From Spirochaetota bacterium (GTDB taxonomy: Bacteria; Spirochaetota; UBA4802; JAFGJZ01): a stretch of 64,000 bases of DNA. The stretch lies in assembly GCA_027858855.1 (NCBI GenBank), contig JAQIBV010000009.1, positions 1 through 64,000 on the forward strand, read 5' to 3'. How positions within the stretch are numbered: position 1 is the first letter of the stretch; the number at the start of each line of letters is the position of its first letter. Made by a program: the position numbers and the translations under genes. Under the pieces are notes generated by a model. The model did no database searches. It saw nothing but the letters and a program-made list of their open reading frames with translations, and was not told where the DNA came from. Shown here one piece after another: positions 1 through 64,000 of the stretch.

Positions 1-467
1 ATGTTACTGAGTGTTACTAATTAAAATTATTAATTTATCAAAAATGATTTTATTTATGGCGTTTTATTCAATTTTTTGAAGTTATCAGTTATTTAACAAC
101 TAATCAATGATAATGGTTACCAATAATTGGTTATTTTTTAAAATAATAATCTCCAATACTCCCTGTAATTATATTTAATAAAAAAAGTGGTCCCAATTAC
201 CCCTGTAGTTATTGGTCAGCATGGCCAAATCCACTATATTAATGTTAAAACAAGACAAAAAATCCTGCATTGTATATTATGTACTATAAAAGAACAGAGG
301 TGAGATGCTCTTGACGATTATATTACTGATACGCTAATCATAAATCCCAGTGAGTATACGGAAAAGGGGCTCATGTCTCGAGGTCATTTTACTCAGATCT
401 GGCATTATTTGTCTGTTGTTCAATCAATCACAGAACCGCAGATAAATGTATTGAGTTTTATGTGATA
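1..467. other. Gene-free left edge, AT-rich
   Basis: No convincing coding region is visible. The stretch holds an imperfect 20-bp direct repeat (153-172 and 193-212, 40 bp apart, sharing CCAAT and CCTGTA-TTAT), a 13-bp palindrome of the type ACCAAT-A-ATTGGT near 119-131, and a weak plus-strand promoter-like pair (TTGACG at 311-316, TAATCA at 335-340). The neighbouring gene on the right ends at 468 on the minus strand, so this is downstream spacer for it. No gene beyond the left edge can be seen. Confidence 0.5.
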
Positions 468-1157
468 TCAAATCCTTAATTTAAAATTATACTGCCAGTT
501 TGACTCATTTATTATCTTGTACTTTATCAACTTCTTATTAATTTTAGAATCAAACGAGCATACAGAAATACAATAGGTACCGTTCTGTATAGTAAAACTG
601 TTAAGTTCGCATCCCTGATGAGAAAGAGGTTCAAAAACAGAAAAGCCTCTAAGATCTTCACCAATACCCATGCCAACACATTTAAGGTAACTCTCTTTCA
701 ATGTCCATATTCTGTAAAAAGTTTCGATCCGTTTCTGCCCCTGTGTCTTTTGCAACCGATTGTACTCTTCTGGATGGAAAAACCGCGCGGCAATTTGCAG
801 TATATTTGTGCGCTCCCTCATAAACTCTACATCCACTCCAAGTTCCCGGTAAGCAAAGGCAACACAGACCATGGACCTGGAGTGTGAAATATTAAAACAG
901 AGCTGTAAAGGTTCACCGTAGGCAGTTTTCGGACTTGTATTACAGTTATGCTTTTTAGCAGGCATTGTATTTCTAATGATTTCTGAATACTCAAAGCGGG
1001 GTTTACCAGTATCTGATGCAGTTACCGAACAGTTACCAAGACCGAACTCAACATCAGCAATGAAATCGCGCAGAGCAGATGCAATATGGCTCTGATCTTT
1101 TTTTGAAGGGTTTTCACCACAAGAAAGAGGAATCGAAACCGTAAAAACTTTAACCAT
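468..1157 (-). CDS. 4'-phosphopantetheinyl transferase (Sfp/AcpT family)
   Basis: It transfers the 4'-phosphopantetheine arm of CoA to a serine of an acyl, peptidyl or aryl carrier protein. In 229 residues all family signatures are readable: GKPRF (51-55), FNISHS (88-93), the metal-binding GVDVE (107-111, with D109 and E111), the RFFHPEEY segment (125-132) and WTLKESYLK (151-159, with K154, E155 and K159). The length fits the Sfp-like group rather than the short AcpS type. It lies 90 bp downstream of cinA on the same strand and is probably the last gene of a tgt-cinA-PPTase transcript. No carrier protein or polyketide/peptide synthase is nearby, so the substrate (fatty-acid ACP or a specialised carrier) cannot be told. 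The family call is secure; the exact role is open. Confidence 0.85.
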   Translation of the reverse strand: MVKVFTVSIPLSCGENPSKKDQSHIASALRDFIADVEFGLGNCSVTASDTGKPRFEYSEIIRNTMPAKKHNCNTSPKTAYGEPLQLCFNISHSRSMVCVAFAYRELGVDVEFMRERTNILQIAARFFHPEEYNRLQKTQGQKRIETFYRIWTLKESYLKCVGMGIGEDLRGFSVFEPLSHQGCELNSFTIQNGTYCISVCSFDSKINKKLIKYKIINESNWQYNFKLRI

Positions 1158-1247
1158 TGTTTTCTCTTATTGAACCACTTCCGCTAATTTATGATAAAGA
1201 AGCTCATCAAAGCATATCGAGATCCTTTATAAATTATCAGAAGCATT

Positions 1248-2483
1248 CTAATGCTCTTGCAACTTTTTTATCAAGCTAAAGAGTACACTATTTACTGTTC
1301 GCATGCGAATACGCATACGATCACCAGGCATATCATATTGTGAAACCGAAATTTCACCTTTAAAATAAATCGCTACGTACACCCTACCCACAGGTTTCTC
1401 TTCTGTTCCACCATCAGGGCCGGCAATTCCGGTAATTGCCACTGCAATATCTGTATTAAATTTTTCGGCACATCCAAGCACCATCGCTTCAGCACACTGC
1501 GTTGAAACCGCACCATACTTTTCAAAAATTTCGTCATCAACAAGAAGCTCCTGGCTTTTTATCTTGTTGCTGTAGGTAATAACCGAACCGCTAAATACAT
1601 CTGAAACTCCCTCACAATTCACTAATGCGGCACTCAACAAACCTCCCGTACACGACTCGGCACATGAAATGGTCATACGTCTTTGCTTTAACAGATCAAC
1701 TACCCTGCTCTCGAGAGTATCTTCATCAAAGCCAAATATGTACTCACCAAGACGCCCTACTATCTCTTTTTCTATTGGTGCGATCAACTTATCAGCATCA
1801 ATCAGCGATGAAGCACGTGCTGTTATACGCAACAAACATGCTGCACTTTTTGCATATGGCGCAATTGTTGGATTCTCATATTTTGCCAAAAGATCTGAAA
1901 CCTGGTCATTCATTTCAGACTCACCAATGCCACTAAAATGGATAACCCGTGATTTAAAGACCTGTGAGCTTTTTGTTGCTATATACGGAATAATGCACTT
2001 TTCAAACATATGTTCTAATTCAAATGGTGGCCCGGGTAACATAATAAAGGTCTTTTTGTCATGCTCGACAATTGCGCCGGGCGCAGTTCCCCGTCCATTT
2101 GCACAGATTATGCAACTTTCCGGAAACAGTGCCTGCTTAAGATTTGAGGGCGACATGGAGCGGTTGCGTTTTTCAAAGAATTCACGAATACCTCTTTCGG
2201 ATTCTGCATCGTTGACAAGCTTCACCCCCAGATAAGCGGCAATCGCCTCACGCGTAAGGTCATCTTCAGTGGGGCCCAGACCGCCGGTTGTTATGATGGT
2301 ATCGCAACTACGAAAGGCAATGTCAAAAACTTCCAGAATACGAGCCATGTTGTCGCCCACTGTATAGTGTGCGAATACATTAACACCATATTCCGCAAGT
2401 TTACGGGAAATGTAGGCGCTGTTTGTATTAACAATATCACCAAGTAAAAGCTCTGTACCAATAGTTACAATCGAACAATTCAC
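1248..2483 (-). CDS. cinA: CinA family protein: nucleotide repair, nicotinamide-nucleotide amidase
   Basis: This is a 411-residue full-length CinA. The N-terminal half is a molybdopterin-binding-like (MoCF) domain with TTGGLGPTEDD at about 65-75, which in characterised homologues hydrolyses ADP-ribose. The C-terminal 150 residues are the PncC-type nicotinamide mononucleotide deamidase domain, starting around residue 275 with CAESCTGG and continuing through ITGIAGPDGG and GRVY. Together these clean up pyridine-nucleotide damage products and return NMN to nicotinate mononucleotide. The start at 2483 lies 3 bp after the stop of tgt, so the two genes are very likely co-transcribed. Both domains look intact. 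In some bacteria cinA is co-expressed with recA; here recA is about 4.4 kb away under its own promoter. Confidence 0.93.
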   Translation of the reverse strand: MNCSIVTIGTELLLGDIVNTNSAYISRKLAEYGVNVFAHYTVGDNMARILEVFDIAFRSCDTIITTGGLGPTEDDLTREAIAAYLGVKLVNDAESERGIREFFEKRNRSMSPSNLKQALFPESCIICANGRGTAPGAIVEHDKKTFIMLPGPPFELEHMFEKCIIPYIATKSSQVFKSRVIHFSGIGESEMNDQVSDLLAKYENPTIAPYAKSAACLLRITARASSLIDADKLIAPIEKEIVGRLGEYIFGFDEDTLESRVVDLLKQRRMTISCAESCTGGLLSAALVNCEGVSDVFSGSVITYSNKIKSQELLVDDEIFEKYGAVSTQCAEAMVLGCAEKFNTDIAVAITGIAGPDGGTEEKPVGRVYVAIYFKGEISVSQYDMPGDRMRIRMRTVNSVLFSLIKKLQEH

Positions 2484-2486
2484 ATC

Positions 2487-3599
2487 TTACCTCCCATATG
2501 TACGCTGGATTTCACTTCGAAGCTCATTAAATGTATCATTCTCAATTGATTCCCGTATACGGAGCATCAGTTTTTTCATATAACTCAGATTGTGATGTGT
2601 ATTATAAATCAGGGCGCTTATCTCGCCAACCCTGAATATGTGACGCAAATATGACTTTGTAAAATTGCGACAAACATAGCAGCCACAGTCAGGATCAAGC
2701 GGTGTGAAATCTTTCTCATAGGCACGGTTTCGGATGTTAACACGGCCCTGAGATGTGTACAGGGTTCCATTACGAGCAATACGGGTTGGCATAACACAGT
2801 CGAACATATCAACTCCATGAGCTACCGACTCCATTATTTCAAGTGGCGATCCTACGCCCATCATATAGCGGGGTTTGTCTTCAGGTAGTTCGGCCGCAGT
2901 CAATTCGGAAATCTCGGCATACAGATCTTTAGGCTCACCAACCGACAGGCCACCAATAGCGTAACCCGGGAAATCCAGATCTACAAGACGTCGGGCACAG
3001 TCGCGCCGTAAATCGGCATGGGTCGAGCCTTGCACGATGGCAAATATCTTTTGGCGCTCATGATCAAAGGCTTCCCGATAATAACTGATAGCCTCATCAG
3101 CCCAGCGAATTGTTCGGTCACTTGCAGCTTTTGCGTAGGCGTGATCAGCCGGATATTCAACACATTGATCAAGAATCATCATGATATCTGAACCGATCGT
3201 TCGTTGAATATCAAGCACACTTTGTGGTGTAAACAGGTGTTTTGATCCATCCAGATGCGAACTGAACTGAACACCATGCTCCATCACCTTGCATAGAGAT
3301 GAAAGCGAAAAGACCTGAAACCCTCCGGAATCGGTCAATACTGGAAGCTGACAGTTCATGAACGAATGCAGGCCGCCGGCCTCTTTCAAAACATCCATTC
3401 CCGGACGAATATAAAGGTGATATGTATTAGATAAAATTATTTCAAAGCCGATCTCGGCAAGTGCAGACTGAGGAAGCGCTCGAATAGCTCCACGTGTTGC
3501 TACCGGCATAAATACCGGAGTCTCGACAGTGCCATGCCATAAAGAGAGTCGTCCCCTTCTAGCCTGACTGCTGCTCTCACGCGATAATAGAGTAAACAT
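2487..3599 (-). CDS. tgt: Queuine tRNA-ribosyltransferase (tRNA-guanine transglycosylase)
   Basis: It exchanges guanine-34 of tRNAs with GUN anticodons for preQ1, the base-swap step of queuosine synthesis. The 370-residue protein has the usual bacterial length. DSGGFQVFSL (D90 onward) carries the general acid/base aspartate. DMFDCVMPTR (264-273) carries the nucleophilic aspartate region, and CGCYVC (305-310) with His335/336 forms the zinc site. An AGGACG ribosome site precedes the ATG at 3599. It is followed immediately by cinA. folE2, which makes the shared precursor of folate and queuosine, lies two genes upstream on the same strand. No preQ1 riboswitch is recognisable in front of either gene. 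Confidence 0.96.
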   Translation of the reverse strand: MFTLLSRESSSQARRGRLSLWHGTVETPVFMPVATRGAIRALPQSALAEIGFEIILSNTYHLYIRPGMDVLKEAGGLHSFMNCQLPVLTDSGGFQVFSLSSLCKVMEHGVQFSSHLDGSKHLFTPQSVLDIQRTIGSDIMMILDQCVEYPADHAYAKAASDRTIRWADEAISYYREAFDHERQKIFAIVQGSTHADLRRDCARRLVDLDFPGYAIGGLSVGEPKDLYAEISELTAAELPEDKPRYMMGVGSPLEIMESVAHGVDMFDCVMPTRIARNGTLYTSQGRVNIRNRAYEKDFTPLDPDCGCYVCRNFTKSYLRHIFRVGEISALIYNTHHNLSYMKKLMLRIRESIENDTFNELRSEIQRTYGR

Positions 3600-3626
3600 A
3601 GCACACGTCCTGTTTTAATGTAATCG

Positions 3627-3644
3627 GAGGCTAATGTCAGCCTC
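3627..3644. repeat. Small hairpin between outer-membrane gene and tgt
   Basis: A perfect 6-bp inverted repeat, GAGGCT and AGCCTC, is separated by six bases. It sits about 45 bp downstream of the stop of the outer-membrane protein gene and about 28 bp upstream of the tgt start. There is no U-tract, so it is a weak terminator or attenuator candidate only. Confidence 0.35.
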
Positions 3645-3690
3645 AACAGAACTCACAGTTATTCCAGGACTAAAATGAGGCAAGTAATTT

Positions 3691-4779
3691 TTAAAACTGG
3701 TATCTCGCACCAAGTACCATTGTCACATCCTCAAGATTATAGAGGTTCACCGCTGTCTCCAGGGTCAGGCTGAAGTCGACAATATCTATCTCACAGCCTA
3801 TTATGGATATTGGCATCAAAGGAAAAGGATTAAAAACATAGTCTGACCGGTAACTCATAGTCAGTAGATGATCGCTCTGATAGTTAAAACCGTCTCCGAT
3901 AAGAGTGTCAAGGGAGTCGTCACGAGCCATAAGTTCGCCCTCACTTACTGCTTTCATACCAAACCAGCTGTAACCCAACGCACAACCAAGTCCGGTGTAA
4001 ATATTCATAAAACGCATAATACGAAAATATGAAATCACATCAAAACCAAACGACATTTGAATCCAGGTAGATTTCGCAGTATAATCACCCTCCAGATATG
4101 TATCTGTCGTAGCATCACCAGAAGTGGTTGTAACAGTTGTACGCTCCTGTTCTACTTCATATACTCCGCGAGCACCCATGTAACCGGTTAATATATCGGC
4201 GCTTGCACCGGCAGTAATACCCTCAAAATTTAAGAGAAAAGGCAGCAAACGCTTACCTTCAAATATCTGGCGGCGGTATTTGCCCCCAATGGTAAATTGC
4301 CGGTAATCTTCAAGTGTAACTCCGGCCAAATCGGGTTCTTTACCGGTCATGAACAGATCCAGAATAATAATTTTACCAATAACATCACTTCGTGAATCAA
4401 GCTCTTTACCAAGATGTATCGTTACAATTGGAGCAAAAGCGGGATAGGTATCGGCAGCAGCATCTCCGTCCCAGTACTTGCCATTTGCAAAGGCGCTTCC
4501 AATAACAACACCCGCCTGCCACCCTTTTATATGCGGTTTACCTATAACATACCCCAACATATTCTGAAGATAAAAGGCCTCAGCAAAATTTGGTGCATTT
4601 TTCTTTACATTTCGCGCAAAATCGTCACTAAACCGTTGTTCTTCGCCCTCGGCCAGGCTAATATTAGGAAATAGAGGATTATTCTCAATACTCGTTGTAG
4701 TTTTGGCAGCCAAGGGAAAAAAGAATAACAGAACAAGAAAAGCATAAATAAATAGAGGAACAGGTTTGTTTGATTTCAT
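3691..4779 (-). CDS. Predicted outer-membrane beta-barrel protein, family unknown
   Basis: I do not recognise the family. The 362-residue protein opens with a signal peptide (basic start, then an aromatic/aliphatic core to about residue 25, ending near AAKT). It then alternates short aromatic strands and polar turns, and ends in a terminal phenylalanine (GARYQF), the usual recognition signal for the outer-membrane insertion machinery. There is no lipobox cysteine. Repeated statements of the type IGSAFANGK and LTMSYRSDYVF are consistent with amphipathic strands. It lies between tgt and folE2 on the same strand, but the link is probably only transcriptional. A secreted or periplasmic protein remains possible. 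Confidence 0.6.
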   Translation of the reverse strand: MKSNKPVPLFIYAFLVLLFFFPLAAKTTTSIENNPLFPNISLAEGEEQRFSDDFARNVKKNAPNFAEAFYLQNMLGYVIGKPHIKGWQAGVVIGSAFANGKYWDGDAAADTYPAFAPIVTIHLGKELDSRSDVIGKIIILDLFMTGKEPDLAGVTLEDYRQFTIGGKYRRQIFEGKRLLPFLLNFEGITAGASADILTGYMGARGVYEVEQERTTVTTTSGDATTDTYLEGDYTAKSTWIQMSFGFDVISYFRIMRFMNIYTGLGCALGYSWFGMKAVSEGELMARDDSLDTLIGDGFNYQSDHLLTMSYRSDYVFNPFPLMPISIIGCEIDIVDFSLTLETAVNLYNLEDVTMVLGARYQF

Positions 4780-4836
4780 TGGGAACTCCTAAGTTTATTA
4801 ACGGAAAACGACCATCTGATCTTTACCGGCAAACAC

Positions 4837-5604
4837 TCATAAATTATAAGCGATTTTGGCATATGCTGAATGATTATGGATCGATTCCATATTCTCAGAC
4901 TCAACCATAAAACCCTCTATTCCATCATGTTCTTTCAAACGGACAGCAAGATTTCGCACAATATCTTCAACAAACGCTGGGTTCTGGTATGATTTTTCCG
5001 TTACATACTTCTCATCTTCACGTTTCAAGAGTGAATAGATTTCCGATGATGCTGATGCCTCAGCAATAGCAATCAACTCTTCGAACCAGATCTTTCGCTT
5101 CGTTTTAATCGAAATTTCGATAATGGAACGCTGGTTATGAGCTCCGAAATGGCTGATCTCTTTAGAGCATGGACACAAAGACATAACAGGAACTCTTACT
5201 TTCAGATAATAGCAATCGGCTGATGAATCGCCATGAATAGAACAGATATACTCCATAACTGAACGGGCTTTCGAAACAGGTGCGCTCTTCATTATAAAAT
5301 AGGGAAACTCTATATCGAAATAGGCGGTTTCGGCGTTCAGACTCTCCTTCATCTCGTTTAAAATTGAAGGTATATGCATGGGGGTGATCTCTTCATGCCG
5401 GTTGAGAACTTCCAGAAAACGGCTCATGTGCGTTCCCCGAAAATTATGCGGTAGTGTTACATACATATTAACAGTCGCAACCGTATGCTGGCTGCCATTC
5501 TGCTTATCCAGAACACGCACAGGAAAGCGGATATCCTTAACACCAACCTGGTCAATAGGCAAGTTTCTCTCATCAAACTCCGACTGTATATCTTTAAGAC
5601 TCAT
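4837..5604 (-). CDS. folE2: GTP cyclohydrolase FolE2 (type IB)
   Basis: It converts GTP to 7,8-dihydroneopterin triphosphate, the entry step of folate and of queuosine precursor synthesis. The 255-residue length and the segments FRGTHMSRFLEVL (about 55-67), MKSAPVSKARS (105-115) and SLCPCSKEIS (142-151) followed by AHNQRS (155-160) are characteristic of the COG1469 FolE2 family, which is unrelated to zinc-dependent FolE. C144 or C146 supplies the metal ligand. Characterised FolE2 enzymes work with several metals and often serve under zinc limitation. folP, a later folate-pathway gene, is far away at 53.7 kb. A promoter-like pair lies just upstream. Confidence 0.95.
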   Translation of the reverse strand: MSLKDIQSEFDERNLPIDQVGVKDIRFPVRVLDKQNGSQHTVATVNMYVTLPHNFRGTHMSRFLEVLNRHEEITPMHIPSILNEMKESLNAETAYFDIEFPYFIMKSAPVSKARSVMEYICSIHGDSSADCYYLKVRVPVMSLCPCSKEISHFGAHNQRSIIEISIKTKRKIWFEELIAIAEASASSEIYSLLKREDEKYVTEKSYQNPAFVEDIVRNLAVRLKEHDGIEGFMVESENMESIHNHSAYAKIAYNL

Positions 5605-5621
5605 AATACCTCTTTGTTTCT

Positions 5622-5651
5622 GCTATAGCACAAAGTCATAACTACCTGCAA
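5622..5651 (-). promoter_or_regulatory. Candidate folE2 promoter
   Basis: On the minus strand a TTGCAG box (5646-5651) and a TATAGC box (5622-5627) are separated by 18 bp, placing a start site roughly ten bases before the AAAGAGG ribosome site of folE2. Both boxes match the sigma70 consensus only in part. Confidence 0.4.
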
Positions 5652-5737
5652 AACCTTATTAAAACTTCCTGGCATAAACAGTGGTTTTCTTTATTAAAAG
5701 ATGTGAAATTTTCGCTACTATTTCTGTTTCTACCAAA

Positions 5738-6487
5738 TCAGGTCAACACTCTCGGTCCATCAACTGTTATTGCTACCGTCTCTTCAAACTGAGAGGTGTA
5801 ACATCCATTATCAGTACGTATTGTCCAGCCATCTTCATCTCTTAAATAACTGCATTTTTTAAATGTAAAGACCGGTTCAATGGCCAGAACCATTCCGGCC
5901 TTCAAACGTATTTTGTTTGTATTTCCGGCGCCATGAAAAACCACCGGCAACTCGTGCATGGCGTAACCTACTCCATGTCCAGTAAACTCTTCTAAAACAA
6001 CCAAACGGCTTTCCTGAGCATAGGCTGCAATGGTTTCGCCAATATCCTTAAGATACATCCCCTCATTCATCATTGAGACTGCACGGTTTAATGCCATACG
6101 ATTCTTTTGAACCAGATAGTGCAGTTCTTCATTAACCGTACCCACAATAAAAGTTCGACAGGCATCTGAAAAATAACCATTCTTAACAACACCCACATCA
6201 ATTGAAACTATATCACCTGACTTAATCAGCTTTTTTTTAGATGGTATACCATGAGCCACCTCGGCGTTAATTGATATACAGCTGGCAAAACGATAACCAG
6301 GAAGTGTATGAAAAGACGGACGGCCTCCATGCGAGGTTATATAGTTCTCAATTACAGAATCAACCTTCCATGTAGAAAGCCCTTCAAAACTGAGTGTTGT
6401 TAGCACAGCAAAAAGAGAACGCAAAATTGCCCCCGACTCGGCAATACGTTCAATATCATCTGTGCTCTTTAATAATCCAGATTTCAT
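5738..6487 (-). CDS. map: Methionine aminopeptidase, type I
   Basis: It removes the initiator methionine from nascent proteins with a small second residue. All five metal ligands of the pita-bread fold are present: D97 (SIDVG), D108 (SDACRTF), H171 (GHGVGYAMHE), E204 (AIEPVF) and E235 (FEETVAI). The 249-residue length is the bare bacterial type Ia form, with no N-terminal zinc-finger extension. It stands alone rather than next to secY or infA, its usual place. A weak promoter-like pair (TTGACG at 6535-6540 with a poor -10) lies about 45 bp upstream. Function is secure. Confidence 0.96.
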   Translation of the reverse strand: MKSGLLKSTDDIERIAESGAILRSLFAVLTTLSFEGLSTWKVDSVIENYITSHGGRPSFHTLPGYRFASCISINAEVAHGIPSKKKLIKSGDIVSIDVGVVKNGYFSDACRTFIVGTVNEELHYLVQKNRMALNRAVSMMNEGMYLKDIGETIAAYAQESRLVVLEEFTGHGVGYAMHELPVVFHGAGNTNKIRLKAGMVLAIEPVFTFKKCSYLRDEDGWTIRTDNGCYTSQFEETVAITVDGPRVLT

Positions 6488-6882
6488 CCAATATCCGCTT
6501 AAACTGATCTATATCTTCATTATCGAACCAATACCGTCAACAAGATGCTACTTTTTTCTTTTTAGCAGGTTTAAACAATAAGAAATTAGTGAAAGTTGGC
6601 ACCAAAGGGAATCAGAAACCAAGTTTCTTAAACTACACAGGATAATTGAAAATTTTTTTATATATTCCAGATAAGATCAAATTGCAGTTGATGCTTTTGA
6701 AATGTAAATTACTACGAGGTTTTTGAAAAGTCCTTACTCAAATTTAAGAATTCTTTAACTGTTATTTACCTGAAGAGGTCGCCGTGTAATCAAAAGCAAT
6801 TTGTTTTCGGTACTCTTTGTATCAAGAAGAGAAAGCATAGAGCCTTCTCTTCTTGATACAAAGTAGATGATTACGACTAATT
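6488..6882. other. Intergenic region between recA and map
   Basis: This gap of nearly 400 bp has no convincing gene. Next to map it holds a weak minus-strand promoter candidate (TTGACG 6535-6540; the best -10 is GATATA, 19 bp on). Next to the recA stop it holds the long inverted repeat listed separately. The middle is A/T-rich and unremarkable. Confidence 0.5.
6815..6863. repeat. Perfect 19-bp inverted repeat downstream of recA
   Basis: The arms at 6815-6833 and 6845-6863 are perfectly complementary over 19 bp and enclose an 11-base loop. The repeat begins 19 bp after the recA stop on the minus strand. It is not followed by a U-tract on either strand, and the stem is A/T-rich, unlike a standard intrinsic terminator. 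It could stabilise the recA mRNA 3' end, be an RNase III target, or be a relic of a short mobile repeat. Confidence 0.75.
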
Positions 6883-8007
6883 CTACGATTCAGCTTCTAC
6901 AGTTTCTGTATCGTTCTCTTTAATTATTTCATTTTTATCTTCTGGCTTCGAAGCTTCCTTTTTTTCACTCTTAGGTGCTTCATCATCAGGAATCAGACCC
7001 GATGCTTTTTTGACACGCAATTCAATTTCGGCAGCCATATCAGGATTATCTGTCAGATACGTTTTAACATTTTCACGCCCCTGGCCTATACGATCTTCTC
7101 CGTATGAATACCAGGTACCGGCCTTATTAATAATATCAAATTTCACACCCAGGTCAAGAATACCGCCCTGTCGGGATATTCCCTTATCATAGATAATATC
7201 AAACTCAGCATTACGAAACGGTGGCGCTACCTTGTTTTTAACAACCTTTACCCGAACACGGTTTCCGTATGCCTCGTCGCCCTTTTTAAGGGTTTCAATA
7301 CGACGGATATCCATTCGTACAGACGAATAAAACTTTAATGCGTTTCCACCGGTAGTTGTCTCGGGCGAACCAAACATTACACCGATTTTATGGCGTATCT
7401 GATTAATAAATATTACTGATGTCTTCGATTTGGATATAATACCGGTCAGTTTACGAAGTGCCTGACTCATTAAACGAGCCTGAAGACCCATGTGAGAATC
7501 ACCCATATCACCCTCAATCTCTGCACGTGGAACAAGTGCGGCAACCGAGTCGACAACTACTATATCAACTGCACCTGAACGAACCAGACTCTCTGTTATC
7601 TCAAGAGCCTCTTCTCCGGTATCGGGTTGTGACACCAGCAAATCGTCACTGTTTACTCCCAGTTTTGAGGCATAAATCGGATCCAGCGCATGCTCAGCAT
7701 CAACAAAAGCGGCAATGCCACCGGCTCGCTGAGCCTCGGCAATTATATGTAAAGTCAAGGTTGTCTTACCTGACGACTCCGGTCCAAATATCTCGGTAAC
7801 ACGGCCTCGGGGAATTCCACCGATGCCAAGCGCCACATCAAGTTCAAGCGAACCGGTACTGATTGAGCCAATTGGTACCCGGTTTGCCTCGTCACCAAGC
7901 TTCATAATTGAGCCCTTTCCAAATTGTTTCTCAATTTGCGAAATTGCAGAAGAGAGTGCCATCTCTTTCTGATTTAAATCTTTCTGAACATCCTTTTGTT
8001 GTGCCAT
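6883..8007 (-). CDS. recA: Recombinase RecA
   Basis: It is the DNA strand-exchange ATPase and co-protease of the SOS response. In 374 residues the Walker A GPESSGKT lies at 75-82, the Walker B VVVDS at about 150-154, and loop L2 with INQIRHKIG and the [10 protein letters not shown] segment at 201-226. The C-terminal tail is rich in Glu and Lys and ends acidic, as usual. It has its own promoter (8111-8139). The roughly 95-base leader contains a perfect palindrome (8034-8051), and a long hairpin follows the gene. No regulator or recX is adjacent. Confidence 0.99.
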
Positions 8008-8033
8008 GTTTCCCCTCTTTTAAAAAATAGTAT

Positions 8034-8051
8034 GCGCGGTATATACCGCGC
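8034..8051. promoter_or_regulatory. Perfect 18-bp palindrome in the recA leader
   Basis: GCGCGGTAT followed directly by its complement ATACCGCGC forms an uninterrupted 18-bp dyad between the recA promoter and its ribosome site. A GGGG-TG-CCCC element follows at 8052-8061. It could be a repressor operator for SOS control or an RNA hairpin. It does not match the E. coli or Bacillus LexA consensus. Confidence 0.6.
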
Positions 8052-8110
8052 GGGGTGCCCCCCGATAGTTATAACTGATTTTCTGATCAAAAGTGTCGAA
8101 CTTTTTTGTC

Positions 8111-8139
8111 ACTATAGGATATTGTCGGAAAGAAGTCAA
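8111..8139 (-). promoter_or_regulatory. recA promoter, sigma70 type
   Basis: TTGACT (8134-8139) and TATAGT (8111-8116) on the minus strand are separated by exactly 17 bp, five of six matches in each box. The predicted start site lies about 95 bases before the recA ATG. Confidence 0.8.
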
Positions 8140-8177
8140 GAAATACTTAAATTATGTATAGTAGTAATATGTCTCTA

Positions 8178-9800
8178 TCAGTGGTGACGTAAAACATCAC
8201 GCACATTATGGATGCGCAGGTCGTAGCGGTTTCGTTTATAGGCTTCTTCAATCCAATGTTTGGCATCCTTTAACCGCCCATCGGCAACTAATGCCTGGGC
8301 CGCCTTCAACCAACCACCGTAATATGATGGGACAAGCTCGGTTACCGTACGGTAATAGTCGAAAGCGCTTTCGAATTGACCGGTGCGAAACTTGACCTTG
8401 CCCATCCGCAAATAACCCCAGAAATTTGAGGGATAAACAGTAATAATCCGTCTGAAAACCCGATCGGCCTGATGAAACATTCCGGCATCAAGGCTGTAAT
8501 CACCCTCAATCAGATCGGTAACCCACGAATCCTTACCATTTACACGCCTATGAGTTACAAAGTTTTTACCAATGTACCGTGACTGCTGACGCATTACATC
8601 AACATCAAATGATATCTGGCGTTTCCATTCGGCCGATAACTCCGCATTACCAAAAGTGATGTAGGGAGAGTTGTTCTTAAACCAAACTGCAGGGGCAATC
8701 TCTCCATTCATAACTGCATCGTCATAAACAGTGGTACCGGGTGTGTAGTGCGCTTCAACAACATCACACTTAAGTGGAAGAATCTTCTTTAAGAAAGCAA
8801 TGGTTCGGTCTTTATCATCAGTACTCTCTTCAGGAAGCCCTGTGTAAACACGTGCTGTAAAATATATGCCCACCTTGCGAATACTCTCGGTTGCCTTTTT
8901 TATCTGTTCAAGCTTTACACCCGGTGCATATTTTTGAAGCATTCGGGGAGATCCACTGGTAATCTCAAGTCGTATGCGGTGCAGCCCTGCACGCTTCATT
9001 AAAACAAGCAATTTATCATCAAGACTGTAGACATCCGTATAGCAGGTCCACAATATATAAACCTTACGACGTAACAGCTCATTACAGAAGACGGTCACAT
9101 AGTCTTTATCTTTCAAAAAGTTATCATCACGCAGGTAAAAATAGATGATTCCGAAGCGCTTCTGCAGATTTATAATATCGGTAACAAGCTTACGTGCCGA
9201 TCGGAACCGTATCTCGTGCCCTGCAAAAGCGGGATACGAAGAGAGAATTGGCTCATGATTGGAACCTCGGGAAGTCAGGATATACTTATATTGCTCATTT
9301 ACATCTATGTAAGAAATCTCGAAGCTGGATTCAGAAAGCAGAGGGAAAGAGTTCATTTTAAGAACAGGATTCGCATGGTAAATTCTTTCTGGAGTTTCTT
9401 TTTTCGAAAGATTATCGAGTATAAGTTGCAATGTTTGCTCAGGTTCACCACGAATAAGAAAATCGATTTCGCCATAGCGCTCACTTAATTCGGAGCTGAG
9501 GAAGGTTACAAAGGGACCTCCTGCAGCAAACAAAAAGCTGCGTCCCTTCTTTAAATCACGTATCAGCTTCAGTGTTGGGGTTCTGTTTTCAGAATAGATC
9601 TGGAAGTAAACAATATCCGGATCAAATTCGTTAACATGACGCGTAACACTCTTGAAAGAGATATCAGTAAAGTTGGAAACATGTACGGTATGGGTCTTTT
9701 GTAAAAAAGCCGCCAGCATGATACACTCTGTCGGAACACTTTTCGATGAAAACCTGCTACACCCCGTTTGCGGAGAGATATAGACAAGCATAATACGCAT
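8178..9800 (-). CDS. B12-binding/radical-SAM-like protein lacking the cluster cysteines, with TPR tail
   Basis: The 540 residues follow the plan of B12-dependent radical SAM proteins. First is a Rossmann-like N-terminal domain (about 1-140, with AAGGPFVTF and a DFLIRGEPE segment). Next is the ILTSRG lead-in that normally begins the CxxxCxxC motif, then the barrel (FYLRDDNF, RLEITSGSPRML, YTGLPEES). The tail from about residue 430 has two to three TPR units. At the cluster motif, however, S180, P184 and S187 occupy precisely the positions of the three cysteines, so the iron-sulfur cluster cannot be bound in the usual way. The frame is intact over 1.6 kb and the surrounding barrel is conserved, so this looks like a maintained pseudoenzyme rather than a decaying gene. 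Substrate and partner are unknown. It sits just upstream of the recA promoter. Confidence 0.7.
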   Translation of the reverse strand: MRIMLVYISPQTGCSRFSSKSVPTECIMLAAFLQKTHTVHVSNFTDISFKSVTRHVNEFDPDIVYFQIYSENRTPTLKLIRDLKKGRSFLFAAGGPFVTFLSSELSERYGEIDFLIRGEPEQTLQLILDNLSKKETPERIYHANPVLKMNSFPLLSESSFEISYIDVNEQYKYILTSRGSNHEPILSSYPAFAGHEIRFRSARKLVTDIINLQKRFGIIYFYLRDDNFLKDKDYVTVFCNELLRRKVYILWTCYTDVYSLDDKLLVLMKRAGLHRIRLEITSGSPRMLQKYAPGVKLEQIKKATESIRKVGIYFTARVYTGLPEESTDDKDRTIAFLKKILPLKCDVVEAHYTPGTTVYDDAVMNGEIAPAVWFKNNSPYITFGNAELSAEWKRQISFDVDVMRQQSRYIGKNFVTHRRVNGKDSWVTDLIEGDYSLDAGMFHQADRVFRRIITVYPSNFWGYLRMGKVKFRTGQFESAFDYYRTVTELVPSYYGGWLKAAQALVADGRLKDAKHWIEEAYKRNRYDLRIHNVRDVLRHH

Positions 9801-9832
9801 ACACTACTCCAATAATAACAGTTGTGATAACA

Positions 9833-9876
9833 AAAACCGGGATTGCGCAATCTTAAATAGACGACAACCCGGTTTT
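9833..9876 (-). terminator. Candidate terminator of the HU gene
   Basis: On the minus strand AAAACCGGG and CCCGGTTTT form a 9-bp stem whose right arm runs into TTTTT. The loop is long (about 26 bases) and contains its own small palindrome, ATTGCGCAAT. It lies about 85 bases after the HU stop. Confidence 0.5.
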
Positions 9877-9888
9877 AAGTATTTAATC

Positions 9889-9952
9889 TGGGAAAATACA
9901 AATTTCCCATGGCAAGCTTTGCACAATATTACTCATGTAGCAAAATGCTACA
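9889..9952. repeat. Two further hairpins between HU and the terminator
   Basis: TGTAGCA-TTT-TGCTACA (9936-9952 on the minus strand) is a 7-bp stem only nine bases after the HU stop. TGGGAAA and TTTCCCA (9889-9909) form a second 7-bp stem. Neither is followed by a U-tract. With the terminator candidate they make three hairpins in about 120 bp. Confidence 0.5.
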
Positions 9953-9961
9953 AACAGTTAT

Positions 9962-10258
9962 CTACTTAACTTTGGCTTTTGCAGCGACAGCTTTTAACGT
10001 GGCACCGGCCTTAAAACCGACATTTTTAGATGCTTTAATCTTTATCTCTTCACCGGTTAACGGATTGCGACCTTTTCGTGCTGGGCGCGACCGAACGCTG
10101 AAAGTTCCAAACCCAACAAGCTGAAGAGATCCATCTTTCTTGATTGCTTCACTAATGCCGTTAATTACTGCTTTTAAAGCGCGGTCGGCAGCAGCCTTTG
10201 ATTCGAAACCCGCATTTTTATCTTTAAGCAGAAGTTCAACTAGTTCCTGTCTGTTCAT
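9962..10258 (-). CDS. hup: DNA-binding protein HU
   Basis: This is a small dimeric nucleoid protein that bends DNA. The 98-residue length, the MNRQELVELL start, VGFGTFSVRSRPARKG and NPLTGEEIKIKAS are all textbook for the HU/IHF family, with the RNP arm residues for minor-groove insertion present. The C-terminus is Ala/Lys-rich (KAVAAKAKVK), a slightly longer basic tail than in E. coli HU. A CAGGAGA ribosome site precedes the ATG. It is a single gene with hairpins after it. HU rather than IHF is favoured because no IHF-specific features are evident, but the two cannot be fully separated by eye. Confidence 0.93.
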   Translation of the reverse strand: MNRQELVELLLKDKNAGFESKAAADRALKAVINGISEAIKKDGSLQLVGFGTFSVRSRPARKGRNPLTGEEIKIKASKNVGFKAGATLKAVAAKAKVK

Positions 10259-10707
10259 TATATCTCCTGAAAATCTTTATAGTTCTCGCATATTAAAAAA
10301 AAGAAGAATCATGGCAATACCTTTTTTTTATAACACAAAAAAAACGATGCGTGGCGCTGGCTTATGCCTTTAGCACGATAACTTTGGAATGGGTAGCCGC
10401 ATTGAGTGGAATGTGCAATAGTTCCTTAATCATTTTTTTCGGTTAATAAGCCGGAGTTATATTTATGAATTATACTCGCTATCAACGTTTGATAGGGAAG
10501 CCCCTGTGTAATTACCTTTCTTTAACGCAGAATATTTCATCTTAAAATTGATGAAAATAATCTTGATTAATAGGGATTTTTTAGCGTTATTTATTAATTA
10601 TGATTTACAACTTTTGATCCTCAAATATTATTATTTGTATCTTCGAATGCTGAAATCGAATTTTGGTTCTCATACAGCAGATTTAAATTACTTCAAATCA
10701 GGTTAAA
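10259..10707. other. Divergent intergenic region between HU and the ATPase-HDOD gene
   Basis: About 450 bp with no convincing gene. On the HU side there are runs of eight T or A and two TATAAA-like -10 boxes without good -35 partners. On the right side there are several TTGATT/TTGATG words, none with a well-spaced -10. Promoters for both flanking genes must lie here, but I cannot place them. Confidence 0.45.
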
Positions 10708-12201
10708 ATGACTAATTCAACTAAACAAAAGATTGAGTGCAGTACAACCGATATAAGCGGTTCAATAAAACGAAAAGATGAGTATTATATTCAGTTTTCA
10801 TATTTTTCACGAGATGTAGAGATTTTTTTCCAAAAACTTTTATCCCGAACACTTGCATCATATGATATTATCTATTTAAAGGGTGCCTTAGTCACCATAC
10901 TTAAGGAATTAATAACAAATGCAACAAAAGCCAATATAAAAAGACTCTATTTCAATGAAAAAGGCCTGGATATCAACCTGAAAACCGATTATATAACAGG
11001 CATGGACGATTTTAAAGAGAAGTGCCTCTATGAAGAGGCGCCAATTCTTGAAAAACTTGAAAAAAGTAACTATCGGGTAAGATTACTTTTTTCCCCTAAC
11101 GGCGACAAACTTTCCATCAAAGTAATTAACAATATTCGCATTGTACCTGAAGAAATTAAAAAAATTGAGGCCCGTATTTCGAAAGCCTATAAATATGATG
11201 ATATAACTGACGCATTTAACGATGTACTCGATGACTCAGAGGGTGCAGGGTTAGGCCTTATAATGGCAATGTTGATATTCAAGAATAGCGGTTTTGCCAA
11301 AGAAGATTTTTCTATCAACTCTTCTAAAAATCAGACAATCTGCACCATTAATATATCAAATACCGGCAGAACCATTATGGCCAGAGATATTGCGAAAGAG
11401 ATCATCGAGGATATTGAATATCTGCCCTCTTTTCCTGAAAATATCACCAGGCTTACAGAACTATGTGACACTCCCGACGCAACCATCGTCGAAATATCAG
11501 ATTATGTGAAAAAAGACCCGTCTTTGGCAACTTCGATCCTGAAACAGGCAAATTCAGTGGGATACCTCACCTCAAACAAGGCTATCACTATTGAAGAGTC
11601 AATCATGAAAATAGGTCTGGCCGGGATAAAAGCCCTTGCCATTGCCGCCAGTATCTCTAGAATAATTAATCAACGCTATTCACAATATAGGGAACTATGG
11701 GAAACTTCTTATAAAAAGGCATTCTATGCCTATCAAATTGCCATACAACTTAAAGATCGTAAACTTTCTGAAAAAGCATACCTCGCATCTCTCATTTCGA
11801 AGGTAGGTGAAATCGCTCTACTTTCTGCAAAACAGGTATCTGTCGAGCGGATAAACAAAATAGCCGGTATCAAAAACATTACCCATACAGACCTGCTTGA
11901 AGAAATAACACTGGGAATCAGCCATCCGACACTCAGTTCAATGATAACTGAAAAGTGGAATTTTGATAACGAGCTCACTCTCTCCATTAAATTCTATTTA
12001 CGTCCGCATATGGCTCCCCCTGAAGTACAAGAACTTGTCTATATAATTTACGTTGCCCATGTTCTTACAGAGCTTGAGGATCGCAAAATCAGGTACCAGT
12101 CGCTTGATTTCGATGTCTTAAAGTTTTTCAACCTGGAAACTGAAGCAGAGTTTAACAAACTGCATTCAATACTCCAACAGGCCTATACGGCAAATACATA
12201 A
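10708..12201 (+). CDS. HATPase-like domain fused to an HDOD domain
   Basis: This is a 497-residue two-domain signalling protein. Residues about 25-215 resemble a GHKL/histidine-kinase ATPase domain: the N-box KELITNATKAN (66-76, with E67 and N71) and the glycine lid EGAGLGL (178-184). The usual DxGxG box between them is replaced by a segment of the type INNIRIVPEE. There is no dimerisation/phospho-acceptor helix. Residues about 230-430 are an HDOD domain (LPSFPENITRL, VKKDPSLATSILKQANS), with the HD metal motif replaced by SKVG. It is likely a soluble sensor or adaptor, not a classical kinase. A stand-alone paralogue of the N-terminal domain is encoded at 28867-29511 and a second HDOD protein at 46767-47648. 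Its biological role is unknown. Confidence 0.7.
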   Translation: MTNSTKQKIECSTTDISGSIKRKDEYYIQFSYFSRDVEIFFQKLLSRTLASYDIIYLKGALVTILKELITNATKANIKRLYFNEKGLDINLKTDYITGMDDFKEKCLYEEAPILEKLEKSNYRVRLLFSPNGDKLSIKVINNIRIVPEEIKKIEARISKAYKYDDITDAFNDVLDDSEGAGLGLIMAMLIFKNSGFAKEDFSINSSKNQTICTINISNTGRTIMARDIAKEIIEDIEYLPSFPENITRLTELCDTPDATIVEISDYVKKDPSLATSILKQANSVGYLTSNKAITIEESIMKIGLAGIKALAIAASISRIINQRYSQYRELWETSYKKAFYAYQIAIQLKDRKLSEKAYLASLISKVGEIALLSAKQVSVERINKIAGIKNITHTDLLEEITLGISHPTLSSMITEKWNFDNELTLSIKFYLRPHMAPPEVQELVYIIYVAHVLTELEDRKIRYQSLDFDVLKFFNLETEAEFNKLHSILQQAYTANT

Positions 12202-12375
12202 TCAAACATTTATTTGCTATCTGTGCATAAATATTCCTTGACCTGATGCACTTATATTTTTTTATTCTCTTAAAGGGATATATACTCATAATTACAAATT
12301 TAGCAGATAACAGACGCAAGTTTTTATCCCGTAAATATTAAAACAAAGCTATTCTACCGTATAAGGATTAATATT

Positions 12376-13275
12376 ATGTATTTCCAGGACCTGATCGCGC
12401 AACTTAACTCATTCTGGAGCAAACAAGGATGCATAACCATTCAAGGATATGACACCGAAGTAGGCGCCGGAACCTTCAATCCGGGAACTTTTTTACGGGC
12501 TCTTGGGCCAGAACCATGGAATGTCTCTTATGTTGAACCATCTCGCCGCCCTACTGACGGTAGATACGGAGATAATCCAAACAGGCTACAACACTATTAC
12601 CAATACCAGGTCATAATGAAGCCATCACCTGAAAACATACAGGATCTGTATCTTGAATCACTGATTGCACTTGGATTGAACATTAAAGAACATGACGTTC
12701 GTTTCGTTGAAGATGACTGGGAATCGCCAACACTTGGCGCTGCAGGTCTTGGCTGGGAAGTATGGCTTGATGGAATGGAAATAACACAATTCACCTATTT
12801 TCAGCTATGTGGCAGCATTGAACTTTCTCCAATTCCGGTAGAGATAACCTACGGTCTTGAAAGGATTTGCATGTATCTTCAGGGCGTTAACAGCGTATAT
12901 GACATAAAATGGAACGAATCACTCCTTTATGGAGACGTTCATCACAGAAGTGAGTATGAGTTTTCTCATTACAACTTCAACATATCTGACACATCACTAT
13001 ATTTTAAGCTTTTTGATCTCTATGAAAAAGAATGCCTCTCAACTCTTGAAAAAAATGAAGAAATTGTTCTGCCAGCTTACGATTTTGTCTTGAAATGTTC
13101 TCACAGCTTTAATATGTTAGACGCACGCGGAGCAATTTCGGTTACCGAACGGGTTGGATATATTACCCGAGTTCGTAATCTTGCACGAAAATGTGCAGAA
13201 AGATATGTACAGATTCGTGAAATAATGGGGTATCCTCTCCTTGAAAAACAGAAAAATAGCGAAGGATGCAAATAA
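12376..13275 (+). CDS. glyQ: Glycyl-tRNA synthetase alpha subunit
   Basis: This is the catalytic (class II aminoacyl-tRNA synthetase) subunit of the bacterial alpha2-beta2 glycyl-tRNA synthetase. The 299-residue length is normal, and the characteristic [18 protein letters not shown] (about 55-72), [20 protein letters not shown] and CYLALAxx-type helices at the end are readable. AAGGATT precedes the ATG. The partner beta subunit (glyS), often directly downstream, is absent from the window; instead the gene overlaps nrnA by 35 bp. The 174-bp leader contains TTGACC but no good -10, and I see no T-box signature (no AGGGTGG-type core). Confidence 0.97.
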
Positions 13276-14248
13276 AATCTATGATGAACTCGATACGTTC
13301 ATCTCTTCACATCAGAAGTTCTTCATTACCACACATGAGAGCCCGGATGGCGATGGTTTGGGTGCCGAGATTGCATTCAGAGAATATCTGACATCCTTAA
13401 ACAAGACCGTTTATATTGTAAACGGAGACCCCCTTCCAACAAAATACGCCTATCTGGATCCCGACAATCTTATTTTAGCTGCCGATTCGTTAACACTTCC
13501 TGAAGACTACACAGATTTTTCATTAATTATTATCGATACAAACACATTTAGTAACACAGGGGGGACTTATACTCTTTGCCGGGACTGGATCAAGGATTTT
13601 TTTATTATTGATCATCATGAAGGAAACTCAGATGTTTTTGCGCCTAACCTTGTATTGGTTCACGCTTCGTCGGTTTCAGAAATAATAGCTCACTTCCTTT
13701 ATAGAAACAATTTCACACCGTCTAAACAGGCGGCAACATCTCTTTATACAGGAATACTCTTTGATACAGGCGGATTCCGCTACTCCAAAACATCTTCAGA
13801 AACCTTCTCCATAATTTCGTGGCTGGTAAGTCATGGAGCTGATCCAACACAAATTTATGAACTAATATACGAAAATAATGAATTACCTACTCTTCTGCTG
13901 AAAGCAAAAATGCTTGCCTCAATTGAATCTCATCATCAGGGTAAATTACTATACATGGAGTTAACCCCGCAAATGCTCGAAGAGACCGGAGCAGAGTTTT
14001 CAGAGGGAGAACTTAATATTAATATACCGCTTACTATCAAAGGAGTCGAAATCAGTGTACTCTTAAAACAGGACATAGAGGGGCAACTTAAAGTAAGCAT
14101 GCGATCAAAAGGCGATATCGACGTATCAATAATTGCAATAAGTCGGAATGGCGGCGGTCATAAAAATGCAGCCGGATTTAAATCCAATCTTTCACTCGCT
14201 GATACAAAAAAACAGGTGCTCTCTGATATTGAAAGATTTTTTTTCTAA
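13241..14248 (+). CDS. nrnA: DHH/DHHA1 phosphoesterase (NrnA-like oligoribonuclease/pAp phosphatase)
   Basis: This family degrades 2-5 nt RNA fragments and/or 3'-phosphoadenosine 5'-phosphate. In 335 residues it shows the DHH metal motifs [10 protein letters not shown] (about 36-45), IIIDTN and FIIDHHEGN (about 121-129), then a linker and the DHHA1 domain ending in [10 protein letters not shown]. The only in-frame start early enough is TTG at 13241, inside the end of glyQ; an ATGATG about 40 bases further on is out of frame. Translation is therefore probably coupled to glyQ. The family is clear; whether RNA or pAp is the main substrate cannot be read from sequence. Confidence 0.88.
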
Positions 14249-14271
14249 CCCCCTACTCTTGTCAGGGAAGA

Positions 14272-15165
14272 TCAGCGAAGTAGATCTACTATATCCGATA
14301 TCACTCTATCAGGAAAATTCCGCATTTTATCATTAACTTTTTTTGATCCTGTCCCTGCATTGATTTTAAACTTAATGAAACCGTATCCTCCTTCAAAATA
14401 GGGGGGGAACTCAAGATCTGCTCCAAACTCTAAGACACGCTTTTTTAATTCAGAAGCTTCCCTCTCTTTTTTAGTGAACTCAGGATAACGAAGTTCCATA
14501 ACTCTTTCAGTCAATTCTGTCTCACCTTCAAAAGGCATGTCAGACATTATTTCGGTAATTAGTCGCGAATCAATGTGAGCTATATCTGATAAAAACTGTA
14601 TGTAGCTTCGCATGGAGTTCTGTTTTGGATTAAATTTAGAGGCAATCTGTGTAATCAAACTACGTACTGTACTAATTTGATTCAGATAATCCTTTATAAT
14701 CTTGACCGAAATATTTTTACGTATGGCATACATTAAAAAATTATTAGTTTCCACATTAATACTGTTTAAAAATAGAGCAACAACAGAGTCCGGTAATTTG
14801 AGTTCTTCAGTAAAAAAACTCTTGTTATCATCCAGATTAGAGTAATCTCTGCATAAATAAAGTGAAATCAGCTTGTCAGAAACAGTTAATCTTTCTTCGC
14901 TGGCAAGGGTAATGAGCTTCATTCGAAGGTCGAAAAAATTGAAAGTCGAAATGATGGTAACAGGAATTTTTGACATATTAAGCTTTTTGGCTATCTTGAG
15001 TCTGCCAGATCCACTACATACTATAAGCTTACCTCCGGTATTTATACATAATACCGGCTTTAAAATGCCATGCTTTTTTATAGAAGCTTCAAGACTTTGC
15101 AGGAGTGGTTTTTGATTAAGATAATCAGGAATAATAACTGAGGTGGGTGTAACAGTCGGATTCAT
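14272..15165 (-). CDS. ParB/Srx-fold protein, function unknown
   Basis: The N-terminal part (about residues 10-75) has the ParB/sulfiredoxin pattern: a basic helix (SLEASIKKHGI), LKPVLCI, then VCSGSGRLKIAKKL (49-62) and IPVTII. The classic GERR or GxRR box is GSGR here. The middle is predominantly helical and could hold a DNA-binding region. The C-terminal 60 residues carry a strand-rich segment (FGADLEFPPYFEGGYGFIKF). At 297 residues it is ParB-sized, but it is not next to a canonical parA, rsmG or mnmG. ATG 15165 is preferred over an in-frame TTG six bases earlier that abuts the preceding stop. It lies six bases after a TPR-Mrr gene, so they are co-transcribed. A chromosome-partition ParB is possible but less likely; ParB-like kinases share this fold. 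Confidence 0.55.
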   Translation of the reverse strand: MNPTVTPTSVIIPDYLNQKPLLQSLEASIKKHGILKPVLCINTGGKLIVCSGSGRLKIAKKLNMSKIPVTIISTFNFFDLRMKLITLASEERLTVSDKLISLYLCRDYSNLDDNKSFFTEELKLPDSVVALFLNSINVETNNFLMYAIRKNISVKIIKDYLNQISTVRSLITQIASKFNPKQNSMRSYIQFLSDIAHIDSRLITEIMSDMPFEGETELTERVMELRYPEFTKKEREASELKKRVLEFGADLEFPPYFEGGYGFIKFKINAGTGSKKVNDKMRNFPDRVISDIVDLLR

Positions 15166-15171
15166 ATTCAA

Positions 15172-16731
15172 TTATATTAACCCATTCAGGTACTTGTTTA
15201 TTTCGTTTGGCAATACTACATCTATTTTACTCAACTGTTCAAGGCTTGTCATAGCACCATCTGTAAGTTCAGCTGTTGTTATAAATAGTCCCTTCTGTGC
15301 TTTCAACTCATTAACCTGTTGAGCAAAATTTCTTAGGGGAATTTCACCTACATGCATCGATGTCCACCTTCGTACAGAAACGAATGTACTCTCTTCGGTT
15401 CCCTTTTTCGTAGCAAAATAATCTACACCGTCATGTTCCCGATAAGTTGGCATAATTTTGTCTACTGAATAACCGAGTTTTTGAACAAGCCTGTTAGATA
15501 TCATTCTAAAAGTTTCAACATCAAGCTTAACAAAGGTATCAACGTTATTTACAGACTCTTTCCTGTTTCCCGAATCTGTGGATTGTGTATCATCAGACTT
15601 AATACGCGTATTGACAGTCATATACATTTTTATATCGAACTGATATTCCGCTTTCATACCGCAAATATTCCAAAGAAAATTTTTCGGAATAAAGTTACTT
15701 ACCCATCCATCAACATAGTCATAGATTGTATCATCAAAAGTTGTATCACTGCGCTCCATTTCACGCTGAAGAGTCATAAGCATGTTCTGAATATCGCGAT
15801 ATCCTCTTTTTTCTGTAGAGAGCCGTTTCCAGTAAACCTCTGCCTGGCGAATCTTATCAGCACGAACGCAGGCAAAGCCTATGTCATAAAGAGCAATGTA
15901 CAATTCATCAACCATGGAATGATTTTGAGTAAATTCCACAAGCAATTCAAATTTTTTAATTGAGGTCTCATATTTTTTTAGAAGAAGCAAAATCAGTGCC
16001 TCAAGACGAAGAGCAATAAAGGTAACCTCTTTATCAGAAGCAATGGCGGCCAGTTTAGATGCATAATTTTGTGCCTTGCTGTAATCCTTCTTACGCATTA
16101 ATGACAGCAGCAATGCAAGATTAGTTATTTCTGAATCAGGTTTCTTTTCAATCGCAGATGCAAAATATTCTACACATTCATTAATTTTTTGATTTTGATA
16201 TGCACAAATTCCGGCTCCAAAATATATCTCGTAATCGGGTTTGGTAGAGCGCATAAGTTTATCAAAATAGCGATGTGCAAAGTCATACTCCGCCTGACCT
16301 AAAGAGATAAAGGCAATATGATAGAGTGATTCACTATCGGCTGGATGACTTTGATTTATGGTCATATACATTTCAAAGGTCTTTTCTATCTCTTCACGAA
16401 AATAGTAGATCTTTGCAAGATTTTTCTGGATTACTTTTTTTTCAACTTCAAAATTGAACTTATTCTGATCAAGCAATTTCTCAAAAAGAAGTGCGGCCTG
16501 ATCAAAATCACCAGTATCAAGATATATAGTTGCGAGTCGATACTGTATCACAAAATCGTAGGGATTCTTATCCAGGAGTTTACGGTATTCAAGTATCGCC
16601 TCATCGAACTTTTTGTTTTTAAGTAGTTCCTGAGCACGATTTCGCGGGTCAAGTTTGGGAGCTAAAATAAAGAAATAATAGGAGGCAATCAGAGCAAGAA
16701 ACAACAAGATTACGAAATAAAGTAGTATCAT
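15172..16731 (-). CDS. Membrane-anchored TPR protein with degenerate Mrr-like C-terminal domain
   Basis: The 519 residues start with one transmembrane helix (about 2-24). Roughly eight TPR-type helical pairs fill 30-330, and the tail at about 403-519 resembles the Mrr/PD-(D/E)XK nuclease fold: FRMISNRLVQKLGY, DGVDYFA (434-440), VSVRRW (451-456) and KGLFITTAELTDGA (480-493). The catalytic aspartate position (D437) is kept, but the Q/ExK lysine position is arginine (S452-V453-R454), so cleavage is doubtful. The protein is paralogous to the one at 19536-20894, with the same TM-TPR-linker-Mrr order and a shared YRDIQ/FRDVEQ linker. The soluble part presumably faces the cytoplasm. An extended -10 promoter lies about 80 bp upstream. 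Confidence 0.65.
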   Translation of the reverse strand: MILLYFVILLFLALIASYYFFILAPKLDPRNRAQELLKNKKFDEAILEYRKLLDKNPYDFVIQYRLATIYLDTGDFDQAALLFEKLLDQNKFNFEVEKKVIQKNLAKIYYFREEIEKTFEMYMTINQSHPADSESLYHIAFISLGQAEYDFAHRYFDKLMRSTKPDYEIYFGAGICAYQNQKINECVEYFASAIEKKPDSEITNLALLLSLMRKKDYSKAQNYASKLAAIASDKEVTFIALRLEALILLLLKKYETSIKKFELLVEFTQNHSMVDELYIALYDIGFACVRADKIRQAEVYWKRLSTEKRGYRDIQNMLMTLQREMERSDTTFDDTIYDYVDGWVSNFIPKNFLWNICGMKAEYQFDIKMYMTVNTRIKSDDTQSTDSGNRKESVNNVDTFVKLDVETFRMISNRLVQKLGYSVDKIMPTYREHDGVDYFATKKGTEESTFVSVRRWTSMHVGEIPLRNFAQQVNELKAQKGLFITTAELTDGAMTSLEQLSKIDVVLPNEINKYLNGLI

Positions 16732-16810
16732 CGGAATTCCTGATAGTAAAGAAGCTAAACAGTATAATTGGAAATCTCATTGAAAAAACATCATTACAAT
16801 CAAAAAAAAT

Positions 16811-16838
16811 ATTATAACAGATTAATAATGATTTTGAA
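16811..16838 (-). promoter_or_regulatory. Extended -10 promoter for the TPR-Mrr/ParB-like pair
   Basis: TGTTATAAT on the minus strand (16811-16819) is a perfect extended -10. TTCAAA (16833-16838), 16 bp upstream, is a weak -35. It would give the TPR-Mrr and ParB-like genes a transcript separate from the greA-led operon. Confidence 0.6.
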
Positions 16839-16913
16839 GTATTTCCCCAACACTAAATTTTTACCAACAATTATGCTTTAACTTAAAATTTATCATAATT
16901 TGAGCTTATATAA

Positions 16914-16939
16914 TTAAAGGGCGCATACGCACCCTTTAA
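16914..16939 (-). terminator. Terminator-like hairpin after the STAS gene
   Basis: TTAAAGGG and CCCTTTAA form an 8-bp stem, extended inwards by GC/GC after one mismatch. On the minus strand it is followed by an AT-rich stretch (TTATATAA). It starts about 30 bases after the STAS stop. A 12-bp palindrome TTAGTTAACTAA lies between (16951-16962). Confidence 0.55.
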
Positions 16940-16969
16940 AATAAAGTACGTTAGTTAACTAAATTCTGT

Positions 16970-17305
16970 CTATACTGAAGCAATAGCTTCCTCTTCGGAA
17001 TCGTATATATCGAACATGTCCATCAACTCAACAACTTCGAAGATTTTTTTTACGGCGCTATTAATGTTACATAATTTCAGTTGTTTCTGGTTATCGCGTA
17101 ATATCCTCATTGTAGATACAAAAATACGCAAACCCGAACTACTCATATATTCAACATCTTTTAAATCAAGAATAACATGCAAATCAGGGTTTTCTTTAAT
17201 CAACTGATTGATCTCTTTTTCAATATCAGCTGAAAGATGGACGTCAAGTCGACCAGATAAGTACATGACAATCGCATTATCCAGTTTTTTATTTTCTAAA
17301 TTCAT
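16970..17305 (-). CDS. STAS-domain anti-sigma factor antagonist (SpoIIAA/RsbV type)
   Basis: This 111-residue single STAS domain starts with VMYLSGRLDVHLSADIEK and has the phosphorylation loop MSSSGL, in which S57 just before G58 is at the position phosphorylated in SpoIIAA. Such proteins release a sigma factor or another target from an HATPase-type anti-sigma kinase. ATG 17305 is chosen because GGAGG stands directly in front of it; an upstream TTG is in frame but lacks a ribosome site. It is the last gene of the greA-led run, 90 bp after a membrane-protein gene, and is followed by a hairpin. No anti-sigma kinase is adjacent; the HATPase-like proteins at 10.7 and 28.9 kb are possible but unproven partners. 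Confidence 0.88.
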   Translation of the reverse strand: MNLENKKLDNAIVMYLSGRLDVHLSADIEKEINQLIKENPDLHVILDLKDVEYMSSSGLRIFVSTMRILRDNQKQLKLCNINSAVKKIFEVVELMDMFDIYDSEEEAIASV

Positions 17306-17395
17306 TAAATCCTCCGGAATCTTCAAAAAAGTATATCTGCTACTAAATCAGTCTACCAAAAACATCATACAGAAAAGCCCTGTGTTTCGTACAAT

Positions 17396-17833
17396 TCATC
17401 GATTAGGCCTCTTTTTTGTCAAGTATAAAGCTGTCATATTCAAAACAGCAATTCCCAAGAATATTAGCCCTATCATTAAAGTCGCGTTATAATTGCTGGT
17501 AAAAAAATGTTTCGTCATGTAAATTAAAAGAACTACTGGTAAAAAGACACCGTTAAAATAGATCAACTCTCGATACCGCTCAGGATCATATAATGGCAAA
17601 ATCATGGTACAACCAACAAATACAATAATAATAGAAAATGATTTCGAGAGCAGATAAAGAAGCATCAAATAATCATCAATACGGATCTGGTTAGCCCATT
17701 CTGTATTAAGAGGAATCTGGAAAACCGAACAAAAAAGATCGGGCTTAATAATGTACAGCCCACCCATAGCAATATAGACCAGACCGGTTAACAGAACGAA
17801 AACTTGCAATAAATTGATAAGCCCATTGCGCAT
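17396..17833 (-). CDS. Four-helix integral membrane protein, unknown
   Basis: I do not recognise the family. The 145 residues hold about four hydrophobic segments (near 7-27, 54-78, 90-107 and 118-138) with short polar links and a basic end (LTKKRPNR). There is no signal-peptide cleavage site. It lies 17 bp after the cNMP-MinD gene and 90 bp before the STAS gene in the same direction. It could be the membrane partner of the MinD-type ATPase, which is inference from position only. Confidence 0.6.
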   Translation of the reverse strand: MRNGLINLLQVFVLLTGLVYIAMGGLYIIKPDLFCSVFQIPLNTEWANQIRIDDYLMLLYLLSKSFSIIIVFVGCTMILPLYDPERYRELIYFNGVFLPVVLLIYMTKHFFTSNYNATLMIGLIFLGIAVLNMTALYLTKKRPNR

Positions 17834-17850
17834 AAAAATTGCTCCACTGT

Positions 17851-19536
17851 TTATTTAAAGATGGTTTGTGTATTATACAGATCCAGTAATGGCAGGTCAA
17901 TAATAAAATCACCTTTTGCTCGATTTACGTCACGCTGTCGTGCAAGAGAATCAAGAAAGCTGCCCTCTTTAAAAGGATAAGCAATAATTTCTGTCTCCAC
18001 AGTAACATGTTTAAAATCGGAAGCGTGCCTACGATACATTATATTTTTTTGCCCAGTATATGATGCAGAGAAGGGACGTCCGGCGATATAGTGCTTATGA
18101 AAATAGGGTTTTCTTGAAAAAGCGGCCGTCACTATATCTGCTATGGAACCGGTAGTGATCTGAAACAACCTACCTGCTTCCCCCGAAAGAATAGCACTCA
18201 TAGAAACAGGTAAATCCTCAAGGCGTGCTTTTCCGAATAACTTTTTAACATATGATTGAAAATAAGCAACATTATAGAGCCGCTCATCAGGAAAAACCAG
18301 CTTATAAAAGAGCTTATGGCGTGAAATATTAAAGAAATCATTCATTTGATCAGAAAAAGCGGAGCGGTCATTCAAAAAACTGTAGAGCGACATAAAGAAT
18401 ATTGAAAAGCCAGTACAGATAAAATGAGCCTTTGGATTATTTTCAAACAGTGTAACATAGGGAAGAGAACGATAGAAGCTAGATCCTAGAAAAAATGTCT
18501 GTTTTTTGTTAAAAATCTCAGAGATTTCCTTCAATTCTTCCAAATTGAGATTATCATCTGCAAGCACGGAGTCGGTTTTTTCAATAACGGGAAAATCTAC
18601 ACTGCACCCAGTGATAGAGTCACTAAACAGGTGATTACATACATGTATAACCTTTTGCCCCTCTTCAATAAATCGGTCAAACCATAGTGAAGCCGAACGC
18701 TTTTCATTTATGTTTTTACACACATTGAAGAGATAATCGCTATTTGCTATGACATCTTCTGAGAGGGATGCTGATGGGCCATCAATAATAATATAATCAA
18801 AATCAAAAGATGAATGTACTACTAGAGCGGCAAGAAGATCTCGGCTACTTTTTTCTTTTTCACCATTAGAAAAGTTTATTATAGAGAGTCCTTCATTAAC
18901 TGACACGAGATATTTATTTATGTCGAAGTTCTCTCGCAACTCCTTCATAACAATAGGAATTCCCTCTTCACAGGAAAAAAAAGAAGCGATACTCTTATGT
19001 GAACGTGATGCATCAATTAAAAGAACACGGTGTTGCTGCGACAGAAATGCTGCTAATACTGCTGAGAACAGAGTTTTGCCACTCTTAATTGATCCGGTTA
19101 CTCCAATTACAGCTAAATCTGTTAAGCGGGTTGAATAATTGTCTGGGGCAACCTCAATTCCATTATAAGAAATGGTCTGAAGATATCCCCGGATTTTTTT
19201 TATATCAGAAAGAAAATACATAAGCATTTTCTCGTCAATGATACGATAAATCAGACTATCTTCACTTATTAAAATATCATACCGTTCATTTGAGACTGCA
19301 AAAGGTAATCGTCCAAAACCATCACCTGCACGCAAAACCAGTGATTTGTGTACACCATCAAAAGAGACCGCAACGGAACCCGATTCAATATAATAATAGA
19401 AAATATTTTTTTCATTGATTGAGAGTTTCGCACCTTTTTTAAACAAAATTGGCTCGAAACGGGAAAGAAAGTCAGGTACTTCTCTTTTAAGAAGAAATGA
19501 AAAGATATGATTATCTGAAAAACCGGTAAAATCCAT
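17851..19536 (-). CDS. cNMP-binding-like, MinD/ParA-like ATPase and degenerate patatin fusion
   Basis: Three parts can be read in 561 residues. (1) About 1-120 is a cyclic-nucleotide-binding-like beta-roll (IESGSVAVSF, LRAGDGFGRLPF) without a clear phosphate-binding cassette. (2) About 140-335 is a SIMIBI ATPase: deviant Walker A VTGSIKSGKT with signature lysine K151 and K154, A' motif LLIDAS (D175), and Walker B YIIIDGP (D252). (3) About 345-520 aligns with patatin lipases: LGSSFYRS in place of LGGGGxRG, TGFSIF (S378) in place of GxSxG, and ARLEDLPVSMSAI followed by a GS-led helix. The catalytic Asp of DGG is not found. The order cNMP, ATPase-like region, patatin recalls NTE/PNPLA6 proteins, but here the P-loop is intact and the lipase is not. 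Its start overlaps the preceding TPR gene stop (TGATG), implying translational coupling. Confidence 0.62.
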   Translation of the reverse strand: MDFTGFSDNHIFSFLLKREVPDFLSRFEPILFKKGAKLSINEKNIFYYYIESGSVAVSFDGVHKSLVLRAGDGFGRLPFAVSNERYDILISEDSLIYRIIDEKMLMYFLSDIKKIRGYLQTISYNGIEVAPDNYSTRLTDLAVIGVTGSIKSGKTLFSAVLAAFLSQQHRVLLIDASRSHKSIASFFSCEEGIPIVMKELRENFDINKYLVSVNEGLSIINFSNGEKEKSSRDLLAALVVHSSFDFDYIIIDGPSASLSEDVIANSDYLFNVCKNINEKRSASLWFDRFIEEGQKVIHVCNHLFSDSITGCSVDFPVIEKTDSVLADDNLNLEELKEISEIFNKKQTFFLGSSFYRSLPYVTLFENNPKAHFICTGFSIFFMSLYSFLNDRSAFSDQMNDFFNISRHKLFYKLVFPDERLYNVAYFQSYVKKLFGKARLEDLPVSMSAILSGEAGRLFQITTGSIADIVTAAFSRKPYFHKHYIAGRPFSASYTGQKNIMYRRHASDFKHVTVETEIIAYPFKEGSFLDSLARQRDVNRAKGDFIIDLPLLDLYNTQTIFK

Positions 19537-20894
19537 CAGGATACTTTTTTTAACAACTCTATTAATTTGGATTTGGTAATAAGTTCAATAGGACGTGTAT
19601 TTGAATAGTCAATTGCACTTTGACCAAATTCACCTGTAGAGATGACCATAACCCTCTGTGCGTTTTTGGGTTTCATCATATCATAAAGATTACGCAAATA
19701 ACCATCAGAAATAACATTTGTAGTACGATAAACACGAATTATTCGATATACACGGCGTGTATTACGTCGATTATCCTCTTTTTCCACTGCGTAAATTTCG
19801 ATTTCACTGTCTTTAAGAACTTTTAGTTCCTGAACTTCGAAATTCATAGACTCTATCATCTTTCTTGAAAGATGTTCAAAATTTGAAAGCGAGGCAATCA
19901 TAAAGTCCTTAATTCTGTCATCCTGCCGGAATTCAGCATTCTGGCGAAGTTTCTGTTCCACATCGCGAAAATTTTTCTTCTGTTCATATATTTTTTCCCA
20001 ATGCTCAATTGCAGATTGAAGATCGCGCATCTTCTCGTGAGCAGATGCAAGAAAATAACGCATGTTTAACTCGGTATCACTTCCCTTGCGTGCTGTTCGC
20101 AATCCTTTATCAAATTCAATGATTGCCTTTGGATAATGCTCAATTTCAAGATAGCAACTACCCTTAGCCAGAAAACACTTTGATCGAATGTCTTCACTCT
20201 TCTGAGCAATTTCAAACTCTTTTACAGCCCACTCCACATCACCCTCAGCACGAAGTGCTAAGCCCAAAAAGTAATGCGCTTTAGAATTAGCGCTATCCAG
20301 TTTAATCGTATTCATGAATGCCTGTTTCGCATCTTTTGTGTTACCAGTTCTGTATTGGATCTGCCCTAAGTAATAGAAAATATCCGCCTGAGTCTGATTC
20401 AAGCTGGCAGCCTTTTTAAAATAATCGAGCGCCTTGTCAAAGACACCTGCAGTAAAAAAGAGATAGCCCAACCAATAATAGTTCTGGTAATTATTCGGAT
20501 CAATCTGAGTAAGGATCATGTACTCTTTTTTGGCATCATTTATCTTGTTTTGATTTTTATACAGGGTTGCAAGTTTATCGCGGACATCAACTTCATTTAC
20601 TTTTTCACTGTACAACCCCAGTTTGATCACCTGACGATACTCAAGAATTGCATACTGGAAATTTTTATCCATACGGTAGGCTTCACCAAGAAGGAAATGG
20701 GCATATACATTACGGTCATCAGCTGCAAGAATTTCATCCAGCTTGCGAATTGCAGACTTAAATTGTCCTTTTTTTATCAATTCGGCAATTTCATCAAGTT
20801 TTTTCGGAGAAAAATAGGTAGAAAAAACATATAACGCAAGAATCGTTACGACAATTATGATTAGAAAAACAATAATGTAGGTGATATAGGCCAT
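19536..20894 (-). CDS. Membrane-anchored TPR protein with degenerate Mrr-like tail (paralogue)
   Basis: The 452 residues begin with one transmembrane helix (about 5-26). At least seven TPR units (30-310) follow, and then an Mrr-like tail (336-452): NFEHLSRKMIESMNFEV, SEIEIYAV, YRIIRVYR, RVMVISTGEFGQSAIDY and PIELITKSKLIELL. That last segment matches the end of Mrr proteins (pI.LIdg..L..ll) especially well. The GxD aspartate is E366 and the Q/ExK triad is not preserved, so nuclease activity is unlikely. It shares architecture and the FRDVEQ linker with the protein at 15172-16731. It is located 18 bp after the coiled-coil gene and overlaps the cNMP-MinD gene by one base. A scaffold role at the inner membrane is inferred. 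Confidence 0.65.
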   Translation of the reverse strand: MAYITYIIVFLIIIVVTILALYVFSTYFSPKKLDEIAELIKKGQFKSAIRKLDEILAADDRNVYAHFLLGEAYRMDKNFQYAILEYRQVIKLGLYSEKVNEVDVRDKLATLYKNQNKINDAKKEYMILTQIDPNNYQNYYWLGYLFFTAGVFDKALDYFKKAASLNQTQADIFYYLGQIQYRTGNTKDAKQAFMNTIKLDSANSKAHYFLGLALRAEGDVEWAVKEFEIAQKSEDIRSKCFLAKGSCYLEIEHYPKAIIEFDKGLRTARKGSDTELNMRYFLASAHEKMRDLQSAIEHWEKIYEQKKNFRDVEQKLRQNAEFRQDDRIKDFMIASLSNFEHLSRKMIESMNFEVQELKVLKDSEIEIYAVEKEDNRRNTRRVYRIIRVYRTTNVISDGYLRNLYDMMKPKNAQRVMVISTGEFGQSAIDYSNTRPIELITKSKLIELLKKVS

Positions 20895-20912
20895 CAGCTG
20901 ATTATTTCCTTA

Positions 20913-21212
20913 TCAGGTAGTGATTTTATACTTATTATCGGTAAGTTCCCTGATTTTCGCAAGAACCTGTTTTTTCTCCTCATCACAAAGTTGGGCAACA
21001 CGTTCATTTGCCGAAATTGTCTCTTTAAAATCAATCATCTCGGATCTGGAATACTCAATAGCATTCTCGTACATCGAGACTATAGCCATTTGGGTAGAGA
21101 GTTCTTTTTCATTTAGACGTAATACCTGCTTATAACTCTCAATAACTTCAAGCAGTTGTCGATTGTCCTCTTCCAGCTTCTTTAAACGGGCCTGTATCTC
21201 TTCCTGTTCCAT
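20913..21212 (-). CDS. Small coiled-coil protein, unknown
   Basis: These 99 residues are almost entirely charged heptads (EEIQARLKKLEEDNRQLLE and onward), with no transmembrane segment, no cysteine pair and no enzyme motif. The protein probably forms a parallel or antiparallel coiled-coil dimer. GAGGCG precedes the ATG. It sits 6 bp after DUF1015 and 18 bp before the TPR-Mrr gene, inside the greA-led operon, so it may be a structural partner of the TPR proteins. No family name can be given. Confidence 0.7.
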   Translation of the reverse strand: MEQEEIQARLKKLEEDNRQLLEVIESYKQVLRLNEKELSTQMAIVSMYENAIEYSRSEMIDFKETISANERVAQLCDEEKKQVLAKIRELTDNKYKITT

Positions 21213-21218
21213 AACGCC

Positions 21219-22439
21219 TCACTTCTTAAATGAATGTATTACCATGCCACTACGCAACTTGGGTTCAAACCATGTTGATTTTGGTGGCATGACCAAACCA
21301 CTGTCAGACACCTCAATAAGCTGATTAATAGTAGTCGGATACATCGAAAAGGCAACCGCAAATTTTCCTGAATCTACTATTCTCTCTAACTCATCTGTTC
21401 CGCGTATTCCCCCGATAAAATCTATTCTTTCAGATACCCTCGGATTATCAATACCCAGCAAAGGAGAAAGAATCTCTTTCTGTAAAATCTGAACATCAAG
21501 CGATTCCACAGGATCAGTTGGTATTTCAAAAAGTGGAGTTAGCATATACCAGATAGAATCAATATACATTGCTACAGAGGTCGAAGCAAGAGGAGTTTTA
21601 TGTTTTGTCTCTTCAATTGAGTATTTTTTCGATAACTGTGTCATAAATTGTTCTTTTGTTAAAGAGTTAAGATCAGTGACAACACGGTTATAGGGTAGAA
21701 TATGAAGCTCCTCATCTGGGAAAATTACCGATAAAAAGTAATCAGAACCGTCTTTGACACCCTTTGCCGCACGTTCGCGGCCTACACGGGCAGCTGAGGC
21801 TGCACGATGATGACCATCAGCTATATAAAGCTCAAGAGAAGCAAACTCCCCGATTATTTCGCTAATTACCGAATCTTCGGATATTGCGCGAAAAGAGTGA
21901 TGCACACCATCACCAGAAACAAAATCATAGAGTGGTTTGTTTTGCAGAGCTTTCTCGAATTGATCGCGAAGATTTTGTTGTTGCTTATAAAGTAAAAACA
22001 CAGGACCAGTTTGGGCGTTTAGCTTATCAAGATGTCGAATTCTGTCTTTCTCTTTTGCTTCACGGGTTAACTCATGTTTTTTTACAATGCCTGAATCATA
22101 ATCCTTTACGGACACAAGAGTAACAAGTCCGGTTTGAGAACGACCGTTCATAGTTAAGGTATATAGATAAAGTTGATCACTCTCATCCTGAATTAAATAC
22201 TCCTTTTCAAGAAAATGAGCAAGATTTTCAGCTGCCTTTTCATAAACCTCTTCACTGTAAGGATCTATATCAATCGGAAGATCAATTTCAGGTTTAGTTA
22301 TATGATAAAAGTTATACTTATTATCTGCTGCGATTAATCGAGCCTCTTCGCTATTACAAACATCATAAGGCAATTCACTCAACTTCTCAACAATGTCAGC
22401 TTGCGGTCGTAAACCTCTAAATGCCTTTATTAATGCCAT
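21219..22439 (-). CDS. DUF1015 family protein
   Basis: The start ALIKAFRGLRPQADIVEKL followed by LPYDVCNSEEAR, FYHITKPEIDLP, IADGHHRAASAAR and SVIFPDEELHILPYNRVV is the DUF1015 pattern. The 406-residue length is normal for the family. The motif DGHHR (about residues 208-212) resembles the G-x-H-R box of ParB-fold proteins, but no reaction can be assigned here from sequence. In some genomes DUF1015 lies near serine or D-3-phosphoglycerate metabolism; that is not the case here. It is 2 bp after greA and 6 bp before the coiled-coil gene, so part of one transcript. Confidence 0.85.
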   Translation of the reverse strand: MALIKAFRGLRPQADIVEKLSELPYDVCNSEEARLIAADNKYNFYHITKPEIDLPIDIDPYSEEVYEKAAENLAHFLEKEYLIQDESDQLYLYTLTMNGRSQTGLVTLVSVKDYDSGIVKKHELTREAKEKDRIRHLDKLNAQTGPVFLLYKQQQNLRDQFEKALQNKPLYDFVSGDGVHHSFRAISEDSVISEIIGEFASLELYIADGHHRAASAARVGRERAAKGVKDGSDYFLSVIFPDEELHILPYNRVVTDLNSLTKEQFMTQLSKKYSIEETKHKTPLASTSVAMYIDSIWYMLTPLFEIPTDPVESLDVQILQKEILSPLLGIDNPRVSERIDFIGGIRGTDELERIVDSGKFAVAFSMYPTTINQLIEVSDSGLVMPPKSTWFEPKLRSGMVIHSFKK

Positions 22440-22441
22440 AA

Positions 22442-22942
22442 CTACTCTTCTCCCTCTACCGAAAATTCGGAACCATGAATGGTTTTAAGTTTTAATAATT
22501 TAAATTTTTTCACACCCACAGGAATGGTTACCTCAACAACATCGCCCACTTTTTTATAGGCCAAGGCTTGTCCATAAGGTGTGCTGAAGGCAATTTTATT
22601 CTCAGTCGGATTACTCTCCGCCTCTGTTACAAAAACAAAGGTCAAACGCATTGATGAGTCCTGATCTGCTATTGTAACTTCTGATCCAAAACCAACCATT
22701 CCGTCCGGTATTTCTTCAATTTTAACACTTGCTATTTTGGCTAATTGATCACTCAGTTGGGCAATTTTTGCTTGAACAAAACCCTGTCGTTCGCGTGCTG
22801 CATGATAATCAGCATTTTCTTTTAAGTCACCATGTTCACGTGCTTCAGCTATTTTAAGCGGCAATTCAACTTTGAACTCATGCTTTAATGCGTCAAGCTC
22901 ATCACGAATTTCCAGCTTTCTTTTTTCGATATCAATACCCAT
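22442..22942 (-). CDS. greA: Transcript cleavage factor GreA
   Basis: GreA stimulates backtracked RNA polymerase to cut its nascent transcript. The 166-residue protein has the N-terminal coiled-coil with the acidic tip GDLKENADYHAARERQ (about 38-53), then the FKBP-like C-terminal domain with STPYGQALAYKKVGD. Start 22942 has AGAGG in front; an ATG 12 bp upstream is possible. It leads the run of genes that continues with DUF1015, the coiled-coil and the TPR/MinD proteins. A near-consensus promoter lies about 145 bp upstream, leaving an unusually long leader. GreA rather than GreB is favoured by its short form. Confidence 0.92.
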   Translation of the reverse strand: MGIDIEKRKLEIRDELDALKHEFKVELPLKIAEAREHGDLKENADYHAARERQGFVQAKIAQLSDQLAKIASVKIEEIPDGMVGFGSEVTIADQDSSMRLTFVFVTEAESNPTENKIAFSTPYGQALAYKKVGDVVEVTIPVGVKKFKLLKLKTIHGSEFSVEGEE

Positions 22943-23087
22943 AAAGCCTCTCATTATTACTTTTATAAGAAGTCTTCCTAAAATTTTTACACGTTAAAGC
23001 TTCAGTTACACACTGCAAAATAAAACTGAAAAGATAATGTGTGAAATAATTGCCGGAATCAGCTTTGGAAGTACATCCGCAAAGGAT

Positions 23088-23116
23088 TTTATACTAACCG
23101 CTATAGTTTATGTCAA
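23088..23116 (-). promoter_or_regulatory. Strong sigma70-type promoter upstream of greA
   Basis: A perfect TTGACA (23111-23116) and TATAAA (23088-23093) on the minus strand are spaced 17 bp apart. The implied leader to greA is about 140 bases. This is the best promoter match in the window and probably drives the whole greA-to-STAS run. Confidence 0.85.
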
Positions 23117-23145
23117 GATTTATTTATATTGCCATAGATGCAAAA

Positions 23146-23577
23146 TTAAAGGTTTTTCTCTTCACCAATACGTCTTATAATATTGGCCACAGGTTGGGTA
23201 TGTTGTTTTAAAAATAAAATAAGAGCTATAAACGGAAGGACAGCTATAATACCAATTAAAACATTAAGATCTGAATCGCTAAAAAAAGTAATAAACCGAT
23301 ACCCGATAAAGGCACCAGCAAGAATCAAAACAGCAGGCCCTAAATATAGAAGTACAGATATATAAATGAACGGAAAGGTAATTTCGAATTCTACTTTGTC
23401 CCCGGAACGAACCGGTACTAAAGAGTGACAAACAAGTTCACGCACACTATCATTATCTGAGGAGCCATGACAACTTTTTTTATGTTTACAGGACCCACAC
23501 CCCTCCTGTTCATCAGGAGCAACAATGTACTCATCCCCGTTTACGGCAATAACTGTTCCTGTTTCGCAACTAGCCAT
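23146..23577 (-). CDS. rseC: SoxR-reducing/RseC family membrane protein
   Basis: This 143-residue protein starts inside the stop of the preceding gene (ATGGCTAG overlap), which favours ATG 23577 over an upstream in-frame start. A short N-terminal beta domain (ETGTVIAVNGDEYIV) leads into a cysteine cluster CGSCKHKKSC, then two transmembrane helices (about 72-92 and 97-117) and a basic tail. This is the RseC/MucC layout. In other bacteria such proteins belong with Rnf complexes that reduce the SoxR iron-sulfur cluster, or modulate sigma-E signalling. rnfB is about 4 kb upstream on the same strand, which fits the Rnf association loosely. No soxR or rpoE is in the window. Confidence 0.8.
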   Translation of the reverse strand: MASCETGTVIAVNGDEYIVAPDEQEGCGSCKHKKSCHGSSDNDSVRELVCHSLVPVRSGDKVEFEITFPFIYISVLLYLGPAVLILAGAFIGYRFITFFSDSDLNVLIGIIAVLPFIALILFLKQHTQPVANIIRRIGEEKNL

Positions 23578-24427
23578 TTGCAAACTCTTTGATAAAAGAG
23601 TGCAGACCCTCTTCACAGGAGGCAGGACTGAATCCTGTTGCAGCATTAATTGCACTGCTGTCTATCTTGTTATACAGCAGTTGATCAGCATGGGTATGGA
23701 AATAGTCATAATCAAGCTCCTCTACCTGAGGGGATAAATTATAAGACTTAACAGAATTCAGCAAATCGAATGCTTGAAACAAAAATTGATACATCGTAAC
23801 CACATCATTTCCCGCACAATTATAAACACCAGCAACATTGTTATCGATAACTTGTGATATAACCGACGCAACATCTGATGCAAACAGAGGCATAAAGGTC
23901 TGGTCACGCAGAATTTGGATTCTTTCGTTTCTCAGAGCCTTTTCAAGAAAAGGAGTTAAAAAGCGATCATTACGACCAAAAACTTTTGGAATACGAAGTA
24001 TAAGATGTTTACACCCGCTTTCGACAATAAACTGCTCTCCTAAAAGTTTACTATCCGAAAAGACAGTGTCGGGAGATAGTATAGAATCCTCTTTGTGAAG
24101 TATACTCTGTTCAGAAGGATATACTTCAGTAGTAGAAATATGTATGAAAAAGATATTGTGCTCTTTACAGATTTTTGCGATTTTTTGCGGGGCAAAGCTG
24201 TTGCTGTTGTAGGCCCATTCACGATAAATTTCGGCATTATCGGATTCATCAACCTGATCGAGGTTAATGAAGATTGTAGGCGCAATATCATGAAATATGT
24301 TTTGTAAAAAGGAGTCGCTATTGATGTCGCCCTTATCAGGGCCGAAAGAACAGACCTGTTGACTGTTTCGCAAATGAGGTAACAGATATGAAGCAATAGA
24401 ACTATTTTCGCCTGATAGAAGTATCAT
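23570..24427 (-). CDS. Divergent RmlD-like NAD(P)-dependent sugar reductase/epimerase
   Basis: The 285 residues follow the dTDP-4-dehydrorhamnose reductase pattern: a short Rossmann start (ILLSGENSSIASYL), INLDQVDESDNAE for the usual INxAAxTxVDxAE, HISTTEVYPSE for the STDYVFDG strand, a RIPKVFGRNDRF segment and a C-terminal CEEGL helix. Two key spots differ. The glycine-rich loop is degenerate, and the catalytic YxxxK is F123-S-D-S-K127, so tyrosine is replaced by phenylalanine. It may be an inactive or regulatory member, or act by a different mechanism. It is sandwiched between tatA and rseC with overlaps or short gaps. No rmlABC genes are nearby, so dTDP-rhamnose synthesis is not supported. 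Confidence 0.65.
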   Translation of the reverse strand: MILLSGENSSIASYLLPHLRNSQQVCSFGPDKGDINSDSFLQNIFHDIAPTIFINLDQVDESDNAEIYREWAYNSNSFAPQKIAKICKEHNIFFIHISTTEVYPSEQSILHKEDSILSPDTVFSDSKLLGEQFIVESGCKHLILRIPKVFGRNDRFLTPFLEKALRNERIQILRDQTFMPLFASDVASVISQVIDNNVAGVYNCAGNDVVTMYQFLFQAFDLLNSVKSYNLSPQVEELDYDYFHTHADQLLYNKIDSSAINAATGFSPASCEEGLHSFIKEFANG

Positions 24428-24436
24428 TATATACTG

Positions 24437-24601
24437 CTACCCTTTTGAATCATCATCAGATTCATCCTCGTTTATGCTCTTCTTAAAGAGCTTGATGCCA
24501 GAACCAACATCTTTTGCAATTTTTGGAATCTTTCCGGCACCAAAAACCACAAGAATTATGAAAAATATAATAATAAGCTCACCCATTCCCGGCATACTCA
24601 T
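24437..24601 (-). CDS. tatA: Twin-arginine translocase subunit TatA/E
   Basis: This is a very short gene of 54 residues: a start MSMPGMGELIII, one transmembrane helix ending VVFGAGKIPKIAKDVG, then an amphipathic helix (GIKLFKKSI) and an acidic tail (NEDESDDDSKG). The FGxxKIPxxxxDxG pattern is diagnostic for TatA. GGAGGG stands six bases before the ATG at 24601. It lies 49 bp after fapA and 9 bp before the RmlD-like gene. TatA forms the variable-size pore for folded proteins with twin-arginine signals. No tatC is in the window. Confidence 0.93.
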   Translation of the reverse strand: MSMPGMGELIIIFFIILVVFGAGKIPKIAKDVGSGIKLFKKSINEDESDDDSKG

Positions 24602-24650
24602 AACACCCTCCAGATCTATATTGTATCTTCAACACTCGATTATTACAAAA

Positions 24651-26378
24651 TTATACACAGGAAGCAAAACGAATCAATTTTTCTTCCTTATCGTAATAAA
24701 ACCTTGCATTTGTCATTGTCTCTTCAAGTTTTTTTACTTCATGTTTTATTGTTAGAACTGTTCCAGGAAAAGTACTACTGTATACAAGTATCTGAGGATC
24801 CTCATCACAAACCAGCAGCTTTTCAGTATCAGCAATTTTATCTTTTACTTCACTTTCCTTTTTTTTACGAATCGTCATCTCATTAAGCATTAAGACGCAA
24901 TTCCTTTTCTTGATATCCGGTAAGGCCGAAATAAAGCCTTTTGGATCCTCAAAAAGATTATTTCCAAAACTATTTTTCAAAAGGTTCATCTGCTCTGCAA
25001 CAGCTTCACGTGCAGTACCTAATTCACGGCGGTATTCTTCCAGTATTTTTTCAACTCTTAAATTACGCCCTACCATCAAATCAGTTGTAGTCTCTTTTCG
25101 TGATCCAACATAATTTGCTTCAATTCTATTACGGGCAACAATACGCCCTCCCATAATCTTACCATTTTTAGAGGTAACAATAACCTTATCATTAGAATTA
25201 ACCGTACAGTTAATAACCGACTCATCAATAGCGATTACTCCCTCAGACTCGATACTGGAATTAAGGAGGTACTTGGCGCTAACGTCTTTACCGGCAATTA
25301 TTGACGTTTTTCCCTTACCGGCAACCCCCAAGGCTATGGTTATAGAGCCACCAGCCTCAATAATGGCATCATCAACATTTCCATCAATTATGATATCACC
25401 TCCGGCTTTTACACTGAACCCGGGAAGAACATTACCATTAATGTGTACACTTCCGTGAAAATTTATATTTCCCGACTCATAATCGATATCACCGTTAACG
25501 ATTGCAATCTCTTTAATCGACAATTTTCTATTATTCAAAAACACGCAACCATCTACCGAAGCTACATAAATATGCGGATCATCCTTACTTGGAACCAGAT
25601 TTTCACCAATCTGTAATCCCATCGGTGGATCCGTTTCCGCAGGTGCCTTCTCTCCAAAAATTGTATAACCGGGTTCAGGAGTCAGTTTATCATATTTCTT
25701 AAGAACAGCTTCCCCCTTCTTAACTTCATGTATGGAGTTAACCTCTTTGAAATCGATATGCCCGTCCTGAGCCAACTTTCCTGCTTTACGCCCAAGATCA
25801 ATAAGAGGGTCATAATATTCAGCGCGGCCATTCACAGGAGCCTTGGATTTTGCAACAACAACTCGAGTTAACCGTTGTTTATTAGGATCAATTTTTTTTA
25901 GAGCTGCCTCTATAAGAGGTGTTTCTACACGAGTTACTATCTTTTGAAGTGATAGCTCCTCATCTATGTCTTTTAGATTTGGGATTTTTTTCAATTGTGA
26001 TGGGACAATATAGTACAAAGCGACCGTTTTATCATTTATTATCTGAAGAGGAGAAGTAACCTGGAGTAAGCCTGCATCATTTAAAGAAACAAAGCCATAA
26101 TTTGATGCGTGATAACTCCTGTCCTTTTCATTAAAAAAGACTCCTGATCCTGTAGAAATCTTTCTAAATGGCAGAGTTTTATAATATGAATATCCCTGAT
26201 CAAGATATTTTTTAACATCAGACTCGTCATTTACATCTATTACTCGGGCCAGAATTTCAGAGCGACCAACAAAATTTACCGCAGACGAAACAGAAATGGA
26301 CTTCTCACCCTTCTCATTCTGCTTTTGAACCAACATCCGTGTGGCCTGGTTATTAAAATAGATTAATATTAACTTCAT
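24651..26378 (-). CDS. fapA: FapA/DUF342 flagellar-assembly-type polymer-like protein
   Basis: This is a 575-residue DUF342 protein. A globular N-terminal third includes NGRAEYYDPLID. A long right-handed beta-helix follows (about 300-450) with short hydrophobic/Gly repeats such as GDIIIDGNVDDAIIEAGG and IAIDESVINCTVNSNDK. A coiled-coil and polar tail (from about 460, VEKILEEYRREL) ends the protein. In Vibrio vulnificus FapA links carbohydrate uptake to flagellar pole localisation; in most bacteria the role is unknown. ATG 26378 is chosen over a TTG 27 bp upstream. fliG lies directly upstream on the same strand, which agrees with a motility role. A 7-bp hairpin stands just before the ribosome site. 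Confidence 0.8.
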   Translation of the reverse strand: MKLILIYFNNQATRMLVQKQNEKGEKSISVSSAVNFVGRSEILARVIDVNDESDVKKYLDQGYSYYKTLPFRKISTGSGVFFNEKDRSYHASNYGFVSLNDAGLLQVTSPLQIINDKTVALYYIVPSQLKKIPNLKDIDEELSLQKIVTRVETPLIEAALKKIDPNKQRLTRVVVAKSKAPVNGRAEYYDPLIDLGRKAGKLAQDGHIDFKEVNSIHEVKKGEAVLKKYDKLTPEPGYTIFGEKAPAETDPPMGLQIGENLVPSKDDPHIYVASVDGCVFLNNRKLSIKEIAIVNGDIDYESGNINFHGSVHINGNVLPGFSVKAGGDIIIDGNVDDAIIEAGGSITIALGVAGKGKTSIIAGKDVSAKYLLNSSIESEGVIAIDESVINCTVNSNDKVIVTSKNGKIMGGRIVARNRIEANYVGSRKETTTDLMVGRNLRVEKILEEYRRELGTAREAVAEQMNLLKNSFGNNLFEDPKGFISALPDIKKRNCVLMLNEMTIRKKKESEVKDKIADTEKLLVCDEDPQILVYSSTFPGTVLTIKHEVKKLEETMTNARFYYDKEEKLIRFASCV

Positions 26379-26760
26379 TATATTCTTTCCCGCCTCAGTT
26401 ATCAAAAAATAACTGAAAATTATGAGTCCCTCTCTTCAAAACTGTTGCTAATTTAATACACTCATAAACGATTAATTACATTAGAAACAGGCAGCACCAA
26501 CAACATAACAACTCTGTTTAATGTATCACTAATTAACGAAAGTTTTTTACATGCGTCTTTACAAGCATATAAGCATTCAGCACAAATTAAGGCTCTCTTG
26601 TTCATATATCGTTAATTTTACATTGATACTTAACCGATAAAAGAGAATTGTAATGAACCATGTAAAATCGGAGTTACCATTACAAATATAGCAAATTCTG
26701 CTTTTGAAAGTATATATTAAAGATACTAAAAACTGATACTGATTTCAAGAATAGAGTCAA
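26379..26760. other. Intergenic region between fliG and fapA
   Basis: About 380 bp with no visible gene. It contains the 7-bp hairpin CAGTTAT/ATAACTG (26396-26415) directly before the fapA ribosome site, and a 9-bp inverted repeat ATTTTACAT/ATGTAAAAT with about 36 bases between the arms (around 26615-26668). No clear terminator follows fliG and no strong promoter precedes fapA. Confidence 0.45.
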
Positions 26761-27759
26761 TCACTCAATATATTTCTCACGATTCTTCTTAATAACAATA
26801 GAACCGGCATTATCAAGTGATCGCATGATATCTACAATCTCACGACGTGCCTTAGTAATGTCGGACATTCGTACGGGCCCCAGGTGCTCCATTTCATTTA
26901 TAATGTCTGTGGCCCGGTTATTTGAAACATTTCTTAAGAACTTCACACGAATATCATCGCCGGCACCCTTGAGCGCAAGAGCCAGAATATCATCACTTTC
27001 CAGATTATCAATAAGTATGCGAACTTCTGTATTTGTAAGATCCAGGATGCTTTCGAATGAATAGATAAGTTCAGCAATTTTTCGCGCAGTATCTGGTTGT
27101 TCACTCTCAAAATGAGACATAATCTGCTGTTCGGTTTGCTCATCAAGATGATTCAATATATCAGCAAGTTTATTGACACCACCAGGATGATCATACATTA
27201 CCTCAGAAGATGTCATCTGATCATACCGCTTTTTTAAAGCCCGTGCGACCTGCATTACAGCCTCAGGAGAGACTTTGCGCATCCGAGCCAGCCTGAGAGC
27301 AACCTCTTTTGCCTTGTCTGCCGGAAGCATTCTAAGAACCGATCCGGCTTGAGACGAATTAATGTGGGAAAATACAAGGGCAATTGTACCTGAATTCTCA
27401 TTTTGAATAAGATTAAATAGTACATCTGAATCAACATTCTTTAAAAATTGAAACCCCTCTTCGGGAGACCCCATTTTAATTCGATTACAGAGTGATTCAG
27501 CCCGCTCCTCCCCCATGGAGGAAACTAGTGTTTTACGAACAAAGGACTCGCCTCCGTAACTGACATTTTTGATTCGGTTAAATTCAACCATGAAATCACC
27601 GATTATCTCCTCTTTTTCATCAGCAGACAATGTCTCGATACGAGCCATCTCTTTGGTTATTGCAAGAACTGTGTCATCATCAAAATTCCTGAGAATTTCA
27701 GATGCAGCCTCACTGCCGATAGAAATAAGAAAAGCTGCTGATTTTTCAATACTATTCAT
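26761..27759 (-). CDS. fliG: Flagellar motor switch protein FliG
   Basis: FliG is the rotor protein that meets the stator and sets rotation direction. The 332-residue protein has the full length with N-, middle and C-terminal ARM-like domains: SAAFLISIGSEAASEILR near the start, the EHPQ-like region (SHINSSQAGSVLRMLP) in the middle, and the charged torque helix (LDNAGSIVIKKNREKYIE end, preceded by GPVRMSDITKARREIVD). It is an isolated copy; no other flagellar gene is near. ATG 27759 overlaps the rnfB stop (ATGAATAG), implying coupled translation; a TTG 12 bp upstream is less likely. FliG-like motor function is secure, but this could be one of several paralogues. Confidence 0.92.
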   Translation of the reverse strand: MNSIEKSAAFLISIGSEAASEILRNFDDDTVLAITKEMARIETLSADEKEEIIGDFMVEFNRIKNVSYGGESFVRKTLVSSMGEERAESLCNRIKMGSPEEGFQFLKNVDSDVLFNLIQNENSGTIALVFSHINSSQAGSVLRMLPADKAKEVALRLARMRKVSPEAVMQVARALKKRYDQMTSSEVMYDHPGGVNKLADILNHLDEQTEQQIMSHFESEQPDTARKIAELIYSFESILDLTNTEVRILIDNLESDDILALALKGAGDDIRVKFLRNVSNNRATDIINEMEHLGPVRMSDITKARREIVDIMRSLDNAGSIVIKKNREKYIE

Positions 27760-28603
27760 CTGAGACTTCAACCGGAAAAGAAATTACATCCTGAGGACAA
27801 ACGCTGGAGCACTCCCCGCAATTAATACAGAGCTCTGCATTAACATGAGCGAGAAAATTATCGACAGTAATCGCAGTATCAATATCAGGATTATCGGCAA
27901 AAACATTTTTACAGGCCTTAACAACACAGAGTTTACAACCAATGCAACCAGCAGTGCACCCCTGTTTCATAACGGGCCCCTTTTCCATGTTTTTACACTT
28001 CACATAAACCTGCTGTTTCACCGAAAGAAGCGAAATAATAAAGCGGGGACAGGCGTCGACACATTTGCCGCAACCAGTACAAAGATCAGGATCGATGTGT
28101 GGCAGACGATCCTCCCCCATGCTAATCGCATTAAAAGGACAAATTGAAGCACAATCTCCCAGCCCAAGACAACCATAGCTACAGACCCTAAATCCCCCAC
28201 GAATCTGATTCGCAGCCCTACAGCTGTGAGGCCCTTCATAGTTAAACTTATTCTTGGTATGAAAAAGACCGCCTTGACAGTGGACACGGGCAATTTTTTT
28301 TTCCATCTGAGAAGCCGACAACCCCATTATTGCGCCTATCTGCGCTGCACTCTCCCCACCACCAACTGGACAGAGTGCGATATCGGCTCCCTCGTGCACT
28401 ATTTTATCAGCGTAGGCTGCACAACCTGGATATCCACAAGCTCCACAGTTAGCCCCAGGCAAAACTACATCAATTGCCTCTACTCGAGGATCCTTCGGTA
28501 CATGTAATTTTTTCTTTGCAATTGAAAGAATCACTCCGAAGGTAGTACCAAGGGCTGTTATTCCTATAACTGCAGCAATGGTCTGCATCATTATTTCACT
28601 CAT
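27752..28603 (-). CDS. rnfB: Rnf complex ferredoxin subunit RnfB
   Basis: RnfB is the electron-input polyferredoxin of the ion-translocating ferredoxin:NAD oxidoreductase. The 283 residues start with a membrane anchor (about 8-28). The CGACGYPGC motif (near 52-60) opens the Fe-S domain, and then come several ferredoxin clusters: CLGLGDCASICP, CTGCGKCVDACP, CTAGCIGCKLCVVKAC and CINCGECSSVCP. That is about four to five [4Fe-4S] sites. GGAG precedes ATG 28603. The other Rnf subunits (C, D, G, E, A) are not in the window, so it is an orphan here, unusually overlapped by fliG. rseC lies about 4 kb downstream. Confidence 0.93.
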   Translation of the reverse strand: MSEIMMQTIAAVIGITALGTTFGVILSIAKKKLHVPKDPRVEAIDVVLPGANCGACGYPGCAAYADKIVHEGADIALCPVGGGESAAQIGAIMGLSASQMEKKIARVHCQGGLFHTKNKFNYEGPHSCRAANQIRGGFRVCSYGCLGLGDCASICPFNAISMGEDRLPHIDPDLCTGCGKCVDACPRFIISLLSVKQQVYVKCKNMEKGPVMKQGCTAGCIGCKLCVVKACKNVFADNPDIDTAITVDNFLAHVNAELCINCGECSSVCPQDVISFPVEVSDE

Positions 28604-28778
28604 TCGCGGCTCCAAAAAAGATATTGACGTGGATCAAACATTATACTTAAATACTTGAAGACTTTATGGAACTTAATTCGATTTCATAACTCAAATAGTA
28701 ATATCATTAAACACATTTTTAAAAGGTCTTATCATTTAACCTTTAAAGATTTTTAAGATTAACCTAATTTCTAAAGGA

Positions 28779-28807
28779 TTGATTTTCACGAATTATGTCA
28801 ATATTTA
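28779..28807 (+). promoter_or_regulatory. Candidate promoter for the stand-alone HATPase-like gene
   Basis: TTGATT (28779-28784) and TATTTA (28802-28807) are 17 bp apart, about 60 bp before the gene. Each box matches the consensus in four of six positions. On the opposite strand a TATAAT (28640-28645) without a good -35 may serve rnfB. Confidence 0.4.
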
Positions 28808-28866
28808 TTTTATGCAAACGATTTCATACAGATTATATACTTTAGTGCTAAAACAGGGAAAACAAT

Positions 28867-29511
28867 ATGGAAATGAGCGAGAGAGTAAAAACACTGATAG
28901 ATTCAACATGGGAAAAAAACGGAGAAATTGTATTTGTTGCCTATGCTATGATCGAAAAAACGGAAAACAGTATCAAATATCTGCTCAATAAAACCTTTGC
29001 CGGATGCGAACCTGACTATGCAGTACCGGTATTTTCATGTATAAAAGAGCTAACTACTAATTCGATCAAAGCAAATATAAAAAAAGTACTGATTGACGAG
29101 AAAATTATTGTAAACCCGGATAATAAAGAGGAGACGCTATTAAAGCTGAAGTCCATTCTGAAAGAAGATATTCTGCTAGAATACAGCATCAAAACCAAAG
29201 AGTATGGACTCTCGACGCGGGTATATATCCGAAAAGATGATCGGCAGTTAGTTGTTCGGGTAATAAATCCGGTTCCTTTGACCTACAGTCAACTCGAGCG
29301 TATCAGTCGCAAGATGAATGCATCACGTAACTACGATTGCCTGGCACAGTTTTACCTCGAGAACCCGGATCCGGAAGCTGAAGGCATGGGATTGGGCCTG
29401 TCTATGGTAACTGTACTCCTTAAAGGCTCCGGAATAGACCCTGACTCTTTCCGCGTCTATTCAGACATGAAGAAAAAGACTGTCGCAGAATTGAATATAC
29501 CGCTTACTTAA
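28867..29511 (+). CDS. Stand-alone HATPase-like domain protein
   Basis: This 214-residue protein is a paralogue of the N-terminal half of the HDOD fusion at 10708-12201. It shares the N-box IKELTTNSIKANIKK (59-73, with E61 and N65) and the lid AEGMGLGLSMV (171-181). The loop with DxGxG is again replaced by INPVPLTYSQLERI. After the lid the GSGIDPDSFRVYSD segment matches FAKEDFSINSSKN in the fusion. There is no phospho-acceptor helix, sensor or receiver domain. It could act like an anti-sigma kinase (RsbW/SpoIIAB type), as a partner of STAS proteins, or as a non-catalytic adaptor. It is flanked by divergent rnfB and overlaps the radical-SAM gene tail-to-tail by 8 bp. The fold call is by motif only. 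Confidence 0.65.
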   Translation: MEMSERVKTLIDSTWEKNGEIVFVAYAMIEKTENSIKYLLNKTFAGCEPDYAVPVFSCIKELTTNSIKANIKKVLIDEKIIVNPDNKEETLLKLKSILKEDILLEYSIKTKEYGLSTRVYIRKDDRQLVVRVINPVPLTYSQLERISRKMNASRNYDCLAQFYLENPDPEAEGMGLGLSMVTVLLKGSGIDPDSFRVYSDMKKKTVAELNIPLT

Positions 29512-30442
29512 CGGCACAATAGAAGGTGCCCCGTTCGCCCTTTTCCCGGGTTATGAGCCCCTGCTGCTCATAACCCGCCAGCAGCTCAGTCAGCTTATCA
29601 GCAGAAATACCCACAATTACCATTAAATCATCAATAGTTGAGGGACGGCGACTGACCGTAGAGACAATCTTCTGTCTTAACAGTTGTGCGCCATCTTCTG
29701 TTTGTACAAGATAATCTGGGCGACTTACAAGTTGAACAGGTAAACCTTCAAAAAAATCATAAACGGCCTGTAGTTGTTTCTCATCCGGCTTTTTCACAAG
29801 GGGAGAAGTTCCCGGCCTATCAAGATAGTTAATCTGAAGTGCATCAGGAGATATTTCCTCAATTGCAGAACGAAGAAGTGTCAACTCTTCGACAGTGTCA
29901 TTTTCGCCCGGTACAATAAAGAGTTCAATCACGAGCTTTCCCGTATACTCTTTACGCAGGCTGATTATTCCTTCAAGTACTGTTCCTGACGTAACAGAGG
30001 GATGAGGCCCCAGTATTCGTTCAAATACTGACGGGCTTATCGCATCCAGAGAGGGAACAATCAGGTCGCAATCCAGAACCCCATCACGAACCTTTTTGTC
30101 ATTAAAAAGTGTCGCATTAGTAAGGAGTGCTATCTTCTGTTTCGGAAAATTCTGTTTAATATACCCGATTACCCGTTCAATGCCTGTATGCAATGTTGGT
30201 TCACCGGAACCTGAAAAAGTTATGTAGTCGACCTTCTGACTGGTATTTTGCATAAACTGACCAATCTCTCTACAGACATCGTCCGTTGGTACATACTCTT
30301 TTCTTTCTATTGTTAACTCTGTTGTGGCACCACATTCACAATAGACACAATCAAAAGAGCAGGTTTTCATTGGGACAAGGTCAATACCAAGTGACAACCC
30401 CAAACGCCGGGATACTACTGGGCCGAATATATAGTTATACAT
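29504..30442 (-). CDS. Radical SAM enzyme of the COG0731 (TYW1-like) group
   Basis: The 312 residues begin with FGPVVSRRLGLSLGIDL, then the cluster motif CSFDCVYC (about 28-35) and FSGSGEPTLH for SAM binding. All three cysteines are present. The C-terminal 60 residues form a winged-helix-like unit (RPSTIDDLMVIVGI, QGLITREKGERGTF). This arrangement occurs in many anaerobes and is annotated as wybutosine-synthesis homologue, without an established reaction. ATG 30442 is chosen over an overlapping TTG three bases upstream. It is divergent from purB. No partner that would suggest a peptide-modification role is adjacent. Confidence 0.8.
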   Translation of the reverse strand: MYNYIFGPVVSRRLGLSLGIDLVPMKTCSFDCVYCECGATTELTIERKEYVPTDDVCREIGQFMQNTSQKVDYITFSGSGEPTLHTGIERVIGYIKQNFPKQKIALLTNATLFNDKKVRDGVLDCDLIVPSLDAISPSVFERILGPHPSVTSGTVLEGIISLRKEYTGKLVIELFIVPGENDTVEELTLLRSAIEEISPDALQINYLDRPGTSPLVKKPDEKQLQAVYDFFEGLPVQLVSRPDYLVQTEDGAQLLRQKIVSTVSRRPSTIDDLMVIVGISADKLTELLAGYEQQGLITREKGERGTFYCAVK

Positions 30443-30663
30443 CAATTATGCTCTCCACGTGATTCCAGTTTATTCATAAATACTTCACAAGTCGTCATTA
30501 ATTACAATCCGAAAAAGAGCATAGTTTTATACTCAATCAAATTTTCAACTGTTTTTAGTACTGAAGAATTCGGGGACAGAACCCTGCTTTATAATTTTTT
30601 ATTGCATTTTTGATGTCCTCTCGTGAGCTTGTAAAAAAGAATAATGTGCAACCGGAGATAATC

Positions 30664-31962
30664 ATGATAGAACGCTATAGTCGTAAAGAGATAAGTGATA
30701 TTTGGGAGCTTGAAAATAAATTTCGTATATGGCTGGATATAGAAATCGCAGCCTGTGAAGCAAACAATAAACTTGGCATAGTTCCGGACGAAGATCTGGC
30801 AATAATAAAAGAAAAAGCAGACTTTGATCTAAATCGCATACATGAAATTGAAGCACAAACCCATCACGATGTAATAGCATTTTTAACCGCAGTTGCTGAA
30901 AAAGTTGGCGAACCGAGCCGCTTTATTCACTATGGATTAACATCAAGCGATATTGGCGATACTGCTCTATGTATCCAGATGCGACAGGCCGGCGAACTTC
31001 TGATTAATCAGCTTGATAAACTTATTGAAGCTCTTCGAAAACAGGCCATTGCCCACAAATTCACTCCTTGCATGGGCAGATCACACGGAGTGCATGCTGA
31101 ACCGACAACCTTCGGCATGAAAATGCTACTTTTTTATGAGGAGTGTAAACGTAATCGTTTACGCCTTGAACGTGCTATTGAAAACATCAGCTTTCTTAAA
31201 ATGTCGGGAGCCGTCGGCACATTCAGCAATATCTCTCCAACAGTTGAAACCTATATGGCCGAAAAACTGAACCTGACTCCCGATCCTGTATCGACACAGG
31301 TGATACAGCGTGATCGTCATGCTGAGTATGCCGCAGCACTTGCCATTACAGCAGCGACACTCGACAAAATTGCAACCGAAATCAGACACCTGCAACGAAC
31401 CGAAGTGCGCGAGGCCGAAGAGCCCTTTCAAAAAGGACAAAAGGGGTCGTCGGCAATGCCACATAAGCGCAATCCGATTATCTGTGAGCGTGTTTCCGGT
31501 ATTACCCGTGTTATCAAGTCGAACATGTTCACTGCTCTCGACAATGTAACACTATGGCACGAACGAGATATTTCGCACTCTTCCGCCGAAAGAATCATTT
31601 TGCCCGATTCAACTATCGCACTGGACTACCTTCTTGACAAGATGACTTTTGTTATCTCGGGACTGCATATATATCCTGAATCCATGTTAAACAATATAAA
31701 TAAAACTGGCGGGCTCTTCTTTTCTCAAAGCCTGCTTCTCGCAATAATTGACAAAAATATTTCGCGTGAAGACGCCTATCGCATGGTTCAAAACAACGCA
31801 ATGCGAGCCTGGAACGGTGAAGGATCGCTGAAAGATCTGGTAATGCACGATTCAGAAATTAACAATTTGTTTTCCTCAAAAGAGATTGATGAGATATTTG
31901 ACATGAATAAATACTTCGAAAACATACAGGCGGTTTTTAACAAAACGGGTATCAATGAATAA
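30664..31962 (+). CDS. purB: Adenylosuccinate lyase
   Basis: It cleaves SAICAR and adenylosuccinate in purine synthesis. The start MIERYSRKEISDIWELENKF, TSSDIGDTAL and the signature SSAMPHKRNP (around residue 260) mark it as PurB of the fumarase/aspartase superfamily. At 432 residues it has the normal bacterial length. ATG 30664 is preceded by CCGGAGATA; an in-frame TTG 54 bp upstream would add residues not found in the family. A TATAAT at 30590-30595 without a matching -35 may be its promoter. The stop overlaps miaB by 8 bp, so purB, miaB and probably the SPOR gene and mutS form an operon. Confidence 0.97.
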   Translation: MIERYSRKEISDIWELENKFRIWLDIEIAACEANNKLGIVPDEDLAIIKEKADFDLNRIHEIEAQTHHDVIAFLTAVAEKVGEPSRFIHYGLTSSDIGDTALCIQMRQAGELLINQLDKLIEALRKQAIAHKFTPCMGRSHGVHAEPTTFGMKMLLFYEECKRNRLRLERAIENISFLKMSGAVGTFSNISPTVETYMAEKLNLTPDPVSTQVIQRDRHAEYAAALAITAATLDKIATEIRHLQRTEVREAEEPFQKGQKGSSAMPHKRNPIICERVSGITRVIKSNMFTALDNVTLWHERDISHSSAERIILPDSTIALDYLLDKMTFVISGLHIYPESMLNNINKTGGLFFSQSLLLAIIDKNISREDAYRMVQNNAMRAWNGEGSLKDLVMHDSEINNLFSSKEIDEIFDMNKYFENIQAVFNKTGINE

Positions 31963-33274
31963 GGGATATACAACCTACTTTATTGAAACCTTTGGCTGTC
32001 AGATGAATAAAAATGACAGTGACCTGATCGCAGCCTCTTTAGAAAAAGAGGGTTTAACTGCAACAACCATGTTGAAAGCTGATATTGTTGTCTTTAACAC
32101 CTGTTCAGTACGGAAACATGCTGAAGATCGAGCTGTTGCCCGCCTGCGCGAGGCTAAAGCTCACAAGCGAAAACATGGTCTGGTTATAGCTGCCGGTTGC
32201 CTGTCGCAGCATATTGGCTCAAAACTTCTTGCTGATGGAATTTGCGATATCGCTGTTGGCCCCTACGAATCGCCTAACCTGAAATCAATAATCAGCTGTT
32301 TCCTTAATGATTCGACCCGAAACCTCTTTGTATCTACCGAAAGATCTGATTTTGCAGGGCGATTGCATCCCTCATTATCCGAACGGCCGGAAAAGGAGTT
32401 CTGGCATAAGTACGTAACAATAACCCATGGTTGTGAAAACTTCTGTACCTACTGTATTGTTCCCTATGTTCGTGGCCCGTTAATTTCATTTAAATCACAG
32501 GATATTATCGACTATATTATTACTCTACCAGCTCAAGGTATATTCGAAGTCACTCTTCTAGGGCAGAATGTAAACCAGTATGGACAGGATACCGGTGATA
32601 TAAGTTTCCCGGAACTTTTAAATGCTGTCTCAGCTATTCCCGGAATTGAAAAAATTAACTTTTTGACATCTCATCCAAAAGATTTTAATCCTGAAATTAT
32701 CAGTCAAATCACAAATAACAGCAAGATAGCCCGTTCAATTCATCTTCCACTGCAGAGCGGCTCTGATGCTATTTTGAAAAGAATGAACCGGGGATATACC
32801 GTTTCACACTACAGCTCTCTGATAGATACAATTCGCAAGTCAGGCGACATAGCTATAACAACTGATATTATTGTCGGCTTTCCAGGTGAGACCGAAGCTC
32901 AGCACCGAGAGAGCCTACAATTGATTCGTGAAATTGGTTATGATGATGCCTTTATGTATAAATACTCACCAAGAACAGGAACCGTGAGTGCCGAATACGA
33001 AGAACAGATCCCAACAGATGTAAAAAATGGGCGTCTTGAAGAGCTAATAGCCATGCAGCGCGAAATAACAGTTGCAAAACTGCATGAACAGATCGGCAGA
33101 CATGAAAAAATAGTTGTTGAAAGAGTAAGTCGTAAAAGCGATAATGAAGTATCTGGTAATACATTTTCGAACCGTCAGGCAGTACTTGTCGGCGATAAGA
33201 GTGATATCGGAAAAATTTTTACGATAGAAATTGAGAAGGTTAATGGCGCGACACTTTTCGGAAAAAAAATATAA
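31955..33274 (+). CDS. miaB: tRNA-2-methylthio-N6-dimethylallyladenosine synthase MiaB
   Basis: It methylthiolates i6A37 in tRNA with two [4Fe-4S] clusters. The N-terminal auxiliary-cluster cysteines C15 (TFGCQMNKND), C50 (VFNTCSVR) and C82 (AAGCLSQ) and the radical SAM cysteines C160, C164 and C167 (THGCENFCTYC) are all present. A TRAM domain closes the 439-residue protein. YGQDTGDISFPELL and HLPLQSGSD are further family marks. It overlaps purB at the start and the SPOR gene at the end. The family also includes RimO and MtaB, but length and the FGCQMN start favour MiaB. Confidence 0.95.
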   Translation: MNKGYTTYFIETFGCQMNKNDSDLIAASLEKEGLTATTMLKADIVVFNTCSVRKHAEDRAVARLREAKAHKRKHGLVIAAGCLSQHIGSKLLADGICDIAVGPYESPNLKSIISCFLNDSTRNLFVSTERSDFAGRLHPSLSERPEKEFWHKYVTITHGCENFCTYCIVPYVRGPLISFKSQDIIDYIITLPAQGIFEVTLLGQNVNQYGQDTGDISFPELLNAVSAIPGIEKINFLTSHPKDFNPEIISQITNNSKIARSIHLPLQSGSDAILKRMNRGYTVSHYSSLIDTIRKSGDIAITTDIIVGFPGETEAQHRESLQLIREIGYDDAFMYKYSPRTGTVSAEYEEQIPTDVKNGRLEELIAMQREITVAKLHEQIGRHEKIVVERVSRKSDNEVSGNTFSNRQAVLVGDKSDIGKIFTIEIEKVNGATLFGKKI

Positions 33275-34400
33275 CATCCGACTTCTTCTTTGTTTAACAC
33301 TCCTGCTTTTTTGTTCAGTAAGCTCTCTTTCAGCTTCTGAACAAAATGACTATGTGAAAATTGTAGAAAGCGCCTGGTCTGACAACTATGACCGACTCTC
33401 CTGGTTATGCCGTAATTTCTATAAAAATTACCCCTCAAGTAAACTGATACCGGATGTGATGATTATCGAATCACGTACTTTTCGGGATACTGATGCTACG
33501 ATTCAAACACTAAAAAAAATAATTCAGTCATATCCCGGTTTTTCGGATCGCGACCATTGCATGTTGAAAATATGTGAAATTCTTTATCTGAACAGTCGCT
33601 GGAGCGAGCTTGATCATGAGGCGCAAAGAGGGATTAAAATGTTCGGTAATAAAAACCGTTTTTATCCCTACTTTCTTCACTACCGATCAAAGGCATCCTT
33701 TTACAGACAGAATTATGCTGCAAGCATAGGTTTTGCAGATGAAACCTTCAACTCAGACCGTAGCTTCGTCTTTTACCCAGAGCTGCGTCTGCAAAATATT
33801 TTTTCTGAACAAAAACTACACTATGACTCTGACCGCTATGTAACTCATCTTAAAGAATCATATTTTGAATTAGAAGGCACAGGAGCCGAAGTGTCATCTT
33901 TGTATCTATTAGGCCGTAATTGTGAGTTAAAAAATCGACACTCCCTAGCCTTTTCAATTTACAACGATTTGATTAAAAAATACCCACGATCTCCGGAAGC
34001 ACTGATGTCAAAAAAAAGAACTGCAATCATAGCTGAATATAAACCTAAATACATTAAAAATCCGCTGGCAGCCCTAGAAAAAGAGAAGTCTCCACTCTTG
34101 GACTACCTAACACCCGACAGTAAAGTTCCAGAAACAAATTTTAAAAGCTATTATGCACTGTCTATCGGGCCATTCTATAATCTGCAGGAGGCGGAAAAGC
34201 TAACAAAACAGTTAAGCCGAGATTTTCCTGCGGTTTCAATCGTACGGGGATTCAACTTTTTTATGATATATGTAGGACGTAGTGAAACAAGCGAATCTGC
34301 AATGCACTACAAGATTCGTCTTGCTGAAGAGTTTCGCATTAATGGAGAAGTCGTCTACATAGCTACAGAGAAAGATATCAGATTCATTCATAAAGAATAA
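33243..34400 (+). CDS. Secreted TPR-type protein with C-terminal SPOR domain
   Basis: The start ATG 33243, preceded by GAGAAGG, gives a 385-residue protein with a signal peptide (basic N-region, leucine-rich core, cut near SSLSAS). A helical repeat region (about 50-270) has several TPR-like pairs. At about 300-385 there is a SPOR-type domain (YYALSIGPFYNLQEAEKLTKQL, then SIVRGFNFFMIYVGR). SPOR domains bind glycan strands stripped of peptide stems, chiefly at the septum, so this is likely a periplasmic cell-wall or division protein. It begins 32 bp inside miaB and is followed by mutS 22 bp later. Confidence 0.75.
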   Translation: MARHFSEKKYNIRLLLCLTLLLFCSVSSLSASEQNDYVKIVESAWSDNYDRLSWLCRNFYKNYPSSKLIPDVMIIESRTFRDTDATIQTLKKIIQSYPGFSDRDHCMLKICEILYLNSRWSELDHEAQRGIKMFGNKNRFYPYFLHYRSKASFYRQNYAASIGFADETFNSDRSFVFYPELRLQNIFSEQKLHYDSDRYVTHLKESYFELEGTGAEVSSLYLLGRNCELKNRHSLAFSIYNDLIKKYPRSPEALMSKKRTAIIAEYKPKYIKNPLAALEKEKSPLLDYLTPDSKVPETNFKSYYALSIGPFYNLQEAEKLTKQLSRDFPAVSIVRGFNFFMIYVGRSETSESAMHYKIRLAEEFRINGEVVYIATEKDIRFIHKE

Positions 34401-34422
34401 GTCTTACCAGCCAGAGGAATAC

Positions 34423-37008
34423 ATGGACACAAAACTGACACCAATGCTCCGACAATATCTGGATATTAAGAAAAGATACCCACAGGAAATTCTTTTTTTT
34501 CGTATGGGAGACTTTTACGAGATGTTTTTCGAAGATGCTCACACTGCATCTTCGATTTTGAGCATTGCCCTCACAAAACGGCAAAACGATGTACCCATGT
34601 GCGGAGTGCCGTTTCACGCAGCCGAAAGTTATATCTCCAGACTGATTAAAGCTGGGCACCGGGTAGCAATCTGTGAGCAGATGGAAACCGTCCCATCTGA
34701 AGGTAACAAAATAGTCAAAAGAGATGTTGTCAGAATTATGACTCCCGGGACATTAATTGAATCACACCTGCTGACTTCAGATGAGAATAATTTTTTAGCC
34801 GCTATAGTATTTTTAGACGAAAACATCGGCCTTTCTTTTGTCGATGTCTCGACAGGCGACTTTTTTCATACAGAGATCAGTAGATCTTTTGATATGTTTA
34901 AAGGTTTAATTGCACGTTTTATGCCACGTGAAATTATTATGAAGAGTTTCGAGAATCATGATGACAGCCGGTATACCGACTATATTGAACTGCTTGGAGT
35001 CTCGATGAACCGTATAAATGAATGGCTCTATGATACGGTCTATCTTGAAAAAACTATCAAAGAGATCTTTGAAGTTACATCCCTTTCCGGACTGTCTCTT
35101 GAATCTGATCTCTCCATTTTAACCGCAGGTTCAATTCTTGAATATATTCGAATTACTCATAAACGATCTATTGGCCATCTTAAAATTCCCCGTATTATTA
35201 ATAGCTCTACACACATGATGCTTGATGATGCTACAATAAACAACCTGGAACTCATAACAAATGCTTATGACCGAACCCGTTCAAAGACTCTTTTTTCAGT
35301 TCTGAACCATTCAAAAAGTCCGATGGGCAAACGGCTTCTTGAACGTACAATACTGCAACCCCTAACTGATAAAAAAGAAATTGAACAACGCCTTGATAAG
35401 GTACAGTATTTTTATGAGTATCAGGAATTTTCAGATTCTGTATCGAAACTATTGACTGGAATCAACGACATCGAACGGTTATTATCAAGATTCTCGATCG
35501 GACGGGTCACCCCGAAAGACTTCCAGACACTGCAGAAGACCATTGAAAACTGTGCAGCAATAAAGGAGCTTTTTAAGAAACATGGAGAGAGTCCACTTCA
35601 CTCGCTTGCCGAGCAAATTGAGACTATTGATCCGCTGTCGGAACATATTAAACGGGCTTTTCTTGAAGAGCCCGCTCTCTCTCCTGAGCAGGGACGTGTT
35701 ATTGCAGAAGGATATAATGAGGAGCTTGACTCTCTGCATTCGATTAACAAGGACTCTCGCTCATGGATTCTGGAATATCAGGAGAAGCAGAAAAAGGAAT
35801 TAGGAATAAACACTCTTAAAATTAAATATAACCGTGTTCACGGCTACTACATTGAAGTGAGTAAAAACTCTTCCGATAAAATACCGGATAGTTATCTGCG
35901 GAAACAGACTCTTGTTAATGCTGAGCGCTATACGACAGAGATACTACAGGAACTGGAAACCAAAATTCTGACAGCTTCTGAACGTATAGTCGAAATCGAA
36001 AATGGGATAATTAAAAACTTGCATTCCGAAGTACAGAATAATCGTTCTGCCATTCAAAAGAATGCAGGAGCAATTGCAAAAATCGATCTTTACCTCACTT
36101 TTGCAACAGCTGCAAGACAGGAGCGTCTTGTTCGTCCCGAATTTGAAGAGGGACGTCGAACTGAAATTGTGAACGGGCGACATCCGGTTGTCGAGAAATA
36201 CTATACCAATGAGGTCTTTATACCAAACGATGTACTGTTTGATGGCTTGGAAAACTCTCTTAAAATTATTACGGGGCCAAACATGTCGGGTAAATCCACG
36301 TATATGCGGATGTGTGCGCTCATTCAACTGATGGCTCAAGTCGGTTCTTTCATTCCAGCCGATTCAGCACGGTTATCGATTGTAGACCGGATATTTACCC
36401 GTATTGGCGCGTCTGATAATATTTCCAGAGGCGAGTCAACTTTTCTTGTAGAAATGAACGAGACAGCTACGATTCTAAACAATGCAACAGACAAAAGCCT
36501 TATTATCATGGACGAGGTCGGGCGAGGAACATCTACCTATGACGGGCTCTCTCTAGCATATGCCATTGTCGAATACATAGCCAATTATATAAAGGCACGA
36601 ACACTTTTCGCAACACATTACCATGAATTGACTGAGCTTGAAAAGCTAAAGGGTGTGGTTAACTACAATGTAATGGTACAGGAATCAGCGCATAGTGTGG
36701 ACTTTTTGCATAAAGTTGTAAAGGGAGCAGCTGACAAATCATATGGTATTCATGTAGCTAAACTTGCCGGAATTCCTAAAGAGATTATCAGTAAGGCATC
36801 ACAGATTCTAAAGAGACTTGAAACTAAAAGGCAAAGTTCTGAAAAGATCAAAATGAGTGAAAAGAAGGCTGAGACCGATCAGGTTGATCTCTTTAATGCG
36901 GCAAATCACATAATAATTAAAACTCTTGAAGCAATAGATACCGATTCAATTACCCCATTTGAAGCTCTTACAGAGTTAAACCGACTCAAGAGCTTGATTG
37001 ACAAATAA
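34423..37008 (+). CDS. mutS: DNA mismatch repair protein MutS
   Basis: MutS recognises mismatches and recruits MutL. The 861-residue protein has the mismatch-reading FxE motif as F31-Y32-E33 (RMGDFYEMF), connector, lever and clamp domains, Walker A GPNMSGKST (around residue 617), Walker B IIMDEVGRGTS, and the ATHYHELTELE helix. The C-terminal DNA-binding/tetramer tail is present. AGAGGAATAC precedes the ATG. It is the last gene of the purB-miaB-SPOR-mutS run. The mutL partner is not in the window. Confidence 0.98.
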   Translation: MDTKLTPMLRQYLDIKKRYPQEILFFRMGDFYEMFFEDAHTASSILSIALTKRQNDVPMCGVPFHAAESYISRLIKAGHRVAICEQMETVPSEGNKIVKRDVVRIMTPGTLIESHLLTSDENNFLAAIVFLDENIGLSFVDVSTGDFFHTEISRSFDMFKGLIARFMPREIIMKSFENHDDSRYTDYIELLGVSMNRINEWLYDTVYLEKTIKEIFEVTSLSGLSLESDLSILTAGSILEYIRITHKRSIGHLKIPRIINSSTHMMLDDATINNLELITNAYDRTRSKTLFSVLNHSKSPMGKRLLERTILQPLTDKKEIEQRLDKVQYFYEYQEFSDSVSKLLTGINDIERLLSRFSIGRVTPKDFQTLQKTIENCAAIKELFKKHGESPLHSLAEQIETIDPLSEHIKRAFLEEPALSPEQGRVIAEGYNEELDSLHSINKDSRSWILEYQEKQKKELGINTLKIKYNRVHGYYIEVSKNSSDKIPDSYLRKQTLVNAERYTTEILQELETKILTASERIVEIENGIIKNLHSEVQNNRSAIQKNAGAIAKIDLYLTFATAARQERLVRPEFEEGRRTEIVNGRHPVVEKYYTNEVFIPNDVLFDGLENSLKIITGPNMSGKSTYMRMCALIQLMAQVGSFIPADSARLSIVDRIFTRIGASDNISRGESTFLVEMNETATILNNATDKSLIIMDEVGRGTSTYDGLSLAYAIVEYIANYIKARTLFATHYHELTELEKLKGVVNYNVMVQESAHSVDFLHKVVKGAADKSYGIHVAKLAGIPKEIISKASQILKRLETKRQSSEKIKMSEKKAETDQVDLFNAANHIIIKTLEAIDTDSITPFEALTELNRLKSLIDK

Positions 37009-37020
37009 GAAGAAGCAGAC

Positions 37021-37803
37021 CTATTTAAGCCTGCGTACCATTTTCCCGTTTTCCCAAATACCTCTGACTACCCTGCCGTTCTTATACTTCATGGTACCAC
37101 GACCATGCATCTGATCATTGCGAAATGAACCGGTATACACGCGCCCATCATGATAAGTCATAACACCGTTGCCATCAATTTTATTATTACGAAAAGTTCC
37201 AACATAGACTGATCTGTCTGTATAAACGACTTTCCCTTTTCCATGAATTGTTCCATTCTGAAAAGTTCCAGTATACACGCGGCCATCCTTTGTTTTAAAC
37301 TCTCCCTCTCCATGAATCCTGTCATTTGAAAAATCTCCCTTATAAACGGATCCATCATCAAATGATATTTTGCCAGAACCTTCTATTCTGTTTTGAACTA
37401 TAGAGCCAGTATAGACCGACCCGTCAGGGAAAGTAACCGTTCCTGTCCCGTTAACATATCCATCCAGGAAGGTTCCTTTTAGAACCCGTTTATCTGAAAA
37501 GGTCAGTGTTCCCTCCCCCTCCATACGATTCTCAACCCACATCCCATCATATTCACGACCATCATAATACCGCTGTTTTCCATGACCGTGTCGGAGATCA
37601 TTTTTCCAGTCACCAGTATAAAACTGAATCCCCGGATACTTAAGAGTTCCGGTTCCATGCTTTTTCCCATCTTTAATATCGCCTATGTACTCTGTACCAT
37701 CTTCAGCTGCTAATTTTTCATTTACACGAGAAACTCTGCTTTCTTCGGTAGTTGCACAAGCAAAAAAACTTAGCATTATTATGGAGATGATTATAATTTT
37801 CAT
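37021..37803 (-). CDS. Putative lipoprotein made of MORN repeats
   Basis: This 260-residue protein has a signal sequence ending MLSFFAC, suggesting a lipidated C16, though the lipobox is loose (FFAC). After it come nine complete 23-residue MORN repeats and one partial (examples: YTGDWKNDLRHGHGKQRY, YVGTFRNNKIDGNGVMTY). ATG 37803 has AGGAA at good spacing; further in-frame starts upstream would add a charged stretch before the signal sequence. MORN repeats occur in membrane-associated scaffold and phosphoinositide-binding eukaryotic proteins; in bacteria most are uncharacterised, some attached to the outer membrane. It is convergent with mutS (12-bp gap). An inverted repeat lies upstream (37907-37929). 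Confidence 0.8.
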   Translation of the reverse strand: MKIIIISIIMLSFFACATTEESRVSRVNEKLAAEDGTEYIGDIKDGKKHGTGTLKYPGIQFYTGDWKNDLRHGHGKQRYYDGREYDGMWVENRMEGEGTLTFSDKRVLKGTFLDGYVNGTGTVTFPDGSVYTGSIVQNRIEGSGKISFDDGSVYKGDFSNDRIHGEGEFKTKDGRVYTGTFQNGTIHGKGKVVYTDRSVYVGTFRNNKIDGNGVMTYHDGRVYTGSFRNDQMHGRGTMKYKNGRVVRGIWENGKMVRRLK

Positions 37804-37906
37804 TTTATTTTTCCTGATGATTAATTCTTTTTTCATGTCGGCATTCAAATGATTCCTGGATAATTTTCCGCCGAAGGCTAAGGATTATTAACCAAATACT
37901 GTATAT

Positions 37907-37929
37907 ATTGTCGGATAAATCACGACAAT
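37907..37929. promoter_or_regulatory. Inverted repeat upstream of the MORN gene
   Basis: ATTGTCG and CGACAAT are separated by nine bases, about 104 bp upstream of the MORN start on the minus strand. The arm length and spacing suit a dimeric repressor operator, but no regulator gene is adjacent and no promoter box overlaps it clearly. Confidence 0.35.
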
Positions 37930-37997
37930 TCTGAATAAAAGGATATCGTAAGAGGAAAGTGACGAGTAATACAGAATTTACCATTATAGATTTTATC

Positions 37998-38026
37998 TTG
38001 ACTTTCATTTATTCTATTTCTATGTG
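37998..38026 (+). promoter_or_regulatory. Candidate promoter of the polysaccharide island
   Basis: TTGACT (37998-38003) and TATGTG (38021-38026) are 17 bp apart, about 115 bp before the first glycosyltransferase. The -10 box is poor (four of six). Confidence 0.45.
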
Positions 38027-38142
38027 TATCTAATCAGATTCTATTTCATAGGGAAAAAAATCATTATTTTGATCAGTTTTTTTTTCACAACACTGATAAC
38101 ATTATGATTTTTTAGAAAGAGTCCTTATATCAAGACAACGGA

Positions 38143-39192
38143 ATGAATAATACTAAAATTTTAATTATAGCCAAAAGTTTGGACAAAAGACGCGGGGGTA
38201 TTGAAGCGTGGTCTCACTCCATATATGACTACCTGGTACACCATTCACGTGACTGTGCAGTATATGCAGGAGACTCATTTTCTTTAGGTAAATATTTTTC
38301 ACTTATGATTCGATCTGTTTTCTCCGGAGACCTTTTCCTCTTAACAGACTGGCATAGAATTAAATATTTGAAAATACTTTTTATATTAAAGTTGCTTCGA
38401 ATAAAAAGAAACCCGTTTATTATTCTCATACACGGTGATGACATACTAAACTTTTCACGAATAAGGAAATTGTTATTTTCAGTATTAGGCAGTTTGCCCA
38501 CAACCAGATTTGCTTGCACAAGCCATGCAGCATTAAATTTACTCAAACCCATGTTACGCGATAATACATCTGCTTCCGTGTGTAATCCAATCTTCAATTT
38601 TCAAAATTTTGTTAAGCCGGAACCTGTTCAACTTCCTGACTACGATATTCTCTTTTTCACTGTAAGCCGTCTTGTTCCCAGGAAAAACATTGTATCTGTT
38701 CTTCATGCATTTAAAAAACTATTACAAATGCACCCGGATATAAAATTTCATTATATAATTGCAGGGAAAGGTCCTGAAGAAAATAATATTTATCAAACAA
38801 TAGTTAATCTCGAACTCTCTGAAGCTGTTTCATTTTTAGGTACGATAACAGAAGGAGAAAAAGAATACCTCTACGACAAAGCTTCTCTTTATATTTTACC
38901 AGCACTGGAACAAGAAGACAGTATTGAAGGTTTTGGAATGGTTTATATCGAAGCGGCCTATCACAATACTATGTCATTATCAGGAAACACGGGAGGTGTA
39001 ACCGAATCCGTTATTGATTCAGTTACGGGATACCGAACCGACGGATCTGTCATTAATATATATCGGGCCATGATAAATTCTTTACAAAGCAATCAAGTGT
39101 CACCTGCCTTAAGAAAACATGCCGAAAAATTCAGCATTCAGAACAATCGCGATCTTTTAAATCTTATTGATTCAATGATAATCAAAAGATGA
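38143..39192 (+). CDS. Glycosyltransferase, GT4-like
   Basis: The 349-residue protein has the GT-B fold layout: the donor-independent start ILIIAKSLDKRRGGIEAWSH, a central FFTVSRLVPRKNI strand, IIAGKGPEE, and the sugar-nucleotide site EDSIEGFGMVYIEAA with the E-x7-E pair of retaining transferases. The acceptor and donor sugars cannot be told. It opens a run with a second GT (4-bp overlap), a methyltransferase and a flippase, which together look like surface-polysaccharide or O-antigen synthesis. The coding sequence is markedly richer in A/T than the purB-mutS block, suggesting transfer. Confidence 0.85.
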   Translation: MNNTKILIIAKSLDKRRGGIEAWSHSIYDYLVHHSRDCAVYAGDSFSLGKYFSLMIRSVFSGDLFLLTDWHRIKYLKILFILKLLRIKRNPFIILIHGDDILNFSRIRKLLFSVLGSLPTTRFACTSHAALNLLKPMLRDNTSASVCNPIFNFQNFVKPEPVQLPDYDILFFTVSRLVPRKNIVSVLHAFKKLLQMHPDIKFHYIIAGKGPEENNIYQTIVNLELSEAVSFLGTITEGEKEYLYDKASLYILPALEQEDSIEGFGMVYIEAAYHNTMSLSGNTGGVTESVIDSVTGYRTDGSVINIYRAMINSLQSNQVSPALRKHAEKFSIQNNRDLLNLIDSMIIKR

Positions 39193-40349
39193 ACATATTA
39201 TTAACAGTTAATTTTTCACCATGGTCTTCCTATTCAGGCGGAGGCCAATACTCTACCCACTATCTTGCAACTTCACTGCAAGAACGGGGACATTCCGTGA
39301 CTGTAATCTATACCAAGTCTCTAAGGGAAAAAATTGTTATCCCCAATACTGTAACATATACAGTTAAATGGGCTATTTTTTTTGGTTTTAGCAGTAAAGT
39401 TAATGCTTTATTACGCCCTTTAAATGCTGTTTCAGTGTTTTTTTTGGCAAAACAACTTCTTAAAAAGGAGAAAATTGATGTAATTCATTCACAGGGAGAA
39501 GAGGGTGCCTTGATTAAACGATTACACAAAAAATACTCATTTCGGTTTATTGTTACACCGCGCTATCCATCGTATCCCGAAGCCATGTACCGAAAACAGA
39601 CTTTTATTGAATGGTTTTTATTTCACACTACTAGGGCTAAATACACAGTACTCCATTATGCCATTACCGGTGCCGACCAATGTACAGCCACAAGTCCCTC
39701 AATTCGCAAAGAAATATGTGCTGTTTTCAATTTACCCGAGAATAAAGTTACAGTAATACCAAATGGAATAAACAGCTTGTTTTTAAAATGTGCAAAACAT
39801 GACTTTAACAAAGATGGGTACATACTTTTTTTTGGACGATTAACCTTCAATAAAGGTATAGATGTTTTTATAGAAACCTTTTCAAGATTTAAGAATAAAA
39901 AACAGCGCGCAGTGATTATTGGCAGAAGTGATAATAAAACTGATATACCTACCTTGTTAACCAAATACAAATGTAAAGACCGTGTTGATCTGATTAACTG
40001 GCTCTCTTCTGATGACCTCATTCAGGTCGCCCGAGGCGCCTCTATGGCAGTACTCCCATCCAGAGAAGAAAGTTTTGGGAATGCAATGATTGAGGCTCTC
40101 GCAATGGGACTCCCCCTTGTTACAACATCCGTCGGCTCTTTACCTGAAGTTATTCCGGAAAACACATCTTTTCTGATTCCCGTCAATAATAGTGATTTAA
40201 TTGTTGAGCGAATGAACTGGATTATTGAAAATTATGATCAGGCTTTAAAAATGGCTAGAACCGCACAAGAACAAATCCGTAAGAAATACAACTGGGATAA
40301 TAGCGCACAGTTATTTGAAAAAATATATAGGCAGACCTCTAATAATTGA
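39189..40349 (+). CDS. Glycosyltransferase, GT4-like
   Basis: This 386-residue GT-B enzyme starts with ILLTVNFSPWSSYSGGGQYS, followed by HSQGEEGALIKRLHKKY, VIPNGINSLF, GYILFFGRLTFNKGID and the catalytic ESFGNAMIEALAMGLPLV (E-x7-E). Members with a GG-x-Y start typically transfer hexoses to lipid-linked oligosaccharides. It overlaps the first GT by 4 bp (ATGA-type), so translation is coupled. A 175-bp A/T-rich gap follows before the methyltransferase. Sugar specificity is not determinable. Confidence 0.87.
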   Translation: MNILLTVNFSPWSSYSGGGQYSTHYLATSLQERGHSVTVIYTKSLREKIVIPNTVTYTVKWAIFFGFSSKVNALLRPLNAVSVFFLAKQLLKKEKIDVIHSQGEEGALIKRLHKKYSFRFIVTPRYPSYPEAMYRKQTFIEWFLFHTTRAKYTVLHYAITGADQCTATSPSIRKEICAVFNLPENKVTVIPNGINSLFLKCAKHDFNKDGYILFFGRLTFNKGIDVFIETFSRFKNKKQRAVIIGRSDNKTDIPTLLTKYKCKDRVDLINWLSSDDLIQVARGASMAVLPSREESFGNAMIEALAMGLPLVTTSVGSLPEVIPENTSFLIPVNNSDLIVERMNWIIENYDQALKMARTAQEQIRKKYNWDNSAQLFEKIYRQTSNN

Positions 40350-40524
40350 ACCTTCAACAAGGAACTTGCAAAAAATCCATATATGCGAAGATATTCACAT
40401 TTTTTTAAGCTTTGCGATAAAGATTGTCCTTAATTGACACTTAAAGTAATGTTACCTTCTGAAATATTGTATTTTTTTGAAGTTACCTATAAATAACCTC
40501 TGATAATAAGGATTATAACAGACT

Positions 40525-41142
40525 ATGGAACACCTTCAAGTAGAATCATCCCATTATAATTTTTTAAATTATATTGATAAAAAAAGATTTTTCTCTTTCT
40601 ATTATCAGTTATCACTTATTCAAGAGCTAAATTGCACAACTGTAATGGAAATTGGAACAGGAAGTCGTTTTCTACGTCACTGTATTGAACACGAATATGA
40701 ATATACCGGTGTTGATATTGATATTTCACTGCAACCTGATATTGTAGGATCCATAACGGATATTCCCGCTAAAAGTGAATCATTTGACATTGTTGCATGC
40801 TTTCAGGTTCTCGAACATCTGAAATATGAACAATTTGATACAGCCCTCAAGGAAATATACAGGGTAGCCAAAAAGAATGCGATCATAAGCCTTCCTTACC
40901 GTGGCTATCACTACTATTTGACTCTAAAGCTACCGGTACTTAAAACGAGAACGTTACAAATATTCATACCTAAGTTTTTAACATCATTTAAATTTACAGA
41001 CCAACACCAATGGACCATCGGATTCAAGGAATATCCACTAAAAAAAATCATTAAAAATATCGAAAACTATTTCAACATAAAGAAAACTATTCATCCTCTT
41101 GAACATAAATATCATATCTTTTTTGTGCTAGAAAAGAAGTAA
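40525..41142 (+). CDS. Class I SAM-dependent methyltransferase
   Basis: The 205 residues show motif I VMEIGTGSRFLRHC (around 39-52, a slightly unusual GTGS loop), the acidic YTGVDIDIS strand, DIPAKSESFDIVACFQVLEH and a basic C-terminus typical of class I enzymes. Its place between glycosyltransferases and a flippase suggests it methylates a sugar or a lipid carrier, capping or decorating the polysaccharide; that is inference. AATAAGG precedes the ATG, and the flippase gene begins 8 bp after its stop. Confidence 0.8.
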   Translation: MEHLQVESSHYNFLNYIDKKRFFSFYYQLSLIQELNCTTVMEIGTGSRFLRHCIEHEYEYTGVDIDISLQPDIVGSITDIPAKSESFDIVACFQVLEHLKYEQFDTALKEIYRVAKKNAIISLPYRGYHYYLTLKLPVLKTRTLQIFIPKFLTSFKFTDQHQWTIGFKEYPLKKIIKNIENYFNIKKTIHPLEHKYHIFFVLEKK

Positions 41143-41150
41143 ACAATATA

Positions 41151-42629
41151 ATGGCACATACCAATCATAAATTCAAAATATTCCTGAACACAAGCCTGGT
41201 TCTTGTTTCGACGCTGTTGGACAAATCTGCATTCTTTATCATAAATATTTTTATTGCCCGATACCTCACAAAAGAGCTCTTTGGCGAATATTCAACTGCA
41301 TTGAATTATGCAACTTTTTTTTCGGTATTAATCAGTGTCGGGATTAATCAGACGTTGGTCAGATCTGTTAATCTTGAACAACATTTAGAAAAGGAACATT
41401 TTGGTAACGCTCTTTTTGTAAAAACCGTACTCGCGGTTATTGCATATGCCGCAATGATTATCAGTCTGATTATAATTTTTTTAACATCTGACAAATATTC
41501 TTTAAACACTATTTATCTCATTCTGATTCTGGGAGTTGTACGCTTTGCAAACGAATATCTCTCTGTCTTTTTTGCTTTTTATGATTCAAAGGAAAAATTC
41601 GCACTGACATCTCTATTCAATTTTATTTTCTCAATTATGCTTTTAACAGGAACCTTGACTGTAATCTTCTTAAACGGCACCTATTTTCATATTGCGCTTA
41701 TTCGCCTTTTTGTTGTATTACTGATTCTAATTTCTGTAATATTTTGCACCTTACGCAATTTTAAGATCTCCTTCAACAAACAATATATCCGGGGGTTTGT
41801 CATTCAGAGTATTCCTTTTGCGGCTCACGGCATTTTAGGGAACCTGAGACAAAGATTAAGTATCATTATTTTATCACTTATAACCGGAACTACGTCAACA
41901 GGAATATATAACAATGCATTTATCTTTCTACAATCACTATCCGTTTTACCATTTAACATTAACAGGGTTTTAATACCATATCTATATAAAATTTCTTATG
42001 AAGATAACAGAAACAAATTTCAATTTACTTATGACATCTTCTCTAAAATTTTTGCGATTTCGTCAGTATATTTCTTTTTAACGTTTTATTTATATGCTGA
42101 ACCTCTTATTACATATTTCTTTAGTTCAAAATACGAACAATCAATACCGGTTTTACGCATACTTTCTTTTGGAATTCCGTTTATGTTTAACTTCAGCATA
42201 ACTATACTGATTGTTCTGGACAAACAAATCATCAACACCTGGATAAACGGCATATCGACAATAGTTAACATTGCCTGTAGTGTACCTCTAATAATTTTTT
42301 TTGGGGTGGAAGGTAACGCAATTGCCCTGGTAATAACATTCTTCGTATCATTTATTCTTGGTATCGGTTATCTTTGGCATACAAAAACAATCATGATAAA
42401 GAAGAGTCTTTATATCTATCTTAAGTTAATAGTTATTTCATTATTTTGTATCATGCTGGAAAGGATCTGTTTACGAAAAATGTTTTTTTTAACATCAGCA
42501 ATAATAGTTAGTATGAGTTATGGAATGCTCATTCTGTTGTTTTTTGTTAGAAATGAAGATTTCAGAATAATTAAGGAAACTTTTTTTACAAATAAAAAAA
42601 CACTGCCAAGCAAAGAGCAATTATTCTAA
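41151..42629 (+). CDS. Polysaccharide flippase, Wzx/MOP type
   Basis: This 492-residue membrane protein has about 12-14 hydrophobic helices. Its start DKSAFFIINIFIARYLTKELFGEYS is the usual Wzx/oligosaccharidyl-lipid flippase opening, and the later QRLSIIILSLITGTTSTGIYNNA and SSKYEQSIPVLRILSFGIPF are also family-like. It would move an undecaprenyl-linked glycan across the inner membrane. It closes the plus-strand run and overlaps the oppositely oriented glycosyltransferase by 4 bp. No Wzy polymerase or O-antigen ligase is visible, so the unit may be non-polymerised or the other genes lie elsewhere. Confidence 0.85.
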   Translation: MAHTNHKFKIFLNTSLVLVSTLLDKSAFFIINIFIARYLTKELFGEYSTALNYATFFSVLISVGINQTLVRSVNLEQHLEKEHFGNALFVKTVLAVIAYAAMIISLIIIFLTSDKYSLNTIYLILILGVVRFANEYLSVFFAFYDSKEKFALTSLFNFIFSIMLLTGTLTVIFLNGTYFHIALIRLFVVLLILISVIFCTLRNFKISFNKQYIRGFVIQSIPFAAHGILGNLRQRLSIIILSLITGTTSTGIYNNAFIFLQSLSVLPFNINRVLIPYLYKISYEDNRNKFQFTYDIFSKIFAISSVYFFLTFYLYAEPLITYFFSSKYEQSIPVLRILSFGIPFMFNFSITILIVLDKQIINTWINGISTIVNIACSVPLIIFFGVEGNAIALVITFFVSFILGIGYLWHTKTIMIKKSLYIYLKLIVISLFCIMLERICLRKMFFLTSAIIVSMSYGMLILLFFVRNEDFRIIKETFFTNKKTLPSKEQLF

Positions 42630-43726
42630 TTGCCAATCAGTTTTGTAAGTAAATTATTGGTGTTTTTTTCTATGTCGTGATAGGTTTCCACATACATTCG
42701 AATACCTTCAGACATTTTATTATAAAGAGCAGAAGAAGAGAAAACTTTTTCGAAATTTGACAAAAACAGATCATGGTCATTATTCGCAAAAAGACAACAC
42801 TCATATTGAATAATATCAGAATTAAACTCTTTACTAAATGCCACTACGGGAACACTCATAGCCCCGGACTCAATTAAAGTCATCGGGCAATCCCCCTCCA
42901 TGTCAGAAGTTATACACAGTAATTCGGATTGTGAAATAAAACTGAATATTTTCGAGTGTTCAGCATATGTAACGACCGTGATATTGGGTATATCCGATAC
43001 TTTTTTAAGAATTGACGCATAGTAATCTACATCATTTCCCTTAATGCAAAGGAAAAGAAACTGTTTATCAGGATACCTGAGCGCAAGATCAATAAACATC
43101 TCCGGATTCTTCCATTTGACACAGCGACCTATCCACAAGGCCTGGTACTTTTTTTCAATCGTTGAATCAGCCTTTATCGAATCTGCTGGAATCCCCTTTT
43201 TGAAAATTATATGTTTATTATGATATTTTTTATCCAGATTTGATAGTTGATGATGGTTTTGACAGACCAATGAAGAACTGGATTTTAATAATAGCGGATA
43301 AAAGAAACAATTTTTTCGCGAGTTTTGATAATAACCCATAAGTTCAATATCATGAGCAAACATAAAAACATATTTAATACCTATTAACCGACAAATTAAA
43401 GAAAGAAACGGAGATTCTGCAGTTAAACCACGCTGCATTATATAATGCGGCCGATATTTAATAAGAACAAAAAGGGTTTTGAAGGCCTTAACTAAAAAAT
43501 TATCACTGTTTTTAAATAGTTGTACAAAACCACGGCCATTAATTATTGGATTTGCAATTGTATGATAATCAGGCAATAAGAGATCAAGACGCATTACTTT
43601 CGTAGAAACAGCCTTTGATATCATATCAAGTTGAACTGTTGCTCCTCCGAAACTAATCCGTTGTGAAGGGTCATAAAAACCTTTAGAATCTTTAGGGAAT
43701 ATTATTGCTAATCGTTTATTTATCAT
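42626..43726 (-). CDS. Glycosyltransferase, GT4-like
   Basis: This 366-residue GT-B protein has FGGATVQLDMISKAV near the start, MQRGLTAESPFLSLICRLIG, GRCVKWKNPEMFI, TDMEGDCPMTLIESGAMSVP (E-x7-E) and a C-terminal helix. ATG 43726 opens the canonical INKRLAIIFP strand; the longer form from an upstream GTG adds a Lys-rich stretch and is unlikely. It is convergent with the flippase. It probably belongs to the same polysaccharide island despite the opposite strand. Donor and acceptor are unknown. Confidence 0.83.
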   Translation of the reverse strand: MINKRLAIIFPKDSKGFYDPSQRISFGGATVQLDMISKAVSTKVMRLDLLLPDYHTIANPIINGRGFVQLFKNSDNFLVKAFKTLFVLIKYRPHYIMQRGLTAESPFLSLICRLIGIKYVFMFAHDIELMGYYQNSRKNCFFYPLLLKSSSSLVCQNHHQLSNLDKKYHNKHIIFKKGIPADSIKADSTIEKKYQALWIGRCVKWKNPEMFIDLALRYPDKQFLFLCIKGNDVDYYASILKKVSDIPNITVVTYAEHSKIFSFISQSELLCITSDMEGDCPMTLIESGAMSVPVVAFSKEFNSDIIQYECCLFANNDHDLFLSNFEKVFSSSALYNKMSEGIRMYVETYHDIEKNTNNLLTKLIGN

Positions 43727-43851
43727 ATAACACAATTTATTTTTTTTGCAATGTACAGGCCTCAACACTATGAGTCAAGAACTAGATAATAATTTTGAAA
43801 AAAAGAATGAATTAAGATATAATCCAAAATTTCGAGGTCAAATCCAAGAAA

Positions 43852-44511
43852 CTACTTATCACTATTAAGCGCAAGATAGGTATTGCCCGATTTAAGGTTA
43901 AAATCTTCGCCCGGATCGGCATTACGAAAGGTAACAGGTAGAGATTGACGGTCAGTTCGACTGCGACGTACCGCAAAATGAAGATGTGGCCCGGTTGTGA
44001 ACCCACTGCTTCCGCTAAGGGCTATTGGCTGCCCCTGAACGACAGTATCACCCTTCTTTACGAGAGCCCCGTTCTGTTTCAAATGAAAGTAGACCCCTAC
44101 AGTTCCATCGTCATGTTCAATGAGTATTGCGTTACCCCTAGCATTTGGATAACGGCGATATCGACGTTTACCACGGAATGTATTGTCCGGAGTGTCCATA
44201 TCGACAAAATAGACCAGACCGCCACGAGCTGCTGTTATCTCATGGCCTATAGGCATTCCAAAATCATACGCATAACGATTAGTTCCCTTATGCGAATAAC
44301 GGGTACAATTCCCCTGAACAAGATGATAATCTGTGCCTACCGGATAAGGAAGGAGATATGAAGATTTTTCGGAAAGATTATATCCAAGACATTTATATGG
44401 ATTTTCAGGAGCGATATCAATTTTGGTCTGTTCAGCCTTTGTCTGCTGAGAAATGCAACTGACAGTTAAAAAAGTCGAAATAAATACAAAAAGTAAAAAT
44501 TTGATTTTCAT
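43852..44511 (-). CDS. M23 (LytM-like) metallopeptidase lipoprotein
   Basis: This 219-residue protein has a lipoprotein signal ending LTVSC (C19), preceded by an AAGGA ribosome site that fixes ATG 44511. The M23 domain runs from about residue 70: RYAYDFGMPIGHEITAARGG, then NAILIEHDDG, VYFHLKQNG and GPHLHFAVRR with the HxH zinc motif. The first zinc histidine is not in the classic HxGxD arrangement, since the domain begins SHKGTNRYAYD, a known sub-pattern. It is predicted to cleave or sense peptidoglycan cross-links in the periplasm. It lies just downstream of tRNA-Leu, which may share its transcript. Confidence 0.85.
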   Translation of the reverse strand: MKIKFLLFVFISTFLTVSCISQQTKAEQTKIDIAPENPYKCLGYNLSEKSSYLLPYPVGTDYHLVQGNCTRYSHKGTNRYAYDFGMPIGHEITAARGGLVYFVDMDTPDNTFRGKRRYRRYPNARGNAILIEHDDGTVGVYFHLKQNGALVKKGDTVVQGQPIALSGSSGFTTGPHLHFAVRRSRTDRQSLPVTFRNADPGEDFNLKSGNTYLALNSDK

Positions 44512-44572
44512 TATAATTTCCTTAGATTTACAGGCAGGCACAAAGAACTCTATAATTAAGCTTCAGAAGATA

Positions 44573-44657
44573 TGCTCGGGACGAGACTTGAACTCGTACG
44601 AACTTAACGTTCACAAGGCCCTCAACCTTGCGTGTCTACCAATTTCACCACCCGAGC
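44573..44657 (-). tRNA. tRNA-Leu (anticodon GAG)
   Basis: The 85-base gene folds as a class II tRNA. The acceptor stem is GCTCGGG/CCCGAGC with discriminator A. The D arm is GGTGAAATTGGTAGACAC, and the anticodon stem CAAGG/CCTTG has loop TTGAGGG reading GAG. A long variable arm and a T arm with GTTCAAGTC follow. The 3' CCA is not encoded. A perfect TTGACA lies 33 bases upstream. Confidence 0.95.
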
Positions 44658-44665
44658 GATAGGAA

Positions 44666-44695
44666 CATTTATTATTTTGAAGGCCGGTTTGTCAA
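44666..44695 (-). promoter_or_regulatory. Promoter of tRNA-Leu
   Basis: A perfect TTGACA (44690-44695) and a -10 near 44666-44672 (TAAATG at 18 bp or ATAAAT at 17 bp) would start transcription only a few bases before the tRNA 5' end, the usual layout for tRNA genes. The -10 is weak. Confidence 0.6.
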
Positions 44696-44834
44696 GTTTT
44701 TTCATTATAGTTGACTGATTATGGGCAACTGTTTTAGATAGATATCCAAAATCAAAATATTTATTAGAAAATCAGATTTATTCATTGAACTTTATTTCAT
44801 AGATTTAACTTATTATAATAATGAATACTGAGAG

Positions 44835-44855
44835 GTCTGACTAAAGCAGTCAGAC
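44835..44855 (+). repeat. Hairpin upstream of the GH13 gene
   Basis: GTCTGACT and AGTCAGAC form a perfect 8-bp stem around a five-base loop, about 30 bp before the gene start. A perfect TATAAT (44814-44819) lies just upstream without a clear -35, so the hairpin would lie at the very 5' end of the message. It could be an operator or a 5'-UTR stem. Confidence 0.5.
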
Positions 44856-44883
44856 ATTGTACTGATAACAAAAAACAGTGCCC

Positions 44884-46779
44884 ATGGACAGTCAAATGGA
44901 ACAATTACCCAGAACACATCTTTATTTAAACGAACCGGACTACCAGAACAAAAAGTTGGAAGTTGAAACCAGCTTCCGCAAGAGAGTCTTTAGACGTATG
45001 ACTTTTCTTTATGGCGAATACACCGCAAAACAGTTCTACCCCGAACTTGAAAGAATTCTTAGGGTTCACTATGCATATAAATCTGACGAACTCCTTACTA
45101 TTGAAAAAAATATCATACAGGACAATCTGTTTACCGAAAAAGATATAATTCTAATTACCTACGGAGACCTCCTGAAGGGCAAAGATCGCTCTCCACTCTC
45201 CACCCTGGCGCGATTTTGCGATATCTACCTGGAAGGAGCGATAAATACTATTCATATTCTTCCATTTTACCCATACTCTTCTGATCGTGGTTTTTCTATA
45301 AAAGATTTCGAAATTGTTGATCCCAAACTGGGTAGTTGGGAAGAGATACATAGAATCGGAAAAAAATACCGCCTTATGTTTGATGGCGTAATCAATCATA
45401 TCTCCTCAAAAAGTAAATGGTTTCAGGAATTTTTAAACGGTAACCCCCGTTTTGCCGATTTCGTTATCAGTTATGATTCACCGAATGAACTCGCTGATGA
45501 TGAGCGTAAACTTATTTTCCGCCCTCGAACCAGCGATATACTTTCAAAATTTGTATCGATTAATGGAGATAAATATGTATGGACTACTTTTTCAGAAGAT
45601 CAGATTGACCTGAACTATAAAAACCCTGAAGTACTGATTAAAGTAATAGAAATTCTTCTGATGTATGTGAGACACGGTGCAAATATAATACGTCTTGATG
45701 CGGTTACCTATATCTGGGCTGAAGCCGGTACTCGCTGCATACACCTGGATCAAACACATGAGATTGTTAAACTATTTCGTGATGTGCTGGACTATGTTGC
45801 TCCGGGAACAATAATTATTACCGAAACTAATGTTCCCCACAACGAGAACATCTCATATTTCGGCAACGGATTTGATGAAGCTCATATGGTCTACAATTTT
45901 GCACTCCCACCATTAGTGCTTCATACAATGTACACCATGAATAGCAAGCGTCTGACCGAATGGGCGATGACACTAAATACTCAATCGAATAGCACTACAT
46001 TCTTCAACTTTCTTGATTCGCATGATGGTATCGGACTGATGGCAGTAAAAGAGATTCTAGAACCTGAAGAGATTAATTTTATACTCGATAACGTTCAGCA
46101 GCATGGAGGTTTTATCTCGTATAAAAGTAGCGAAGATGGTTCTGAAATTCCCTACGAAATGAACATCACCTGGTACAGCGCAATCAATAACACAACAAAT
46201 CCCGACAATAATGATATCGCCTATCAGGTAAAAAAGTTTGTCGCATCCCGTTCGATTGCACTTGCCCTGAAGGGAGTACCTGGAATTTACCTGCACAGCC
46301 TTATTGGTACCGTCAACGACATAGATGCCGTGGTTTCCTCACAGGCAAAACGCGATATTAACCGGACTATAATTGATGAACAGGAGATCTCTTTTGCACT
46401 TGGGGATGGGCTCTCGAAAATATCAAGAATTAACCGTGAATACGGTCGAATAATTGACATTCGTACAAATCATAGTGCCTTTCATCCAAACAGTGAGCAA
46501 AAAGTCTTATTTAAATCTGAATCGCTATTTACTGTGCTAAGATATACAAATACAGGTAAAAAAGAAGACATTGTCTTTTCACTAATAAACATCAGCAATC
46601 AGGTCACACACACAGAGATCAATCTTGATGATGTTGAAACCGAGGCACAGGAGTGGACAGACCTGATAAGCGGAGTTATATACGGTTTTGAAGACAGATC
46701 TCTTTCGCTGACTCTACAGCCATACGATGTCATCTGGCTTTCACCCCTGGATAATGCTGCAGGAGATCATAGATTATAG
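44884..46779 (+). CDS. GH13 subfamily 18 glycoside phosphorylase (sucrose/glucosylglycerate phosphorylase-like)
   Basis: The 631 residues carry the GH13 (beta/alpha)8 barrel: TIHILPFYPYSSDRGFS early, the nucleophile in IIRLDAVTY (D272), the acid/base in IIITETNVP (E314) and the third acid in LDSHDGIGL (D381). This pattern is that of subfamily 18, whose members phosphorolyse sucrose, sucrose-6-phosphate, glucosylglycerol or glucosylglycerate to glucose-1-phosphate. The N-terminal 90 residues (helical, before ILITYGD) form an extension over classical sucrose phosphorylase. No sugar transporter, kinase or LacI regulator is adjacent. No ribosome site is evident; a GTG six bases upstream is possible. 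Which glucoside is used cannot be read. Confidence 0.82.
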   Translation: MDSQMEQLPRTHLYLNEPDYQNKKLEVETSFRKRVFRRMTFLYGEYTAKQFYPELERILRVHYAYKSDELLTIEKNIIQDNLFTEKDIILITYGDLLKGKDRSPLSTLARFCDIYLEGAINTIHILPFYPYSSDRGFSIKDFEIVDPKLGSWEEIHRIGKKYRLMFDGVINHISSKSKWFQEFLNGNPRFADFVISYDSPNELADDERKLIFRPRTSDILSKFVSINGDKYVWTTFSEDQIDLNYKNPEVLIKVIEILLMYVRHGANIIRLDAVTYIWAEAGTRCIHLDQTHEIVKLFRDVLDYVAPGTIIITETNVPHNENISYFGNGFDEAHMVYNFALPPLVLHTMYTMNSKRLTEWAMTLNTQSNSTTFFNFLDSHDGIGLMAVKEILEPEEINFILDNVQQHGGFISYKSSEDGSEIPYEMNITWYSAINNTTNPDNNDIAYQVKKFVASRSIALALKGVPGIYLHSLIGTVNDIDAVVSSQAKRDINRTIIDEQEISFALGDGLSKISRINREYGRIIDIRTNHSAFHPNSEQKVLFKSESLFTVLRYTNTGKKEDIVFSLINISNQVTHTEINLDDVETEAQEWTDLISGVIYGFEDRSLSLTLQPYDVIWLSPLDNAAGDHRL

Positions 46780-47648
46780 AATGACTGAAAAAAACTGTTT
46801 ATCGGCTGTTTGTTATCATGCAGATAATTTTTCAAGTATTGAACATCCCTGCTCTTCATATTCAGTAATTCCAGATCTTCCGCAACAATAGCAGGTTCCG
46901 GTACATCATCAATAGAATTAAAAAAGAATTCCTGGCACAGCGCATCGGCTATTCGGATGATAGCTAGGTCATGCCTGTTAGCTTCATCAGGAAAACTATC
47001 TGCATGGTGATACATTACAGGAGTTGTAATCTCTTCCGGAAAATTCCAGCGACTTAATAGTAAAGCGCCCACTTCTCCATGATCGACTCCAATTATCTTT
47101 TTTTCAGAAGCAGCTAATGAATAAGTTCCTGAATTTTCGACATCAATAATAGCACGTTCAAATAAATCCGAAAAGTAAACATCAAAAATCAGTTTTCCGA
47201 TGTCATGAAGAAGGGCTGTTACGAATAGATAATCTTTTTTTGAGGAACTAAGAACAGTATGATTAATTTCACGTGTCAAAGTAGCAACCGCTACACTGTG
47301 AAACCAGAGACCCGTTTCAGAAAAAAACGCTTTACTTCGTGGCTCAGCACATGTATTCAGAACCCCGAGACTGATTGCAAGTGACTTTACCATGTTAAAT
47401 CCAAGTAATGCAACTGCCCTCTCAATTTCACTAATTTTTCTGGGAAATCCATAATAAGAAGAGTTAGCAACTTTCAGCACCTTCGAGACAAGCGCCGGAT
47501 CATAGGCAATGACTGTACTTAGTTTTTTTATATCATTACGGTTATCTTCCATCATCAGCAAAATCTTAGGAATGACGACCGGAAGTGTTGGTAACTCATT
47601 TACACGTGAATAGAGAATTTTTTTTAAGCCTATCAAATCAAGAGCCAT
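46767..47648 (-). CDS. HDOD-domain protein
   Basis: This is a 293-residue single-domain HDOD protein: VNELPTLPVVIPKILLMM, IAYDPALVSKVLKVANSSYYGFPRKISEIERAVALLGF, then FVTALLHDIGKLIF and YHHAD. Unlike the HDOD part at 10.7 kb it keeps an HD pair and later histidines, but HDOD proteins generally act as signalling adaptors without confirmed catalysis. It overlaps the tail of the GH13 gene by 13 bp (convergent) and lies 15 bp after the flavoprotein gene, so it is probably co-transcribed with it. Target and input are unknown. Confidence 0.85.
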   Translation of the reverse strand: MALDLIGLKKILYSRVNELPTLPVVIPKILLMMEDNRNDIKKLSTVIAYDPALVSKVLKVANSSYYGFPRKISEIERAVALLGFNMVKSLAISLGVLNTCAEPRSKAFFSETGLWFHSVAVATLTREINHTVLSSSKKDYLFVTALLHDIGKLIFDVYFSDLFERAIIDVENSGTYSLAASEKKIIGVDHGEVGALLLSRWNFPEEITTPVMYHHADSFPDEANRHDLAIIRIADALCQEFFFNSIDDVPEPAIVAEDLELLNMKSRDVQYLKNYLHDNKQPINSFFQSFYNL

Positions 47649-47663
47649 AAAAGTCTCCGGGAG

Positions 47664-48830
47664 TTATTTAAGTGTTTTAATGAATGAATCTACGGAAACA
47701 GTTCCTTTCATTACTTTTCGTGCTTCAATTACAGCTTTTTGATCACCAATAACGATAATACCAACAGCTTCATTATCACGGTAGAATATTTTCTTGTACA
47801 CAGAATCAGTCTTAAGAGATTCGGTTTGCACATCCTCCAGACTGATATCTCCGGCCGAAAACAGATCAATACCTGTAATCTTAAGCATAACAGAAGGAAA
47901 TGCACCGCTATAATGCTCATCAGATCCACTCATTACAGATCCAGCAATCTGTCCCTGCTCTTTAGAGCTTATCCAAAGACCAAAAATTTTATTATCAAAC
48001 TGTATGCAATCTCCGGCAGCATAAACACCAGGAACCGATGTCCCTAGAGCATCGTTTACGACAATCCCCCGTTCACACAACAAACCTGCATCACGAGCAA
48101 GGTCGCAATCGGGACGAATTCCGGCCGAAAAGACAAGAATATCGGCATCTATTGTTTCATCTGTTGAAAGCTTTATCGCTTCTATTTCGTTATCACCAAT
48201 TGCACTTTCAACCGTTGTTCCGCAAATAAACCTCAATCCCTTCTGCATAAGTAAAGACTGAAGAAATTGGCCACCCTCCGGATCAAGTTGACGGGGAAGC
48301 AGTGATTTAGCAACTTCTACCACCGTAACTGTATCGCACATTCTTTTGAGGGAAAATGCAGTTTCAAGCCCCAATAAGCCTCCGCCGGCTACAACAGCAT
48401 TTAGAGAGTCAGTAGCCCGGGCATTAATGGCATCTGCATCCTTAAAATTTCGCAATGAAAACGCACCCTTGATCGGAACTCCCTTAACAGGAGGTACAAA
48501 ACTTTTAGCTCCTGTTGCCAGAAGCAAACGGTCATAATGGTGATTATTACCGTTAGTATCGGTCACGAGCTGTTCTTTTGTGTCAATAGAGACAATTCTT
48601 GTATTCAGATTAATCTCTATCTGCTTTTCAGCATAGAAGTTAGAATCGTATATTCGTAACTTTTCAGACTCAATGGATGAACCGATATATTCAACAAGTT
48701 TCGGTCTATAATAGAGAAGATGAGATGATTCTGCAAAAATAATTATTTTTGCATCAGGGTCCATTTTCCTGATAGTAATTGCTGCTTCAGTTCCAGCTAC
48801 ACCATTACCAATTATAAGATATTTAGCCAT
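47664..48830 (-). CDS. FAD/NAD-dependent oxidoreductase, NADH:rubredoxin reductase-like
   Basis: The 388-residue flavoprotein has the FAD motif YLIIGNGVAGTEAA (residues about 4-17), the NAD motif VVAGGGLLGLETA, and GVYAAGDCIQF near the end. This is the organisation of NADH:rubredoxin and nitrite-reductase-type pyridine nucleotide disulfide oxidoreductases that lack redox-active cysteines. AGGCGG precedes ATG 48830. It is divergently transcribed from a rubredoxin gene 155 bp away, strongly suggesting that it reduces that rubredoxin for oxygen or peroxide detoxification. Other FAD-dependent reductases of this group cannot be excluded. Confidence 0.83.
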   Translation of the reverse strand: MAKYLIIGNGVAGTEAAITIRKMDPDAKIIIFAESSHLLYYRPKLVEYIGSSIESEKLRIYDSNFYAEKQIEINLNTRIVSIDTKEQLVTDTNGNNHHYDRLLLATGAKSFVPPVKGVPIKGAFSLRNFKDADAINARATDSLNAVVAGGGLLGLETAFSLKRMCDTVTVVEVAKSLLPRQLDPEGGQFLQSLLMQKGLRFICGTTVESAIGDNEIEAIKLSTDETIDADILVFSAGIRPDCDLARDAGLLCERGIVVNDALGTSVPGVYAAGDCIQFDNKIFGLWISSKEQGQIAGSVMSGSDEHYSGAFPSVMLKITGIDLFSAGDISLEDVQTESLKTDSVYKKIFYRDNEAVGIIVIGDQKAVIEARKVMKGTVSVDSFIKTLK

Positions 48831-48985
48831 CAATACCCGCCTTTTAAACAAATGTAGGTGTTATACAATTTCTTCTTGTAAAAAAAGTCATATTAGAGAT
48901 CATGAGTAAATAACATGCATACATATTCATTTCATTCCAAGTTTAAAGCGTGTTGTTTATTTATCAAATGATTTTTGGAGGAATA

Positions 48986-49147
48986 ATGGAAAAGTATACT
49001 TGTACTGTTTGTGGATACGTTTATGACCCCGAGGCCGGTGATCCAGATAATGGAGTAAAACCGGGAACTGCATTTAAGGATATTCCGGAAGATTGGGTTT
49101 GTCCTCTATGTGGAGTTGGAAAAGATCAGTTTGAAGTTGTAGAATAA
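48986..49147 (+). CDS. Rubredoxin
   Basis: This is a 53-residue one-iron electron carrier: [38 protein letters not shown]. The two CxxCG pairs (C6/C9 and C39/C42) bind the iron, and the aromatic core (Y4, Y11, Y13, W37) is conserved. GGAGGAATA directly precedes ATG 48986, which excludes a longer upstream start. A strong intrinsic terminator follows, so it is monocistronic. It is most likely the partner of the divergent flavoprotein. Confidence 0.97.
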
Positions 49148-49153
49148 TTCTTC

Positions 49154-49189
49154 ACTCTGCCTGTTTTTACGGGCAGAGTTTACTTTTTT
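49154..49189 (+). terminator. Intrinsic terminator of rubredoxin
   Basis: ACTCTGCC and GGCAGAGT form a perfect 8-bp stem starting six bases after the rubredoxin stop, followed by TTTACTTTTTT. This is the clearest Rho-independent terminator in the window. Confidence 0.9.
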
Positions 49190-49267
49190 AAGAATAACTC
49201 AGTTAATCCGCCCCTTTGTTGAGCCAAACCTTTTATAAATAGAATATCACACGGGTATAAAACACAC

Positions 49268-50383
49268 ATGTCCGAAAAAACATTTGTTATTGAAAAGTCT
49301 GTCTATGGTGGATATGGTCTTGCTTTTGCATCAAATCACGCCTATTTTATTCGGAATACTCTTCCGGGTGAAGTTGTTTCGATTACACCATATGAGGAAA
49401 AATCTAATATTACATTCGCAGCAGTAAAAAAACTGTATACACACTCTATCGAACGACAGGAGTCGGATTGCCCATCTTTTCCGGAATGTGGTGGTTGCGC
49501 ATATCTGCACACGAACTATGCAAACGAACTCCACCTTAAAAAGCTGATAATCGAAGACGCTCTTCAGAGGATTGCAGGATTAAATAATTATCCTAAAATA
49601 AAGACTATTTCTGACAAACGTTACCACTATCGATCCATTACAACAATACAAACTCAAAATCACTTAAAAGGTTTTCATGCCTTTAAATCAAACAGACTTA
49701 TACCCTTTCCAGAAAAGGGGTGCCTGTTATTACAGAAAGAGCTTATACAAAAAATCAAAGCTATGTCGGGTGTAGATGGAAAAATCAAAATGGCAACGGA
49801 TGCTTCAGGAGAGGTCTATTCTTCAAACGGGAAGTCTATTGTTTCTGAAAAATGCGGCGACTATAGCTATGTTCATGACGTTAACTCATTTTTTCAAGCT
49901 AATCGTTTATTACGGGAGAGAATGGTTAAAGAGGTATTAAGTCTATTGCGCAGATATTCCGGCAGTCAAATAATTGACGCCGGATGTGGATGTGGCTTTT
50001 TTTCACTGCCTGCTGCATCGCTTAGTGAATTTGTAACTGGGTTTGACACCGATAGAGGATCAATCGAATCTGCAAAAAATAATGCATGCATAAATGGGAT
50101 TAAGAATGTAAGGTTTTTGAATGGGGATTTTGATTCAATCAGAAAGATTAAAGATTCAATAATAATTGCAGACCCACCTCGCAGTGGTTTAACAAAAATG
50201 TTTCTAACTCGTATCAAGCAGGAAAAGCCAAAAGCTATAATCTATGTTTCATGTAATCCCTCAACCTGGGCGCGGGATATCGGAATGTTAAAAGGGGTAT
50301 TCACTCCTACAGATCTGACGTTTATTGATATGTTTTCCGGTACACACCATATTGAAACAATTTCACTTCTAAAAAGAATTTAA
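49268..50383 (+). CDS. 23S rRNA (uracil-C5) methyltransferase, RlmD/TrmA family
   Basis: This 371-residue SAM-dependent m5U methyltransferase has a TRAM-like N-terminus. Four cysteines for an [4Fe-4S] cluster are C68, C74, C77 (CPSFPECGGC) and C152 (EKGCLL). The SAM loop DAGCGCGFFS lies at about 237-246, IIADPPRSG follows, and the catalytic SCNPSTWARD has the nucleophilic cysteine near residue 330. The Fe-S cluster supports RlmD/RlmCD-like rRNA modification over TrmA. It is a single gene on the plus strand whose end overlaps the minus-strand lipoprotein by 15 bp. Confidence 0.9.
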   Translation: MSEKTFVIEKSVYGGYGLAFASNHAYFIRNTLPGEVVSITPYEEKSNITFAAVKKLYTHSIERQESDCPSFPECGGCAYLHTNYANELHLKKLIIEDALQRIAGLNNYPKIKTISDKRYHYRSITTIQTQNHLKGFHAFKSNRLIPFPEKGCLLLQKELIQKIKAMSGVDGKIKMATDASGEVYSSNGKSIVSEKCGDYSYVHDVNSFFQANRLLRERMVKEVLSLLRRYSGSQIIDAGCGCGFFSLPAASLSEFVTGFDTDRGSIESAKNNACINGIKNVRFLNGDFDSIRKIKDSIIIADPPRSGLTKMFLTRIKQEKPKAIIYVSCNPSTWARDIGMLKGVFTPTDLTFIDMFSGTHHIETISLLKRI

Positions 50384-50785
50384 TACTTCATCATTATATA
50401 TTTTATACGAGACCTCATCAATAATTTTTTTATTCATCACAATAGCTATCCGATAATCCCCCGGCTCATTGGTGCTAATTTCACCGAAAATTCGGGAAGT
50501 TTCCGGATCAAGCGTTACAGTGCGACTTTCAATATCAATCCAGACAGCCTTTTTTTGTAAAATAATGACACCGATCTGGTTAGGCGAGCTGACCGAGTCC
50601 ACAGAGTAGACCCATGATATCTGTGCGCCTTGTGGAAATTCAGCACTATTGTTAAAGACTCGGTAAGAATCCATTACACCAATTTTGTATCCGAAAGACC
50701 CATTGATTCGTGAACAGGAAAGACTACCAGCAAAAAGAATAAAAAACAGAAACAGAGAAAAAAAAGAATTCGTCTTAATCAACAT
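50369..50785 (-). CDS. Small predicted lipoprotein, unknown
   Basis: The 138-residue product starts at ATG 50785 behind AAGGA. A hydrophobic core leads to GSLSC (C24), a loose lipobox. The mature part (about 115 residues) has alternating strands (WVYSVDSVSSP, IGVIILQKKAVWIDI, GDYRIAIVMNKKIIDEVSYKIY) and looks like a compact beta-sandwich. I do not recognise the family. It overlaps the 3' end of the small membrane gene upstream by 11 bp and is convergent with the rRNA methyltransferase. It is probably anchored on the inner or outer membrane facing the periplasm. Confidence 0.6.
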   Translation of the reverse strand: MLIKTNSFFSLFLFFILFAGSLSCSRINGSFGYKIGVMDSYRVFNNSAEFPQGAQISWVYSVDSVSSPNQIGVIILQKKAVWIDIESRTVTLDPETSRIFGEISTNEPGDYRIAIVMNKKIIDEVSYKIYNDEVLNSF

Positions 50786-50966
50786 GATACTGATCCTTAT
50801 CAAGTTCGATTGTTTTACTTCTGGAGTTCTTTTTGGTTTTTCCGGTTGAAGATGGAGAAATTTTCCCTGTTAACAGCTTATAGACAAAAACAATCAGACG
50901 TAATCCATTCAAGAATAGAAGAACGAAAATAAAAAACAGAACTAATTTAAAAATGGTTAAAAACAT
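50775..50966 (-). CDS. Small single-pass membrane protein, unknown
   Basis: A 63-residue protein starts at ATG 50966 with GAGGAG eight bases before it. One or two close hydrophobic segments (MFLTIFKLVLFFIFVLL, then LRLIVFVYKLL) precede a basic, Ser/Thr-rich cytoplasmic-type tail (STGKTKKNSRSK). It resembles the many small DUF4834-like membrane proteins in layout only; no family can be assigned. Its overlap with the lipoprotein gene indicates a two-gene unit. Confidence 0.6.
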   Translation of the reverse strand: MFLTIFKLVLFFIFVLLFLNGLRLIVFVYKLLTGKISPSSTGKTKKNSRSKTIELDKDQYHVD

Positions 50967-51011
50967 TAAGTCACTCCTCAAATAATAGGAAATTACAACT
51001 ATCAGGATTTT

Positions 51012-51115
51012 ACAAAGGCACTTTGTTATAAGACAATATAGTTGGTGATCGAACTGATAATTAGTCTTATAAAATGATTTTTGAAATTTTTCACAATATA
51101 GAATTTCGAAAAATC
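51012..51115. repeat. Cluster of three hairpins between the small membrane gene and pdxJ
   Basis: Three inverted repeats follow one another: ACAAAG-GCA-CTTTGT-type (51012-51026), TTATAAGAC/GTCTTATAA with partly paired interior (51026-51072), and an imperfect long stem GATTTTTGAAATT/AATTTCGAAAAATC (51076-51115, one bulge). They fill most of the gap after the pdxJ stop on the minus strand. They could act as terminator for pdxJ, leader structure for the small genes, or a small RNA. Confidence 0.55.
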
Positions 51116-51139
51116 ACCAAAGAATATTGCAATAGGGAA

Positions 51140-51862
51140 CTACTGACGAATAGCCGCCAGCATCTCTTCGACCGCATTATGCATACCTATAAATACAGAT
51201 CGGGATATTATTGAATGCCCAATATTAACCTCCCGTAGAGAACTCATCTTTAATACGGGAGCAATGTTCTTGCAGGTAAGTCCGTGTCCTGCATTAACAA
51301 ATATCCCCAATCCAGACGCCTCCTCCGCTGAATCATAAAGCCTCTGTAATTCAATTCTCTGATCCTTCGCTTCGATCGCATTCGCATAAGAACCTGTATG
51401 AAACTCGACATAGGGTACAGATAAATCATCTACAATTTTCAGATCATCAACATTTGGCTCGATAAAAAGAGATACAATAATTCCCTTTTCGTTAAGCCTG
51501 GGAATAAGAACCTGCAAATCTTTTTTCATAGATGCAAGATTCAAGCCTCCTTCTGTAGTTAACTCTTCTCGTTTTTCGGGAACGATTGTTACCATATACG
51601 GGACAACATCCAGAGCAACCTCAACGACATCGGGAGAAATTGCCATCTCCATGTTCAGACGAGTTGTTACAGATTCTTTTAAACGATAGATATCGTTATC
51701 CTGAATATGTCGCCTATCTTCTCGAAGATGAGCAGTTATACAATATATATCACTCTGTTCGCAGATTTTAGCAGCCTCTACAACATCTGGGTATGGCACC
51801 CCGCGAACACGACTCAAGGTCGCTACATGATCTATATTAACACCCAATACCGGATATTTCAT
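51140..51862 (-). CDS. pdxJ: Pyridoxine 5'-phosphate synthase
   Basis: PdxJ condenses 1-deoxyxylulose 5-phosphate with 3-amino-2-oxopropyl phosphate to pyridoxine 5'-phosphate. The 240 residues have GVNIDHVATLSRVRGVPYPD at the start, the HLREDRRHIQDND segment and VNAGHGLTCKN. Its substrate DXP is made by dxs, encoded about 5 kb upstream in the window. It follows ybbR by 9 bp as the last gene of the folP-cdaA-ybbR-pdxJ run. Full length, no anomalies. Confidence 0.97.
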   Translation of the reverse strand: MKYPVLGVNIDHVATLSRVRGVPYPDVVEAAKICEQSDIYCITAHLREDRRHIQDNDIYRLKESVTTRLNMEMAISPDVVEVALDVVPYMVTIVPEKREELTTEGGLNLASMKKDLQVLIPRLNEKGIIVSLFIEPNVDDLKIVDDLSVPYVEFHTGSYANAIEAKDQRIELQRLYDSAEEASGLGIFVNAGHGLTCKNIAPVLKMSSLREVNIGHSIISRSVFIGMHNAVEEMLAAIRQ

Positions 51863-51871
51863 TAATATTTC

Positions 51872-52861
51872 CTACTTTTTAACTCGAATTGTAATAGTAT
51901 CAGGAACTACTGCTATTATTTGAGCCGAATTTACTTTTTTATTTATAATAGCCCTGACCCTGCTGGTGACACGTAGTGAGCTTACTTCCCGGCCATCCTT
52001 GGTAATAAACTGGGTTGAATCAATATTCGATAAATCTGTCCAAACCCGAATGTCGTTATGTTCGATACGCGGTACTGATTTGTCACTGGTTTTTATATAC
52101 ACCTTGATTTTTTTATCAGGAATAATATCATAATTGTAATTCTCCATCTTGCCGAAAAGCTCAATTGTCTGTTCATAGTCGATAACGTTTTGCATATTGA
52201 TAACCTGCACCGTAACCATGACATTCTCATCACTAACACCAGATACGGTATAGCCCTCCATGTCGAGTGGAACTGCCTCATGAATGCTCTCTGTTGCGTT
52301 AGCGACTGAAAGCGGCATCGTTTTAATCACATCAATATTCTGTATCTGATTATTAGCACCATATATGGTTACTCTATCAGGTTGCACAGTTATATTACCT
52401 TTTTGAAATCCGGGACTTACCTTCCCTGAAGTTTCGGGAACGACATAAACAGTTTTAGAAATCTTTTCTTCAACTGTTGCGAACATCCTGGTATCCATAA
52501 GTTTCAACGTAACGCTCTTTGGAAGATCCGGAGGTACAACAAGATCAACGTTATAGCGATATGTATGATTAACTTTGGGTTCTTTGAGATCAAGAAAAGC
52601 GCGTATGTTTTTCTTGTTAACAGCCTCTATATCTTCACTATTGCCCCTGATTTTAACAGTTACATACATCTTTTGAATATCAGAAACAACATACTCCGAA
52701 GACAGATTTTTTATCTCGGCCTTAACGCGAATGGCAAGTTCAGATTCTCCCTGCGTGCTGATATAAACCCATAGCATAACAGCCAGAAGAAGACAGATAA
52801 CCTTTGCGACAAAATCCTTTGATTTAATAAAATCAATTATCAATTCTTTCTGAGATATCAT
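51872..52861 (-). CDS. ybbR: YbbR-domain protein (CdaR-like)
   Basis: The 329 residues have one N-terminal transmembrane helix (about 17-36, VAKVICLLLAVMLWVYIS) and three to four YbbR repeats outside the membrane: for example KAEIKNLSSEYVVSDI, VTVKIRGNSEDIEAV, KGNITVQPDRVTIYGA. In Firmicutes the homologous CdaR binds the diadenylate cyclase CdaA and modulates c-di-AMP synthesis. Here the gene overlaps cdaA by 4 bp, so the pair is conserved. glmM, the usual third partner, is absent; pdxJ follows instead. Confidence 0.88.
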   Translation of the reverse strand: MISQKELIIDFIKSKDFVAKVICLLLAVMLWVYISTQGESELAIRVKAEIKNLSSEYVVSDIQKMYVTVKIRGNSEDIEAVNKKNIRAFLDLKEPKVNHTYRYNVDLVVPPDLPKSVTLKLMDTRMFATVEEKISKTVYVVPETSGKVSPGFQKGNITVQPDRVTIYGANNQIQNIDVIKTMPLSVANATESIHEAVPLDMEGYTVSGVSDENVMVTVQVINMQNVIDYEQTIELFGKMENYNYDIIPDKKIKVYIKTSDKSVPRIEHNDIRVWTDLSNIDSTQFITKDGREVSSLRVTSRVRAIINKKVNSAQIIAVVPDTITIRVKK

Positions 52862-53667
52862 TTTATTGAATACCTCTCTTCATACGCAGTTTTCGGATTC
52901 ATAAAGAAAAGTATAATATTTTTGAGTTCTTCGCGTTTAATTCGCGGAAAAATTTTGCTATTAACCATTATTGCAATTTGTCCCGTCTCTTCTGATGTAA
53001 GAATCACAAGTGCATCAGTCTCTTCCGCAATTCCAAGGCCAGCACGGTGCCTTGCACCATGGTTCTTACGAAGTTGACGAGAATCACTAAGTGGCAGATA
53101 ACAGGCTGCGGAAACGATCTTTCCCTGTTGTACAATCAAAGCACCGTCATGAAGTTCGGTATTCGGGAAAAAAATTGTCCTTATAAGCTCTTCAGTTATT
53201 CCAGCATTAATTACAACCCCGGAGTCGGCATAACTGCGTAAGGAGTTATCCCGTTCAAAAACGATGAGAGAGCCTATCCTCTCCTCCGCCATCGCTGCAA
53301 TAGCATTTACTAATTCGTCAAGATGAAGAGAATCCTCTGGATCGATGTTTGCAAGCCAGCTACTCTGTCCGATACGACTGATGACCCTTCGCAGTTCGGG
53401 CTGAAAAAGAATAATTATTGCGATGAAGAAATATGAAGTCATGGCTGTTATAAGCCAGGTTAATGTTTCAAAATGAAGCAATTTAGCAACAATCCACAGA
53501 ATAAAAACAAAAAGGAAACCGCGCAAAAGTTGAATAGCCTTGGTTTTTACAAGATAAGTGTAGGCAATATAGAAAATAACTGCTACAAGAACAATGTCGA
53601 TAACATTCCGAAGATAATCCCAGAACATCGACAACCAATATACCAACTTATATAAAAAAAGATCCAT
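52858..53667 (-). CDS. cdaA: Diadenylate cyclase CdaA (c-di-AMP synthesis)
   Basis: This 269-residue enzyme makes c-di-AMP from two ATP. Three N-terminal transmembrane helices (about 22-90) precede the DAC domain. The ATP/metal motifs DGALI (D174-G175-A176) and GARHRAG (R206-H207-R208) are intact, so it should be active. Adjacent ybbR encodes its regulator; folP lies 5 bp upstream. c-di-AMP usually controls potassium and osmolyte transport and cell-wall homeostasis; no phosphodiesterase or K+ channel is in the window. The DHH protein at 13.2 kb lacks the transmembrane/GGDEF part of GdpP, though NrnA-like DHH enzymes may take the linear product pApA. Confidence 0.95.
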   Translation of the reverse strand: MDLFLYKLVYWLSMFWDYLRNVIDIVLVAVIFYIAYTYLVKTKAIQLLRGFLFVFILWIVAKLLHFETLTWLITAMTSYFFIAIIILFQPELRRVISRIGQSSWLANIDPEDSLHLDELVNAIAAMAEERIGSLIVFERDNSLRSYADSGVVINAGITEELIRTIFFPNTELHDGALIVQQGKIVSAACYLPLSDSRQLRKNHGARHRAGLGIAEETDALVILTSEETGQIAIMVNSKIFPRIKREELKNIILFFMNPKTAYEERYSIK

Positions 53668-53672
53668 GTTTT

Positions 53673-54482
53673 CTACACCTTTTCTGTTTTGAGCATTTTA
53701 AGCGACTCAAACGCCAGTTTATGTTCCTTAACATCATGAACCCGAATAATCGTGGCTCCACAATACAGAGCTATACTGTTTAAAGCAATTGTTGCCGGTA
53801 ATCTGTCTTCAGCCGTTTCATAAAGAGCCCCAATCAGAGACTTACGAGAAAGACCAATAAGCAGAGGGTAACCAAGCGATAAAAAAGAATCAAGCGATGA
53901 TAAAATCTGGTAATTATCATGAACACTTTTCCCAAAACCGATTCCTGGATCAACTATAATTTTGTTTCGGCTAATCCCCTTGTCAATAGCATATGTAATT
54001 TGCTCTTCAAGAAAACGTACAACCTCTTCAACCACATCGGTATAATCAGTTCGTTGCATCATGACGTCCGGCCTACCCGGTGTGTGCATCAGAACAATAG
54101 TAGCATTATAACTTGCAACAATATCTGCCATATTAGTATCAAATGTCATTCCACTAATATCATTAATAATAGCAGCGCCAACATCCAAAGCAGCCTTAGC
54201 AACCTCGGCCTTTGTAGTATCAACTGAAACTGGAACTTTACCAAGACGAACAACTTCTTTGATTACTGGAATAACCCGCCCGATCTCTTCTTTGGCTGAT
54301 ACCGAAGCTGCACCGGGCCTTGTAGACTCACCACCAACATCAATAATGTCTGCTCCCTCATCAATAAGCCTCAAGGCATGATCAATTGCAAGTTGAGAGT
54401 CATAATAGTGATTACCATCAAAAAATGAATCAGGAGTAATATTTACTATCCCCATTATCTTAATATCGGCTGATACTTTCAT
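53673..54482 (-). CDS. folP: Dihydropteroate synthase
   Basis: FolP joins 6-hydroxymethyl-dihydropterin diphosphate with p-aminobenzoate, giving dihydropteroate. The 269 residues show GIVNITPDSFFDG, DVGGESTRPGA, INDISGMTFD, DPGIGFGK and RKSLIGALY, all typical. It is 12 bp after the porV-like gene and 5 bp before cdaA. folE2 at 4.8 kb supplies the pathway start, but folB and folK are not in the window. The folP-cdaA pairing recurs in several phyla. Confidence 0.97.
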   Translation of the reverse strand: MKVSADIKIMGIVNITPDSFFDGNHYYDSQLAIDHALRLIDEGADIIDVGGESTRPGAASVSAKEEIGRVIPVIKEVVRLGKVPVSVDTTKAEVAKAALDVGAAIINDISGMTFDTNMADIVASYNATIVLMHTPGRPDVMMQRTDYTDVVEEVVRFLEEQITYAIDKGISRNKIIVDPGIGFGKSVHDNYQILSSLDSFLSLGYPLLIGLSRKSLIGALYETAEDRLPATIALNSIALYCGATIIRVHDVKEHKLAFESLKMLKTEKV

Positions 54483-54494
54483 TATAATAAATCC

Positions 54495-55520
54495 TTAAAA
54501 CAGATAAGCAAAACTTACAGTATGATTGTAGCCAAGGTCAATGTTATCAACTGATAGTGCATAGGCAAAATCGGAATTAAAAACTGTAAAAATACAACCG
54601 GTCGAAAACAGAGACTCTTTTACTCCGAGCAAAAATGAGACATTAGAAAAAAGATCATATTTAACACCAAACTTAAACTCACTACCCTCATCTTCAAATT
54701 TTTTGATTAATCCTGCTGATACTGTCATGTTAGCAGTTCGTGAAAGAATAGCAACATTAAACCGGAAAACCGGCTTGCCAAACTCATATTCATCACGGGC
54801 ATTATCAAGTTGATTGGCCCGAAGCAGACCTATTCCGACATCCTGAACAACAAATCCAATCTGAATAAGAGGGATGAAATCAGTTTGAATACCTATGTCA
54901 AAAGCCGAACCGGCATAATTGGTATGATCAATATTTTCATATAGGCCTTTGGCAGTAATTCCTATCGAAGCGTACTCGGTAGGATATGCAAAAGAAAAAT
55001 AGGAAACACCTGCCTGATATGCAGTATTTCCGGTGTGTGTTCCACTTTCATTATATGTATCAATATCATCCGAGTAGATACCAAAGGCACCAATCCCCAG
55101 AACCGCATTGTATATATTAAAAGCCCCACCAATAAATGCCGCCTCCCGTTCTGCCTGAAGAATAGTAGCGGACGATCCTATCTGAAAAAAGAATTTCGGA
55201 GTATCATCTGAAAGAAGCTCAAGATCTCGTTCAGATATTTTATTGATTTTATTTTCATGAAGATTAATACGAACGTCTTCACGAATGCTTCTTTTACGTC
55301 GCCGAAGATGTGTCAAACCAGCAGGATTCCAGTATATGGAAAAGACATCATTGCTAATAGCTTCAACAGCAGTTCCCATGGCTACATTATGCGCACCCAC
55401 AAGGCCGGAACGGGAAAAAGCTCCTCTTACCCCGGTACTCTCTCCATGAAGAGAAGTAGAAAAAAGACAAGCAGCTGTAAAAATATAAAGAAGATTCTTA
55501 CGATTACATATTATATTCAT
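54495..55520 (-). CDS. PorV/PorQ-like outer-membrane protein (UPF0164 type)
   Basis: The 341-residue protein has a signal peptide (to about residue 27, TSLHGES) and then the family opening SRSGLVGAHNVAMGTAVEAI with SIYWNPAGL. A 12-14-stranded barrel of aromatic/Gly strands follows, ending in a terminal phenylalanine (VSFAYLF). In Bacteroidetes PorV shuttles type IX-secreted proteins to the surface; related proteins exist in other FCB lineages without T9SS. An FlgD/T9SS-like Ig protein is encoded 132 bp upstream on the same strand. An extended -10 promoter precedes it. The barrel and family are well supported; a T9SS role is inference. Confidence 0.8.
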   Translation of the reverse strand: MNIICNRKNLLYIFTAACLFSTSLHGESTGVRGAFSRSGLVGAHNVAMGTAVEAISNDVFSIYWNPAGLTHLRRRKRSIREDVRINLHENKINKISERDLELLSDDTPKFFFQIGSSATILQAEREAAFIGGAFNIYNAVLGIGAFGIYSDDIDTYNESGTHTGNTAYQAGVSYFSFAYPTEYASIGITAKGLYENIDHTNYAGSAFDIGIQTDFIPLIQIGFVVQDVGIGLLRANQLDNARDEYEFGKPVFRFNVAILSRTANMTVSAGLIKKFEDEGSEFKFGVKYDLFSNVSFLLGVKESLFSTGCIFTVFNSDFAYALSVDNIDLGYNHTVSFAYLF

Positions 55521-55600
55521 AAGCGACCATTATCTTGAAAAAGATTTTTAAAAACTGAGCTTTTCTGATGTATTTATTAAAAAACTTTATTGAATGGGAG

Positions 55601-55609
55601 ATTATAACA
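55601..55609 (-). promoter_or_regulatory. Extended -10 promoter upstream of the porV-like gene
   Basis: TGTTATAAT on the minus strand, a perfect extended -10, lies about 80 bp before the porV-like start. No convincing -35 is found at 16-18 bp. It could drive the porV-folP-cdaA-ybbR-pdxJ run. Confidence 0.6.
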
Positions 55610-55652
55610 ATTAAATTCGTAACAAGAGAACTATATTGCAAATAGATATGTC

Positions 55653-56051
55653 TCATTTTTTTACCAGAAAACGAATAATATTTTTTGTAATCGAACCGGA
55701 GGCAAGGTCTTCAACAGAAACCTTTAAAATATAGAGCCCACTTGAGACCCTCTGCCCACTTGAACTGTATCCTTTCCAACGTACAGGGAAAGATGTATAG
55801 CGCTTTTTGAAAATCTTGTCTCCTGTAATATCGTATATTTCAATATCTATCGTAACTGAAGTTGAAGCATAACGTGACTCGGTATCAGAAATAGTAAGTG
55901 AACCACGGGATGGAATATATGGTACCGGATAGGCAATAATTCCTTTTGGAGCAGCGAAGGACACAGAAAAAGAACACAACAAAATTGTAAAACAGATCAA
56001 ACTTTTTATTACTAGGTTATCAGGCACATTTTTATCATTCGAAATTTTCAT
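55653..56051 (-). CDS. Small secreted protein with a FlgD/T9SS-sorting-type Ig domain
   Basis: The 132 residues begin (ATG 56051 with AGGAG) with a signal peptide (SLICFTILLCSFSVSFAAPK). A single domain like the FlgD Ig-like or type IX C-terminal sorting module follows: IAYPVPYIPSRGSLTI, IEIYDITGDKIFKK, then WKGYSSSGQRVSSGLYIL. Such domains normally end large secreted enzymes; here one stands alone with only about 10 residues of linker. It lies directly upstream of the porV-like gene. It could be a carrier or surface-anchor unit, or a truncated remnant of a longer cargo; there is no sign of a preceding coding stretch in frame. Confidence 0.68.
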   Translation of the reverse strand: MKISNDKNVPDNLVIKSLICFTILLCSFSVSFAAPKGIIAYPVPYIPSRGSLTISDTESRYASTSVTIDIEIYDITGDKIFKKRYTSFPVRWKGYSSSGQRVSSGLYILKVSVEDLASGSITKNIIRFLVKK

Positions 56052-56118
56052 TACTGTTCTCCTGTTTCCCAACTATATGTTACATTTAATTCAGTTGTAA
56101 AGCAGAATAAAATTGAAA

Positions 56119-56910
56119 CTATTTCAACTCATCCCAGGCATGTTCGACTATAACGTCAACATTCGGCATTTGAAAAGGCTCAGTGTCATAAACAGAGAAA
56201 TAGAGCAGAAATTCAATATTTCCCTTTGGGCCGGTAATTGGTGAGAATGTTAATCCTGCCGGTTTACAACCTGCTTTTTCTAAAGATGAAAGAACTCTTA
56301 AAAGAATTATTTTGTGAATTTCAGGAGACCTGATTACCCCTTTTTTATGCTCTGAGCGTTCAGCTTCAAATTGAGGTTTTATAAGAGCAACACCGGTGGC
56401 TTTTGGGAAAAGATCTCTGATTACCGGAAATATTTTTGTGAAAGAGATGAAAGAGAGATCAGCAGAAACAAAAGAGATCAAATCATCATTAAAGTCAGAT
56501 ATCTGCAGATGGCGTGCATTAGTACGCTCCATCACAACAACACGCTCATTAAAGCGAAGTGAGTAATCAAGCTGTCCATACCCAACATCAACAGCATAAA
56601 CCCTGACTGCACCTCGCTTTAACATACAATCCGTAAAACCACCGGTTGACGCGCCAAGATCTGTCGCTATCACACCTTGAAGATCAATGCCGAATGAATC
56701 GAGTGCCTTTTCCAGTTTGTATCCACCCCGGCTAATAAAGGCTCCTTTAGGGCGTGCTACAGTTATGTTTTCGGTGCCCTCAACTTTACGCGAGACATCA
56801 TAACAGGTTTCGCCGTCAATTTTTACCCAGCCTGCCAGTAGTTCCTTTTTTGCCTGTTCACGAGAACTACTCTTACCCGAAACTGATAGATATTTATCAA
56901 TCCGTTCCAT
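56119..56910 (-). CDS. tlyA: TlyA family rRNA 2'-O-methyltransferase (S4 and FtsJ domains)
   Basis: The 263-residue protein has an N-terminal S4 RNA-binding domain (RIDKYLSVSGKSSSREQAKK) and an FtsJ-like methyltransferase with the SAM loop DLGASTGGFTD (84-94), the DVGYGQLDYSLR stretch and LIKPQFEAE carrying a catalytic lysine. TlyA proteins methylate ribosomal RNA riboses; some are called haemolysins. ATG 56910 has GAAGG in front; an ATG 12 bp earlier is possible. It overlaps dxs by 14 bp, an old bacterial pairing. Confidence 0.9.
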   Translation of the reverse strand: MERIDKYLSVSGKSSSREQAKKELLAGWVKIDGETCYDVSRKVEGTENITVARPKGAFISRGGYKLEKALDSFGIDLQGVIATDLGASTGGFTDCMLKRGAVRVYAVDVGYGQLDYSLRFNERVVVMERTNARHLQISDFNDDLISFVSADLSFISFTKIFPVIRDLFPKATGVALIKPQFEAERSEHKKGVIRSPEIHKIILLRVLSSLEKAGCKPAGLTFSPITGPKGNIEFLLYFSVYDTEPFQMPNVDVIVEHAWDELK

Positions 56911-58777
56911 TGAGACCTTCATACAGTTGCTCGGCTATCTGATCTGGCAGTAGAGAATAAATTTGATCTATCTGTTCAACAGTTCCGTGGCATATGAATT
57001 CAGCGGGATATCCAAAATCACGGATGTTTCGCTGACGCAAGTCGGGATTAAGTGATGCAAGAATAGCTTCACCGAGCCCCCCTGAAAGGTAATGATCCTC
57101 AATCACAGAGTAATGATTATGCAAAGCAATAATGCGATTTATTTCCTGCATTGGCAATGGAGAAATCGAATGTAGATTCAGCACTGTGCAACTAATATTT
57201 TTAATACGTAAGGCACTTGCAACCTGAAGAGCATATGATCTCTTGATGCCGGCAGTAATAAGAAGAATGTCGCTACCACCTTCGTACAGATCAATCCCAA
57301 ACGGATCATATGACAGATCTGAATCGCCGTCTTCGGCACAGCCACGCGGGTATCTTATAGCACATGGGCCGGTAATCATATTACCGGCACTGTACTCAAT
57401 AACGGAACGCAATTGTGAGGAATCGGCAGGTGTAAAGATCTTCAAACCGGGAATTGAACGTGTAAATGAAATGTCAAAGAGACCATGATGAGTCTCTCCG
57501 TCTTCACCGACTAGACCGGCTCTATCAATAAGAAATCGTACTGGAAGATCCATGGCGGCAACGTCGTGAATGAGTTGATCATACCCACGCTGAAGGAAGG
57601 TTGAATAAACTGCAAAAAAAGGCTTATAACCATTTTTAGCAAGAGCTGCTGCAAATGTTACTGCATGCTGTTCGGCAATACCGACATCAAAGAATCGATC
57701 AGGGTATATCTTTGAAAAATCGTCAAGACCGGTACCTGCGGTCATTGCAGCCGTTATTGCAATAATGAGCGGATCATCTTTAGCCAACGCGCAGAGAGTT
57801 GCACCGACAACATCCGAGAGAGACTCTTTTTTTTCTGATTTGGGCAAACCAGTTTCTATATTAAAGGGAGAAACACCATGATACATTTCGGGGTTATTCT
57901 CGGCCGGTACATACCCCTTTCCCTTTACTGTGCGAATGTGAACAATTTTTGGTCCGTTATTAATTACCTTAAGCTTGTTAAATATGTCTATAAGATGTGT
58001 AAGATTATGACCATCAACGGGCCCAAAGTAACGAATACCCAGGTCTTCAAAAAGTTTACCGGGAGTAATGATGTCTTTAATGTATTTCTTGGTTGTTTGA
58101 GCAAGCCGCTCAACTGCACGACCAAAAAAGGGAATAGAACGAAAAAAACGGTAAATTTGACGGCGCGTCTTGTTGTAAAAACGCCCTGTAATTATATCTG
58201 TAAAATATTCAGAGAGTGCTCCGACATTTTCTGATATTGAATGATCATTATCATTGAGTACAATAATTACATCCCGCTTCATGTGCCCTATGTGGTTAAG
58301 AGCCTCAAAGGCCATACCACCAGTCATAGAACCATCGCCAATTACAGGAATTACCTGATAATGCTGATTTTTTAAATCGCGTGCACACACTTCACCGGCT
58401 GCAAGTGAAAGCGAAGTACTGCTATGGCCTACATTGTAACTGTCATATAATGACTCACTGATTTTTGGGAAACCACTCATTCCTCCGCATTGGCGCAGTG
58501 TAGAAAAGATACCATGTCGCCCCGTTAGAAGTTTATGTGCATATGACTGATGACCGACATCCCAGATGATACGGTCAGTAGGAGTATCAAAGACATAGTG
58601 AAGCGCGATGGAGAGTTCGACTACACCAAGAGAAGAGGCAAGATGTCCTCCGTTTTCAGAAACAACAGAAATAATCTGACTGCGAATTTCAGCGGCAAGC
58701 TCCGTCAACTCACGGGTTGAAAGCTTTTTTAGTTGAGCGGGATTTTGAATTTTTTCAAGAAGCACATATCTTTCCAT
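56897..58777 (-). CDS. dxs: 1-deoxy-D-xylulose-5-phosphate synthase
   Basis: Dxs condenses pyruvate and glyceraldehyde 3-phosphate into DXP, the entry of the MEP isoprenoid pathway and a precursor for thiamine and pyridoxal (pdxJ in this window). The 626 residues carry the TPP motif GDGSMTGGMAFEALNHIG (around 150) with LNDND, the glutamate in DVGIAEQHAVTFAAAL, and GETHHGLFD. The start lies three bases after a perfect hairpin (58781-58810) that contains the region where its ribosome site should be. rny is just upstream, tlyA just downstream. Confidence 0.97.
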   Translation of the reverse strand: MERYVLLEKIQNPAQLKKLSTRELTELAAEIRSQIISVVSENGGHLASSLGVVELSIALHYVFDTPTDRIIWDVGHQSYAHKLLTGRHGIFSTLRQCGGMSGFPKISESLYDSYNVGHSSTSLSLAAGEVCARDLKNQHYQVIPVIGDGSMTGGMAFEALNHIGHMKRDVIIVLNDNDHSISENVGALSEYFTDIITGRFYNKTRRQIYRFFRSIPFFGRAVERLAQTTKKYIKDIITPGKLFEDLGIRYFGPVDGHNLTHLIDIFNKLKVINNGPKIVHIRTVKGKGYVPAENNPEMYHGVSPFNIETGLPKSEKKESLSDVVGATLCALAKDDPLIIAITAAMTAGTGLDDFSKIYPDRFFDVGIAEQHAVTFAAALAKNGYKPFFAVYSTFLQRGYDQLIHDVAAMDLPVRFLIDRAGLVGEDGETHHGLFDISFTRSIPGLKIFTPADSSQLRSVIEYSAGNMITGPCAIRYPRGCAEDGDSDLSYDPFGIDLYEGGSDILLITAGIKRSYALQVASALRIKNISCTVLNLHSISPLPMQEINRIIALHNHYSVIEDHYLSGGLGEAILASLNPDLRQRNIRDFGYPAEFICHGTVEQIDQIYSLLPDQIAEQLYEGLNGTD

Positions 58778-58780
58778 AAT

Positions 58781-58810
58781 GGTGTACTGCTCAACTCTGA
58801 ACAGTACACC
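58781..58810 (-). promoter_or_regulatory. Hairpin covering the dxs ribosome-binding region
   Basis: GGTGTACTG and CAGTACACC form a perfect 9-bp stem with a 12-base loop. The stem ends three bases before the dxs ATG, so the only purine-rich sequences (AGAG, TTGAG) lie in the loop. There is no U-tract. This may control dxs translation or be a processing site for the rny-dxs message. Confidence 0.65.
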
Positions 58811-58833
58811 GATAAAATATAATACAAGAGAAC

Positions 58834-60375
58834 TTATTTTGCATATTCAAGGACACGTGTTTCACGGATTACGATAACACGTACGATTCCCGGATATTTG
58901 AGTTCTGATTCAATTCGGGCTGCAATCTCACGAGCAAGAAATTCAGCCTTCTCATCATTTACTATATCATTGGCCACGATAACGCGTATTTCACGACCAG
59001 CCTGTATTGCAAAAGATTTATCGACACCGGTAAAGCTGTTTGCAATATTTTCCAGATCCTCAAGCCGCTTCAGATAGTTATCCAAAGATTCACGGCGGGC
59101 CCCAGGCCGTGAAGCTGATATAGCATCGGCAATCTGAATAATGTATGCTTCAAAAGTTGCCGGCTCCTTATCGTTATGGTGAGAAGCGATGATATTAACG
59201 ACCTTGTCATTTTCTCCGAATTTTTTTGCCATTTCGGATCCGACAATAGCATGAGCTCCTTCACCCTCTACAACACTGCCTTTACCTATATCATGGAGTA
59301 ATCCGGCTCGTTTAGCAAGCTGAACATCCAACTTTAATTCACCTGCGATTATTCCAGCAATATTTGCTACTTCGATACTATGACCAAGAACATTCTGTCC
59401 ATAACTGCTTCGATACTTGAGTTTTCCAATATGATAAAGAGCATCGCTGTTTAAACCGGGTATTCCAAGTTCAAAAGCAGCCTTCTCGCCCTCGTCCATT
59501 ATGTTATCTTCAATCTCTTTTGTTACCTTTTCTACGACCTCTTCAATTCTCGCCGGATGTATGCGACCGTTCAGAATAAGTCGCTCTAGTGAAAGGCGGG
59601 CAATCTCACGGCGAATTGGATCGTGACCGGAAATTACAACCACTTCAGGAGTGTCATCAATAATCATATCGACACCAGTTAGGTTTTCAAGCGTTCTAAT
59701 GTTTCGTCCTTCACGTCCGATGATGCGCCCCTTCATATCATCTGAAGGAAGAGAAACAGTTGTTACTGTGTTTTCGGAAGTGTACTCTGTAGCATTGCGT
59801 TGAATGGCCGATACAACTATTTCTTTGGCTTTTTTATCGGCGGTACGTCTGGCCTCTTCTTCAATTTTATTGATCAGTTTTAATGACTCGAAGCGTACAG
59901 TATCTTCCAGCTCTTTTAAGAGCATCATCTTGGCCTGATCCTGAGTAAGATTGGCAATTTTTTCAAGTTCCTGACGATATCGTTCGAATTCATTCTGAAG
60001 TTCGGCTTCAATCTTCTGATTTTCAGCCTCTCGATGAACGATATCACGCTCCTTCTTTTCAAGTTCGCTGTTTTTAAAATCAAGAGATTCCTCTTTCTGC
60101 ATTATGCGCTTTTCAACAATTGTCAACTCTCCTCGTCGTTCACGCATTTCCCGTTCAAGAAGGTTTTTCTCCTGAATTAACTGATCTTTTACTTCAAGCA
60201 ATAACTCTTTACGTTTGTTCTCTGCATCACGCATAGCATCTTGTAAAATACGTTGTGCCCGTGATTCTGCAGAATTTAGACTTAATTTTCCTTTATACGA
60301 ACGTACCAGGTAGCCGGCAATACCGCCTAGAATTAGACCTAATACACAAAGGAGGATAGAAGTAAAAAGTGGCAT
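58834..60375 (-). CDS. rny: Ribonuclease Y
   Basis: RNase Y is a membrane-anchored endoribonuclease that starts mRNA decay. The 513 residues run in the standard order: an N-terminal transmembrane helix (about 4-24), a long coiled-coil (30-180, rich in Glu/Arg), a KH domain with GRIIGREG (around 217), then an HD domain with LLHDIGKGS near 360 and IIASHHNDKEP. All key residues are present. It sits between coaD (54 bp upstream) and dxs (56 bp downstream). A fold-down of dxs expression through the hairpin at 58781 would be in keeping with RNA-level control, but is not shown. Confidence 0.97.
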   Translation of the reverse strand: MPLFTSILLCVLGLILGGIAGYLVRSYKGKLSLNSAESRAQRILQDAMRDAENKRKELLLEVKDQLIQEKNLLEREMRERRGELTIVEKRIMQKEESLDFKNSELEKKERDIVHREAENQKIEAELQNEFERYRQELEKIANLTQDQAKMMLLKELEDTVRFESLKLINKIEEEARRTADKKAKEIVVSAIQRNATEYTSENTVTTVSLPSDDMKGRIIGREGRNIRTLENLTGVDMIIDDTPEVVVISGHDPIRREIARLSLERLILNGRIHPARIEEVVEKVTKEIEDNIMDEGEKAAFELGIPGLNSDALYHIGKLKYRSSYGQNVLGHSIEVANIAGIIAGELKLDVQLAKRAGLLHDIGKGSVVEGEGAHAIVGSEMAKKFGENDKVVNIIASHHNDKEPATFEAYIIQIADAISASRPGARRESLDNYLKRLEDLENIANSFTGVDKSFAIQAGREIRVIVANDIVNDEKAEFLAREIAARIESELKYPGIVRVIVIRETRVLEYAK

Positions 60376-60429
60376 GGTTTCCCCCTGATAGATTTCAATA
60401 GTGGCCGGCTCAGAATAGCAAAATTGGAG

Positions 60430-60918
60430 CTATTGCTCTGAACGCAACCGTTTCATTAGTCGGGGAATAATACATTCGGGGACAAGTGAGGAGATATCAC
60501 CGTTATAAACAGCGACCTCTTTTACAATTCGGGAAGATATAAATAAGTATTCAGCCGATGCCATAAGAAACAGGGACTCTACCCCGGGCGCAAGCCTCTT
60601 ATTCATCAAAGCGATTGCGTATTCGTATTCATAATCCGCTATCGCCCTCAACCCCCTTATAATAAAAGAGACATCTCTTTTTATACAATAATCTGCAAGC
60701 AGACCGTTAAAGTGTACGACTTCAACGTTTTTAATATCACCACAGCAGCTCTCAATAAGCATTGAAACTCTCTCTTCAGCTGCAAAAAGACTCCGTTTGT
60801 CCTGGTTCCGCGCAACAGCAATGATAAGCTTATCACACAAGGATGAAGCGCGTTTTATTATATCCAGATGACCATTTGTAACAGGATCGAAAGAACCCGG
60901 ATATATACCAATCTGCAT
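60430..60918 (-). CDS. coaD: Phosphopantetheine adenylyltransferase
   Basis: CoaD attaches AMP to 4'-phosphopantetheine in CoA synthesis. The 162 residues have the nucleotidyltransferase motif YPGSFDPVTNGHLDII (T/HxGH at 15-18), IIRGLRAIADYEYE and FISSRIVKEVA, all diagnostic. Product CoA feeds the PPTase encoded at 0.5 kb. A TTGACA promoter precedes it and may drive coaD-rny-dxs-tlyA. Full length, nothing odd. Confidence 0.97.
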   Translation of the reverse strand: MQIGIYPGSFDPVTNGHLDIIKRASSLCDKLIIAVARNQDKRSLFAAEERVSMLIESCCGDIKNVEVVHFNGLLADYCIKRDVSFIIRGLRAIADYEYEYAIALMNKRLAPGVESLFLMASAEYLFISSRIVKEVAVYNGDISSLVPECIIPRLMKRLRSEQ

Positions 60919-60948
60919 AATTCCTCAACAACATTTAAACAATAAATT

Positions 60949-60977
60949 ATTTAATTCAACTATTCGACAAATGTCAA
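60949..60977 (-). promoter_or_regulatory. Candidate coaD promoter
   Basis: Perfect TTGACA (60972-60977) and TTAAAT (60949-60954) are 17 bp apart on the minus strand; a TAAATA overlaps at 18 bp. The start site would be about 25 bases before the coaD ATG. Confidence 0.65.
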
Positions 60978-61095
60978 GAAATTTTCAAATTACATTGATA
61001 ATATTTACCCTATTTGCTTATGAATGGTATATTTCTGTAAAATGTTTGTTCAAACCCCTTTAGTATAGGCATAAATACGAGCTACAAGCATCCGA

Positions 61096-61126
61096 TTTTA
61101 CGAAGAATCATTACATCATCGTAAAA
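61096..61126. repeat. Hairpin at the end of the aldehyde dehydrogenase gene
   Basis: TTTTACGA and TCGTAAAA form a perfect 8-bp stem with a 15-base loop that spans the stop codon of the aldehyde dehydrogenase gene. No U-tract follows on the minus strand, so termination there is uncertain. Confidence 0.5.
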
Positions 61127-62489
61127 GAAGCCTTATTATCTTATCCTTAATTCTGCCGTAAGGGGGATAGCGGAATGGTAGATCGATCCTGGATGAACGG
61201 AACATAACAGATTTAGTTGCCGAAAAGGTGTCAAAACTATATCTACCATGGTAAGCGCCAATTCCACTGCTGCCCACTCCTCCGAATGGAAGTGCAGGGT
61301 TGGCAAGATGAACAATTGTATCATTCACAGTGACGCCTCCTGCGTTTGTCTGCGACAGAACCCTCTTTTGAACAGCCTTCGATTCAGAAAAAATATAGAG
61401 CGCAAGCGGCTTTGGACGTTTTCGGATGAATTCGAGTGAAATATCAAGATCATCATAGGTAATAACAGGTAGAATGGGGCCGAATATCTCATCTTTCATG
61501 ATATCACTATTTTCAGATACATCCTCAAGAACTGTTGGCTGTATATAGAGTTTGCGATCGTTACTATCTCCACCAATAAGTACCGTACCCTGTTTTAAAT
61601 AATTTTTAAGACGGGCGTAGTGGGAGCTATTGATAACACGGGCATAATGAGCGCTTTTAGACGCATCCTTACCGTAAAACTGGTGAATAAACTTTTCAAA
61701 TTCAGTTATAAAAATCTCTTTTACTGAAGAATGAACAAAGAGATAGTCAGGAGCAACACATGTTTGCCCCATATTAATAAACTTACCCCAGGCTATGCGT
61801 TTGGCAGCCAGCTTAATATTTGCATCTTTGTGAACTATGGCTGGACTCTTACCACCTAGTTCAAGAGTCACCGGGGTAAGATTGTTCGCAGCCGCCTGCA
61901 TTACTATTCTTCCAACTACAGTACTTCCGGTGAAGAAGATATAATCAAATCTTTGTTTTAAAATGTAGCTATTCGTCTTTACGGCGCCCAGTATAACATT
62001 CACATGCCCCGGGACAAAAGCCTTTGCAACCAGCTTAGCGATCAGTTTAGATGTATGACTGCTTATCTCTGAAGGTTTCAGAAGAACGGTGTTCCCCGCT
62101 GCTATCGCACCCACAAGCGGTGATAAAGCCAGTTGAAACGGATAGTTCCAGGGGGCCATTATCAGTACTGTTCCATATGGTTCCTTAATAATAGACGAAG
62201 AGGCCGGAAACTGGTGAAGCGGAGTGGAGACCTTGCGAGGTTTGCCCCATTTTTTCAGGTTTGCCTCAACATTGCGAATCTCATCAAGAATAAAGCCGAT
62301 TTCAGTAGTATATGTCTCGGAAGAGGGTTTGTGAAAATCCCGAGAAAGAGATCGAATTATTGCACTCTCGTTTTCCTTAATAACTTTCTTAAGTGACTTA
62401 AGAGCATTTAACCGGAACTGCAAAGAGATAGTTTCACCCGATTCATAAAAAGTTCTCAGTTTTTCCAGAGCAGTATCAATATTTTTCAT
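61116..62489 (-). CDS. Aldehyde dehydrogenase, class 3-like
   Basis: It oxidises an aldehyde to the acid with NAD(P). The 457 residues have the short class-3 (fatty/aromatic aldehyde) form: GTVLIMAPWNYPFQLAL, VLLKPSEISSHTS, FFTGSTVVGRIV, the general base in TLELGGKSPAIV (E210), the nucleophile in MGQTCVAPDYL (C244), and the PFGGVGSSGIGAYHG tail. A hydrophobic/basic C-terminus (FRYPPYGRIKDKIIRLLLR) could bind membrane, as in fatty aldehyde dehydrogenases. AAAGGAGAAGG precedes the ATG. Located between coaD and the MATE gene, apparently as an independent unit. Substrate unknown. Confidence 0.9.
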   Translation of the reverse strand: MKNIDTALEKLRTFYESGETISLQFRLNALKSLKKVIKENESAIIRSLSRDFHKPSSETYTTEIGFILDEIRNVEANLKKWGKPRKVSTPLHQFPASSSIIKEPYGTVLIMAPWNYPFQLALSPLVGAIAAGNTVLLKPSEISSHTSKLIAKLVAKAFVPGHVNVILGAVKTNSYILKQRFDYIFFTGSTVVGRIVMQAAANNLTPVTLELGGKSPAIVHKDANIKLAAKRIAWGKFINMGQTCVAPDYLFVHSSVKEIFITEFEKFIHQFYGKDASKSAHYARVINSSHYARLKNYLKQGTVLIGGDSNDRKLYIQPTVLEDVSENSDIMKDEIFGPILPVITYDDLDISLEFIRKRPKPLALYIFSESKAVQKRVLSQTNAGGVTVNDTIVHLANPALPFGGVGSSGIGAYHGRYSFDTFSATKSVMFRSSRIDLPFRYPPYGRIKDKIIRLLLR

Positions 62490-62652
62490 GTCTGCCTTCT
62501 CCTTTTATTTAAACCTGCTACTTAAAAACCCTATTTAGTAATAGAGCTTTTAAGATGTTGCATGAGTAAAACATAGGCTTTAGAAAAAAGCCCACGATAT
62601 AGTAAAATGACCATCTTCAAGCTATTTATCAAGAATAATTTTTCAAATAGTG

Positions 62653-64000
62653 TCAATCAGCCAGATGATTAACCCATTTTTTTGAAAGAAACCTTGGGAA
62701 AGCTATAGCTATCTTTATAACCTCTTCAGTATTCATAATTACATAAACCAGAAGTGGATTCACATTAAAGTAAAAGGCGGCAAGAACTCCCCCACACACA
62801 CCTACAAGATACATGACCCCAGGGTCGATAATAAGGATAAAACGGGTATCCCCTCCACTCTTAAGAATACCGTTAACCATAGTACTTATCTGCGATTTAA
62901 GAATATATATAATTGAAAAAATCTTGATGTAACGAAGAGCCAGTTCACGTGTAGAGTCGGGAATATTATAGACCGAAACAATAATTGGTGCGAGAAAATA
63001 GATAATCGTACCTACAAACAGTGAAAAAATAAACACAAGAACAAGTGAACGTTTTCCATACAGATAGGCTCTTTCTGATTCATTTTCTCCTAAGGTATTT
63101 CCAATTACAATTGATGTTCCAGTCGAGAAACCATCAATAAATGAAAACGCAAGACCCGACACAACGGACAAAATAGTAAAAGCCGCAATAGCCTCTGTTG
63201 ATATACGGGCAAAAATCATATTGTACATAATCATTCCCAGCCCCCAGGCCACAGTGGTGATAATTGAAAAAATCATCACTTTGAATACGCGACGTATAAA
63301 AGTCAGACTGATATCAAACAGTTCACGCAGGGGTGCTGCAATATGAAGATCACGTGCATAGACAAGGATTACAAAAAGACATGTTCCTGTTGCATTGGAA
63401 ATAAGCGTTGCAAGGGCGGCACCGCGTACACCCATTTCTGGAAAACCATGGTTTCCGAAAATAAGCAGATAGTTAAGCCCTGTATTTAAAATAACTGCGA
63501 ATAACGAAGTCAATGTCGGCAAAAAAGGATGGCCTGTGCAGCGACATGCGAAAGAGAATGAGAAACCGATAGCCATGAAAATATAGGTTGCACCAACAAT
63601 TGAAAAATAGTCACTACCAATAGCGATTACAGCAGTATCTGTTGTAAAAATGCGCATTATATATGACGGGAAAAAAACTACAGAAAGGGAGACAAGGCCG
63701 CAAACCGTTACACCCGTGATGAGAGAGACTCCTAAAAGACGGTGAATATTGGTCAGATCTTTTTTGCCCCAGTACTGTGCATGAAAAATGGCCGCTCCCG
63801 AATTCAGACCGAAAAGAAAAACTATCAACAAAAACATAATCTGAAAAGCAAGGCCAACTGCGGCAATAGAGACAGAACCCAATTGACCAATCATAAAGTT
63901 ATCAACAAGCCCCAGAAGTGATATGAGAAAAATCTCTATTGCAACTGGAAAGCCGGTGATAAATAGTTTTTTAAGAAACAATCGATCTTCAAATAATCCG
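62653..64000 (-). CDS. MATE family multidrug/metabolite transporter, 5' end beyond window
   Basis: The protein has about twelve transmembrane helices and MATE/NorM marks: FPVAIEIFLISLLGLVDNFM at the start, AGAxIFHAQYWG-type loop, FSFACRCTGHPFLPT, the repeat of these in the second half (AFSFIDGFSTGTSIVIGN). It extrudes drugs or metabolites in exchange for Na+ or H+. Reading upstream of the apparent TTG at 63981 the frame stays open (...EDR-LFLKK) to the window edge, so the true start probably lies outside; the protein is 5'-partial here. Substrate cannot be inferred. Confidence 0.9.
   Translation of the reverse strand, partial: GLFEDRLFLKKLFITGFPVAIEIFLISLLGLVDNFMIGQLGSVSIAAVGLAFQIMFLLIVFLFGLNSGAAIFHAQYWGKKDLTNIHRLLGVSLITGVTVCGLVSLSVVFFPSYIMRIFTTDTAVIAIGSDYFSIVGATYIFMAIGFSFSFACRCTGHPFLPTLTSLFAVILNTGLNYLLIFGNHGFPEMGVRGAALATLISNATGTCLFVILVYARDLHIAAPLRELFDISLTFIRRVFKVMIFSIITTVAWGLGMIMYNMIFARISTEAIAAFTILSVVSGLAFSFIDGFSTGTSIVIGNTLGENESERAYLYGKRSLVLVFIFSLFVGTIIYFLAPIIVSVYNIPDSTRELALRYIKIFSIIYILKSQISTMVNGILKSGGDTRFILIIDPGVMYLVGVCGGVLAAFYFNVNPLLVYVIMNTEEVIKIAIAFPRFLSKKWVNHLAD

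Follow-up and report, generated by a model that had tools for sequence, protein, structure and literature searches.

A candidate STAS-linked signalling cluster conserved across an order of spirochaetes

The locus and its genes

The window analysed here, a 64,000-nucleotide stretch of a Spirochaetota contig, carries nine neighbouring genes on its minus strand. A preliminary description had listed these nine open reading frames, and all nine were confirmed. The run opens with greA (22442..22954), which encodes the transcript cleavage factor with its N- and C-terminal Pfam GreA_GreB domains and is a neighbour outside the core, followed by two accessory genes, one for a DUF1015 protein (21219..22439; PF06245, 2.2e-98) and one for a 99-amino-acid coiled-coil protein (20913..21212). 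Next come T1 (19536..20894), M (17851..19536), F (17396..17833) and the STAS gene S (16970..17305) and, beyond a longer gap, T2 (15172..16731) and P (14272..15171). Pfam recognised GreA, DUF1015, STAS (5e-22) and, in both T1 and T2, TPR and Mrr_cat domains, with a weak match to ParB_N in P. The DUF1015 protein has a conserved DGHHR motif; membership of the ParB/Srx group was considered on this motif alone, and was rejected as profile searches gave no support.

Spacing is tight from greA to F, with gaps of 2 bp (greA-DUF1015), 6 bp (DUF1015-coiled coil) and 18 bp (coiled coil-T1), a 1-bp overlap of T1 and M, and 17 bp between M and F. The 90 bp previously given between F and the STAS gene holds for an ATG start at 17305 and shrinks to 69 bp with a longer TTG open reading frame reaching 17326; the ATG is the probable start, since a GGAGG Shine-Dalgarno sequence precedes it. 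T2 and P abut exactly (0 bp). The packing first described therefore stands for greA to F and for T2/P; it had overlooked a gap of 238 bp between the STAS gene and T2. This gap holds an 11-bp hairpin (16914..16939, minus strand) with a terminator-like stem and a weak U-tail (z -2.0), at the site where relatives carry a further gene, H. Because of the gap and the hairpin after STAS, T2-P may form a transcript separate from greA-STAS in the window's genome, which counts against a single module. A promoter scan returned sites no more numerous than in shuffled sequences.

On the far side of P, and convergent on it, lie glyQ (glycyl-tRNA synthetase alpha) and a DHH nanoRNase-like gene (12376-14248), both conserved at this place in families f1 to f6 of the order. 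Beside them, a gene for an HDOD protein (10708-12201) shows the same synteny in f1 to f6; Pfam matched its HDOD domain only, and its N-terminal half contains sequences resembling the N and G boxes of HATPases (ELITNATKAN, GAGLGL).

Conservation across the order

We define the core as T1, M, F, STAS, T2 and P. The order has seven families, of which f1 is that of the window, and nearly all named relatives are metagenome-assembled genomes of uncultured spirochaetes. A search for related loci with the window's M alone gave no matches, M being too diverged, and the relatives were obtained by whole-genome search. Wherever the contig of an order locus spans the core (30 loci, the window included), the arrangement T1-M-F-STAS-(H)-T2-P is collinear and on one strand; H is present in 27 of these and absent from three, all of family f1. 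Such loci come from six of the seven families (f1, f2, f3, f4, f6 and f7). Six other loci were examined. Four of them (G029, G041, G030, G007) run into the end of their contig, and in the remaining two the block is truly split. In f5 a break between M and F divides it (G011; G007 and G016 fit the layout), with both halves persisting as conserved blocks, and in G037 about 40 kb separate T2-P from STAS-H. Scattering among relatives, raised in the preliminary description as a possibility to be checked, was seen nowhere except in these splits. As collinearity holds in every core-spanning locus and persists down to about 20% protein identity, the cluster is beyond chance.

Individual genes are similarly widespread. 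Of the 46 order genomes, whole-genome searches found M in 44 and T2 in 41 (30/30 among high-quality genomes), and F was present in 33 of the 35 examined loci. The upstream genes are less constant: greA occurs in 28/35 loci at a variable distance from T1, DUF1015 in 16/35, and the coiled coil in about half of the order loci. Throughout f7, the largest family, neither DUF1015 nor the coiled coil stands beside T1. Ahead of T1, the coiled coil is also found outside the order, in family f22 and similar loci. Thus the set as first drawn keeps T1, M, F, STAS, T2 and P, while greA, DUF1015 and the coiled coil fall outside the conserved core and H has to be added.

H encodes about 730-756 amino acids between STAS and T2 and was detected in 38 of 46 order genomes. 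It is absent from all four f1 genomes, so that the window holds a reduced version of the cluster, and the other four genomes lacking it are 69-76% complete. Loss of H in f1 with retention of the rest counts against a module. The window's M shares about 18-24% identity with that of other order families and its P 16-23%, as compared with about 50-57% for T1, whose mean column identity is 71%. The divergence of the window's M and P accompanies the loss of H.

Gene trees broadly follow the GTDB families, and the cluster is vertically inherited, since the trees keep families mostly monophyletic. An alternative is a conserved neighbourhood without shared function, made up of old housekeeping genes held together by slow rearrangement. 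The glyQ-DHH-HDOD genes illustrate the point: they are equally syntenic beside P in f1 to f6 yet clearly unrelated, so synteny alone is no proof of function, and wherever the block splits every part of it is retained. Two observations speak for more than slow rearrangement. Median gaps in the order loci are small (T1-M 12 bp, STAS-H 13 bp, T2-P 2 bp) and overlaps occur; moreover, T1-M and T1-STAS(-H) linkages recur elsewhere with different flanks. On balance we consider a neighbourhood devoid of common function unlikely.

Degenerate enzymes and membrane proteins

M had been described as a MinD/ParA-type ATPase with a cNMP-like domain. Both a P-loop fold and a CNBD-like domain are indeed present, and a third, patatin-like domain had been missed. 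A profile of M matched PDB sequences of ParA (1.5e-10), cAMP-binding domains (4.5e-8) and the patatin PlpD (1.5e-5); Pfam detected cNMP_binding in 24 of 27 orthologues and Patatin in 11. The AlphaFold model of the window's M (pLDDT 82) matches MinD, CAP and patatin structures, with the P-loop domain nearest to ParA/MinD/Wzc folds and recognised as a ParA/MinD fold by Foldseek through 1hyq and 3k9g. M also aligns end to end with intact CNBD-patatin proteins of other spirochaete families (488 columns, E 2e-26).

The motifs of these three domains have fared differently. In the 27 M sequences, GK[ST] is kept in 24 and the Walker B aspartate in all 27, whereas the ParA deviant Walker A (KGGxGKT) could not be traced: the signature lysine position holds R, P, T or S, and GG is absent. 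At the patatin active site, the oxyanion loop (GGGxRG) was found in 0/27, the GxSxG serine in 15/27 and the DG[GA] aspartate in 0/27. Of the residues of the cyclic-nucleotide phosphate-binding cassette, Glu occurs in 4/27 and the Arg position is unconserved. The intact relatives (L210, L211, L212, L213, L215) show the converse pattern, keeping GGGGAR, GTSMG and DGG and lacking a GKT Walker A. The end-to-end alignment, the loss of patatin motifs and the retention of Walker A and B identify M as an NTE-type protein that has degenerated, and set it apart from canonical MinD/ParA. Its domain order is that of NTE/PNPLA6-type lysophospholipases (CNBD-P-loop-patatin), from whose active relatives it differs in having an intact P-loop and an apparently dead patatin site; a search of the window's genome with the Pfam profile NTE_Ploop found nothing. 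M would offer a clear example of an enzyme of the NTE type whose lipase activity was lost and whose nucleotide-binding domain was kept, and could help in understanding the middle domain of these proteins, about which little is known.

These results bear on the earlier suggestion that the locus recycles DNA-partition parts, and on the wider idea of a positioning or partition apparatus of MinD/ParA-ParB type. Such an apparatus would draw on the resemblance of the M P-loop to ParA/MinD/Wzc folds and on P, whose N-terminal domain is ParB-like as first reported: a profile of P matched ParB, Noc and SerK structures in the PDB, from 2.7e-11 (ParB) to 6e-4, although the window's P alone reached ParB_N in Pfam only below the cut-off. 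P has a ParB/sulfiredoxin-like N-terminal domain of the ParB/Noc/Srx/SerK superfamily and a C-terminal part without a match. However, M lacks both the signature lysine and GG and has an NTE relative over its entire length, and P evolves fast and is not adjacent to M. The ParB-like domain of P is all that remains of the recycling argument, and a partition apparatus appears very unlikely.

T1 and T2 are paralogues, as had been stated, each with one N-terminal transmembrane segment (residues 7-25 of T1 in a TM scan), a TPR array and a C-terminal Mrr_cat-like domain (Pfam 9.5e-14 in T1, 4e-14 in T2). Read from alignments, T1 is devoid of both PD-(D/E)xK catalytic residues; in T2 Asp437 is invariant and the QxK lysine is replaced by Arg in 24/24. 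Both Mrr domains look dead, and solved-structure searches with them returned nothing firm. A weak charge bias suggests that the TPR arrays are probably cytoplasmic. LapB/YciM proteins are membrane-anchored TPR adaptors sharing the single N-terminal transmembrane segment and the TPR array with T1 and T2; homology is seen in the TPR, and a rubredoxin domain there contrasts with the C-terminal pseudo-Mrr here. Assignment of T1 and T2 to FlcA or to magnetosome MamA-type TPR proteins was rejected, as generic TPR scores were below the cut-off. F, predicted from hydropathy to have about four transmembrane segments, matched nothing in Pfam or the PDB.

Mrr, patatin, CNBD and TPR modules are domain types typical of defence systems, and the T1 C-terminus matches the PADLOC candidate PDC-S02 (1.8e-7), so that an anti-phage or conflict system had to be weighed. 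PADLOC gave no other match of weight, though, and the effector active sites seem dead. The cluster is vertically inherited and present in virtually every member of the order, instead of showing the patchy, mobile distribution of such systems. We regard a defence role as highly improbable.

STAS linkage and a candidate module

The STAS protein contains an SSSGL phospho-site motif, shared by 32 of 33 orthologues, and matches TIGR00377 (anti-sigma antagonist) at 3e-24. In family f5 (L197, L198) another STAS gene lies upstream of F. The phospho-site recalls SpoIIE-STAS-RsbW partner-switching modules, and other spirochaetes possess related clusters of the form T1-SpoIIE/HATPase-STAS-H and T1-...-SpoIIE-STAS-RsbW. 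In contrast, no kinase or phosphatase was found in the window's cluster, where M and F occupy that place. Partner switching is heavily used in the window's genome, in which a whole-genome search revealed 20 SpoIIE-type phosphatase domains.

Instead of partner switching, the set could regulate lipid or glycan metabolism, with H as an active enzyme, M as a lipid sensor and an Mla-like STAS protein. The NTE ancestry of M is in line with this, as is the model of H (pLDDT 89), which predicts the six-hairpin fold of glycosidases, with GH94 disaccharide phosphorylases as its nearest match; the shared six-hairpin barrel with beta-sandwich (Foldseek E 3e-16) is a likeness of the modelled fold, at about 10% identity and a TM of about 0.55, and H matched no Pfam family. 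The STAS protein itself resembles MlaB weakly (0.001), but it fits anti-sigma antagonists far better and keeps the phospho-site. Mla transporter genes are missing from the cluster and H is lost in f1, making such a metabolic complex distinctly unlikely.

Beyond the order, T1-like proteins were found at E<=1e-30 in 239 of 345 sampled spirochaete genomes, a count in which some weak hits, mainly in f15, could represent different TPR proteins. An M-like protein comes after T1 in f22, f38 and f41. In f34 the genes that follow T1 encode a GAF-SpoIIE-HATPase protein, STAS and sometimes H; the f34 STAS scores 151-162 bits against the order STAS profile, compared with 53-77 for other STAS proteins. Family f24 carries T1-phosphoesterase-DUF4032-like-SpoIIE-STAS-RsbW, and in eight further families T1 precedes a phosphoesterase and a DUF4032-like protein. 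The strongest argument for T1 and STAS working together is this recurrence of their linkage outside the order. STAS-linked signalling is the closest known kind of system for the set, and the only such link to find support.

We tentatively interpret the cluster, with a confidence slightly short of even, as a vertically inherited, order-wide, membrane-tethered, STAS-linked signalling module. T1 and T2 would act as membrane-anchored scaffolds whose dead Mrr-fold ends serve binding. M, a putative pseudoenzyme with an intact P-loop, would probably be an adaptor that is switched by nucleotide and sits on T1 and F at the membrane, its state passed to, or gated by, STAS through serine phosphorylation. 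M and F would stand where f34 carries the kinase/phosphatase protein, and the kinases and phosphatases for STAS would be encoded elsewhere in the genome. H, where kept, may bind or process glycan, and P could provide a ParB-like ligand- or DNA-binding output. By analogy with NTE and LapB, the most likely role would be sensing of envelope or lipid/glycan status.

A broader proposal, which we hold to be somewhat unlikely, is that the T1 scaffold goes back to an ancestor of most spirochaetes and that an undescribed regulatory complex largely of retired enzymes (pseudo-NTE, two pseudo-Mrr and possibly a pseudo-glycosidase) couples membrane/glycan state to STAS phospho-switching. T1 is in any case a widely conserved uncharacterised spirochaete protein; should it prove to organise STAS signalling as a scaffold, a regulatory pathway spanning the phylum would become open to test.

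The preliminary description is thus partly supported. It is fair to read the set as an undescribed membrane system, as the genes are conserved together and two or three of the proteins are membrane-anchored, and greA alone among the components has a well-known unrelated function; the partition-parts reading was not supported. Literature on DUF1015, spirochaete STAS/TPR systems and bacterial NTE, with most subscription papers outside reach, did not describe the set, which is a credible undescribed regulatory system.

Two further features of T1 neighbourhoods were recorded. The DUF4032-like treponemal neighbour was considered as ParB-like because of a match to P spanning 41 columns at 29% probability; it matched no solved structure, and the candidate, suggestive only, was set aside. 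Upstream of T1, many spirochaete families (L156-L184) carry two TPR genes, often divergent, one of them encoding about 620-670 amino acids.
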